From assembly GCA_025062415.1 (NCBI GenBank), contig JANXAH010000035.1, positions 1 through 41,363 on the forward strand: a stretch of DNA of 41,363 nucleotides, read 5' to 3'. Below the pieces are notes generated by a model. That model saw only the letters and a program-made list of their open reading frames with translations. It did no database searches and was not told where the DNA came from. Both the position numbers and the translations under genes were made by a program. Positions 1-41,363 of the stretch are shown one piece after another. Position 1 is the first letter of the stretch. Each line of letters opens with the position of its first letter. The DNA comes from Anaerolineae bacterium (lineage in GTDB: Bacteria; Chloroflexota; Anaerolineae; B4-G1; DUEL01).

Positions 1-1104
1 TGGAGTCCCTGTGACGATGGGCACGGGGACGGGCGTCGGCGTCGGGGTGGAGGGAGGGAGAATCTGGCAGCGGGAGACCCCCCAGCCGCTCAGGACGAAG
101 ATGGCCAGGGCTGCGCCGCTGGCGACGGTGCGCCGGGCCCATGCCCCCCAGTCGGGGGGAACAGGCACCCGCTCCAGGGCCAGGCGCATCTCCCGGGCCG
201 AGGAAAAGCGCTGATCCGGGTCTTTTTCCAGGGCCCGCAGGACGATTTCCTCCAGCAGCGGCGGGATGGCCGGGCGAATCTGCCGGGGAGGCAGAGGCCG
301 ATACTGGGGGTCCACGATCAGTGCGATGTTCTCAAAGGGGAGCCGTCCCGTCAGCATCTCATAGAGGACGATACCCAGGGAGAAGAGATCGGTGCGGACA
401 TCCACCGGACGGCCCCGACGGGTCGTCTCCAGAGCCTGTTCGGGGGAGACGTATTCCGGGGTGGCAACGCCCAGGAGACCAAAGCGGGGATAGCGCAGGT
501 CCCGGGCGATGCCGAAGTCGCACAGGACAGCATGAGGGACACTGCTGCGCAGGTAGTTGAAGGAGCGCTTCCGGAAGAGGATGTTCCCCGGCTTGATATC
601 CAGGTTGATGACGAAACGCTCGTGGATGTGCTCCAGGGCAGAGACCAGTTGACGGGCGATCCCGACGGCTTCCAGCAGGTGCAGGGGGTGTTCCTCCCCG
701 TTGGCTGGAGGCCGCAGGATGTCGGTCAGCGTGGTGGGGCGGCAGAGGTGTTTCTGCAGCGAGCCTCCGGTCAGCAGTTCCATCGTGTAGTACCACCCTG
801 GGCCAAAGGGGAAGTCCCCGCGCGCAGCGTAGACGAACTTATGGTAGCCCAGAATCGGGTAAATGCGCACCACGTTGGGGTGGTCAAAGCGAGAGAGGTA
901 GTCGGCCTCGGCGACCAGGGCGGCCTGGTGTTCCGGCTTGGCGACCTTCATCGCCATCCGGATGGGGAACCCAGGGCGGCGGTACTTTTCCCGGACCTCC
1001 ACCTCAAAGACGCGCGCCATCCCGCCCCGCCCGCGGAAGCCCCGGACGATGCGGTAGGGGCCCACAACAGTTCCGGGAATAAGTTGGTCCAGTTCCTGGC
1101 TCAT
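1..1104 (-). CDS. Ser/Thr protein kinase with C-terminal TM and Thr-Pro-rich tail (truncated by the left window edge)
   Basis: Not in ORF track (runs off edge). Reading minus strand from ATG at 1104: MSQELDQLIPGTVVGPYRIVRGFRGRGGMARVFEVEVREKYRRPGFPIRMAMKVAKPEH...VINLDIKPGNILF...VLCDFGIARD...ATPEYVSPEQAL...RTDLFSLGIVLYEMLTGRLPF...RRTVASGAALAIFVLSGWGV...LPPSTPTPTPVPVPIVTGTP. Glycine loop, AMK lysine, catalytic D, DFG and APE-like motifs present. Confidence 0.9.
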   Translation of the reverse strand, partial: MSQELDQLIPGTVVGPYRIVRGFRGRGGMARVFEVEVREKYRRPGFPIRMAMKVAKPEHQAALVAEADYLSRFDHPNVVRIYPILGYHKFVYAARGDFPFGPGWYYTMELLTGGSLQKHLCRPTTLTDILRPPANGEEHPLHLLEAVGIARQLVSALEHIHERFVINLDIKPGNILFRKRSFNYLRSSVPHAVLCDFGIARDLRYPRFGLLGVATPEYVSPEQALETTRRGRPVDVRTDLFSLGIVLYEMLTGRLPFENIALIVDPQYRPLPPRQIRPAIPPLLEEIVLRALEKDPDQRFSSAREMRLALERVPVPPDWGAWARRTVASGAALAIFVLSGWGVSRCQILPPSTPTPTPVPVPIVTGTP

Positions 1105-1109
1105 ATCCT

Positions 1110-3170
1110 CTACGGCACCACTTTTCGGGTGGGCCCGCCAGTCTGTGGAGTTCCTGGAGAGGGGGGAGAGGCTGGCGGGGCTCCCGGGCTCGGGTAGGGG
1201 TGAGTGGGGGGAGCACCGGTAGACGGTGGGGGCATCGGGCCCGGATGGGGCGGAGATGGAGGCCCACCGGGGCCAGGCGGCGGAGGCACGACGCCGGGTT
1301 GCTGGATTTGCCGGGTCGTTCCGCCCACGCGCTTGAACTGCAGGCGGGTCATCCCTACCTCAATGATCGCATCCGGCTGAAGCAGGATGCGGGTGTGGGG
1401 CGGAATCGGCATCCCGTTGACCCGCGTCCCGTTTGTGCTCCCCTCGTCCACGATGTAGAACTGGGTCTGTTCCAGGTGGATGGAGAAGTGGGGATTGGAG
1501 ACGTACTCGTCGTAGAGGGCAAAGTCGCCGAACTGGGGGTCTCGGGCCACTTTGGTGACCGGTCCTGCGATAGGGATCTCCCGACCGGGGTTGGTGCCCT
1601 TGACGACCACCAGCCGGGCTACGGCAGGGGGTGTCGCCCCCAGGCGCCGGGTGACCCCTTTGAGAACTCCTGTCGTTCCAGTGACGATGCGCTGGGCCAG
1701 TTGGGAGCGGGTCCGCAGCAGCACCGCCAGCAGGACCAGCAGGCCCAGCAGCAGGGCAAACAGCAGCATAAGGATCCACCAGTACATCCCCAGCCAGAGC
1801 AGCGCGCGCCGGAGGAAGGGAAGGGGCTCCCAGGTGACCTGGATTCTCACCGGTTGGCTGGTGATGCGGACATCCAGATAAGGGTCGTCGGCCTCGGCCT
1901 GGAGGGTGTACTCCTGGCTGGGGGCATGCAGGGAGGGGCGGACCAGGGCTCCCAGGTCCCAGGTAAACTCAAAGGAGGGAGGGGTTCCTCCTCGGCCGAT
2001 CAATTCCCCATTGGCGTAGTAGCGGACTTCCGTCGGGGTTCGGAAGACGCCATCGGTGGGCGCCACGGCTACGCTGAGAAGCAAGGTGCCCGTATATTGG
2101 CCAGCGGAGTAGGGGACAGTGACCGTCATCCCTTCGGTAGGGGCGGTCAGCGTTAGGCGCAAGGGCTCCAGGATGGAGTCAAAGGCGACCGACCGTTCGG
2201 CGGAGCCCAGGTCGGTATTGACGGTCACGTTCAGCGTGTAGCGTCCTTTCGGCTGGCGGGTGCGGTAAGTCAACACGTACTGATTCCGCTGAGTCATCAA
2301 CCGGTCAAAGAGGGCCAGGACAGCCTGGCGGGTGGGTTCGTCCCGGTGAATCTGATAGGCGCCACCCGTCTGGCTTGCCAGGCGGATCAGGTTCCCCTCC
2401 GCGTCCCGGCTGAGAACCCCGCCCTGGGGAGCCATCCCGATGGCATAGAGGGAGATGCCCGACTCGTTGGCCTTCCGGATGATGTCTTCCTCCCGTGCCC
2501 GATTGCTGAAGTTGGGGTCAATCCCGTCGGAGAAGACGACAATGACTTTGCGCCGGTGGGCAAGAACGTCCCGGATAACGGCGTCGGGGTTCTCTCGCAG
2601 TAGCCGCAGGGCCTCGTCCAGCCCCTCGTAGAGAGGGGTACCGCCGCGAACCGTCTCTCCTTCCATCTCTACCAGCGCATTGAGGACCAGGTTGATATCC
2701 ACCGGATTATACGTGAAGTTCTCCTCCGGTTGGAGTTTCCCTCCTTCGCCGACGCCCACAATGGCGATCACGTCGTCCTCCGGCGCGCCGGTGACGCTGA
2801 GCCGGTTGACCAGTTCCCGCACCAGGTCGGTGGCCTGCCGGATGCGCGGGTCGCCACGAGCGGAGATGCCGCCCCGGTCCACCACCACCACGATCGCCAG
2901 TCCCACGGGCCGGTAGGCCACCTCGGCCAGCGGGACCGTCGCGCCCGATTCCTGAACCAGGAAGGCGTCGGCGCCGAGGCCCTCTATGCTCTGGGAGAGT
3001 TGGGGGTCCAGGACGGAGGCGTAGATGCGCACCTCTGGCGGCGAGGAGATCGCATCGGGGGGGTGAAGGATCAGCAGGGGGCCAGGGGCCTGAGCCCGGG
3101 TGGTTCCGAACATCCCTCCGAACAGGACGAGAAGGGCCACCAGCCAGAGGAAGGTCTTGTTCGCATTCAT
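1110..3170 (-). CDS. Signal peptide - vWA domain - TM - FHA domain protein with Pro-rich C-terminal tail
   Basis: ORF 686 aa: N-terminal hydrophobic signal, vWA-like core (VVVVDRGGIS ... RGGTPLYEGLDEAL ... KVIVVFSDGIDPNF), TM WILMLLFALLLGLLVLLAVLL, FHA-like FYIVDEGSTNGTRVNG, tail PPPPGPGGPPSPPHPG... Confidence 0.85.
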   Translation of the reverse strand: MNANKTFLWLVALLVLFGGMFGTTRAQAPGPLLILHPPDAISSPPEVRIYASVLDPQLSQSIEGLGADAFLVQESGATVPLAEVAYRPVGLAIVVVVDRGGISARGDPRIRQATDLVRELVNRLSVTGAPEDDVIAIVGVGEGGKLQPEENFTYNPVDINLVLNALVEMEGETVRGGTPLYEGLDEALRLLRENPDAVIRDVLAHRRKVIVVFSDGIDPNFSNRAREEDIIRKANESGISLYAIGMAPQGGVLSRDAEGNLIRLASQTGGAYQIHRDEPTRQAVLALFDRLMTQRNQYVLTYRTRQPKGRYTLNVTVNTDLGSAERSVAFDSILEPLRLTLTAPTEGMTVTVPYSAGQYTGTLLLSVAVAPTDGVFRTPTEVRYYANGELIGRGGTPPSFEFTWDLGALVRPSLHAPSQEYTLQAEADDPYLDVRITSQPVRIQVTWEPLPFLRRALLWLGMYWWILMLLFALLLGLLVLLAVLLRTRSQLAQRIVTGTTGVLKGVTRRLGATPPAVARLVVVKGTNPGREIPIAGPVTKVARDPQFGDFALYDEYVSNPHFSIHLEQTQFYIVDEGSTNGTRVNGMPIPPHTRILLQPDAIIEVGMTRLQFKRVGGTTRQIQQPGVVPPPPGPGGPPSPPHPGPMPPPSTGAPPTHPYPSPGAPPASPPSPGTPQTGGPTRKVVP

Positions 3171-3248
3171 CTCTGTCCTCCGAAGCAGGGGTGGGGCAGA
3201 ACGTTGCTGTGGAAGGAGACGTCAAGAGGCGCTGATAACTTTAAATGG

Positions 3249-3277
3249 ATTATACACCTTCGCCGATGCTTGTGCAA
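3249..3277 (-). promoter_or_regulatory. Sigma70-like promoter for the vWA-FHA gene
   Basis: Minus strand TTGCAC - 17 nt - TATAAT about 75 nt upstream of ATG at 3170. Confidence 0.6.
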
Positions 3278-3318
3278 GTCGCACGGTGGCCAATTGCAAA
3301 TGGTCGTTCCATATAGCG

Positions 3319-3392
3319 GCCTCCATCAGCGGGTCGCAGGCTTCCTGAGGGGAGATGGGGGGCCACCAGATGTGCTGGATATGCCCGGCGGG
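3319..3392 (-). pseudogene. Decayed partial duplicate of the PP2C gene C-terminal segment
   Basis: Gapless match at offset 166 to 3485..3558 (about 60/74 identical by eye); reads HIQHIWWPPISPQEACDPLMEAA versus HIWHIWRTSTSPQEACDRLVEAA in the intact PP2C. Confidence 0.7.
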
Positions 3393-3413
3393 GCAACTGC
3401 TTGCAGTTGCCCC
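3390..3413 (-). terminator. Hairpin downstream of PP2C gene
   Basis: Perfect 10-bp stem GGGGCAACTG-cttg-CAGTTGCCCC just 3' of the PP2C stop at 3424; no clear T-tract. Confidence 0.45.
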
Positions 3414-3423
3414 ACCAACTCCT

Positions 3424-5178
3424 CTAACGTCCCACCTGAACGACGATGACGCTAATGTTATCCTCCCCTCCGGCACTGTTGGCCGCTTCCACCAGCCGGT
3501 CGCAAGCCTCCTGAGGGGAGGTGGAAGTCCGCCAGATGTGCCAGATATGCTCGTCGGGAACCATCCCGCTTAGCCCATCGCTGCAGAGCAGGAGGGCCTC
3601 GCCGGGCGCTAACCGGCGCTCAAAGAAATCCGCTTCCACCCGGGGCTTATCGCCAAGGGTGCGGTAGATAACATTTTTTTGAGGGTGGGTGGCGGCTTCT
3701 TCGCGGGTGATCTGGCCCGTGGCGACCAGGCGCTCCACCAGGGAGTGGTCCACGGTAATCTGCTCAATGCCGTCGGGACGGAGGTGGTAGGCCCGGCTGT
3801 CGCCAATGTTGGCAATAGTCGCCGCATCGCCCAGCATCAGCGCGACCACGAGGGTGGTGCCCATATCGGTTCCAGCGACCCGGCGCTGGTTGTAGATGGT
3901 CCAGTTGGCCTGCTGGATGACAGCAGAGAGCCACTCTCGGGGTGTGGGGAGGGGCTGTCCGGCCGCGTGGGGGGCCAGGATTTCGCCGCCGACCCGCTGA
4001 GCCAGGGTGCGGATCACTATCTGGCTGGCCACATCCCCTGCCTCGTGCCCGCCCATCCCGTCGGCGATGGCCGCAAGGGCGACGGGAATCCCCTGGGAGC
4101 GGAAGGCCATCACCGTCTGAAGGGCCAGCAGGCTATCTTCGTTGAGGGTCCGTTCCATTCCCACGTCGGTGCGGCAGCCCAGCGTCAGCGTGACGTGGGC
4201 GGGGCGACGCATCTGAGCCAGCCGTTCCTCCAGCATGGCGGCCACCTGACCAGCAGTGAGCGCTCCTGGGTTCGCCAGGACCCGGACAAGAACTTCCAGT
4301 TCCGGCGGGAATGGCCCTGGCCGTCGGAGGTCCCAGGCCCGGCCGGTCGCCAGGTACAGAAGGAGGGCGGCCATTCCAGCCAGGTCTCGGGCGAAATAGG
4401 CAGTGGCCCGGCTCTGCTCCGCAGCCGAAAGTACCTGGGCGTTCTCCAGGGAGAGCCAGAAGGCCCGATCTCCCTCCACACCGATCCGGCCCAGGTCCAT
4501 CTCGCCAAGCGTGATCCCTTGCCGGTGCAGGTGTTCCAGCGCGCGGGCCAGCGTGATTCCCCACTCCAGAACCCGAAGAGATTCTTGAGGAACGGGGAGG
4601 GAGGCAGCCAGCACAGGAAGGTGTTCCGTCTCCACAGCGTAGGCGCGAGGCGGGCCATAGGGGGCCTCGGTAAAGACCTCCCGGGGCAGGAAAAGGCCAG
4701 GATGGTCCACTCCGGCCTGGAGGAGGAGGGCCGGAACCACGAAGGCCCGCTCGTGCGCGCTCTCCCGCACCCGATAGCGCAGCAGAACGGGCGCTGCATC
4801 GGAGAGGTCGGCGCCGCAGGCGACGCAGAACCGTTCGTCCGGAGAGCGGACTTCCGCGCGACACTGGGGACACAGGCGGACGGGCTGCGTCTCTTCCACC
4901 AGGTACTCGTTCATTTGCTCCCCGGCTGCGCGCACCTCCAGCACCGCGTACTGCCCCTCCTTCAGCAGAGCCCCTTCCGGCAGGGGAGCGAAGGCGACGG
5001 GGGCGGGCAGAGGACGGGTAGGGACATCGGCAGTCTGGGCGTGGGATGACGTTGGGAGAAGAGGCTTTGTGGGCTGCCGGGAGGAGCGAATCCGGGAAGA
5101 GGCTTCCAGCGCTGCGCCGCAATTCTGGCAGAACCGCGCGCTGGGGCGGTTCTCCGCACCGCATCGGGAGCACCTCAT
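3424..5178 (-). CDS. Zinc-ribbon x2 - pseudokinase-like - PP2C Ser/Thr phosphatase
   Basis: True start probably MRCSRCGAENRPSARFCQNCG at 5178 (ATGA overlap with upstream gene); the ORF-track start at 5370 lies inside the upstream FHA gene. PP2C motifs: DVGMERTLNEDS, ADGMGGHEAGD, NIGDSRAY, LCSDGLSGM, GGEDNISVIVV. Middle region resembles a kinase C-lobe without catalytic motifs. Confidence 0.9.
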   Translation of the reverse strand: MRCSRCGAENRPSARFCQNCGAALEASSRIRSSRQPTKPLLPTSSHAQTADVPTRPLPAPVAFAPLPEGALLKEGQYAVLEVRAAGEQMNEYLVEETQPVRLCPQCRAEVRSPDERFCVACGADLSDAAPVLLRYRVRESAHERAFVVPALLLQAGVDHPGLFLPREVFTEAPYGPPRAYAVETEHLPVLAASLPVPQESLRVLEWGITLARALEHLHRQGITLGEMDLGRIGVEGDRAFWLSLENAQVLSAAEQSRATAYFARDLAGMAALLLYLATGRAWDLRRPGPFPPELEVLVRVLANPGALTAGQVAAMLEERLAQMRRPAHVTLTLGCRTDVGMERTLNEDSLLALQTVMAFRSQGIPVALAAIADGMGGHEAGDVASQIVIRTLAQRVGGEILAPHAAGQPLPTPREWLSAVIQQANWTIYNQRRVAGTDMGTTLVVALMLGDAATIANIGDSRAYHLRPDGIEQITVDHSLVERLVATGQITREEAATHPQKNVIYRTLGDKPRVEADFFERRLAPGEALLLCSDGLSGMVPDEHIWHIWRTSTSPQEACDRLVEAANSAGGEDNISVIVVQVGR

Positions 5179-5960
5179 GACACACCTCCTTCCCCGGTCC
5201 GAAAGATGAAGGTTACGCTGCCGATTTGGAGTTCCCAGCCATCCCGGAGTAGGTTGTGCCGGGTCCGGCGGCCGTTCACGTAGACGCCATTGGTGGAGCC
5301 CAGGTCTTCCACAGCCCAGTCGTTCCCCCGGCGGTAGAGGCGAGCGTGGCGGCGGGAGACAGTCTCCCATCCCGCGAACTCGGCGGTGATGACCAGATCG
5401 TTATCCGGCGCGCGCCCTATCGTCAGCGATTCCTTCTCCAAGGGCCAGCGAAAGCGCCGCCCGGCCAGGGTGGCCTCCAGCGAGGGTGGGGTGGGGGGAG
5501 TCGGGGGCAGGGGTCGGGTAGGCCTGCGGGGCCGGGGGCGCCTCCGGAACAGGGAGACCCCGATCAGAACCAGCAGCAGGAGGACCAGCAGCCCTGCGCA
5601 TCCCGCTCCGAACAGGGGCCAGTAGGGGACAAGCACTTGTATAATCCCTATCATCCCGGAGACGGTCGGGGTGGTCCCAGGCGTCGGCGAGGGTGTTGGG
5701 AGGAGCGGGACGGTCGGGGTAGGGGAGGGAGGGAGTTCGGTGGGGCTGGGGGAAGGGGATGGGGGAGTAGGAGAGGGCGTCTCGCTGGTCGGGGTCGCCG
5801 TTGGAGTGGGTTCCGGAGGGGGAGGGGGAGTGGCCGACGTGACTTCCGGCAACTGAAAGGTGGGCATCGGGGGTGGGGAGAACCCCACCACCAGCGCGAG
5901 GGAGGTCACGATGCCGAGGACCAGAAGAACCCGGAAAGCGGGAACACCGAAAGCGCTCAT
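5175..5960 (-). CDS. Membrane protein: N-terminal TM, Thr-Pro-rich extracellular linker, second TM, cytoplasmic FHA domain
   Basis: Start MSAFGVPAFRVLLVLGIVTSLALVVGF; linker [65 protein letters not shown]...VSRRHARLYRRGNDWAVEDLGSTNGVYVNG. Confidence 0.88.
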   Translation of the reverse strand: MSAFGVPAFRVLLVLGIVTSLALVVGFSPPPMPTFQLPEVTSATPPPPPEPTPTATPTSETPSPTPPSPSPSPTELPPSPTPTVPLLPTPSPTPGTTPTVSGMIGIIQVLVPYWPLFGAGCAGLLVLLLLVLIGVSLFRRRPRPRRPTRPLPPTPPTPPSLEATLAGRRFRWPLEKESLTIGRAPDNDLVITAEFAGWETVSRRHARLYRRGNDWAVEDLGSTNGVYVNGRRTRHNLLRDGWELQIGSVTFIFRTGEGGVS

Positions 5961-5986
5961 ACAGGCCTCCTGAGGAGAAACCTCGC

Positions 5987-6601
5987 TTACGGGGCGGCGT
6001 CCGTGAACACGCATCGGACCGCGCCAAAGCTGATCACATCGCCGGAGCGAAGGACATAGGGCTGATGCGGAGGGAGCATGGTGCCCCCCACGAACGTTCC
6101 GTTGCGGGAGGGGAGCGGGATCAGGACCCACCGGGTTCCCTGCTTGCGCAGCCGGGCATGGGTTCTGGAAACGGTCTCTCCGCCGGGCTGGGTAGAGAGG
6201 TCTATATCCGGCTGCTGTCCCCGTCGGGCATCCCCCCGGCCGACCAACAGTTCCGGCTTGCCCAGATGGTCCAGCAGAACCGGCTGGCCCGAGACAAACC
6301 GGAGGGAGGCCGAACCCCGAACGGGCCAACCGCTATGGTGAGACAACTGGAGGGAATACCGGATCAGTTCCAGCCGGTCTCCCATCTTCACCCCCAGTTC
6401 GTCCAGAGTCCGGCCGTCGGGAAAGGGCTGCCCTCTCCGGCCCAGGCGATACTCCACCAGCCAACCGGATACGGTGGTGGGAATCTGGAGGGCCTGGATC
6501 AGTGCCACCGTCAGATGCCGAACCGGCACATCTTCCGGGACTTCCAGGTCCCGGCTTCCCTGGAGGGGATCAGGGAGTTTCACCGTGATGACGACAGCCA
6601 T
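5987..6601 (-). CDS. EsaB/YukD-like ubiquitin-fold domain fused to FHA domain
   Basis: N-terminus MAVVITVKLPDPLQGSRDLEVPEDVPVRHLTVALIQALQIP...YRLGRRGQPFPDGRTLDELGVKMGDRLELI matches the YukD/EsaB beta-grasp pattern; C-terminus is a canonical FHA (LVGRGDARRG...VSRTHARLRKQGTRWVLIPLPSRNGTFVGG). Confidence 0.82.
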   Translation of the reverse strand: MAVVITVKLPDPLQGSRDLEVPEDVPVRHLTVALIQALQIPTTVSGWLVEYRLGRRGQPFPDGRTLDELGVKMGDRLELIRYSLQLSHHSGWPVRGSASLRFVSGQPVLLDHLGKPELLVGRGDARRGQQPDIDLSTQPGGETVSRTHARLRKQGTRWVLIPLPSRNGTFVGGTMLPPHQPYVLRSGDVISFGAVRCVFTDAAP

Positions 6602-6612
6602 ACCTGTTATAG

Positions 6613-6640
6613 AGTATACTCCTTACTGCCCGATTTGCAA
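6613..6640 (-). promoter_or_regulatory. Sigma70-like promoter for the UbL-FHA gene (near-leaderless)
   Basis: Minus strand TTGCAA - 16 nt - TATACT; predicted TSS about 5 nt from ATG at 6601. Confidence 0.55.
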
Positions 6641-6697
6641 ATTCTGGCTGTGTTGGTGAGGCATCGGCTCGCAGTTGTTCCCTTTCGGCTCCAGAAC

Positions 6698-6725
6698 TTG
6701 ACAATCGGCGGAAAGTCGCTATAAA
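6698..6725 (+). promoter_or_regulatory. Sigma70-like promoter for the WXG100 gene
   Basis: TTGACA (6698-6703) - 16 nt - TATAAA (6720-6725); strong RBS GAAGGAGG before ATG 6805. Confidence 0.65.
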
Positions 6726-6804
6726 AGAAGGTAGGGCTTTTCTCCAGAACTTTGTCTGCCGCCCAGACTGTATCGTTCCCCCAGACTTTAGAAGGAGGAC
6801 TGCC

Positions 6805-7083
6805 ATGGTGGAGATCCGCGTATCCCCCGAGCGGCTTCGCAGTGTCGCCAGCCAGCTGGAGCAGAAACGGCAGGAGGCCGACCAGATTCTGGCGACCATG
6901 ATTCAGACGGTCAACAACCTCAGCGGCGAGTGGACCGGCCTGGCTCAGGTGGACTACGCCAACATCTTCAACGAACGGGTGCCCGCGATGAGGACTAACC
7001 TCAGCGAAGTGCTGGAGAACCTGATCCGGGCCCTGCGCCACATCGCCGACGAGTTTGAACGGGTGGACCAGACGGTCATCTAA
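6805..7083 (+). CDS. WXG100 family (EsxA-like) protein, 92 aa
   Basis: MVEIRVSPERLRSVASQLEQKRQEADQILATMIQTVNNLSGEWTGLAQVDYANIFNERVPAMRTNLSEVLENLIRALRHIADEFERVDQTVI: central WTG turn between two helices, about 100 aa, C-terminal FERVD resembling YxxxD. Confidence 0.9.
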   Translation: MVEIRVSPERLRSVASQLEQKRQEADQILATMIQTVNNLSGEWTGLAQVDYANIFNERVPAMRTNLSEVLENLIRALRHIADEFERVDQTVI

Positions 7084-7094
7084 TGTAGCGACCA

Positions 7095-7130
7095 AACGTG
7101 CCAGGCGCTGCGGGAAGCGCCTGGCACGTT
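7095..7130. terminator. Bidirectional terminator-like hairpin between the WXG100 gene and the EccC/EssC gene
   Basis: Perfect 15-bp stem AACGTGCCAGGCGCT-gcggga-AGCGCCTGGCACGTT between convergent gene ends. Confidence 0.7.
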
Positions 7131-7153
7131 CCCTGCCTTCCGCTTTTCGTTTC

Positions 7154-10100
7154 TTATTCTTCAGGCCAGGCCGCCGGGGGCACTCCCACCTGGGTCCAGT
7201 GGTCGCGGATTTCTGTTGCCCGGCGGGCGATGGTATTCGCGTCGCCCGCAAAGGCTACCTGCACCATCTCCTCCTGGCCGTGGCGGGCAAGGAACCCTCG
7301 CCCTGCTACCATCCGGGTCAGGTCTGAGGCCCGGACGCGAACCCCCAGGGGGTTCTGGTCTCCCGCCTCCAGGGGCCGCAGGACAAACCCCGATCGCCAC
7401 AGCCGCACCTGTCTGGGCAGCGGGTCGCTGTATCCCACTCCCAGGTTGGGCAGCGGGCCCGCAAGAATGATGTGGAAATGGACGTCCCGGCCCCGTCGGG
7501 ACAGCAGGTCCAGCCCCTGCTGGATATCTCTCTCCCCGCTGAGCGCGTTGGAGAAGTCATCGTAGTCGTCCCAAACGGCCACAATGCGGGGCAACTGGTT
7601 TCCAGCAGAGATATCCTCGGCGAAGAGAGCGTCCCGCCGGTGGATCTCCCGGATGATTCGGGCCATCGTTCCCTTTTGCTGGAAATCTCGGTAGGAGCGG
7701 GCGAACTCCAGAATGTGGGGGAGCCCGTCCAGGGGTTGGAGGCTGTTGCGGCGCCCGGAGATCAGGATGAACTGGACCTCCTGAGGCGAGTAGAGCGTCG
7801 CCAGGGCCAGCATCCAGGCCATCAGCAGACTCGTCTTTCCGCTCTGGGGGGTACCGGTGACCACGAAATCGGGGCCGTCCTCCACCAAATCTATCCACGT
7901 GGGGCGCAACCGGATGCTCTCCACACCGATGGGCACAGCCAAAGCCGAACCGGCTGGCCGCCCTCCGGCACGGGCCAGTAGATTGTCCAGGGGGAGCAAT
8001 TCCGGCATCGTCGCCACCGGCTCGGGCAGAGGGCCCTTCCAGGCCCGGCGCATCTCCGTGGCCAGTTGGCGCAGTTCCTTCGCTTGGGCCTCCTCGTCCT
8101 CCTCGTACCCGGGAGAAGCGGTCTGAAACTCCAGCGGGGGACGACCGTACCAGCCCCGGCCCGGGGGCATTGGGTCGTCCTTCCCCATCCGGGGACGCTG
8201 TCCCAGGATCAGGGAATACTCGTCCGGGTCCCCCAGGCGCAAAACCGCCCGACGGGCCACAACGCTGCTGATGGCCGCAGGGATCTCCCCAGGCCGGTCT
8301 CCCACCATCACCACGTGGATGTCGTAGTTTCCCCCCTCCCGCACCAGCCGAAGCAGGGTGCTGTATTCCTCCGGGAACTGCTGACGAAAGTCGCCGAACC
8401 CAGTTACCACCACCACCAGGGCCGGCGGCACATCGCCCGGCCTTTGCTGGCGCAACTGGCTCAGCCGGTCCACGTGAGCCCGATGGCAGAGTTCTATGCG
8501 GGCCTCCAGTTCGTCCTCCAGGCGGACCCAGGCCCGCCGGATCCGCTCCTCGTCCATCGGAGTGAAGACGCCCACCACGTGGGGCAGCGGTTCCAGAACT
8601 CGCAGCGCCTGCCCGCCAAAGTCCACCAGGTAGAAATGGACCTCCTCCGGGGTGTGGGTCCGGGCAAGGCTGACGACCAGAGTGCGCAGCCACATCTCTT
8701 TGCCCGAAGCGGGAGCCCCGATCACCAGCAGGTGTCCGTCCTGGTCTCCCAGGTCCAGCCGCCAGGGCTCCTGTCGCTGATGGGCAGGGTCGTCCAGCAG
8801 GCCCAGGAGGGCCCGTAGCCAGGGGCGGTTGGGGAGGTCGGGGGCGCGCGGGGTGGGGGAGTCCGGCGGGGATAGGCTCTTCCCGCAGGACGCACAGAAG
8901 CGGGCTCCGATCCGAACGGCTCCCTGGCAGTGCGGGCAGCGGAGCGTCACAGGAGCCCCACAGCGGCCGCAGAAGCGGGCCCCTGGTCGGAGTGAGGCCC
9001 CACACTGACCGCAGAAGTGAGGCGGGCGGAGGCGGGGAAAGGGCTCAAACCACCACCCCTCTCCGTCCCATCCAGCCAGCCCCTCCTGTTTCAGTAGCTT
9101 GGGAAGGGGGATATGCGCCGGCAGTGGTTCCGGCCAGGGGCTGGAAAGTTTCTTCAGCCCCATGCGCCTGGCTATGGCGGCCAGGTGCTGGGTCACCACC
9201 TCCAGGTCCGTCCGAGCGGTTCCGGACTTCTGCTGGGGGAGAAACTTGCGGGAATCGTAGAGTTCTCGCCGTTCCCCTGTCGCCGTGACCTCCCGGATCA
9301 CGATGCGCTCGGTCGGCTGGCCGATCAGGGTGTCGGTATCTCCGGCAGCCCGATAGGTGCTGGCCACCCGTGCGACCTGAAAGAGTTCAAAGACCTCGTT
9401 ATCCCCCACCTGCAGGTAACCCCGACCCGGCATCCGGGGAAGGTAGGCGGCATCCGGTCGGCGAAGCATATCCTGGCTTTCCGCCGTATCCTCCACCCGC
9501 AGGCAGATACGAAAGCGGGAGTTGGCCCAGATTTGCTGGCTCACCTTCCCCCGCGGGCTCTGAGTCGCCAGGATCAGGTGGATCCCCAGCGACCGGCCGA
9601 CCCGGGCCACCCGGACCAGGCCGTCCATAAACTCCGGGTAGTCGGTGACCAGTTCCGCAAACTCGTCCACGATGATGACCACTCGGGGAAGGGGCTCCAT
9701 GCCCTGACCCTGTCGCTGCCAGTAAAGTTCCTGATAGCGGGCAATATCGTTGACGTTGAACTGGTTGAACAAATGTTCTCTGCGCTTGATCTCCGCCTCC
9801 AGTGCCACCAGGGCCCGCTCGGCCAGGTTGCCGCTGATATTGGTCACCAGCCCCAGGACGTGGGGAAGAGGGGCCAGAGGAGAAAACGCGCCGCCGCCCT
9901 TGAAGTCCACCAGAATGAAGCCCAGGTCGTGGGGATGGTGGCTCAGGGCCAGGCTGATCACCAAGGTCTGGAGCAGTTCGCTTTTGCCGGAGCCTGTAGT
10001 CCCGGCGATCAGTCCATGGGGGCCGTGACCGGTGTGGCTTAAGTCCAGCACCAGCGGCTGGCCGCCCTTTCGGACCCCCAGCACTGCCTTCAGCAGGCGG

Positions 10101-11461
10101 TCCGGGGCCCGCCGGGTCCACGCAGCCTGTGCATCGTACTGCTGGATATCCCGGATTCCCAGGACCTCCAGCAAGCGGATGCTGGAGGGAAGGGCTACCG
10201 CACTCTCCGGGGAGAAGACTCGCAGAGGCGCCAGAGCTCGGGCCAGACTCTCGCTCCAGAGGGGATCCACCTGATCGGGTGTACCAAAGAGGGGCGGGGC
10301 CGCCACACCCACCATCTGGATCATGACGGAGGCGGAAGACGAGACCTCCGCCACATACGCGCATCCCTGAGGCAGCCGGGACAGGTGGTCGGCCAGAAAA
10401 ATCGCCGTCGCGTTCAAATGTCGCCCTTCTGCCAGGAGCAGGTGGAGCGCCGGGTGATGCAGGTCCAACCGGTCGTCCTCCACCAGAAGGACCAGCCAGG
10501 GCCAGTCCGGCGGAGCACTGTCGGCGCGGCGGGAGGAGAGCCGATTCTTCCGCTCGCTCAGTTCGTCCAGCAGCCGGTGCAGCAGTTCCTGGGCAGAAGC
10601 GGCGTCGCAGGCCAGGTGGGGAAAGCGGACGTTCCCGTCCAGGACGTGGGTGTGAGGAAGCCACTTGAGCCACTCCCATTCTGGAACCCGCTGGGGGGAG
10701 TAGATGGCCAGCAGGTGGGCTTCGTCGGGAACGTGGTGGACGACCAGACTGGCGATAAGGGCCCGGGCCAGGCCATTGCGTAGGGGGAGGCTGCCAGTGA
10801 TCCCCAGCGGTCCGGCCCGCAGGTTCACCGTAAGGGGAACATCGGGCACCTGCTGGTACTCCGATTCCAGGTTCAGCACAGGCTGGTAGCGGGGGTCCGA
10901 GATCTCCGGGCGAGGTGCAGAAACTTTCACCGAAGAGGGAAGAGTGCCCACACCAATGCGAAGGCTCAGGAAATCCTCGTCGGTGGGGCGTCGCTCCCAG
11001 AGGCGGCGGTCCCGGTTCTGAGCCCGGATCAGCAGAATGTGGGGGTCCGGGTCCTTCTCCGTCCGAATGTGCTGTTGCCGGACCCGGAGTTGGTGGAGAT
11101 GCTGGGCGTATTGCTGGAGGGCCTGCTGGTAGGCCTGCTCTTTGGCCTCCTGTTCTCTCCGGTGTTGACGGCGCTGAGATTGAGTCCCCAGGATGCCTCC
11201 CAGGGCCGACATAATGGACATCGCCAGCATCCCCGCCGAGGCAAGATACTGCATCTTTCCCGGGCCATGGTCGCTGGCCAGGCCGCTGGCGAGTAGATAG
11301 ACGCCCACCATCAGCAGTACACCGGCCACCGGCAGGAGGGTGGTGTACCAGCTGAACCAGGGAGGCGGAGTAAGGGACGGAGGAGGTGGGAGTTTGACCT
11401 CTCCTGAGGGCAGCGGCTCCAGAATGCGCGGGGGACGGTTAAAATCTATCGTGGCGCTCAT
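7154..11461 (-). CDS. EccC/EssC-like type VII secretion FtsK/SpoIIIE ATPase, three P-loop domains with inserted zinc ribbons
   Basis: Start MSATIDFNRPPRILEPLPSGEVKLPPPP at 11461 (EccC-like N-terminus), two TMs, Walker A motifs GTTGSGKS, GAPASGKE and GTPQSGKT; Walker B VVIIVDEFAELV (D1) and IVAVWDDYDDF (D3); CGQCGASLRPGARFCGRCGAPVTLRCPHCQGAVRIGARFCASCG between D1 and D2. Confidence 0.93.
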   Translation of the reverse strand: MSATIDFNRPPRILEPLPSGEVKLPPPPSLTPPPWFSWYTTLLPVAGVLLMVGVYLLASGLASDHGPGKMQYLASAGMLAMSIMSALGGILGTQSQRRQHRREQEAKEQAYQQALQQYAQHLHQLRVRQQHIRTEKDPDPHILLIRAQNRDRRLWERRPTDEDFLSLRIGVGTLPSSVKVSAPRPEISDPRYQPVLNLESEYQQVPDVPLTVNLRAGPLGITGSLPLRNGLARALIASLVVHHVPDEAHLLAIYSPQRVPEWEWLKWLPHTHVLDGNVRFPHLACDAASAQELLHRLLDELSERKNRLSSRRADSAPPDWPWLVLLVEDDRLDLHHPALHLLLAEGRHLNATAIFLADHLSRLPQGCAYVAEVSSSASVMIQMVGVAAPPLFGTPDQVDPLWSESLARALAPLRVFSPESAVALPSSIRLLEVLGIRDIQQYDAQAAWTRRAPDRLLKAVLGVRKGGQPLVLDLSHTGHGPHGLIAGTTGSGKSELLQTLVISLALSHHPHDLGFILVDFKGGGAFSPLAPLPHVLGLVTNISGNLAERALVALEAEIKRREHLFNQFNVNDIARYQELYWQRQGQGMEPLPRVVIIVDEFAELVTDYPEFMDGLVRVARVGRSLGIHLILATQSPRGKVSQQIWANSRFRICLRVEDTAESQDMLRRPDAAYLPRMPGRGYLQVGDNEVFELFQVARVASTYRAAGDTDTLIGQPTERIVIREVTATGERRELYDSRKFLPQQKSGTARTDLEVVTQHLAAIARRMGLKKLSSPWPEPLPAHIPLPKLLKQEGLAGWDGEGWWFEPFPRLRPPHFCGQCGASLRPGARFCGRCGAPVTLRCPHCQGAVRIGARFCASCGKSLSPPDSPTPRAPDLPNRPWLRALLGLLDDPAHQRQEPWRLDLGDQDGHLLVIGAPASGKEMWLRTLVVSLARTHTPEEVHFYLVDFGGQALRVLEPLPHVVGVFTPMDEERIRRAWVRLEDELEARIELCHRAHVDRLSQLRQQRPGDVPPALVVVVTGFGDFRQQFPEEYSTLLRLVREGGNYDIHVVMVGDRPGEIPAAISSVVARRAVLRLGDPDEYSLILGQRPRMGKDDPMPPGRGWYGRPPLEFQTASPGYEEDEEAQAKELRQLATEMRRAWKGPLPEPVATMPELLPLDNLLARAGGRPAGSALAVPIGVESIRLRPTWIDLVEDGPDFVVTGTPQSGKTSLLMAWMLALATLYSPQEVQFILISGRRNSLQPLDGLPHILEFARSYRDFQQKGTMARIIREIHRRDALFAEDISAGNQLPRIVAVWDDYDDFSNALSGERDIQQGLDLLSRRGRDVHFHIILAGPLPNLGVGYSDPLPRQVRLWRSGFVLRPLEAGDQNPLGVRVRASDLTRMVAGRGFLARHGQEEMVQVAFAGDANTIARRATEIRDHWTQVGVPPAAWPEE

Positions 11462-11496
11462 CCGGACTCCTTGTCCCGTGGCGTCCACCTCATTAG

Positions 11497-11525
11497 AGTA
11501 TACCAGATTTCGGGGGAACGGGCAA
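11497..11525 (-). promoter_or_regulatory. Sigma70-like promoter for the EccC/EssC gene
   Basis: Minus strand TTGCCC - 17 nt - TATACT. Confidence 0.55.
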
Positions 11526-11569
11526 CGGGGGGCTGGCTGATGTTGGGGCCAGGTGGGCGCGCTCATTTT

Positions 11570-11597
11570 GATTCGGATAGTGTATCTTATCCGAATC
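11570..11597. promoter_or_regulatory. dif-like 28-bp dyad (11-bp arms, 6-bp centre)
   Basis: GATTCGGATAG TGTATC TTATCCGAATC; near-perfect inverted repeat; 18/28 identity by hand to recalled E. coli dif GGTGCGCATAATGTATATTATGTTAAAT; lies between the EccC/EssC gene and the tyrosine recombinase. Confidence 0.45.
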
Positions 11598-11641
11598 ATA
11601 GGCCGGCGCAGGCCCCACACATGCCCCACCCTGCCGGAAGT

Positions 11642-11669
11642 TTGACAGATCGGCCATCTATCTTACAAT
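11642..11669 (+). promoter_or_regulatory. Sigma70-like promoter for the tyrosine recombinase
   Basis: TTGACA - 16 nt - TACAAT. Confidence 0.6.
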
Positions 11670-11756
11670 AGAACGGATGGAGTAAAAACAGGAGATAACT
11701 CTGGCCCAGACACGCCTTTCGTCCAGAGGTCGGGAGAGACGGGAGCGAAAACCCAG

Positions 11757-12740
11757 ATGACCGATGTGACCCTCCGGGATGCCCTACAGAAGTTCCTGGA
11801 CGAGATCGCGGCCAGCCGCAGCCCCAACACCCACAAGGCCTACCGCCAGGCCGCGGCCCGCTTCGCCGAGGTTCTCTCCGCCCATGGCATCTCCCCTGCC
11901 CTGACCCCCGTCTCCGACCTCTCCGTAGAATGGATGGGCTGGTACATCCAGGACCTCCACAACGCCTCCGTCGCCACTGAACAACTGTACATCACCGCCC
12001 TCCGGGCCTTCTACGAGTACGCGGCCGCGCAGGAATGGGCCTCGGTCAACCTGCCCGCCCTGCATCGCCTCTGCCGCCGACGGGCCCGCCGGGAGGCAGC
12101 GCGACTGCCACCGTTTCCTCGCGCTGAAATAGAGAAAATTTTGGAGACCGTCGCCCAGGCCGCCGCTGCCCCACCCCAAGACGAGCGGAAACTCCTGCGA
12201 ATTTTAAGAGACCGTGCTCTACTTTATGTCCTGGCCGACACGGGCCTGCGGGTCTCCGAGGCCTGCTCCCTGACCCGCGGGCATATGGATTGGACGGAAG
12301 CGCGGGCGCGCGTCCTGGGAAAAGGCGGACGGGAGTCCATCGTCCGCTTCTCCGAACGGAGCCTTCGCTACCTGCGGGCCTACCTGGACGCCCGTGCCGA
12401 ACTGGACGGACGCCAGGGCCGTCCCCTGACCAGTTTGCCCCTCTTTGCCCGCCACGACCGGAGGGCCGGGAAACGGGTGCTCCCCCTCTCCGCCCGCTCC
12501 GCCGAGAAGGTCGTTGAGGAATGGGTTGTACGGGCGCTGGGCGAAAGAGCCCGCGGGACCATCACCCCCCACACCTTCCGTCATTATTTTGTGACCGTGG
12601 TCCTGCGGGGCAGCGGCGGCAACGTCCGGCTGGCCCAGGAACTGGCCCGCCACCGCAGCATCACCACCACCCAGCGCTATACCCACTTAAGCGACGACGA
12701 ACTGGACCGGGGATACCACGAGATTTTCAACGAAATGTAG
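11757..12740 (+). CDS. Tyrosine recombinase (XerC/XerD-like)
   Basis: Catalytic set: TGLRVSEA (R), GKGGRES (K), HTFRHYF (HxxR), LARHRSI (H), TQRYTHL (Y); N-terminal SAM-like core-binding domain. Confidence 0.9.
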   Translation: MTDVTLRDALQKFLDEIAASRSPNTHKAYRQAAARFAEVLSAHGISPALTPVSDLSVEWMGWYIQDLHNASVATEQLYITALRAFYEYAAAQEWASVNLPALHRLCRRRARREAARLPPFPRAEIEKILETVAQAAAAPPQDERKLLRILRDRALLYVLADTGLRVSEACSLTRGHMDWTEARARVLGKGGRESIVRFSERSLRYLRAYLDARAELDGRQGRPLTSLPLFARHDRRAGKRVLPLSARSAEKVVEEWVVRALGERARGTITPHTFRHYFVTVVLRGSGGNVRLAQELARHRSITTTQRYTHLSDDELDRGYHEIFNEM

Positions 12741-12855
12741 AACAACTGCTTTTGGATATTTTCAAGCCGCCCTCCGCAAAAGGCCAAACTTCAGGGATGG
12801 CAGTGTAGCCGCCGGGGGTGGAGCGAGGCAATGGGTAAATCAAGCCCCACGGGGC

Positions 12856-12883
12856 TTGACAATTCCCCCGCAGGGAGTATACT
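12856..12883 (+). promoter_or_regulatory. Sigma70-like promoter with overlapping palindrome
   Basis: TTGACA - 16 nt - TATACT upstream of ATG 12923; palindrome CAAGCCCCacGGGGCTTG (12841-12858) runs into the -35. Confidence 0.6.
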
Positions 12884-12922
12884 TTCGGCGGAAAAACGCC
12901 TGCTGGACCCGAGTCTACCCAT

Positions 12923-13471
12923 ATGGAACAAGAGACCGGACGACGGCTGACCCCTGTCCAGATGACCCTTCTGGGCATCATCCTGCTGACCATCCCCTGC
13001 TACTGCCTGGGGTTTTCCCTGCTCTACCTGTATTCCACACCGGCGCGTCCGACGCCCGTGCCGACCGTTGTGACCGATACGCCCACGGCGACGCGCACTC
13101 CCGCCCTGCCCACGGCGACGCTGGAGCCGACGCCGACCCAGTGGTGGCCCCCCACCAACACGCCGACCGCCACCCCCACGGCGACCCTGACCCCAACCCC
13201 GACACCGACGCCGACGGCCACCGCCACGCCGACCCAGACGCCCACTCCGACGGCGACGCCGACGCTTACGCCGACCTGGACACCTGTTCCGCCGTCCCCC
13301 ACCCCGACGGCCACCCCCACGCCGACCGCGACGCCCCTGCCCCCGTCGCCGACGGAGACCCCAGTTCCACCGACGCCCACTCCGACCCCCTCCGCCCAGG
13401 CGCTGCCGACTGAGACCCCCACGCCGACAGAGGCGCCAGCGGGCACCCCTTCCCCCACCCCATCTGTCTGA
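12923..13471 (+). CDS. Single-pass membrane protein with long Thr-Pro low-complexity extracellular region
   Basis: [38 protein letters not shown] then TPT/TATPTP repeats to the C-terminus. Confidence 0.75.
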
Positions 13472-13505
13472 ATTCCGTCCATCTTTCAGGAGAGACTGGA
13501 CCGTT

Positions 13506-14558
13506 ATGGATACTGTTCGCCTGCTGAAACAACTTTCGGAGACTCCAGGGCTCCCTGGGCACGAGGAGCCGGTACGGGCCCTCGTCCGGGAACTGTGGGC
13601 CCCACTGGTAGATGAACTGCAGACCGATGGGCTCGGCAGTCTGATCGGTCGCCGATACGGAAGTGGCCCGGAACCTCGCCCGGCCCTGATGTTTGCCGCC
13701 CATATGGACGAAATTGGCCTGCGGGTGACCGGCATAGAGAAGGGCTTTTTGCGCGTGACCCGCGTGGGTGGGGCCGACCGCCGTATCTTGCCGGGCACAG
13801 AGGTCGTCGTCCACGGCCGGCGCGACCTTCCCGGCGTCGTCGGTATGCCCCCGCCCCACGTGATCCCCCCTGACCAACGGAATAAGACGCTCCCCTGGGA
13901 GGAACTGTTCGTGGACGTGGGACTGCCAGAGGAAGAGGTGAAGGCTCTCGTCCAGGTGGGAGACCCCATCTCCTTTCGGCGGGAGGCCGTGGAACTGAAG
14001 AACGGCCTGTTTTCCGGTAAGGCCCTGGACAATCGGGTCTCTGTGGCGGTGGTAACTCTGGCCCTGGAGCATCTCTTCCGCCTCTCCCATGCCTGGGATA
14101 TTGTCGCCGTAGCGACTGTGCAGGAGGAGGTGGGGCTCTATGGGGCTGCCACCGCGGCCTACGGCGTCGCTCCCGATATGGCTGTCGCCGTGGACGTGAC
14201 CTTTGGACGACAGGCCGGGGTCTCCAACCATCTGACTTTCCCCCTGGGTGAGGGCATCGCCATCGGCGTCGGCCCTAACTTCCACCCGGCGGTCGTGGAG
14301 CGGTTGAAGAAGACCGCCGAGGCTAACGAAATTCCCTACCACATAGACCCCATTCCGGGCCGCAGCGGCACCGACGCCTGGGCCATCCAGGTCAGCCGCG
14401 AGGGGATTCCCACTGGTCTGGTCTCCATCCCGCTCCGCTATATGCACCAGCCGGTGGAGATCGTTTCGGTGAAGGACGTGGACCGGGCCGGGCGACTGCT
14501 CGCTCTCCTCGCCGCCGGACTGGAGCCCGACTTCCGGCCCCGCTGGGAGGACGAGTAA
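13506..14558 (+). CDS. M42 family metallo-aminopeptidase (copy 1)
   Basis: AAHMDEIG, GKALDNRVSVAVV, VQEEVGLYGA, AVDVTFG, RYMHQPVE. Confidence 0.9.
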   Translation: MDTVRLLKQLSETPGLPGHEEPVRALVRELWAPLVDELQTDGLGSLIGRRYGSGPEPRPALMFAAHMDEIGLRVTGIEKGFLRVTRVGGADRRILPGTEVVVHGRRDLPGVVGMPPPHVIPPDQRNKTLPWEELFVDVGLPEEEVKALVQVGDPISFRREAVELKNGLFSGKALDNRVSVAVVTLALEHLFRLSHAWDIVAVATVQEEVGLYGAATAAYGVAPDMAVAVDVTFGRQAGVSNHLTFPLGEGIAIGVGPNFHPAVVERLKKTAEANEIPYHIDPIPGRSGTDAWAIQVSREGIPTGLVSIPLRYMHQPVEIVSVKDVDRAGRLLALLAAGLEPDFRPRWEDE

Positions 14559-14625
14559 GGGGTAAGCGGCCTCCGTACTACCGCCGACCACTTGATTGAA
14601 CAAAGAAGCCTGAGGTGAGCGAACT

Positions 14626-15660
14626 GTGGAACTCCTGAAGGAACTCTCTGAAGCCTTTGGCCCTTCTGGCTATGAGAAGGAGGTCCGGCAGGTTTTGCGC
14701 CGGACCTTGGAGGGATACGCCGACCGGATGTGGGTGGACGCGCTGGGGAACCTCCACGTCGTCCGGGAGGGGACGGCCCCGGAGCGCCTCCGGGTCTTGC
14801 TGGCGGCCCATATGGACGAGATCGGCCTGATGGTCGTGGGGCACGACGAATCCGGCGGGCTGCGGGTGAAGGCCATCGGCGGGATAGACGACCGGGTCCT
14901 GCCCGGCACCCAGGTCTGGGTGGGGCCCGACCGAATTCCCGGCGTCATCGGCCTCAAGCCCGTTCACCTGCTGGAGGAAGGGGAGGACGAGAGAGTCGTT
15001 AAAATAGAACAATTACTGGTGGACATCGGGGCGAAGGGGAAAGAGGAGGCTCAACGGTTGGCGCCTCTGGGAACCCCGATGGTCTTTGCCACCCGGTTTG
15101 AGTCCCTGGGTACGCTGGTCAAGGGGAAGTCCTTTGACGATCGGGCCGGATGCGCGGTGTTGGCGGAATTGGTGCGCGGCGACCGTCTGCCCCACGACCT
15201 GCACGCCGTCTTCACTGTACAGGAGGAGGTGGGGTTGCGGGGCGCGCGCGTGGCCGCCTACGCGGCCCGGCCCGACTGTGCCTTCGCACTGGAGGGAACC
15301 ATCGCCAACGACCTGCCCAAGAAGAAGGACGTCAGCCCGACTTCCGAACTGGGAAAGGGGCCGGCCATCACGGTGATGGACCGGACCTTCATCGCCCATC
15401 GGGGGCTGGTCCGCCTGCTGATGGAAACGGCGGAGACGCTGAATATCCCCTATCAGGTCAAGCAGCCGGGGATCGGCGGCACCGACTCCGGCGCGATCCA
15501 CCTGGCCCGCGAGGGCATCCCCTGTGGCACTGTTGCCGTCCCCTGCCGCTACATCCACAGTCCCGTCAGCCTGCTCTCCCCGAAGGACCTGGAAAACACG
15601 GTCTGGCTGATGCGGGAGAGCCTGGCCCGGCTGACGCGCAAAACTCTGGAATTCTCCTGA
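14626..15660 (+). CDS. M42 family metallo-aminopeptidase (copy 2), GTG start
   Basis: AAHMDEIGLMV, GKSFDDRAGCAVL, VQEEVGLRGA, ALEGTIANDLP, CRYIHSPVS. Confidence 0.9.
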   Translation: MELLKELSEAFGPSGYEKEVRQVLRRTLEGYADRMWVDALGNLHVVREGTAPERLRVLLAAHMDEIGLMVVGHDESGGLRVKAIGGIDDRVLPGTQVWVGPDRIPGVIGLKPVHLLEEGEDERVVKIEQLLVDIGAKGKEEAQRLAPLGTPMVFATRFESLGTLVKGKSFDDRAGCAVLAELVRGDRLPHDLHAVFTVQEEVGLRGARVAAYAARPDCAFALEGTIANDLPKKKDVSPTSELGKGPAITVMDRTFIAHRGLVRLLMETAETLNIPYQVKQPGIGGTDSGAIHLAREGIPCGTVAVPCRYIHSPVSLLSPKDLENTVWLMRESLARLTRKTLEFS

Positions 15661-15729
15661 TTCCCGTCGGACTAAAGGAGGTTTTAGCACATTATCGCCA
15701 TCCTGGCAATCCTTTCCGGAAGGAGACCT

Positions 15730-16710
15730 ATGTACGACCTGATCCGCAGATTGACCGAAGCCTACGGTCCATCGGGTTTTGAAGACAACATCCGCTCGGT
15801 TCTGCGTGCCGAAGTGGAGCCCTTCGCCGACGAAATCCGGGTGACCCCCCTGGGGAGCCTGGTCGCCGTCCGGCGGGGGAGTGGCAACGGGCGCCGTGTT
15901 CTGCTGGCGGCACATATGGACGAAATTGGCGTGATGGTCACCTATGTGGATGAGAAGGGTTTCCTGCGCTTTACCCCCATCGGCGGCGTCTCCCCACTCA
16001 CGTGTGTGGGCGCGCGCGTCCGCTTTGAGAATGGCACCTTAGGGGTCATCGGTGTGGAGAAGCGGGAGGACCCGAACAAACTCCCGACGTTTGAACAACT
16101 GTACATAGACGTGGGGGCGACCGGCCGCGCCGATTGTCCGGTTCGGGTGGGCGACGCGGCGGTTTTTGAGCGGCCCTTCGCCGCCCAGGGGCGACGGCTG
16201 GTCGCCAAAGCGATGGACGACCGCATTGGCTGCGCGGTGCTGGTGGAAACGCTGCGGCGGCTCCGCACGACGCCCCACGAGGTCCACTTCGTCTTCAGCG
16301 TCCAGGAGGAGACGACCCTCTCCGGCGCCCGGACGGCAGCCTATGGGATTGAGCCGGATATGGCCGTCGCCGTGGACGTGACGGGGACGGGGGACACGCC
16401 GGAGAGCCGACCGATGGCAGTGGAACTGGGCAAGGGGCCAGCCATCAAGGTCCAGGACGCGGGGATGATCGCCCACCCGATGGTTCGGGATTGGCTGGTG
16501 CGCGCGGCGGAGGCGGCAGGAGTGCCCTATCAGATGGAGGTCCTGGAGCGGGGAACGACCGATGCCGCAGCCATGCAACTGGTCCGCTCCGGCGTTCCAT
16601 CCGGCTGTCTCTCCATCCCCTGTCGGTACATCCACACTCCCAGCGAGATGGTGGATGGGGACGATGTGGAGATGGCCGTCCGGGTCCTTGTGCAGGCTCT
16701 ACAGATGTGA
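15730..16710 (+). CDS. M42 family metallo-aminopeptidase (copy 3)
   Basis: AAHMDEIGVMV, AKAMDDRIGCAVL, VQEETTLSGA, AVDVTGTGDTPES, CRYIHTPSE. Confidence 0.9.
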   Translation: MYDLIRRLTEAYGPSGFEDNIRSVLRAEVEPFADEIRVTPLGSLVAVRRGSGNGRRVLLAAHMDEIGVMVTYVDEKGFLRFTPIGGVSPLTCVGARVRFENGTLGVIGVEKREDPNKLPTFEQLYIDVGATGRADCPVRVGDAAVFERPFAAQGRRLVAKAMDDRIGCAVLVETLRRLRTTPHEVHFVFSVQEETTLSGARTAAYGIEPDMAVAVDVTGTGDTPESRPMAVELGKGPAIKVQDAGMIAHPMVRDWLVRAAEAAGVPYQMEVLERGTTDAAAMQLVRSGVPSGCLSIPCRYIHTPSEMVDGDDVEMAVRVLVQALQM

Positions 16711-16717
16711 GGCTCCG

Positions 16718-16750
16718 ACGTGCCGGGCACTTCCGGGGTGCCTGGCACGT
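16718..16750. terminator. Bidirectional terminator-like hairpin between convergent genes
   Basis: ACGTGCCGGGCAC-ttccggg-GTGCCTGGCACGT followed by TTTATGTTTT. Confidence 0.65.
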
Positions 16751-16751
16751 T

Positions 16752-17492
16752 TTATGTTTTCCACAGGCGGGCCAGTTTCCGGTATTTGACCATCTCGTAG
16801 TAGGCCATCAGCCCCGAAAGCCGCAGCCCGTGCCACCCGTCCCGAATCCCCCGCAGCGTCACAAACCGCCACCAGAAGTGGCGCAGGGCCTGGGTGTATG
16901 GGGTGTAGAAACGAGGGCGGACCCCTTCCTGGAAGAGCACGCGGGCGTCGTAGTCCGTGTACCGCTCCTGTCGGGCGACGAAGTCCGCCAGGTCGTCGTA
17001 GTTGTAGTGGATGAGGGGGCTCTTCAGATAGCCGGTGGGACCGTCCACAATGGCGATCTCGTGAACCGCCCGCTCCCAGCGGGCGAACCCTCGCCGGAAA
17101 AGGCGGAACTGGTAATCCGGATACCATCCGGCGCCCCGCGTCAGCCGGCCGAAGATGTAGTTGTGGCGGGGAACCCACCAGCCGACTTCCGGCCTCTCCT
17201 CCGCCAGGATGGCCCGAATCTCGTCCGCCAGATCCGGTGTGGCCCGTTCGTCGGCGTCCACGAAGAAAATCCAGTCGGCAACAACCTGCTCCAGCGCGGC
17301 GTTGCGCTGCTGGGCGTAGTTCTCAAAGGGGTGCTGAAGGACCTCTGCCCCCAGCGCGCGGGCCAGTTCCACGGTTCGGTCGGTGCTGAAGGAGTCAAAG
17401 ACAATGCGCCGGTCGGCCCACGCGAGGCTCTCCAGACAGGCCACGATATGGGCCTCTTCGTTGTAGGTCAGGACAACCGCAGCCAGGCTCAT
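16752..17492 (-). CDS. Glycosyltransferase family 2 (WaaE/LgtF-like)
   Basis: MSLAAVVLTYNEEAHIVACLESLAWADRRIVFDSFSTDRTVELARALGAEVLQHPFENYAQQRNAALEQVVADWIFFVDADERATP; start at 17492 with ATGA overlap. Confidence 0.88.
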   Translation of the reverse strand: MSLAAVVLTYNEEAHIVACLESLAWADRRIVFDSFSTDRTVELARALGAEVLQHPFENYAQQRNAALEQVVADWIFFVDADERATPDLADEIRAILAEERPEVGWWVPRHNYIFGRLTRGAGWYPDYQFRLFRRGFARWERAVHEIAIVDGPTGYLKSPLIHYNYDDLADFVARQERYTDYDARVLFQEGVRPRFYTPYTQALRHFWWRFVTLRGIRDGWHGLRLSGLMAYYEMVKYRKLARLWKT

Positions 17493-18403
17493 CGCTGTCG
17501 CTCCCAGGCCTGAAGGACTTGTTGAATGGCAGCACGCCACTCTGGAGGGGCGCCCTGCATCCGCCGTCGCAGCCCGACCCGGACCAGGAGACGGGCCAGG
17601 TGAAAGACGGGCCGGGGATGGTGGCGGGCGTAAAGCCGGGCTCGGCTGGTCCAGAGGTTTACAAACGAGGGGATGGGGACCTGGCCCGTAGAACGGCCCG
17701 CGTAGTGGATGACCTGTGCTTGTGGAACGCAGAGGGCCCCCCACCCTGCCCGTCGCATTCGCCAACACCAGTCAATCTCCTCGCAATACAGGCGATATCC
17801 TTCGTCCATCAGGCCGACCCGGTCCACTGCCTCTGTCCGGACCATCATCGCGGCTCCCAGGGGGTGGTCCACCGGGAATGGCCTCTCCCCTTCGTAGAGG
17901 CGACGGGGGTACCGTCCGTTCAGCGGGGTCTCGTAGAGCCGCGGAGGGAGGGGGAAGAGGTCAAAGGCCAGTTGGACCAGGCCGGGAAAGCGGAAGGCCG
18001 AATGCTGGAGGGCGCCGTCGGGATAGAGGAGTTTCGGTCCCGCGACGCCGACGCGCGGGTTCTCCTCCAGGGCCCGAACCAGCGTTGCCGTCGCGCCGGG
18101 GAGGACTTCCGTATCGGGGTTCAGAAGCCAGAGGTAGCGGGGGCGGTCCGGGGAAGGAGCATCCAGCAGGGCGTGCAGGGCCCGGTTGTTCCCAGCCGCA
18201 AAGCCGACGTTCTCCCCCAGCGCCATCAGCCGGACGTCCGGGAACTCCCGGCGGATCATCTCCGAGGTGCCGTCGGCCGAGCCGTTGTCCACCACCCACA
18301 CCGGGGCATCCAGCCCTGAACGTTCCAGGTCTGCCTGCAAACTCTGCAGGCAGGCCCGCAGCAGGTCCCGGACGTTCCAGGTCACGATGATGACGGCGAG
18401 CAT
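17489..18403 (-). CDS. Glycosyltransferase family 2 (rhamnosyltransferase-like)
   Basis: MLAVIIVTWNVRDLLRACLQSLQADLERSGLDAPVWVVDNGSADGTSEMIRREFPDVRLMALGENVGFAAGNNRAL...WLLNPDTEV. Confidence 0.88.
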   Translation of the reverse strand: MLAVIIVTWNVRDLLRACLQSLQADLERSGLDAPVWVVDNGSADGTSEMIRREFPDVRLMALGENVGFAAGNNRALHALLDAPSPDRPRYLWLLNPDTEVLPGATATLVRALEENPRVGVAGPKLLYPDGALQHSAFRFPGLVQLAFDLFPLPPRLYETPLNGRYPRRLYEGERPFPVDHPLGAAMMVRTEAVDRVGLMDEGYRLYCEEIDWCWRMRRAGWGALCVPQAQVIHYAGRSTGQVPIPSFVNLWTSRARLYARHHPRPVFHLARLLVRVGLRRRMQGAPPEWRAAIQQVLQAWERQR

Positions 18404-18421
18404 CGGTATTGCCTATTGCGC

Positions 18422-18466
18422 ATTCGTGCAATTCGTTTCATTCGTGCAATTTGTGCAATTCGTGTG
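18422..18466. repeat. 9-bp tandem repeat, five units
   Basis: attcgtgca/attcgtttc/attcgtgca/atttgtgca/attcgtgtg. Confidence 0.8.
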
Positions 18467-18541
18467 ATGCGACTCGGCGCCCTTTGCGACCTGCGACATG
18501 ATACCTGTGCCGTACAGATATGACAAGTGGGGAGACAGACG

Positions 18542-19537
18542 ATGGACTACCGACATCTTTTCCTGGGCGTGGACGCGGGGGGAACGCACACCCGCGCGCT
18601 GGTGGCGGACGAGGGGGGCAACATCCGCGGCGCGGGAAGGGCTGGTCCGGGCAACTGGGAGGGCGTTGGGTTGGAGGGAACGCTGGCCGCGCTCCGACAG
18701 GCGGTGGGCGAAGCGCTGGCGATGGCCGGTGCCCGGCCGGAGGATGTGACCGCGTCTGCGTTCGGTCTGGCCGGGCTGGATTGGCCTTCGGACGAGGAGC
18801 GGCTTCGGCCCGTGGTGGAGCAGTTGGGCCTTTCTGGCCCGAAGGTCCTGGTCAACGATACCTTTGTGGCGCTGCGGGCCGGAGCGCGGGACCCCTGGGG
18901 CGTCGTCATCGTCGCCGGGACGGGGACGACGGTCGCCGGACGCAACCGGGAGGGGAAGACGGCGCGCACCCTGGGGCTGGGGTATCCCTTTGACGACTGG
19001 GGGGCCGCTCCGGATGTGGCCCAGGCGGCCTTTCACGCTGTGGCGCGGGCCTACACCGGTCGGGGGCCAGCGACGGCGCTCACCGACCGCCTGGTCCGCC
19101 TGGTGGGTGCGCGGGATGTCGCTGATCTGCTGGAGGGGGTCAGCCGCTGGCGCTACAACCTGTTTCCCCTGGTTGCGGAGATCGTCCGGGCCACCATGGA
19201 GGAGGCTGAAGCGGGCGACGCTGCGGCCTGCCAAGTGGTCCAGCGGGCGGGGCGGGAACTGGGTGGCGGGGCCGTTCTCGTCATCCGACGGCTGGGGATG
19301 GAGCAGGAGACGTTTGACCTGGTCCTTGCAGGTGGGCTGTTTCGGTCCGCCAGCCCGCTCCTTCTGGAAGCGCTGGTGGGAACGGTCCGGGAGGTGGCTC
19401 CGGGAGCGCGGCCGGTTCGGCTGGAGGTGCCCCCGGTGGTGGGGGGCGTCCTGCTGGCGATGGACGCGGCGGGCCTGGAGGCGACCGCGCAGATACGGGA
19501 TCGCCTTCAGCAGGCCTGCGCCCTCTTTCCCGGATGA
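18542..19537 (+). CDS. BadF/BadG/BcrA/BcrD-type ATPase / N-acetylglucosamine kinase-like
   Basis: MDYRHLFLGVDAGGTHTRALVADEGG...GVVIVAGTGTTVAGRNREGKTARTLGLGYPFDDWGA; actin-like sugar kinase phosphate motifs. Confidence 0.82.
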   Translation: MDYRHLFLGVDAGGTHTRALVADEGGNIRGAGRAGPGNWEGVGLEGTLAALRQAVGEALAMAGARPEDVTASAFGLAGLDWPSDEERLRPVVEQLGLSGPKVLVNDTFVALRAGARDPWGVVIVAGTGTTVAGRNREGKTARTLGLGYPFDDWGAAPDVAQAAFHAVARAYTGRGPATALTDRLVRLVGARDVADLLEGVSRWRYNLFPLVAEIVRATMEEAEAGDAAACQVVQRAGRELGGGAVLVIRRLGMEQETFDLVLAGGLFRSASPLLLEALVGTVREVAPGARPVRLEVPPVVGGVLLAMDAAGLEATAQIRDRLQQACALFPG

Positions 19538-19543
19538 GGATGC

Positions 19544-19586
19544 GGCGGGGGCGGCGGCCCGCCTGCGGCGGGCCGCCGCCCCCGCC
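19544..19586. terminator. Very GC-rich hairpin between convergent genes
   Basis: Perfect 19-bp stem GGCGGGGGCGGCGGCCCGC-ctgcg-GCGGGCCGCCGCCCCCGCC. Confidence 0.65.
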
Positions 19587-19593
19587 ATCGCCC

Positions 19594-20544
19594 TCAGGCC
19601 ACGTCGGCTGTCCCAAAGCGGGTCAGGACCACGGCGCCCAGCCCAACGCAGGTGACCAGCAGGCCGAGGGCCCAGCCGAGACAGGGAACCAGGTCCAGCA
19701 GCCGGAGCAGCAGGGTGATCAGCCCGCCCCCCAGTGCGGCCACCCAGAAGGGCGCGACCGTTCGGGCCGTGAGGGCCGCAACAACGCGCTCCCCCAGCAG
19801 AATGCCCAGGGAGAGCCGTCCGAAGAAGACCGCGACGACCAGCGCCAGGAGGACGGCCACGCCGATGGGAGAAAGGCAGAGGGTCAGAATCAGCACAATC
19901 CCGATGACCGTTGCAGCCAGGAGAGTCAGCAGGCCCATTCCAAAAGACGCCAGAGGGACTTTGACCGCGCTCCGACCGACCCGTGCAGCCCCCTGCGGCC
20001 AGAGCACCACCAGAATCCCTGCCAGGGCTGCCATCAGCAGGGTCTCCAGAGTAACCCGAAGTCCCTGCCAGAAAAGCGCAGTCAGGAATTCCCCGGGACG
20101 GCCGACGGGGAATCCCCTCCAGGGCCAGATGTGCCACTGGCTCCAGGCCCATCCCGTGGTATTGAGGACCTGTTGACCGCGAACGACGGCCCCCTCTTCC
20201 AGTTGGCTCTCCCCACCGAAGACCATCAGGTCTCCGTTGACCCGTGCGGTCTCCGCCAGGTATACATTTCCGCCGAAGGCGACGACGTCTTCTTCTACCT
20301 CACCGGCGATTTCCACGTCGCCCCCCCAGGCAATTACATTCCCTTCTACCCGGCTGTTCTGCTCTATGGTCACATTGCCCCCGAAGACAACCAGGTCCCC
20401 TGCGAGGGACTCTCCGCTCCGGAGCGTGAAGTCCGACCCGAAGACGACTTGTCCTGGCGGTTGACCATCGGTCGCAAGAACTGGCCCGGCAGCGATCATC
20501 AGGGAGAGAACGACAAGCGCAAGAACACGGTACAGGGCTTTCAT
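19594..20544 (-). CDS. Signal peptide - bactofilin-like/polymer-forming beta-repeat - multi-TM protein
   Basis: Repeats SLAGDLVVFGGNVTIEQNSRVEGNVIAWGGDVEIAGEVEEDVVAFGGNVYLAETARVNGDLMVFGGES then several TM helices. Confidence 0.75.
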   Translation of the reverse strand: MKALYRVLALVVLSLMIAAGPVLATDGQPPGQVVFGSDFTLRSGESLAGDLVVFGGNVTIEQNSRVEGNVIAWGGDVEIAGEVEEDVVAFGGNVYLAETARVNGDLMVFGGESQLEEGAVVRGQQVLNTTGWAWSQWHIWPWRGFPVGRPGEFLTALFWQGLRVTLETLLMAALAGILVVLWPQGAARVGRSAVKVPLASFGMGLLTLLAATVIGIVLILTLCLSPIGVAVLLALVVAVFFGRLSLGILLGERVVAALTARTVAPFWVAALGGGLITLLLRLLDLVPCLGWALGLLVTCVGLGAVVLTRFGTADVA

Positions 20545-20556
20545 AGTTCTTTCTCC

Positions 20557-21435
20557 TTACTGGCTCGTTTCTATTCGCACATTCCCGATCCCGCTGAGCA
20601 GCGTCACGTTCAGCGTGGTGGGAGATGTCCCGTAGGCTTTATTAACGTAGGTGCTCCCGGAGAGTCGCCACTCTGGATCGGCCTGGATGTTGCCCAGGTT
20701 GCCCTCCACCAGGACCCGGGCGCCCACGTCCTGCGGGAAACGGAGTGTGATACTGCCGACTCCGGCCTTGATGTCTATGTCTGCGGATTCCGTCCAGGGG
20801 CCAGCAAAGTCCAGTGTAAGGCTCCCCACCCCACCCTCAACGCTCACCCGGCGGGGCCTGAGGTAACCGATGCCGGTGATCTCTGCGTTCGCCGCGCCTG
20901 CGCGCAGCAGGAACCGCTCCAGGGTGGCTGGGTTGGGACCGGCGGTTCGCACAGTCAGGTCGGAAGCGCCGGTCTCTATGGAGAGGTCAGTCAGAGCCAG
21001 TCCCGTCAGGTCCAGGCGGCCCCGCGCAGCCCCCAGTGTCACCCTCAACCGCAGGGGAACGCGGGGGGCCAGCCGGATTTCCCACTCATTTTCCGCCCCT
21101 GGTTGAGGGACGCCGCGAACGGAGGGCTGTTCAACAGTCAGCCTTCCTGTTTCTCGGACGATCGTTGGAACCCAGGCAGAGACGTTCGTCCGAAATAGGC
21201 CTGAGAAGAGGGTTTCTGGGTCTCCTGGCTCCAGGGTCAGTTCCCCGACGCCTATACGGATGTTCACTGTCGTTTCCGTCGCCGTTTCCAGAGGGATTTC
21301 CTCCCGATATTCCTGCATTGGTCCCGTCTCCAGAGTGGGCACTTCCGGAAGCGGGATGCTGGGCAGGGTGATCGTGCACCCCAGGCTGAGCAGCAACAGG
21401 ACTCCGAGAATCAGAAAAGGTGTCTTCTTCCTCAT
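20557..21435 (-). CDS. Lipoprotein with DUF4097/LiaF-like beta-repeat adhesin domain
   Basis: MRKKTPFLILGVLLLLSLGCTITLPS (lipobox LSLGC); repetitive beta segments SIETGASDLTVRTAG, SVEGGVGSLTLDFAG, DIKAGVGSITLRFP, LLSGIGNVRIETS. Confidence 0.72.
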   Translation of the reverse strand: MRKKTPFLILGVLLLLSLGCTITLPSIPLPEVPTLETGPMQEYREEIPLETATETTVNIRIGVGELTLEPGDPETLFSGLFRTNVSAWVPTIVRETGRLTVEQPSVRGVPQPGAENEWEIRLAPRVPLRLRVTLGAARGRLDLTGLALTDLSIETGASDLTVRTAGPNPATLERFLLRAGAANAEITGIGYLRPRRVSVEGGVGSLTLDFAGPWTESADIDIKAGVGSITLRFPQDVGARVLVEGNLGNIQADPEWRLSGSTYVNKAYGTSPTTLNVTLLSGIGNVRIETSQ

Positions 21436-21971
21436 ACCGACCTCCTGATTGGATAGAATCTGCACACCAACGAGAGCCATATCGCAACGAGACCCAGGCC
21501 CAGAACGATTCCACATAGGAGAAGAGGCAAAATCAGAGTTAAGAAAGCAGTGGCACTCAAGCAAAGGGAATTCAGAAACGACCCGAAACCGCTGATCAGA
21601 CGGTCTCCCAGGACCTCCCCTGTGCGCAGAGCTATTCGCAGGGCCCCCGGCAGGCCGGGAAGGATGCCCAAAAAGGGAAGCACTGTAAGCAGCAGGAATG
21701 TCCCCAGTCCTATTGCAAAGGCCAGGCCGCCGAGGATCCGTTGGCGACGGCGATGGCGTTCCAGGCGGGCCAGAACCCGACTTGTCAGCCCAGGCGCAGG
21801 GGAGACCAGAGGCGCCGTCCGAAGAACCCGTTCCACTCTCTGGAGGCGCTCCCAGCGACTGCGGCAAACCCGACAGGTCCTCAGATGTTCCAGCAGAAGG
21901 GGTTGGGCGTCTGGAAGGGCCTCTGCATTCAGCACTTCCATCATCCCGTTCAGGGCTTCCTCGCAGTTCAT
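21432..21971 (-). CDS. Putative zinc-finger anti-sigma factor
   Basis: MNCEEALNGMMEVLNAEALPDAQPLLLEHLRTCRVCRSRWERL (HxxxCxxC) followed by TM helices; 4-bp overlap with upstream sigma gene. Confidence 0.82.
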   Translation of the reverse strand: MNCEEALNGMMEVLNAEALPDAQPLLLEHLRTCRVCRSRWERLQRVERVLRTAPLVSPAPGLTSRVLARLERHRRRQRILGGLAFAIGLGTFLLLTVLPFLGILPGLPGALRIALRTGEVLGDRLISGFGSFLNSLCLSATAFLTLILPLLLCGIVLGLGLVAIWLSLVCRFYPIRRSV

Positions 21972-22510
21972 CGTTCCTCCGCGTCCTGGTCCTTCAGCAT
22001 TTCTGCCAGTGCCAGGCGGGCCCGATAGAGGCGGGATTTCACCGCGCTGACTGTCGTGCCCAGAATCCCGGCAATTTCCTCGCAGGAAAAGTCGTACCAG
22101 TACATCAGCGTGATCACCGCCCGGTCGTCCGGGCTCAGCCGCATCAACATCTGCTGGATGTGTTCCCGCTGTTCCCATGCGGCCACTGCGTCGGTAGGCG
22201 ATGGTGAAGGGCTGTTCTGTGCGATCTCATCGTTCAGGGTGACCTGCGGACGCCGTCGGCGAAGGATATCTACGCAGTAGTGGGCGGCAATAGAGAGCAG
22301 CCAGGTACGAAAAGGACGGGCCGGGTCGTAGCGATGGAGGTACTGAAATGCCCGCAGAAAGGTCTCCTGGGTCGCGTCCTCTGCGTCCATCGTTTCTCCC
22401 AGCATCCGGTACGCCAGGTTGTAGATGGGTGTCTGGTAGAGGCGGACCAGGTGACCGAAGGCTTCCAGGTCTCCTTCCTGAGCCTGCCGAACCCAGCGCT
22501 GTTCGTCCAT
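21968..22510 (-). CDS. ECF RNA polymerase sigma factor
   Basis: LEAFGHLVRLYQTPIYNLAYRMLGETMDAEDATQETFLRAFQYLHRYDPARPFRTWLLSIAAHYCVDILRRRR...RAVITLMYWYDFSCEEIAGILGTTVSAVKSRLYRARLALAEML. Confidence 0.93.
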   Translation of the reverse strand: MDEQRWVRQAQEGDLEAFGHLVRLYQTPIYNLAYRMLGETMDAEDATQETFLRAFQYLHRYDPARPFRTWLLSIAAHYCVDILRRRRPQVTLNDEIAQNSPSPSPTDAVAAWEQREHIQQMLMRLSPDDRAVITLMYWYDFSCEEIAGILGTTVSAVKSRLYRARLALAEMLKDQDAEER

Positions 22511-22657
22511 CGGCTTCTCTCAACCTATTCTACGCAGAATGTATCCCAGGGTCGCGAAATTGGCAAACCCCCATATTTGGTGGTATAATCAAAGAGGGGA
22601 TTTGATATCCTGCGTGAGAAAGCGGGATTAACTGGTTGCGAGTTATAGGGAGGAGAT

Positions 22658-23524
22658 ATGCGTGTCCGAAGACCTGTGGTGGCTGGGCAATTCTACCCGG
22701 CAGACCGTGCCGGGTGTATTCGGATGATTCAGGAGTCTCTCCCGAAGGAGATCCCCTCGGACCTCCCCAGGCCCATTGTTGCCGGCATTGTCCCCCACGC
22801 GGGCTGGGTCTATTCGGGGCCCATCGCGGCGAAGGTCTTTGCGGCGATTCAGGCACAGGGGACTCCGGATACAATTGTGCTGGTGAGCGCTGACCACCGA
22901 TGGGGATCGCCCCTGGCGGCTCTCTATGGGAGCGGGGCCTGGCTGACTCCCCTGGGGGAAGTGCCGGTAGACGAGGAACTGGCACGGGTGGTTCTGGAGG
23001 AGGGAAAGGGCCTGGTAGAGGATGCCCCACAGGCCCACAGCGGCGAGCATTCCGCTGAAGTCCAGGTTCCGTTCATTCAGTACCTCTTTCCCCAGGCCCG
23101 CATTCTCCCGGTTCTGGTTTCTCCCACGGAACGGGCTGTGGCGGTTGGCGAGGCTCTCGCCCGGGCAGTCAAGAGGGCGGGGAAGCCCGTGGTGGTCGTG
23201 GGAACAACCGACCTCACTCACTACGGTGCGATGTTCTATGGATTTGCTCCGGCGGGAACGGGTGAGCGCGCGCTGGCCTGGGCCCGGGCTAATGATGAAA
23301 GGATCATCCGGCTGATGCTGGAGATGCGGGCGGAGGAAGTGGTCTCTGAGACGGAGATACATCACAACGCCTGCGGCGGCGGTGCGATCGCTGCAACCAT
23401 CTCGGCGGCTCGCGCCCTCGGGGCCCGGAAAGGAGTGCTGCTGGAATACACCAACAGTCATTTCATTATGCCGCGCGGCCCGGCGACGGATTTCGTGGGC
23501 TACGCGGCGGTCGTCTTTGGGTAG
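22658..23524 (+). CDS. AmmeMemoRadiSam system protein B (MEMO1 family)
   Basis: RRPVVAGQFYPADRAGCIRMI...IVPHAGWVYSGPIAAKVFAAI...HSGEHSAEVQVPFIQYLFP...GTTDLTHYG. Confidence 0.92.
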   Translation: MRVRRPVVAGQFYPADRAGCIRMIQESLPKEIPSDLPRPIVAGIVPHAGWVYSGPIAAKVFAAIQAQGTPDTIVLVSADHRWGSPLAALYGSGAWLTPLGEVPVDEELARVVLEEGKGLVEDAPQAHSGEHSAEVQVPFIQYLFPQARILPVLVSPTERAVAVGEALARAVKRAGKPVVVVGTTDLTHYGAMFYGFAPAGTGERALAWARANDERIIRLMLEMRAEEVVSETEIHHNACGGGAIAATISAARALGARKGVLLEYTNSHFIMPRGPATDFVGYAAVVFG

Positions 23525-23571
23525 ATACCTTGTGCTTTGAGAGCCACTCACGCTGACCGAGGAGGCCACTT

Positions 23572-24141
23572 ATGCCGCTTTCTCCCGATGACCGCCGGTT
23601 TTTGCTTTCCCTGGCCCGTCGGGCTATCGCCAGTATGTTGGAGAGCGGGGAACTTCCCGAAATAGACCTGAACGCTGTTTCGGAGGACCTGCGCCGTCCG
23701 GGGGCGTCCTTTGTGACCCTGACCATAGGGGGAGAACTGCGGGGATGCATCGGCTCTATAGAGGCCCGTCGTCCTCTTGTGCTGGACGTCCGGGAGAACG
23801 CAATTGCGGCGGCATTTCACGACCCTCGCTTTCCTCCGCTGAGTCGCCAGGAACTGGACCGAACACACATAGAGATTTCCGTGTTGACCCCACCCCAGCC
23901 TCTGGGATATACCGACTACTTAGACCTGTTGACCAAGCTTCGGCCTGGGGTGGATGGAGTTATCATAGAGCGGGGCTGGCATCGGGCGACCTTTCTGCCC
24001 CAGGTTTGGGAGAAGTTGCCTGATCCTCGCGAATTCCTGGCCCACCTTTGCCTGAAGGCGGGCCTTCCTCCCGACGACTACCGCCGACCCGGTTTGCGGG
24101 TGTATACTTATCAGGTGGAGAGTTTTAAAGAAAAGCACTAA
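23572..24141 (+). CDS. AmmeMemoRadiSam system protein A (AMMECR1 family)
   Basis: GASFVTLTIGGELRGCIGSIEARRPLVLDVRENAIAAAFHDPRFPPLSRQELDRTHIEISVLTPPQPL. Confidence 0.92.
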   Translation: MPLSPDDRRFLLSLARRAIASMLESGELPEIDLNAVSEDLRRPGASFVTLTIGGELRGCIGSIEARRPLVLDVRENAIAAAFHDPRFPPLSRQELDRTHIEISVLTPPQPLGYTDYLDLLTKLRPGVDGVIIERGWHRATFLPQVWEKLPDPREFLAHLCLKAGLPPDDYRRPGLRVYTYQVESFKEKH

Positions 24142-24154
24142 CATAGCGTGTGAG

Positions 24155-25825
24155 GTGTCTGTGGAGTATCCCAGGATTCAGTGTGTCCGCTGTGGTTATC
24201 AGGAGCGCTTCTACCGCGCACTGGAACAGTGTCCAAGGTGCGGTGGGGATTGGCTGGATGTCATTTACGACTACGGTCGCGTGGCCCAGGTCTGGCGGGA
24301 AGAGTTGCCCCGTCGCGCCAACACGATGTGGCGCTATCGGGAACTGTTGCCCCTGCGCGATGATGCAAACCGCATCAGCCTGGGTGAGGGAGGTACTCCT
24401 TTGTTGCGCGCGACCAACCTCAGCTTGATGCTGGGGACTCCCCATCTCTACATCAAGGATGAACGGCAGGGTCCAACCGGTTCCTTCAAAGATCGCCAGG
24501 CCTCTCTGGCCATCTCTGTAATGAAAGAACTGGGGGTCACCGAGGCAGTTCTGGCTTCTACGGGCAACGTGGCCATCTCCTACGCCGCCTACTCCGCCCG
24601 GGCCGGGATTAAAATCTGGGCTTTCCTGACCAGCCTGGTGCCCGCAGAAAAAATGCGGGAGGTCGCAATTTATGGGGCCCAGGTCATCAAGGTGACCGGG
24701 ACCTACGATCAGACCAAGCGAATTGCAGCCGACTTTGCCCGGCGGCGGGGGCTCTACTTGGACCGGGGGATTCGTTCCATCGCCGCGCGGGAGAGCATGA
24801 AGACTGTAGCGTTTGAGATCGCGGAGCAACTGGCGGCGTATCTGGGCCCCTCCTCTCCTTCGGTTCCCTGGCGGGCACCGGATTGGTATGTTCAGGCTGT
24901 CAGCGGTGGACTGGGACCGGTAGGCGTCTGGAAAGGATTTGAGGAACTCTACCGAATGGGCTTGATAGACCGGATGCCCCGGCTGGCCTGTATTCAGGCT
25001 GAGGGGTGTGCTCCGATGGTCCTTTCCTTTGAGAGAGGCTTGGATAAGGCCGAGCCTATATTGAACCCCCGGACCCGTATCATTACTGTCGCGACGGGTG
25101 ACCCTGGACCGGCCTATACCTTCCTGGCCCGAGTGATTCGGGAGCATGGAGGGGCTTTTGAGATGGCCAGCGATGAGGAGGCTTTCCGCGCGATCCACGT
25201 CCTGGCGAAATTGGAAGGCCTCTCCATGGAACCTGCGGCCGCGTTAGCGTTTGCCGGACTTTTCAAGCTGCTCAGCAAGGGTGTGATCCGTCGGGATGAG
25301 GTTGTCGTTGTGAACTGTTCTGGCCATACTTTCCCTGTAGAGAAACATCTTTTAGGAGAGGACTGGTTCCAGACCATAGAGGCCACCCGTGCACCGGCGC
25401 CAGAGGAGGGATTGTTGGGGTCTCTGGAGTCCCTGGGGCGGCATGCACAGCGTATCGCGATCCTGGAAGACGATCCTGGTGCCCGGCGGTTGCTCCGGCG
25501 GATTCTCCAGGCCCGCGGCCACTACCAGATTTTTGAGGCCGAGAACGGACGCCAGGGGCTGGAACTTATCCGTCGGGAGCGTCCGGATGCCATCCTTCTG
25601 GACCTGATGATGCCGGAACTGGATGGATTTGGCGTTTTAGAGGCGCTTCAGGAGGACGAGGACCTTCGGACTATCCCCGTGATCGTGATCACGGCGAAAG
25701 AACTGACTCCCGATGAACGAGCCCGGTTAAGTGGTCACATCCAGGCCCTTCTCCAGAAAGGAGATTTCACCGACGAGGAACTCCTCCGGGAAATCAGTGA
25801 GCGGGCAGGTGAGGAGATCCAATGA
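24155..25825 (+). CDS. Threonine synthase-like PLP enzyme fused to C-terminal response-regulator receiver domain
   Basis: N-terminal zinc ribbon CVRCGYQERFYRALEQCPRCGG; PLP motif GPTGSFKDRQA; continuous ORF into receiver RIAILEDDPGARRLLRRIL...DAILLDLMMPELDGFGVLEAL...IPVIVITAKE...LLQKGDF. GTG start likely. Confidence 0.9.
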   Translation: MSVEYPRIQCVRCGYQERFYRALEQCPRCGGDWLDVIYDYGRVAQVWREELPRRANTMWRYRELLPLRDDANRISLGEGGTPLLRATNLSLMLGTPHLYIKDERQGPTGSFKDRQASLAISVMKELGVTEAVLASTGNVAISYAAYSARAGIKIWAFLTSLVPAEKMREVAIYGAQVIKVTGTYDQTKRIAADFARRRGLYLDRGIRSIAARESMKTVAFEIAEQLAAYLGPSSPSVPWRAPDWYVQAVSGGLGPVGVWKGFEELYRMGLIDRMPRLACIQAEGCAPMVLSFERGLDKAEPILNPRTRIITVATGDPGPAYTFLARVIREHGGAFEMASDEEAFRAIHVLAKLEGLSMEPAAALAFAGLFKLLSKGVIRRDEVVVVNCSGHTFPVEKHLLGEDWFQTIEATRAPAPEEGLLGSLESLGRHAQRIAILEDDPGARRLLRRILQARGHYQIFEAENGRQGLELIRRERPDAILLDLMMPELDGFGVLEALQEDEDLRTIPVIVITAKELTPDERARLSGHIQALLQKGDFTDEELLREISERAGEEIQ

Positions 25826-27066
25826 ACCAGGAACCGATCCGGATTCTTTATGTAGAGGACGATCCATCCAGTGCTCGTCTGGTTCAGCGGATATTAGGAG
25901 CAGAGGGATTTGATGTGCGAGTGGTGACGGACGGAATTGCCGCACTGGAGGCAGCCCGTCAACTTCGCCCCGCGCTGATCCTGATGGATATCAACATCAG
26001 CGGACTGGACGGGTATGAGGTGACCACACGCCTTCGGTCCCTGGAGGAGCTGAGGGATGTGCCCATTATCGCGGTGACTGCTGCAACCCTGAAGGGGGAC
26101 CGAGAGCGAGCCCTGATTGCTGGTTGCGATGGCTATATCCCCAAGCCCATAGATGTGGACCGATTCCCGGAGCAAGTACGCTCGTTCCTGAGAGGCCTGC
26201 GGGAACGGATAGAGTCTCCCCAGGAAAAGGCTGAGTACTTGGTAGAATACAGTCGGCGCCTCGTGGAGCGGCTGGAGGAAAAAATCCGTGAACTGCAGAA
26301 GGCCAACGCGGAACTCCAGCGCTTAGACAAAATGAAGACCGACTTCATTATCCTGGCAGGCCATGAACTGCGCACTCCATTAACAGCTATTTACGGATAT
26401 GCTCAGATTCTGGCCTCCCTTCCTGATCTACCGGGTTCTGTGGATGAGGAAGGGAGCCCTCGGCATCTTGTTCACCAGGTCATCCAAGCTACCCGTCGTC
26501 TGGGCCAGGTGGTGGACGATATTCTGAATGTCTTCCTGATTGAGGCCAACAGGTTAGAACTGTGTCTTGGGCCAGTATCATTGAACTCTCTTATCCAGAA
26601 TGTAGTTCGGAACATTCGGAGCCTGGGGCCAGAGCGAAAGTTGACCTTTGAGTTTGAGGGATTGGAGAACTTGCCAACCTTGATAGGCGATTCTCAGCGG
26701 CTCTTTCAGGCTTTCTGGCATGTGGTCAGCAACGCCGTGAAGTACACTCCCGATGGAGGGAAAATCCGAATCTCGGGCCGGGTGGTAGACCACACCATTC
26801 ACGTGGTTATCCAAGATACAGGGATCGGGATTGACCCGGAAGACCGAGAGCGGGTCTTTGAGCGTTTCTACGTGGTGGAAAACACCATTCTCCATCACTC
26901 CAGCAAAACGGCTTTCAAAGGCGGGGGGTTGGGATTGGGGCTCAGCCTGGCCCGTGGGATTATAGAGGCTCACAAAGGAAGGATCTGGATTGAGAGTGAG
27001 GGCCGGGATGAGCAACGGCTTCCCGGGACGACGGTGCATATCCTGCTGCCGTTGCCGCAGACTTAG
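25822..27066 (+). CDS. Receiver - HisKA - HATPase hybrid histidine kinase
   Basis: ILYVEDDPSSARLV...LILMDINISGLDGYEV...GHELRTPLTAIYGYAQIL...NAVKYTPDGGKIRISG...DTGIGIDPEDRERVFERFY...GGGLGLGLSLARGIIEAHKG; ATGA overlap with preceding gene. Confidence 0.95.
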   Translation: MNQEPIRILYVEDDPSSARLVQRILGAEGFDVRVVTDGIAALEAARQLRPALILMDINISGLDGYEVTTRLRSLEELRDVPIIAVTAATLKGDRERALIAGCDGYIPKPIDVDRFPEQVRSFLRGLRERIESPQEKAEYLVEYSRRLVERLEEKIRELQKANAELQRLDKMKTDFIILAGHELRTPLTAIYGYAQILASLPDLPGSVDEEGSPRHLVHQVIQATRRLGQVVDDILNVFLIEANRLELCLGPVSLNSLIQNVVRNIRSLGPERKLTFEFEGLENLPTLIGDSQRLFQAFWHVVSNAVKYTPDGGKIRISGRVVDHTIHVVIQDTGIGIDPEDRERVFERFYVVENTILHHSSKTAFKGGGLGLGLSLARGIIEAHKGRIWIESEGRDEQRLPGTTVHILLPLPQT

Positions 27067-27089
27067 AAGCCCGGCGGCTTGGTTTGCAT

Positions 27090-27986
27090 TTATACCCCCT
27101 GTGCGGAAGTTCTGGCTCCCAGAAGAACACTGAAAACCAGGATGAGACCTCCAATCCACTGAAGGAGGGTCAGGCGTTCTCCCAGCAACAGGAACGCCAG
27201 GACGAGGGAGACAACCAGTTCCAGCAGACTAATGAGGGCAGTTTCAATTCCTCCCAGCCGGCGCAGCCCGGCAAACATTAGCAGGCGGGAGATGACAGTG
27301 GTAACCCCCAGGGCGAGAATGGTTCCCCACCCTGCTTCCGAGATTGGTTCTATTGGCTTTCCCTGGGCGAGGCGTGCCAGTCCGACGGTGATCGCCATTG
27401 CGGTCAGGATGTACGGGGATGCCGTTTGCGAGGGAACGTCGGCAAGAATCCACTGTCCCATAACCAGGTGCCACCCATAGGTTGCCGCAGAGGCCGCCAT
27501 CAGCATAGCCCCAAGCCAGTTGGGCTCTCCCTCTCCGCCTCCAGTGAGAATGTACACCCCTGCTATGGCCATTCCAAGGCGAACCAGGGTTAACCGCCCC
27601 ACAGGCTGGCCCGAGGCTGCCAGAAAAATAACCACCCAGAGTACGTAGAGAGTGTTTAAGAAGGAAGCGCGGGATGCGTCCAGGCGCGAGAGGCCAGAGT
27701 AGTACAGGAGTGACCCAATTCCGTTGACCGCGCCGACTGCTAAACATCCCAGCAGTTCCTGCCAGGTGATGCGCTTTAGATAACTTCGCCCGAACAGCAG
27801 ATACCATCCCCAGAGAAGCAAAACAGCGACTAAAGTCCGGAGAGCGGCGAGAGTGAATGGGGTTACTCCGTTGGCATAGGCAAATTTGCCCAAGATGGGT
27901 GCCCATCCCAGGAAGAAAGTGGAGAGGACGGTATTGCGAATTGCCCGACGACGAATATCCTGCGAGAAACTAATCGTGCGTTGCAC
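27090..27986 (-). CDS. EamA/DMT family transporter
   Basis: Ten hydrophobic helices, FFLGWAPILGKFAYANGVTPFTLAALRTLVAVLLL, C-terminal FLLLGERLTLLQWIGGLILVFSVLL. Confidence 0.85.
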   Translation of the reverse strand: MQRTISFSQDIRRRAIRNTVLSTFFLGWAPILGKFAYANGVTPFTLAALRTLVAVLLLWGWYLLFGRSYLKRITWQELLGCLAVGAVNGIGSLLYYSGLSRLDASRASFLNTLYVLWVVIFLAASGQPVGRLTLVRLGMAIAGVYILTGGGEGEPNWLGAMLMAASAATYGWHLVMGQWILADVPSQTASPYILTAMAITVGLARLAQGKPIEPISEAGWGTILALGVTTVISRLLMFAGLRRLGGIETALISLLELVVSLVLAFLLLGERLTLLQWIGGLILVFSVLLGARTSAQGV

Positions 27987-28112
27987 GTTGCCCTACCCTA
28001 ATGAAATCATATCACGATCCTTGCTTAAAACAACCTGTGAGTCGCGGGAATTTCGTATAGCCTAAAACTTGCCCTCAAGCAACAAGAATCAGTCCCGTAG
28101 CGCCACCCCCTC

Positions 28113-28191
28113 TGATGACTATACGAAACAACCGCGCGAAACACAGCGCCCAAGTATTTGCCAAGGGCTGATGACTACACGAAACCACCGC
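28113..28191. repeat. Pair of 23-bp direct repeats in L25 upstream region
   Basis: TGATGACTATACGAAACAACCGC (28113-28135) and TGATGACTACACGAAACCACCGC (28169-28191), 21/23; inverted core TTTCGTATAG at 28051-28060. Confidence 0.75.
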
Positions 28192-28215
28192 TTGCCCCCC
28201 CTGTCACCCTCCGGC

Positions 28216-28243
28216 TTGACAAAAATCTGCTTTGGATTAAAAT
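28216..28243 (+). promoter_or_regulatory. Sigma70-like promoter for L25
   Basis: TTGACA - 16 nt - TAAAAT. Confidence 0.55.
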
Positions 28244-28252
28244 ATCGCCGCC

Positions 28253-28277
28253 AAGAGCGGGCGTTCCCCGCTTTTTT
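28253..28277 (+). terminator. Intrinsic-terminator/attenuator-like hairpin in the L25 leader
   Basis: AAGAGCGGG-cgttc-CCCGCTTTTTTG between predicted TSS and L25 start. Confidence 0.45.
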
Positions 28278-28307
28278 GTTGATTGTGAATCTCAGGGGGA
28301 GGAAACG

Positions 28308-28958
28308 ATGCAGACTGAGCTGAGTTTAAATGCCGAGATTCGGACTGTTGTGGGCAAGAAGACAAAACAGCTTCGGGCCCGGGGATGGATCCCGGCAGTC
28401 CTTTATGGCCCGGGAGTGGAAAATCGCCTCCTTCAGATTCCCGCCAGCGAGGCTGAGACGGTCATCGCGCGGGCCGGCACCAGCCATCTGATTACGGTGA
28501 ATATCCGCGGCGATAAGGGCCCTGTCCAGGTCCTGCTCAAGGGATTCCAGCGGGACCCCATCCGTCGCAACCTGCTGCACGTTGACCTCTACCAGGTCGC
28601 AATGGACAAGCCTATCACAGTAGAGGTCCCAATTGTTCTGGTCGGCTCCTCGCCCGTTCTGGATCGCAAAGAGGGGATCCTGCTGCAGGGCAAGCAGACG
28701 CTGGAGATTGAGTGCCTGCCAAAGGACCTGATAGAGGCAGTTGAGGTGGACCTGAGCCTTCTGACGGAGGTAGACCAGCAGATCACCGTCGCCGACCTGG
28801 CCCTTCCTCCAACCATCCGGGTGCTGGACGACCCCGACGAAGTGATTGTACGGGTCAGCCCGCTGGAGGAAGAGGAGGAGATCGTTGAAGAAGTTCCGAC
28901 CACAGTGGAGCCGGAACTGATCCGTAAGCGGAAAGAAGAGGTGGAAGAAGAGGAGTGA
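28308..28958 (+). CDS. rplY: 50S ribosomal protein L25 (general stress protein Ctc family)
   Basis: MQTELSLNAEIRTVVGKKTKQLRARGWIPAVLYGPGVENRLLQI...HVDLYQV...VEVPIVLVG; acidic C-terminal tail. Confidence 0.92.
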   Translation: MQTELSLNAEIRTVVGKKTKQLRARGWIPAVLYGPGVENRLLQIPASEAETVIARAGTSHLITVNIRGDKGPVQVLLKGFQRDPIRRNLLHVDLYQVAMDKPITVEVPIVLVGSSPVLDRKEGILLQGKQTLEIECLPKDLIEAVEVDLSLLTEVDQQITVADLALPPTIRVLDDPDEVIVRVSPLEEEEEIVEEVPTTVEPELIRKRKEEVEEEE

Positions 28959-28982
28959 TTCCGCCTTTTCTTCTAATTAACA

Positions 28983-29030
28983 AAAACAGATTGCGGCCGT
29001 GGTCCGTTCGCCACGGCCGCAATCTGTTTT
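28983..29030. terminator. Bidirectional terminator between L25 and korB
   Basis: Perfect 20-bp stem AAAACAGATTGCGGCCGTGG-tccgttcg-CCACGGCCGCAATCTGTTTT; overlaps the korB stop codon. Confidence 0.85.
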
Positions 29031-29901
29031 ACATCGCCTCCTCAAGAAGCCGCCGGACCTGCTCCGGAGTGAGTTTCTCCAGCGGCCGCGGGGCCAGTGG
29101 CCCTGCCCTCAGCGCTGGAACCTGCTCCTCGTAGGCGGGCCGGTCCTCCACCTGATAGAAAACCCCAATGGGAATCCGGTCCCCCCACTCCAGGGCCTTC
29201 GCAAAAGCCGCCATTTTGTCGGTGACGTCGTAGGTTGGATCGTCCTGGAGGTTGTAGACGCGGGGACGATAGTAGTCGTAGGAGTTCTGGCGATTGAAGG
29301 TGACACAGGGCTGGAAGACGTCTATCAGTGCATATCCCCGATGGCCCAGTGCCCGAACAATGGTCTCCGTCAGGTGGTTCAGGTCGCCGGACCAGGAGCG
29401 GGCGACGAAGGTCGCGCCCGCCGCCAGCGCCAGTGCGATGGGGTTAACCGGAAGTTCAAAGGACCCCCAGGGGGAAGTCTTGCTCACTCGCCCCCGGTCG
29501 CTGGTGGGAGAATATTGCCCTTTCGTCAGACCATAGATGCGGTTGTCCTGGATGATGTCCACCAGGCCGATGTTGCGACGGGCAGCGTGGAGCATATGAC
29601 CCAGCCCCTCCGCATAGGCATCGCCGTCGCCATGAGTACAGATGACCCGCAGGCCATGGTTGGCCAGCCGAACCCCCGTCGCCACAGGGACCGTCCGACC
29701 GTGCAGGGTCATATAGCCATTGGCGTGGGTGTAATCAGGGAGTTTGCTCCCACAGCCGATGCCGCTCACCAGCATGACCTGGTGCGGCGCCAGGCCCACC
29801 TGGGCCAGCGCCCGCTTGACCGCGTTCCAGATAGCAAAGTTCCCACACCCAGTACACCAGGTGGGACGAACAGGACTGGCAAAGTCGTCTACGGTAACCA
29901 T
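29029..29901 (-). CDS. korB: 2-oxoacid:ferredoxin oxidoreductase beta subunit
   Basis: WCTGCGNFAIWNAVKRAL...SGIGCGSKLPDY...THGDGDAYAEGLGHMLHAARRN TPP-binding signature. Confidence 0.9.
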   Translation of the reverse strand: MVTVDDFASPVRPTWCTGCGNFAIWNAVKRALAQVGLAPHQVMLVSGIGCGSKLPDYTHANGYMTLHGRTVPVATGVRLANHGLRVICTHGDGDAYAEGLGHMLHAARRNIGLVDIIQDNRIYGLTKGQYSPTSDRGRVSKTSPWGSFELPVNPIALALAAGATFVARSWSGDLNHLTETIVRALGHRGYALIDVFQPCVTFNRQNSYDYYRPRVYNLQDDPTYDVTDKMAAFAKALEWGDRIPIGVFYQVEDRPAYEEQVPALRAGPLAPRPLEKLTPEQVRRLLEEAM

Positions 29902-29943
29902 CGCGTTTCCTCCATCAACGGAATCAGCAATACGCAGTACGGG

Positions 29944-31686
29944 CTATGCGTTGCGTATTCCGTATTCCGTGTTCCGCAAGATGTACTCCGGCGAAATGGG
30001 CCGGCCATCCCACTTGAGGATGCGGCGGGAGACGGTGTGACCCGTCGCCATCCGTAACAGATTTGCGAACTGGCCAGAGTAGTTGCCCTCCACAGCCACC
30101 GTCTCGCCCGTGAGCAGGCGCTCCACCCCTTCGGGCACGGGCCAGATATCGGTGAAATGGAGCATCCGGGCCCGAAGGCCCTGCTCGTTCAGCCGATCCA
30201 CCACCTCCCGCAGGGGCCCATAGGTGGAGCCCCACCCAACAAAGGTCAGACTGGCATCGTCTGAACCATAGACGGTGGGCAGGCGCATCTCGGCGCGGGC
30301 CGCCTCCAGTTTGCGCATCCGCTTTTCGTGCATCCGGCGGCGGTTCTCCGCGTTTTCTTCTATGTGGCCGTACTCGTCATGTTCATCGCTGGAGGAAGCG
30401 TAAACGGCCTTCGGATGGCCCGGAATGGCCCGCGGGGAGATGCCACTCTCGGTGAACCGATGGCGCTTGTACTCGCCCTCCAGATTCTCCAGTTCCGCCT
30501 CCGTCAGCAACTCGCCCCGGTCTATGACCACTGCGTCAAAGTTCAGGTCCTCGGGGGCCACATCCCGGACAGAGGTCGCCAGGTAGTGGTCGGAGAGGAC
30601 GATCACGGGGGTCTGGTAGCGCTCAGCGAAGTTGAAGGCCCGCCACCCGGCCTCAAAGGCCTGCTCCACCGTCCCCGGAGCCAGGACAATGCGCGGGAAT
30701 TCGCCCTGGGAAGCATGGAGGACGAAGAGGAGGTCGCCCTGTTCGGTTCGGGTCGCCAGGCCGGTGGAAGGACCGGGCCGCTGGGCTTCGTAGACGACGA
30801 CAGGGACCTCCGTCATCCCGGCCAGGCCAAGGGCCTCCACCATCAGGGAGAAGCCGCCACCGGAGGTGGGGGCCATCGCCCGGACGCCGGCGTATCCAGC
30901 GCCGATGGCCATGCAGAGGGCCGCGATCTCGTCCTCCACCTGAATCGTGACAACGCCGTACTCGGCCGCGTGGGCCGCCATCCACTCCAGGACGGGGCTA
31001 CCCGGCGTCATCGGATAGCCGGCGACGAAGCGACAGCCGCCCGCCAGCGCGCCCATCGCAAAGGCTTGGTTGCCATTGAGGAGAAGCCTTCGCGGCGCGC
31101 CCGGCACTGCCTCCATTCGGAAGGGAAAGTCGGCCTGGAAGGGGCGGGAGGCCTCCACTCCGGCCTCAATCACCCGCAGGTTGGCATCCACCACCGCCTG
31201 CCCCTTGCGGGCAAAGTTATCCCGCGCGACACTCTCAATGTACGTGGGATCAAACCCGATGAGCCCTGCAGCGACGGCGAAGACCAGGGTGTTGCGCATA
31301 ATGGCGCTTCCACCGGTCTCCTCCGCCCGTTTGGAGAGAGGGATAGGGAAATATTGAACGTCGGGCCGCCGAGGGATGTCGGGAAGTCCGTCTTTCTCGT
31401 CGTAGACGACGGCGCCGCCAGGAACAACAGCGCCGATGTGCCGCCGAACGGTCTCCTGGTCCAGCGCCAGGAGCAGGTGGACGGGCTCGGTGTGGCTGTA
31501 GAGGGGACGGCGAGCGATGCGGACGGTGAAGAAGTTATGGCCTCCGCGGATTCGGGAATGATAGTCGGGAAGGCCAAAAACGTGGAGCCCACCCCGCACC
31601 AGGGCCTGGGAGAAACCGACACCGCTGGATTCCAACCCCATCCCAGCCTCTCCACCGATGCGGATGGTCACTTCTGGGGTTTCCAT
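29944..31686 (-). CDS. korA: 2-oxoacid:ferredoxin oxidoreductase fused gamma-alpha subunit
   Basis: METPEVTIRIGGEAGMGLESSGVGFSQALVRGG (gamma) ... NGNQAFAMGALAGGCRFVAGYPMTPGSPVLEWMAAHAAEYG (alpha). Confidence 0.9.
   Translation of the reverse strand: METPEVTIRIGGEAGMGLESSGVGFSQALVRGGLHVFGLPDYHSRIRGGHNFFTVRIARRPLYSHTEPVHLLLALDQETVRRHIGAVVPGGAVVYDEKDGLPDIPRRPDVQYFPIPLSKRAEETGGSAIMRNTLVFAVAAGLIGFDPTYIESVARDNFARKGQAVVDANLRVIEAGVEASRPFQADFPFRMEAVPGAPRRLLLNGNQAFAMGALAGGCRFVAGYPMTPGSPVLEWMAAHAAEYGVVTIQVEDEIAALCMAIGAGYAGVRAMAPTSGGGFSLMVEALGLAGMTEVPVVVYEAQRPGPSTGLATRTEQGDLLFVLHASQGEFPRIVLAPGTVEQAFEAGWRAFNFAERYQTPVIVLSDHYLATSVRDVAPEDLNFDAVVIDRGELLTEAELENLEGEYKRHRFTESGISPRAIPGHPKAVYASSSDEHDEYGHIEENAENRRRMHEKRMRKLEAARAEMRLPTVYGSDDASLTFVGWGSTYGPLREVVDRLNEQGLRARMLHFTDIWPVPEGVERLLTGETVAVEGNYSGQFANLLRMATGHTVSRRILKWDGRPISPEYILRNTEYGIRNA
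29953..29973. repeat. 7-bp tandem repeat at the korA 3' end
   Basis: gcgtatt/ccgtatt/ccgtgtt. Confidence 0.6.
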
Positions 31687-31801
31687 AGAGGCACCTCCGT
31701 TTATACGTGTTGTGCGCAAGAAGAGCGGCGGGAATGTGAGAAACAGCGAGGGGATAAGCCGCGGATTTGTTTTATCATGGTCTGGGATTTTGTCAAGCCA
31801 A

Positions 31802-31830
31802 TTGCCCTCCCCGCCAAACAGTGGTATACT
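31802..31830 (+). promoter_or_regulatory. Promoter of probable leaderless gene
   Basis: TTGCCC - 17 nt - TATACT, 7 nt before GTG start at 31838. Confidence 0.55.
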
Positions 31831-31837
31831 CTCTCCC

Positions 31838-32302
31838 GTGACCAGCAAACCAACCGTCCAGCGGCCCTCGGCTACTTCGTACCGGCACCTGGTCCGGTGG
31901 CTGGCGATCCTCCTGGCTGCGGTGGGAATCGGGAACATCGGCCGGGCCATCGTTGCGGTTCAGTATATGCAGCGCCTTCCGGACCTTCCCCTGACGGTTC
32001 CACTCCCGTATCTGGCGGTAACGGGAGCAGGATGGGGGATCGTGTTGCTGGCCTGCGCTGCTGGGCTCTGGATGCTCCATTCCTGGAGTCGCCCGCTGAC
32101 CCTGGTCTGCGTGGCCCTCTTTCAGGCCCACACCTGGCTGAACCATCTGGCTTTTGATGCGTCGGACTACGCGTTCCAGACCCGGCCGCGGGACGCGCTG
32201 GTGAGCCTTCTCTTCCTGGCTCTTTTCTGGGGACTGTTGAACCTGCGCGGGGTACGTCGGGTGTTTAAAGAGCGCAAAGACACAAAGGCACGAAGAAATT
32301 AA
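31838..32302 (+). CDS. Small multi-TM membrane protein of unknown function
   Basis: In-frame GTG 31838 (VTSKPTVQRPSATSYRHLVRWLAILLAAVGIG...) with about four hydrophobic segments; the longer ORF start at 31658 lies within korA antisense. Confidence 0.6.
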   Translation: MTSKPTVQRPSATSYRHLVRWLAILLAAVGIGNIGRAIVAVQYMQRLPDLPLTVPLPYLAVTGAGWGIVLLACAAGLWMLHSWSRPLTLVCVALFQAHTWLNHLAFDASDYAFQTRPRDALVSLLFLALFWGLLNLRGVRRVFKERKDTKARRN

Positions 32303-32333
32303 ATAAACACCTCGTGCCTTGGCGTCTTCGTGG
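32273..32333. repeat. Imperfect inverted repeat (intergenic repeat element)
   Basis: CGCAAAGACACAAAGGCACGAAG ... CTCGTGCCTTGGCGTCTTCGTGG; 15/18 pairing in the core; left arm encodes the ERKDTKARRN tail of the upstream ORF. Confidence 0.7.
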
Positions 32334-32355
32334 TTTCTAACTCTGGGAGGTAGAC

Positions 32356-33111
32356 ATGCGTCTGGCAGTGCTCTCCGACATTCACGGAAATCTGCTGGCC
32401 CTGGAGGCGGTCCTGGCCGACCTTCAGGCCCAGGGAACGCCCGACCTCTATTGGGTTCTGGGCGACCTGGTCGCCTTCGGGCCCTGGCCTGTGGAGACCC
32501 TGGCCCGTCTGCGGGCCCTTCCCAATGTCTCCTTTGTCCAAGGAAATACCGATCGCTACATCGTGACCGGGCGAAGGCCCGCTGCGCCAGTCCGCTCCCC
32601 GGAAGACTGGGCCCGAATGCCCGGATTCCTGGAGATGCGGGACGGGATGTTCCGCTGGGCGGTGGAACGGCTGGGCTGGGAGGAGTATCTCTTCCTGCGG
32701 GACCTCCCGACCCAGCTGGAACTGGACGTCCCCGGCTTCGGCCGCGTCCTGGCCTTCCACGCCAACCCGGTGGACGACGAGACCAACATCTTCCCAGACA
32801 CCCCCGACGAGCAGATTCGCCCCCTCCTGAAAGGAGTGGAGGCGCGGCTGATGGTCTACGGTCACACGCACCGGCCCCTGGACCGGACAGTGGACGGAAT
32901 CCGGTTGGTCAACGGTGGGAGCATCGGCTTCCCCCTGGACGGCGTCACTCAACCCGGATACGCCCTGCTGGATTTTGAGGGGAGCGCCTGCGCGGTCACC
33001 CTGCGGCGAGTCTCCTACGACCTGGAGGCTGTGGTGGCAGAACTGGAGCGGGTAGCCCACCCGGCCCGCGCGTGGCTGACCGCTATGCTGCGTCGGGGAG
33101 CCCCTGCGTAG
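32356..33111 (+). CDS. Calcineurin-like metallophosphoesterase (YfcE/MJ0936-like)
   Basis: MRLAVLSDIHGNLLALEAVLADL...VLGDLVAFGPWP...QGNTDRY...VYGHTHRPLDR...LVNGGSIGFPLDG. Confidence 0.9.
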   Translation: MRLAVLSDIHGNLLALEAVLADLQAQGTPDLYWVLGDLVAFGPWPVETLARLRALPNVSFVQGNTDRYIVTGRRPAAPVRSPEDWARMPGFLEMRDGMFRWAVERLGWEEYLFLRDLPTQLELDVPGFGRVLAFHANPVDDETNIFPDTPDEQIRPLLKGVEARLMVYGHTHRPLDRTVDGIRLVNGGSIGFPLDGVTQPGYALLDFEGSACAVTLRRVSYDLEAVVAELERVAHPARAWLTAMLRRGAPA

Positions 33112-33122
33112 AGGCGGAAAAG

Positions 33123-34316
33123 ATGGCGAGGAAAAAGAAAAAGGGCACCCATCCTCTGCTTCGTGTCGGGGTTTTCCTGATCGCCCTCGTCTCCGCGGGC
33201 GCGATGGTGGGTGTAGTCCTGCGGGCAGGAGGAGGCGCGGGAGGGATCGGCCTCTGTAGCCTCAGCGCTCCCCCGGCCCCAAAGGACGTCGCGCTGGAGA
33301 CCTATATCCAGTTGCACGCAGACGAACTGCGGCAGCCTGCCGGGACCGACGACACTCCCGTGACCTTCGTCGTCCAGCCGGGGGAAACGGCGGCTCAGGT
33401 CGCCCAGCGGCTACAGGCGATGGGCCTCATCCGGGACGCGGAACTTTTCCGCCGCTATCTCCAGTACAAGGGGATGGACGCCGGAATTGAGGCTGGAACC
33501 TACACCCTGCGCCGGACGATGACGATCCCCGAGATCGCCGAAGCCCTCCAGACGGGACACCGGCCGGAGCGGGTCCTCACCGTCCGGGAAGGGCTGCGGC
33601 TGGAGGAGGTCGCGGCCGTTGTCGCTGCACAGACGGGAATCCCAGAGGAAGAATTCCGAGACTTTGCGACGACGGGCTGGCGGGCTTCCGACCTTCCGGT
33701 CAAATACGGCTTCCTGAATACCCTGCCGCCCAAAGCGACGCTGGAGGGCTTCCTTTTCCCGGAAACCTACCGATTGCCGGAGAAAGTCACCCCTTACGAC
33801 GTGGTGGCTCGGATGCTGGCGACTTTTGACGCGCGGGTGACGGAGGAGATGCGCCTGGCGGGGGCCAACCAGGGGCTGACCCTCTATCAGATGGTCACCC
33901 TGGCCTCTATTGTGGAGCGAGAGGCAGTGATTCCAGAGGAGCGCCCCATTATCGCCAGTGTCTTCCTGAACCGCCTGCGGGAGGGCTGGCTTCTGGGCGC
34001 CGATCCCACTGTCCAGTATGCGCTGGGATACGACGAAAAGACGGGGAGTTGGTGGCGGCGGCTCTATTTTGACGAACTGGGCATCACTTCCCTGGCCGAT
34101 ATAGATCACCCGTACAATACCTACCGTTATCCGGGCCTTCCGCCAGGGCCTATCTGCAGTCCGGGGCTGGCCTCTATTCAGGCTGTCGCCTTCCCCGCCC
34201 AGACTGAATATTTCTACTTTATCGCCGACTGCCACAAGAGGGATGGCAGCCACCTCTTCGCCCGTACTGAGGCGGAACACAACGCTAACTACGCATCCTG
34301 CGGTGGCGCGCCGTAA
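33123..34316 (+). CDS. mltG: Endolytic transglycosylase MltG
   Basis: TM near N-terminus, LysM-like region, QMVTLASIVEREAVIPEERPIIASVFLNRL...LGADPTVQYALG...YNTYRYPGLPPGPICSPGLASIQA. Confidence 0.93.
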   Translation: MARKKKKGTHPLLRVGVFLIALVSAGAMVGVVLRAGGGAGGIGLCSLSAPPAPKDVALETYIQLHADELRQPAGTDDTPVTFVVQPGETAAQVAQRLQAMGLIRDAELFRRYLQYKGMDAGIEAGTYTLRRTMTIPEIAEALQTGHRPERVLTVREGLRLEEVAAVVAAQTGIPEEEFRDFATTGWRASDLPVKYGFLNTLPPKATLEGFLFPETYRLPEKVTPYDVVARMLATFDARVTEEMRLAGANQGLTLYQMVTLASIVEREAVIPEERPIIASVFLNRLREGWLLGADPTVQYALGYDEKTGSWWRRLYFDELGITSLADIDHPYNTYRYPGLPPGPICSPGLASIQAVAFPAQTEYFYFIADCHKRDGSHLFARTEAEHNANYASCGGAP

Positions 34317-34341
34317 CCTGAAAGGGCAAGGCGGTGAGAGG

Positions 34342-34383
34342 TATGGAGTAGGGAGTATGGAGTATGGTGTAGGGCGTAGGGAG
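34342..34383. repeat. 7-bp tandem repeat, six units
   Basis: tatggag/tagggag/tatggag/tatggtg/tagggcg/tagggag. Confidence 0.75.
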
Positions 34384-35628
34384 ACGGGAGTCGGGAGGGC
34401 GGCGGGCGGCGGGAGTCGGGCGGGAGGAGGGGGTGGAGGGCGTTTGCGTCTGAAGGTTGGTCCCGAAGATTTTATTGTGGAGGAGGTCCTTCGGCCTCTG
34501 GAAGGCAAAGGGGAGGGGAAATCCGGTGGGCCCTGCGTCCTTTACCGGGTCCAGAAGCGGGCCACCACGACGCTGGAGGTGCAGGCCCGGATGGCTCGCG
34601 CCCTCCGTCTTCCCCGGTCTGCTGTCTCCTTTCCAGCGCTGAAGGACCGGGATGCGGTCGCGGTCCAGTACGCGACGGTGCGGGCCGGGGCGCTGCGCGC
34701 CCCGGCCCGCATAGAGGGCCCCGGCTTCGTTGCGGAACGGATAGGCTCCCTACCCCACCCCCTCTCCCCCGCCGACCTGGCCGGAAACCGCTTCGCCATC
34801 ACTGTTCGGGACCTGAGCCGCGAGGAGGCGGAGGCCCTGGGCCAACGGCTGGAGAGAGCCGCCGCAGAGGGGATTCCAAATTATTTTGACGAACAGCGTT
34901 TTGGCTCCCGGACCGCAGCGGGGGATTTCCCCGGCCGCCGGATTCTCCTCCGGGATGCGGAAGGTGCCCTGCGGGCTCACTTGGCCGAACCCCAGGCCGG
35001 AGATCCGCCCCAGGTCCGAGTTTTCAAACAGGAAGTAGCACAGCACTGGGGGGACTGGCACTATCTCCTGAATATTGCACCCCGGCCCTCCAATTTCCGC
35101 TCCGTCCTCACCTTTCTCTGCGACCACCCCACCGACTTCCGCCGGGCGCTGAACCTGGTCACCCCGCGGCTTTTGAGCCTGTATCTGGCCGCGTATCAAT
35201 CGCGGCTCTGGAACCGCATCGCAGCCCGATACCTGACGGTTCTTCTGGGAAACCCTGAGGAGTTTCTGGAAATTGCGGGAGAGCCTCTGCCCCTGTTCTC
35301 CGGGATGGCCAGCCGGCTCCCTGCGGGCCTGGCGGTGTTGCTCCCCCACCACCAGGCCCGCTACGAGGAGCCCCTACTGGCGAAAATCGTCGCCGACGTC
35401 CTGGCGGCGGAGGGGCTGACGGTCTCCGACCTGAAGCCCCGGCTGCTGGAGCGGGCCTATCTCTCCCGCGGGGAACGCGCCCTGGGTCTTTTTCCGAAAG
35501 ACTCGGAAGCCTCGGAGCCCCTTCCCGATGAACGATTTCCGGGGCGATGGAGCGTGAGGCTGCGATTTACCCTGCCGCCCGGTTCCTACGGAACTCTGGT
35601 GATAAAGGCGCTGAAACGTATCGCCTGA
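34357..35628 (+). CDS. truD: tRNA pseudouridine(13) synthase TruD family (start uncertain)
   Basis: LKVGPEDFIVEEVLRPLEGKGEGKSGGPCVLYRVQKRATTTLEVQARMARALRLPRSAVSFPALKDRDAVAVQY...GIPNYFDEQRFGSR. The first in-frame ATG lies in low-complexity repeat; the real start may be further downstream. Confidence 0.85.
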   Translation: MEYGVGRRETGVGRAAGGGSRAGGGGGGRLRLKVGPEDFIVEEVLRPLEGKGEGKSGGPCVLYRVQKRATTTLEVQARMARALRLPRSAVSFPALKDRDAVAVQYATVRAGALRAPARIEGPGFVAERIGSLPHPLSPADLAGNRFAITVRDLSREEAEALGQRLERAAAEGIPNYFDEQRFGSRTAAGDFPGRRILLRDAEGALRAHLAEPQAGDPPQVRVFKQEVAQHWGDWHYLLNIAPRPSNFRSVLTFLCDHPTDFRRALNLVTPRLLSLYLAAYQSRLWNRIAARYLTVLLGNPEEFLEIAGEPLPLFSGMASRLPAGLAVLLPHHQARYEEPLLAKIVADVLAAEGLTVSDLKPRLLERAYLSRGERALGLFPKDSEASEPLPDERFPGRWSVRLRFTLPPGSYGTLVIKALKRIA

Positions 35629-35764
35629 GGCCGGATGGAATGCCCCGCGATAGATCTGCTCATCTGGCCGCGGGAGCGACCAAGGGCTATGCAGAAATGC
35701 TGCGGCAAAAGGGCCAAAGTTGGGGGGAAGGCCAGGGAGAAAATGAGGGGACACAGGTGGAACG

Positions 35765-36874
35765 ATGGGTGAAGACAAATGCTCCGACCGCATTGCTCGC
35801 CTTCAGCAGGAGATGGAACGCCGAGGGCTGGACTGTCTGGCGCTGGTGCCCGGAGCCAACCTGCTCTACCTGAGCGGCCTCTCCTTTCACCTGAGCGAAC
35901 GGCCCATTGTCGCGCTCTTCCCGGTGGATGCGCCCCCGGCCATCGTGCTTCCCGCGCTGGAGGAGCCGAAACTCCAGTATGCGACATGCCGTTTTCAGGT
36001 CTACCCGTATACGGATGAGGAGGGACCGACGCAGGCCTTCCAGCAGGCCTGCGCGGCGCTGGAATTGGCCGATGCGCGCATCGGGGTGGAGGAACTCCGA
36101 ATGCGAGTTATGGAGGCCCGGCTTCTGGAGCGCTACGCTCCTGGCTGCTCCCTGGTTCCAGCGGATGCGGTGATGGCCGCTCTGCGCATTTGTAAAGACG
36201 CCGACGAAGTCGGGCGTATCCGGCGGGCCGTCGCAGTGGTGGAGGGAGCCCTGCGCGCCGTCCTCTCCCAGATTCGCATCGGGATGACGGAGCGGGAGGT
36301 CGCCGGGCTCCTGATGGTGGAAATCCTCCGCGGCGGCGGGGAGGGTGTACCCTTTGAACCCATCGTCGTCTCCGGGCCCAACGCCGCCTCTCCCCACGCC
36401 GTTCCCACCGATCGCCCTCTCCGTCCCGGCGAGACCATCATCATAGACTGTGGAGCGGTTGTCGGGGGCTACATCTCCGACATCACCCGTACCATCGCGT
36501 TGGGCGGACTTCCGGAGGAGATGGTTCGGGTCTACGAGGTGGTGCGCCAGGCCAACGAAGCGGGGCGCGCCGCCGTCCGGCCCGGCCGCCCGGCTCAGGA
36601 AGTAGACCGGGCGGCCCGCGCCGTCATCGTCCGCGCTGGCTATGGCGACCGTTTTCTTCACCGAACCGGCCACGGCCTGGGGCTGGAGGTTCACGAGCCC
36701 CCCTACATTGTGGAGGGGAACCGAGAGCCCCTGCGGACGGGGATGGTCTTCACCGTAGAGCCGGGGGTCTATCTGCCTGGCCGGGGCGGTGTCCGGATTG
36801 AAGACGATGTCCTGGTCCTCCCGGACGGCGCGGAGACGCTGACGACGTTTCCCCGGGAACTGCTGGTGCTGTAA
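35765..36874 (+). CDS. M24 family Xaa-Pro aminopeptidase
   Basis: IIIDCGAVVGGYISDITRTIALG...HRTGHGLGLEVHEPPYI...GMVFTVEPGVYLPGRGGVRIEDDVLV. Confidence 0.93.
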   Translation: MGEDKCSDRIARLQQEMERRGLDCLALVPGANLLYLSGLSFHLSERPIVALFPVDAPPAIVLPALEEPKLQYATCRFQVYPYTDEEGPTQAFQQACAALELADARIGVEELRMRVMEARLLERYAPGCSLVPADAVMAALRICKDADEVGRIRRAVAVVEGALRAVLSQIRIGMTEREVAGLLMVEILRGGGEGVPFEPIVVSGPNAASPHAVPTDRPLRPGETIIIDCGAVVGGYISDITRTIALGGLPEEMVRVYEVVRQANEAGRAAVRPGRPAQEVDRAARAVIVRAGYGDRFLHRTGHGLGLEVHEPPYIVEGNREPLRTGMVFTVEPGVYLPGRGGVRIEDDVLVLPDGAETLTTFPRELLVL

Positions 36875-36933
36875 CGCTTGCCCTATCTTCCAAATTGTGG
36901 TACACTTTTTTGCGATAACCCGGTTCGGAGGAC

Positions 36934-37926
36934 ATGGGAATGAGCGAAAAGAAAGGCCGCGTTTTTTCCGGCGCCCGGCCAACGGGCCGCCAGCACTTGG
37001 GCAACTACCTGGGCGCGATCCGGAACTATGTCGCCCTGCAGGACGACTACGATTGTATCTACTGCGTCGTGGACCTCCACGCCCTGACCACCCTGCGGGA
37101 TACGGAGTACCTGCGGGAGTGGACCTACGAGATGGTCCTGGACTGGCTTGCCGCGGGCGTAGATCCCAACCGGGGGACCATCCTCTTTGTCCAGTCCCAC
37201 GTCCCTCAGGTGACCGAACTGCATACCCTGCTTTCTATGGTCACCCCGCTGGGGTGGCTCCTCCGTCTTCCTACTTTTAAAGAAAAAGTCCGGCAGCAGC
37301 CGGATAACGTTAACTACGGCCTGGTGGGCTACCCCGTCCTGATGGCGGCGGACATTTTGCTGTATAAGGCCGACACGGTTCCTGTCGGAGTGGACCAGGC
37401 CCCCCATCTGGAGTTCACCCGCGAGATTGTCCGGCGGTTCAACGCCCATTTTGGCCCCGTCCTGGTGGAGCCCCAGGCGAAATACACGGACTTTCCGAAG
37501 GTGCTGGGGATTGACGGCCAGCAGAAGATGAGCAAGTCGCTGAACAACCACATTGAAATCGCTGCATCGCCGGAAGAGATTCGCCAGCGGGTTATGCAGA
37601 TGGTCACGGATCCCCAGCGGACCCACCGACACATCCCTGGCCGTCCGGAGGTCTGCAACGTTTTCTCCCTGCATCGCTTCTTCTCGCCGAACGAGGTGGC
37701 CCAGATAGACGTGGACTGTCGGACGGCGGCGATCGGGTGTGTGGATTGCAAGAAGATTCTGGCCCGGAACCTGGCCGACTACTTTGCCCCGTTCCGGGAG
37801 CGGAGGGCTGCACTGGCGGCGGACCCCAACCTGGTCTGGGACATCCTGGCCGAAGGGGCTCGCCGCGCGTCGGTCATTGCGCGGCAGACCATCGCCGAGG
37901 TACGCGCGGCGATGGGACTTCCGTAG
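36934..37926 (+). CDS. trpS: Tryptophanyl-tRNA synthetase
   Basis: VFSGARPTGRQHLGNYLGAIRNYVAL...YCVVDLHALTT...VGVDQAPHLEFTREI...GQQKMSKSLNN. Confidence 0.95.
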   Translation: MGMSEKKGRVFSGARPTGRQHLGNYLGAIRNYVALQDDYDCIYCVVDLHALTTLRDTEYLREWTYEMVLDWLAAGVDPNRGTILFVQSHVPQVTELHTLLSMVTPLGWLLRLPTFKEKVRQQPDNVNYGLVGYPVLMAADILLYKADTVPVGVDQAPHLEFTREIVRRFNAHFGPVLVEPQAKYTDFPKVLGIDGQQKMSKSLNNHIEIAASPEEIRQRVMQMVTDPQRTHRHIPGRPEVCNVFSLHRFFSPNEVAQIDVDCRTAAIGCVDCKKILARNLADYFAPFRERRAALAADPNLVWDILAEGARRASVIARQTIAEVRAAMGLP

Positions 37927-37962
37927 AGGAGTATTGCGGCCCTTCTTAATAACGGAGGGGGA

Positions 37963-38400
37963 ATGCGCATCGTCGTTCAGCGAGTTCGGCAGGCCAGGGT
38001 ATCGGTCAACGGCGAGACCGTCGCGGCCATCGGGCCAGGCGTCGTTGTACTGGTGGGCGTGACCCACAGCGATACACCGGAGGAGGCCCGCTGGCTGGCC
38101 CAGAAGGTCGCCGGCCTGCGGATTTTTGAGGACGCCGAGGGAAAAATGAATCTGGGCCTGCTGGACGTGGGAGGTGAAGCGCTGGTGGTCTCCCAGTTCA
38201 CCCTCTACGGCGACGCCCGCAAGGGCCGACGGCCATCTTTTACAGAGGCCGCCCCCCCCGAAATTGCCGAACCCCTGGTCCAGCGCTTCGCTGAGGAACT
38301 GGCCGCCGCAGGCGTCCCCGTCCAGACGGGCATTTTCGGGGCCCATATGCTGGTGGAAATTCACAACGACGGTCCGGTCACTATTCTCCTGGAGCGGTAG
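37963..38400 (+). CDS. dtd: D-aminoacyl-tRNA deacylase
   Basis: [38 protein letters not shown]...[23 protein letters not shown]...[22 protein letters not shown]. Confidence 0.96.
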
Positions 38401-38416
38401 CCGCGGTCTGAGTCCG

Positions 38417-39085
38417 ATGGAGCAGGACGTTCTCATCAAGGGAACGCGCGAGGGGCTGCTGATAGAACTGGGGGAAGGGCCCTGGGAGAGACGGCTGGAG
38501 GCACTGGACCAGCGGTTGCAGAAAGGGGCCACTTTCTTTCGGGGCGGCCGCGCAGCGCTGATCGTGGGAGACCGCCCCTTAGGCCTGGACCAAATTCAGC
38601 AGGTCCGGGACCTGCTGGCCCGCTACGAGGTGGACCTCTGGGCCGTGGTGGGGACCGCCGACGCAACGATTCTGGCCACGGTCCGTGCGGGGCTCTCCCC
38701 TCACCTGACCTCCAGGCCTGCTCCAGCGCCCGCAAACGTCCCTCCATCAGAAACGGTCGGGGGCCTCGTCCTTATGCGGACCCTTCGCTCCGGGCAGCGG
38801 GTAGAGCATCCGGGGGATGTTGTCGTTATCGGAGATGTCCACGCCGGAGCGGAGATCATTGCAGGCCGCCACGTCGTTGTCTGGGGAAGGCTCCACGGGG
38901 TTGTCCATGCCGGTGCGGCGGGAGATGAGAACGCCGTCGTCTGCGCGCTGGACCTCTCCCCGACGCAACTCCGCATTGCGGACCGCATCGCTCGCTCTCC
39001 GGAGGAGCGTCGCCGCCGGCCCGTGCCGGAGATGGCCCGGATCCGCGAGGGGCAAATAGAGGCCATCCCCTGGCACAAACAGTAG
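38417..39085 (+). CDS. minC: Septum site-determining protein MinC
   Basis: MRTLRSGQRVEHPGDVVVIGDVHAGAEIIAGRHVVVWGRLHGVVHAGAAGDENAVVCALDLSPTQLRIAD; ATG at 38417. Confidence 0.93.
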   Translation: MEQDVLIKGTREGLLIELGEGPWERRLEALDQRLQKGATFFRGGRAALIVGDRPLGLDQIQQVRDLLARYEVDLWAVVGTADATILATVRAGLSPHLTSRPAPAPANVPPSETVGGLVLMRTLRSGQRVEHPGDVVVIGDVHAGAEIIAGRHVVVWGRLHGVVHAGAAGDENAVVCALDLSPTQLRIADRIARSPEERRRRPVPEMARIREGQIEAIPWHKQ

Positions 39086-39111
39086 TTCAGATTCCGGTCC
39101 GAAAGGGGCAA

Positions 39112-39906
39112 ATGATGGGCGCACGAGTGGTGACGATTACCTCTGGCAAAGGAGGGGTGGGAAAGACCACCGTCACGGCAAACCTGAGCGTGGCGCTGGC
39201 GATGCGTGGTCAACGGGTCGTGGCGATAGACGCGGACATCGGCCTGCGCAACCTGGACGTGATGCTGGGGCTGGAGAACCGTATTGTCTACGACCTGGTA
39301 GATGTGGTGGAGGGGCGATGCAGGCTCCGGCAGGCCCTGGTACGGGATAAGCGGCTGGAGAACCTTTTCCTGCTCCCCGCCGCTCAGACACGGGATAAGA
39401 GCGCTGTCCGCATTGAAGATATGGTGCGCGTCTGCGAGGAATTGCGGGAGTCTTTTGACTTTCTGCTGATAGACTCCCCTGCGGGGATAGAGCATGGCTT
39501 CCGGACTGCTCTCGCTCCCGCCGATGAGGTTCTGATTGTGACCAACCCAGAGGTTGCAGCGGTGCGGGATGCAGATCGGGTCATCGGCCTTCTGGAGGCG
39601 GAGGGGAAAGGACCCGCCCGGCTCATCATCAATCGGTTGAAGCCCGATCTGGTCCGGCGGGGGGATATGCTGGACACGGCAGCGGTCATAGAACTGCTGG
39701 CCATAGACCTGATCGGGATCATCCCGGAAGACGAGGCGGTCATCACAGCGGCCAACACGGGCCGACCCGTTGCGTTCAGCGACAACAGTCTGGCGGGCCG
39801 GGAGTTTCACAATATCGCCCGTCGGCTGCTGGGAGAGGAAGTCCCGTTCGCTCCCCTGAAGGAGCCCGGTTTCCTGGAACGTCTCTTTCGCCGCATCCTG
39901 GAGTGA
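39112..39906 (+). CDS. minD: Septum site-determining ATPase MinD
   Basis: GARVVTITSGKGGVGKTTVTANLSVALAMRGQRVVAIDADIGLRNLDVMLGLENRIVYDLVDVVEG. Confidence 0.97.
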   Translation: MMGARVVTITSGKGGVGKTTVTANLSVALAMRGQRVVAIDADIGLRNLDVMLGLENRIVYDLVDVVEGRCRLRQALVRDKRLENLFLLPAAQTRDKSAVRIEDMVRVCEELRESFDFLLIDSPAGIEHGFRTALAPADEVLIVTNPEVAAVRDADRVIGLLEAEGKGPARLIINRLKPDLVRRGDMLDTAAVIELLAIDLIGIIPEDEAVITAANTGRPVAFSDNSLAGREFHNIARRLLGEEVPFAPLKEPGFLERLFRRILE

Positions 39907-39916
39907 GGGAGAAACG

Positions 39917-40183
39917 ATGAAACTTCTGGAGAAGTTGCGCCATCGGGAGCCGCCCAGCGGAGAGGTCGCCCAGGAGCGACTGCGCCTCATTCTGGCCCAC
40001 GACCGGGCCAGCATCTCCCCCGGCCTGCTGGAGGTCCTGAAGGACGAAATCATCGCCGTTATTTCCCGCCACATTCCGATAGACCCGGAGGGAGTCCAGG
40101 TCACGTTCACCGAGGGCCCGCGCGTTCACCGCCTGGTGGCCGACATCCCGCTGCGCTCTCGCCCCAGAGGGTGGCGGGAATAA
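39917..40183 (+). CDS. minE: MinE
   Basis: MKLLEKLRHREPPSGEVAQERLRLILAHDRASISPGLLEVLKDEIIAVISRHIPIDPEGVQV. Confidence 0.93.
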   Translation: MKLLEKLRHREPPSGEVAQERLRLILAHDRASISPGLLEVLKDEIIAVISRHIPIDPEGVQVTFTEGPRVHRLVADIPLRSRPRGWRE

Positions 40184-40186
40184 GCG

Positions 40187-41350
40187 TTGGCCCCTGTACG
40201 CGTGCAGTTGACCATTGCTATGGAGGCGATTCAGCCCTGGCGGCGGTTTGACTTTGTTCTTCTGGCCTGCGCGCTGCTATTGATCGCTCTGGGAGTGGCG
40301 ATGATCCGGAGCGCCACGATGAATACTCCGGACCTCACCGAACTCTGGCGGCGGCAGGCCACCTATGCAGGCCTGGGCCTGGTCCTGTTCCTGATCCTAT
40401 CGGCAACTCCCTACACCTGGTGGCGTTCCCTCTGGCCTCTGTTGTACCTGCTGGCCGCTGGGCTGCTGGTGCTGGTCCTATTTATCGGCCAGAGCGAGAT
40501 CGGCGACGTCCGGCGCTGGTTCTATATCGGCTCCTTTCGGTTCCAGCCCTCTTTTCCTGGGATGGTTCTCCATGTCCTGACGCTGGCCTCCGTGTTCACC
40601 CTGCGCGTCCGGAAAGAGCGCCGACTCCCCGGCGATGGGAGCGAAGAAGAAAGCCCGCCCGGTCTTCTGCTGTATGGACTTTCGGGCATTCTCACGCTCA
40701 TCCTTGCCGCTCTGGTCTTCCGGGAGCCGGACCTGAGCACGGCGGCCATCTACGGGGTCATCTGGCTGGCGATGGCCTTTGCGGCTGGGGTTCGGCTGAT
40801 CTATCTGGCCGGTACGGGACTTTTGGGGATGGTGGGGGCGATTCCCCTCTGGTATCTGATGGAGGAGTATCAGCGCCAGCGTATCCTGGTCTTCCTGAAT
40901 CCGGAGAAAGACCCCGGTGCGCTCTACAACCTGCGCCAGGCGCTCATCAGTATCGGCTCGGGGGGCTTCTGGGGGCAGGGCTACGGAGGAGGAAGCCAGA
41001 GCCAGTTGCACTTTCTCCGTGTCCGTCATACGGACTTCATCTTCTCGGTCATCGGAGAGGAGTTGGGATTTATCGGGATTATGGTCATGTTTTTCCTGTT
41101 CACCCTCATTGCCTGGCGGCTGCTGCGGGCGGCGGTGCTGGCCCCGGACCGCTTTGGGCGGCTGATTGTGGTCGGCGTGGGCGGAATCCTCTTTATCCCC
41201 CTGGTCATCAACGTGGGAATGAACCTCGGTCTCCTTCCCGTTACAGGTCTTCCTCTCCCCTTCATCAGTTACGGCGGCACTGCCCTGGTCACCAACTTAG
41301 CCGCCCTGGGGCTGGCGGAAAGCGTGGTGATGCGAAACAGGGAGCGGTAG
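40187..41350 (+). CDS. SEDS family peptidoglycan glycosyltransferase (RodA/FtsW)
   Basis: RFDFVLLACALLLIALGVAMIRSAT...RRWFYIGSFRFQPSF...HTDFIFSVIGEELGFIG...LPVTGLPLPFISYGGTALVTNLAALGL; TTG 40187 or ATG 40220 start. Confidence 0.92.
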   Translation: MAPVRVQLTIAMEAIQPWRRFDFVLLACALLLIALGVAMIRSATMNTPDLTELWRRQATYAGLGLVLFLILSATPYTWWRSLWPLLYLLAAGLLVLVLFIGQSEIGDVRRWFYIGSFRFQPSFPGMVLHVLTLASVFTLRVRKERRLPGDGSEEESPPGLLLYGLSGILTLILAALVFREPDLSTAAIYGVIWLAMAFAAGVRLIYLAGTGLLGMVGAIPLWYLMEEYQRQRILVFLNPEKDPGALYNLRQALISIGSGGFWGQGYGGGSQSQLHFLRVRHTDFIFSVIGEELGFIGIMVMFFLFTLIAWRLLRAAVLAPDRFGRLIVVGVGGILFIPLVINVGMNLGLLPVTGLPLPFISYGGTALVTNLAALGLAESVVMRNRER

Positions 41351-41363
41351 TCCGGTCACTCCG

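What the first reader, a model, noticed from the sequence alone, without database searches (positions are those of the whole stretch)
1..11461. Compact type VII-like secretion locus wired into a Ser/Thr phospho-signalling module
A WXG100 protein, an EccC/EssC ATPase and a YukD/EsaB-like protein define a T7SS-type locus. In the same 11 kb are a membrane Ser/Thr kinase (writer), a PP2C with all metal-binding motifs intact (eraser), and three FHA proteins (readers): vWA-TM-FHA, TM-linker-TM-FHA, and UbL-FHA. Firmicute EssC proteins usually carry N-terminal FHA domains; here the ATPase has none and FHA is spread over three partner proteins. Inference: assembly or activity of this secretion machine is controlled by phospho-Thr-dependent docking.
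Basis: partly seen in the sequence, partly recalled or inferred. Interest (0 to 1): 0.82.

Follow-up and report, generated by a model that had tools for sequence, protein, structure and literature searches.

The report
Secretion core beside independent signalling operon
A bacterium of the phylum Chloroflexota carries a small type VII protein-secretion machine next to a Ser/Thr kinase-phosphatase signalling operon; the machine is real, but the signalling genes turn out to be a widespread independent unit, joined to the machine at most by one unusual ubiquitin-like/FHA adaptor protein.

Summary
HMMs confirm an EccC/EssC ATPase, a WXG100 protein, a YukD-FHA protein, a TM-linker-TM-FHA, a PP2C, a vWA-TM-FHA and a Ser/Thr kinase, although the WXG100 gene lies on the opposite strand with its own promoter-like site.

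In the window's taxonomic order, the block TM-FHA / Zn-ribbon-pseudokinase-PP2C / vWA-TM-FHA (with the kinase next in the longer contigs) is a free-standing operon. It has no T7SS gene beside it in at least eight loci that extend upstream. Across 49 genomes, PP2C orthologues and EccC occur independently (both 6, EccC only 6, PP2C only 17, neither 20; p=1). The two T7SS-linked cassettes known (window, G432) do not form a clade.

Only the UbL-FHA protein tracks the T7SS: in the order it occurs solely in the two EccC-linked loci, heading the phospho-operon, with phosphothreonine-binding residues intact. I propose it as the adaptor between ATPase and cassette (unproven).

T7SS loci with kinases, phosphatases, vWA and FHA proteins, and the idea of phospho-control, were published in 2024 for Bacillota and Actinomycetota. 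This is a Chloroflexota variant with two new details: the UbL-FHA fusion and a separable cassette.

The parts
7154..11464 (-). EccC/EssC-type FtsK/SpoIIIE ATPase with 3 ATPase domains and a double zinc ribbon (aa 816-864) between D1 and D2; no FHA domain. The ORF opens at 11629; the conserved N-terminus starts at about 11464
   Evidence: Walker A: D1 GTTGSGKS and D3 GTPQSGKT intact; D2 GAPASGKE deviates
6805..7083 (+). WXG100 protein, 92 aa, WTG motif, C-terminal FxxxD; probable secreted core substrate, on the opposite strand
   Evidence: PF06013 1.7e-14, TIGR03930; motifs
6698..6725 (+). promoter-like site of the WXG100 gene (TTGACA-16-TATAAA, 11 of 12); a weaker divergent site (TTTGCA-17-TATACT) at 6641 for the UbL-FHA operon
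   Evidence: own scan; the minus-strand sites are also. Consensus match only
7095..7130 (.). perfect hairpin between the convergent WXG100 and ATPase genes, terminator-like by position but with a poor U-tract
   Evidence: -34 kcal/mol; the strict terminator scan did not call it
5987..6601 (-). UbL(YukD/EsaB-like)-FHA fusion, 204 aa, pThr residues intact; candidate adaptor
   Evidence: In the order, a full-length orthologue occurs only in G432 beside EccC
5175..5960 (-). TM - Pro/Thr-rich extracytoplasmic linker - TM - FHA, 261 aa; stop overlaps the PP2C start (ATGA)
   Evidence: orthologues in free-standing cassettes
3424..5178 (-). zinc ribbon - pseudokinase (with an inserted zinc ribbon) - PP2C phosphatase, 584 aa
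3316..3392 (-). decayed tandem copy of the 3' end of the PP2C gene
   Evidence: 77 nt, 81% identical to 3482-3558
1110..3170 (-). signal/TM - vWA - Ig-like - TM - FHA, 686 aa
   Evidence: orthologues in 18 further genomes of the order at E<=1e-10, some weak
1..1104 (-). membrane Ser/Thr kinase (NLD in place of HRD), C-terminal part lost at the contig end
   Evidence: 61-62% identical to kinases of free-standing cassettes

Best explanation
The locus is two units joined by an adaptor. Unit 1 is a minimal type VII secretion core of Chloroflexota: an EccC/EssC ATPase without FHA domains, a WXG100 substrate from its own promoter, and a YukD-like UbL. Unit 2 is a free-standing Ser/Thr phospho-signalling operon that many relatives carry without a T7SS: TM-FHA, Zn-ribbon-pseudokinase-PP2C, vWA-TM-FHA and a membrane kinase. 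The joint is the UbL-FHA protein, which heads the phospho-operon but belongs phyletically to the T7SS. Proposed mechanism: (i) the UbL docks on the ATPase, as the EccD UbL does on EccC domain 1 in ESX-5 (established for T7SSa, inferred here); (ii) the kinase phosphorylates Thr on itself or on its membrane partners, whose vWA and Pro/Thr-rich parts face outside and may sense the envelope (inferred); (iii) the intact FHA of UbL-FHA binds that pThr and tethers or activates the ATPase at the membrane (inferred); (iv) the PP2C reverses this (inferred). Shown: domains, gene order, intact motifs, independence of unit 2 from the T7SS, restriction of UbL-FHA to T7SS loci. Not shown: any phosphorylation, binding or secretion.
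For: All domains confirmed. The cassette was found without ECC, WXG or YUKD in at least 16 loci of the order, at least 8 of them with long upstream sequence and unrelated neighbours. EccC and PP2C-orthologue presence are independent. Trees put the window's PSK-PP2C and vWA-FHA next to a same-genus genome without detectable EccC (100/97 and 100/100). A full-length UbL-FHA orthologue exists only in G000 and G432 among 49 genomes, both EccC-linked, directly upstream of TM-FHA in both. FHA binding residues are intact in the window and nearly so in L071. Candidate substrates suggest that the family is a working T7SS: WXG-CHAP, WXG-calpain and WXG-M23 beside related ATPases, and WXG-RHS elsewhere in the window's own genome.
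Against: In the Chloroflexia-type lineage the FHA of UbL-FHA has lost the GR and N positions, as in EssC, so the FHA may act without phosphate. G412 has a window-clade EccC and a cassette with no UbL-FHA found in the genome. The AU test does not quite reject a common T7SS-linked cassette clade (p=0.055). The contig of the sister cassette in G420 starts just upstream of TM-FHA, so its upstream context is unknown and an assembly gap could hide a T7SS.
Confidence: 0.45

Rival explanations
1. Neighbours only: the phospho-cassette is a general envelope or stress signalling operon that happens to lie beside the T7SS core. UbL-FHA is a structural T7SS part whose FHA mediates phosphate-independent contacts, as EssC FHA does with EssB.
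For: Independence of PP2C-orthologue and EccC presence; free-standing cassettes; T7SS-linked copies do not group; degenerate FHA in the UbL-FHA of another lineage. In Bacillus subtilis the FHA-pseudokinase contact is phosphorylation-independent (PMC9600267). The window's genome holds several other kinase/FHA clusters (C58, C53, C189, C247), so chance adjacency is not rare.
Against: The same order UbL-FHA, TM-FHA, PSK-PP2C, vWA-FHA, KIN next to EccC occurs in two families. Only 26 bp separate UbL-FHA from TM-FHA, so they are probably co-transcribed. FHA residues are intact in the window. Kinases, FHA and vWA are enriched around Chloroflexota EccC.
Confidence: 0.33
2. One reading: a dedicated module in which kinase, phosphatase and all three FHA proteins are parts of the secretion machine and control its assembly.
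For: Published T7SSc, T7SSe and T7SSj carry kinase, phosphatase, vWA and/or FHA components (PMC11217815). Chloroflexia-type loci L091, L093 and L098 carry WXG-EccC-FHA-vWA-KIN, with PP2C in L093 and L098. Synteny in G432.
Against: The window's own cassette type is not T7SS-specific, its T7SS-linked copies are not a clade, and window-clade EccC loci exist without it.
Confidence: 0.17
3. Ancestral linkage with losses: the order's ancestor had T7SS, UbL-FHA and cassette in one locus, and most lineages later lost the T7SS part and kept the cassette.
For: Identical gene order in two families. A window cassette sister to a same-genus copy also fits vertical descent with T7SS loss.
Against: Free-standing cassettes sit in several different neighbourhoods (RecF, ribosomal proteins, MoxR/DUF58-like, read from sequence). 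G432 carries both a linked and an unlinked copy that are not sisters.
Confidence: 0.05

Closest known systems
T7SSc (TscA-G) of Bacillota, Garrett, Higginson and Palmer 2024 (PMC11217815)
   Same: Single WXG100, YukD-like protein, ATPase without FHA, membrane Ser/Thr kinase, PPM phosphatase and a vWA protein in one locus.
   Different: TscE is cytoplasmic vWA, whereas here vWA is extracytoplasmic and fused via a TM to FHA. Here UbL is fused to FHA, there are three FHA proteins, and zinc ribbons sit in the ATPase and PP2C. No EspG-like gene was recognised. The paper does not mention Chloroflexota. The kinase/PP2C/vWA block is separable from the T7SS here.
T7SSe / T7SSf / T7SSj (same paper)
   Same: Kinase and/or phosphatase plus a separate FHA protein; pThr control was proposed there.
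   Different: Their ATPases carry N-terminal FHA domains; here the ATPase has none.
T7SSb (Bacillus subtilis Yuk / S. aureus Ess)
   Same: The ATPase scores best with the EssC model; a YukD protein; a single WXG100; FHA and (pseudo)kinase domains in the system.
   Different: No EssB/YukC homologue was detected; the ATPase lacks FHA; the FHA residues for pThr are intact here but lost in EssC (PMC9600267).
T6SS threonine-phosphorylation pathway PpkA-Fha-PppA (PMC3953482)
   Same: Works-like analogue: kinase, FHA reader and PP2C at a secretion locus, pThr docking activates secretion.
   Different: Unrelated secretion machine; demonstrated experimentally there, only inferred here.
Kinase / PP2C / vWA / FHA clusters elsewhere in the same genomes (e.g. 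C189 here, G416 L186)
   Same: The same four kinds of domain in one operon without a secretion system.
   Different: Different subfamilies: no pseudokinase-PP2C, no TM-TM-FHA.

Membership tests
Type VII secretion system (general) | EccC/EssC FtsK-like ATPase with several ATPase domains and N-terminal TM pair | tested here: met
   TIGR03928, TIGR03924 and TIGR03925 above cut-offs; TMs at the N-terminus; PDB EccC/YukB matches
Type VII secretion system (general) | WXG100 protein encoded beside the ATPase | tested here: met
   PF06013 and TIGR03930; WXG100 genes near 25 of 32 Chloroflexota EccC loci v 0 of 20 controls
Type VII secretion system (general) | Secretion of the WXG100 protein | not testable with these tools
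   needs culture and a secretion assay
T7SSb | EssB/YukC pseudokinase membrane protein | tested here: not met
   PF10140 absent in 18 genomes including the window's; B. subtilis control rings
T7SSb | N-terminal FHA domains on the ATPase | tested here: not met
   no FHA hit in the ATPase
T7SSa | EccB membrane component | tested here: inconclusive
   PF05108: no hit in 9 genomes, but no control genome rang either
T7SSc | single WXG100, YukD-like protein, FHA-less ATPase | tested here: met
   but YukD is fused to FHA
T7SSc | membrane kinase TscD and PPM phosphatase TscF | tested here: met
   but these belong to a separable operon
T7SSc | cytoplasmic vWA protein TscE without TM | tested here: not met
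   vWA protein has an N-terminal TM/signal and a second TM, and is fused to FHA
T7SSc | EspG-like TscG | not tested
   recognisable only by fold; no unassigned gene lies between the listed ones, but the contig ends in the kinase
T7SSc | ATPase clusters with T7SSa EccC rather than T7SSb EssC | tested here: inconclusive
   window clade lies weakly on the Bacillota side; no confirmed T7SSc reference in the tree
pThr signalling module | catalytic and binding residues intact | tested here: met
   PP2C motifs and kinase K/D/N/DFG; FHA R/S/H/N. The kinase has NLD for HRD
pThr control of this T7SS | phospho-genes conserved with the ATPase across relatives | tested here: not met
   PP2C-orthologue presence independent of EccC, p=1; only UbL-FHA is restricted to T7SS loci

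The most novel reading that the evidence does not exclude
A ubiquitin-like/FHA fusion acts as a plug-in adaptor that connects a type VII secretion ATPase to whichever resident Ser/Thr phospho-cassette lies nearby. T7SS control by phosphothreonine would then have arisen by recruiting an independent signalling operon. The phosphate-independent FHA of EssC and pseudokinase of T7SSb EssB would be later, fossilised forms of such a connection.
Probability: 0.2. Interest if true: 0.75.

Novelty: new variant of a known kind. Interest (0 to 1): 0.42.

Why it matters
Published T7SS surveys cover Bacillota and Actinomycetota. Here 77 of 399 sampled Chloroflexota genomes carry EccC-like ATPases in several lineages, with WXG-fused hydrolases as likely substrates. 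The locus gives a two-protein test (UbL-FHA with ATPase, UbL-FHA with pThr) of how phosphorylation could gate a T7SS. It also warns that kinase/phosphatase/FHA genes beside a T7SS need not belong to it, a caution that applies to neighbourhood-based definitions of T7SS subtypes.

Tried and rejected
EssB/YukC homologue among the kinases: PF10140 absent. EccB: nothing found, but the control was silent. Structure prediction of UbL-FHA and of the pseudokinase region without alignments gave pLDDT about 45, so no fold search was run; the pseudokinase call rests on hhalign. The idea that the neighbouring tyrosine recombinase (11757-12740) marks a mobile island was dropped: it is a single-copy core gene in all 8 genomes of the genus, elsewhere in the chromosome with no T7SS beside it. 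Bacillus and Paenibacillus hits L177-L182, at least the 785-aa one checked in L177, look like SpoIIIE/FtsK rather than T7SS and were left out of the tree. Paenibacillus L105 lacks kinase, PP2C and vWA and was not usable as a T7SSc reference.
Full report
What is there. The window is one whole contig (C106) of a 2.70 Mb draft genome, 93% complete. The phylum is Chloroflexota: the EccC of G145, a 'same phylum' genome, is identical to that of a record titled Chloroflexota. Within 1-11464 the genes read, from the ATPase down: ATPase (-), WXG100 (+), UbL-FHA (-), TM-linker-TM-FHA (-), Zn-ribbon-pseudokinase-PP2C (-), vWA-TM-FHA (-), kinase (-, cut by the contig end). The ATPase is the only full EccC-type gene in the genome; a second WXG100 site lies on contig C247.

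The WXG100 gene is divergent from UbL-FHA and convergent with the ATPase. It has a strong promoter-like site of its own and a perfect hairpin between the two stop codons (the strict terminator scan did not call it). TM-FHA and PP2C overlap by ATGA, UbL-FHA and TM-FHA are 26 bp apart, and vWA-FHA and kinase are 5 bp apart. So UbL-FHA through kinase look like one operon (with a 253-bp gap before vWA-FHA that holds a decayed PP2C copy), while the ATPase is a separate unit. The middle of the PP2C protein is a pseudokinase with an inserted zinc ribbon: hhalign of 14 orthologues against 8 kinases gives 98.3% probability, and the catalytic Asp, Lys and Asn are replaced. The kinase keeps Lys, Asp, Asn and DFG but reads NLD for HRD, as do its orthologues.

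Survey of the phylum. EccC-like genes occur in 77 of 399 sampled Chloroflexota genomes and in 12 of 49 genomes of the window's order. They form several lineages. The window's clade (G419, G424, G411-G413) is supported at 98 and lies, weakly, on the Bacillota side of the tree; an ESX-like group, a Chloroflexia-type group and others are separate. YukD-FHA fusions sit beside EccC in ten of the surveyed loci besides the window, mostly in the Chloroflexia-type lineage. There the FHA is degenerate: the GR is missing and the STN-type Asn is replaced, and the domains score weakly or not at all in Pfam. Against 20 random 20-kb regions from the same genomes, EccC loci are enriched for WXG100, YukD, kinase, FHA and vWA but not for PP2C. 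Only 20 control regions were used, and their contigs were chosen for length.

The decisive test. A search for the pseudokinase region found orthologues in about half of the 49 genomes of the order, most of them without EccC. Regions fetched around them show the block TM-FHA, ZnR-PSK-PP2C, vWA-TM-FHA, and in the longer ones kinase and PP2C, with no ATPase, WXG100 or YukD. Upstream neighbours are ordinary and differ by lineage. Co-occurrence of EccC and the PP2C orthologue is what chance gives: both 6, EccC only 6, PP2C only 17, neither 20, Fisher p=1 (counted; draft genomes, so some absences may be false). In G412 a window-clade EccC and a cassette lie on different contigs, the cassette beside ribosomal protein genes. 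Trees of PSK-PP2C and vWA-FHA place the window's genes next to those of G420, a same-genus genome without detectable EccC. The two T7SS-linked cassettes form a clade in none of 200 bootstrap trees; the AU test of one clade gave p=0.055, so this is strong but not final. G420's contig starts just before TM-FHA, so its upstream context is open. In the genus the flanking recombinase and M42 peptidase genes are core genes found elsewhere without T7SS genes, so the T7SS-cassette locus is accessory.

What tracks the T7SS. A full-length UbL-FHA orthologue was found only in G432 (39-42% identity), again between EccC and the cassette. It is therefore the one phospho-reader that belongs to the T7SS. EccD's UbL domain contacts EccC domain 1 in ESX-5 (stated in PMC11217815); an FHA with intact R, S, H and N can bind pThr by established FHA knowledge. 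The adaptor mechanism follows from these two facts but is inference.

Substrates. WXG100 N-termini are fused to CHAP (L071), calpain (L069) and M23 peptidase (L070) next to related ATPases, and to RHS repeats (1427 aa) with a partner WXG100 on contig C247 of the window's genome. This fits an antibacterial or cell-wall role. RHS proteins are accepted T7SS candidates (PMC11217815).

Relation to the literature. Kinase, phosphatase, vWA and FHA genes in T7SS loci, and possible phospho-control, were reported in 2024 for Bacillota and Actinomycetota (PMC11217815); that paper never mentions Chloroflexota. A 2006 survey linked YukD to FtsK-like ATPases and S/T kinases (PMC1779556). Reviews note only a few Chloroflexota WXG100 sequences. 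I found no report of a UbL-FHA fusion, but the library holds open-access papers only. The locus resembles T7SSc most, yet fails one tested T7SSc feature (cytoplasmic vWA), so I do not file it there.

Verdict. Observation confirmed; interpretation partly supported; new variant of a known kind. Confidence: T7SS core about 0.95; cassette is an independent unit about 0.9; UbL-FHA is a phospho-dependent adaptor about 0.4-0.45.

Noticed in passing
G000 contig C247 (L254, L041): Second, unlinked cluster in the same genome: FHA-FHA protein, several kinases (two with Zn ribbons), vWA, a WXG100 and a 1427-aa WXG-RHS protein, a likely T7SS-exported polymorphic toxin.
   Followed up: partly
window 3316-3392 and 3482-3558: Decayed tandem duplicate of the 3' end of the PP2C gene (77 nt, 81%) in the gap before vWA-FHA.
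   Followed up: partly
L071:4582-5859, L069:13987-15327, L070:2048-3100: WXG100 domains fused to CHAP, calpain and M23 peptidase next to EccC: a family of likely T7SS hydrolase effectors.
   Followed up: partly
G000 C189 (L257) and G416 C21 (L186): A different free-standing quartet, kinase, PP2C, vWA, ZnR-FHA, present in two genomes of the genus.
   Followed up: no
G005, G028, G160, G248, G255, G297: Genomes of the same class carry pairs of YukD-like genes about 1 kb apart although no EccC was found in them at E<=1e-30; what they belong to is unknown.
   Followed up: no
L070:15-1142: YukD-like domain followed by a CbiA/ParA-like P-loop domain in a T7SS locus: another UbL fusion (weak scores).
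   Followed up: no
window 13506-16710: Three tandem genes in one family of divergent (about 40-44%) copies, probably M42-type peptidases by inspection; the triplet is conserved in several genomes of the genus.
   Followed up: partly
L119 (uncultured bacterium AlinenLipids_bin-0794): A 2939-aa EccC followed by FHA, two vWA-FHA proteins and another FHA protein: a further phospho-rich T7SS locus.
   Followed up: no
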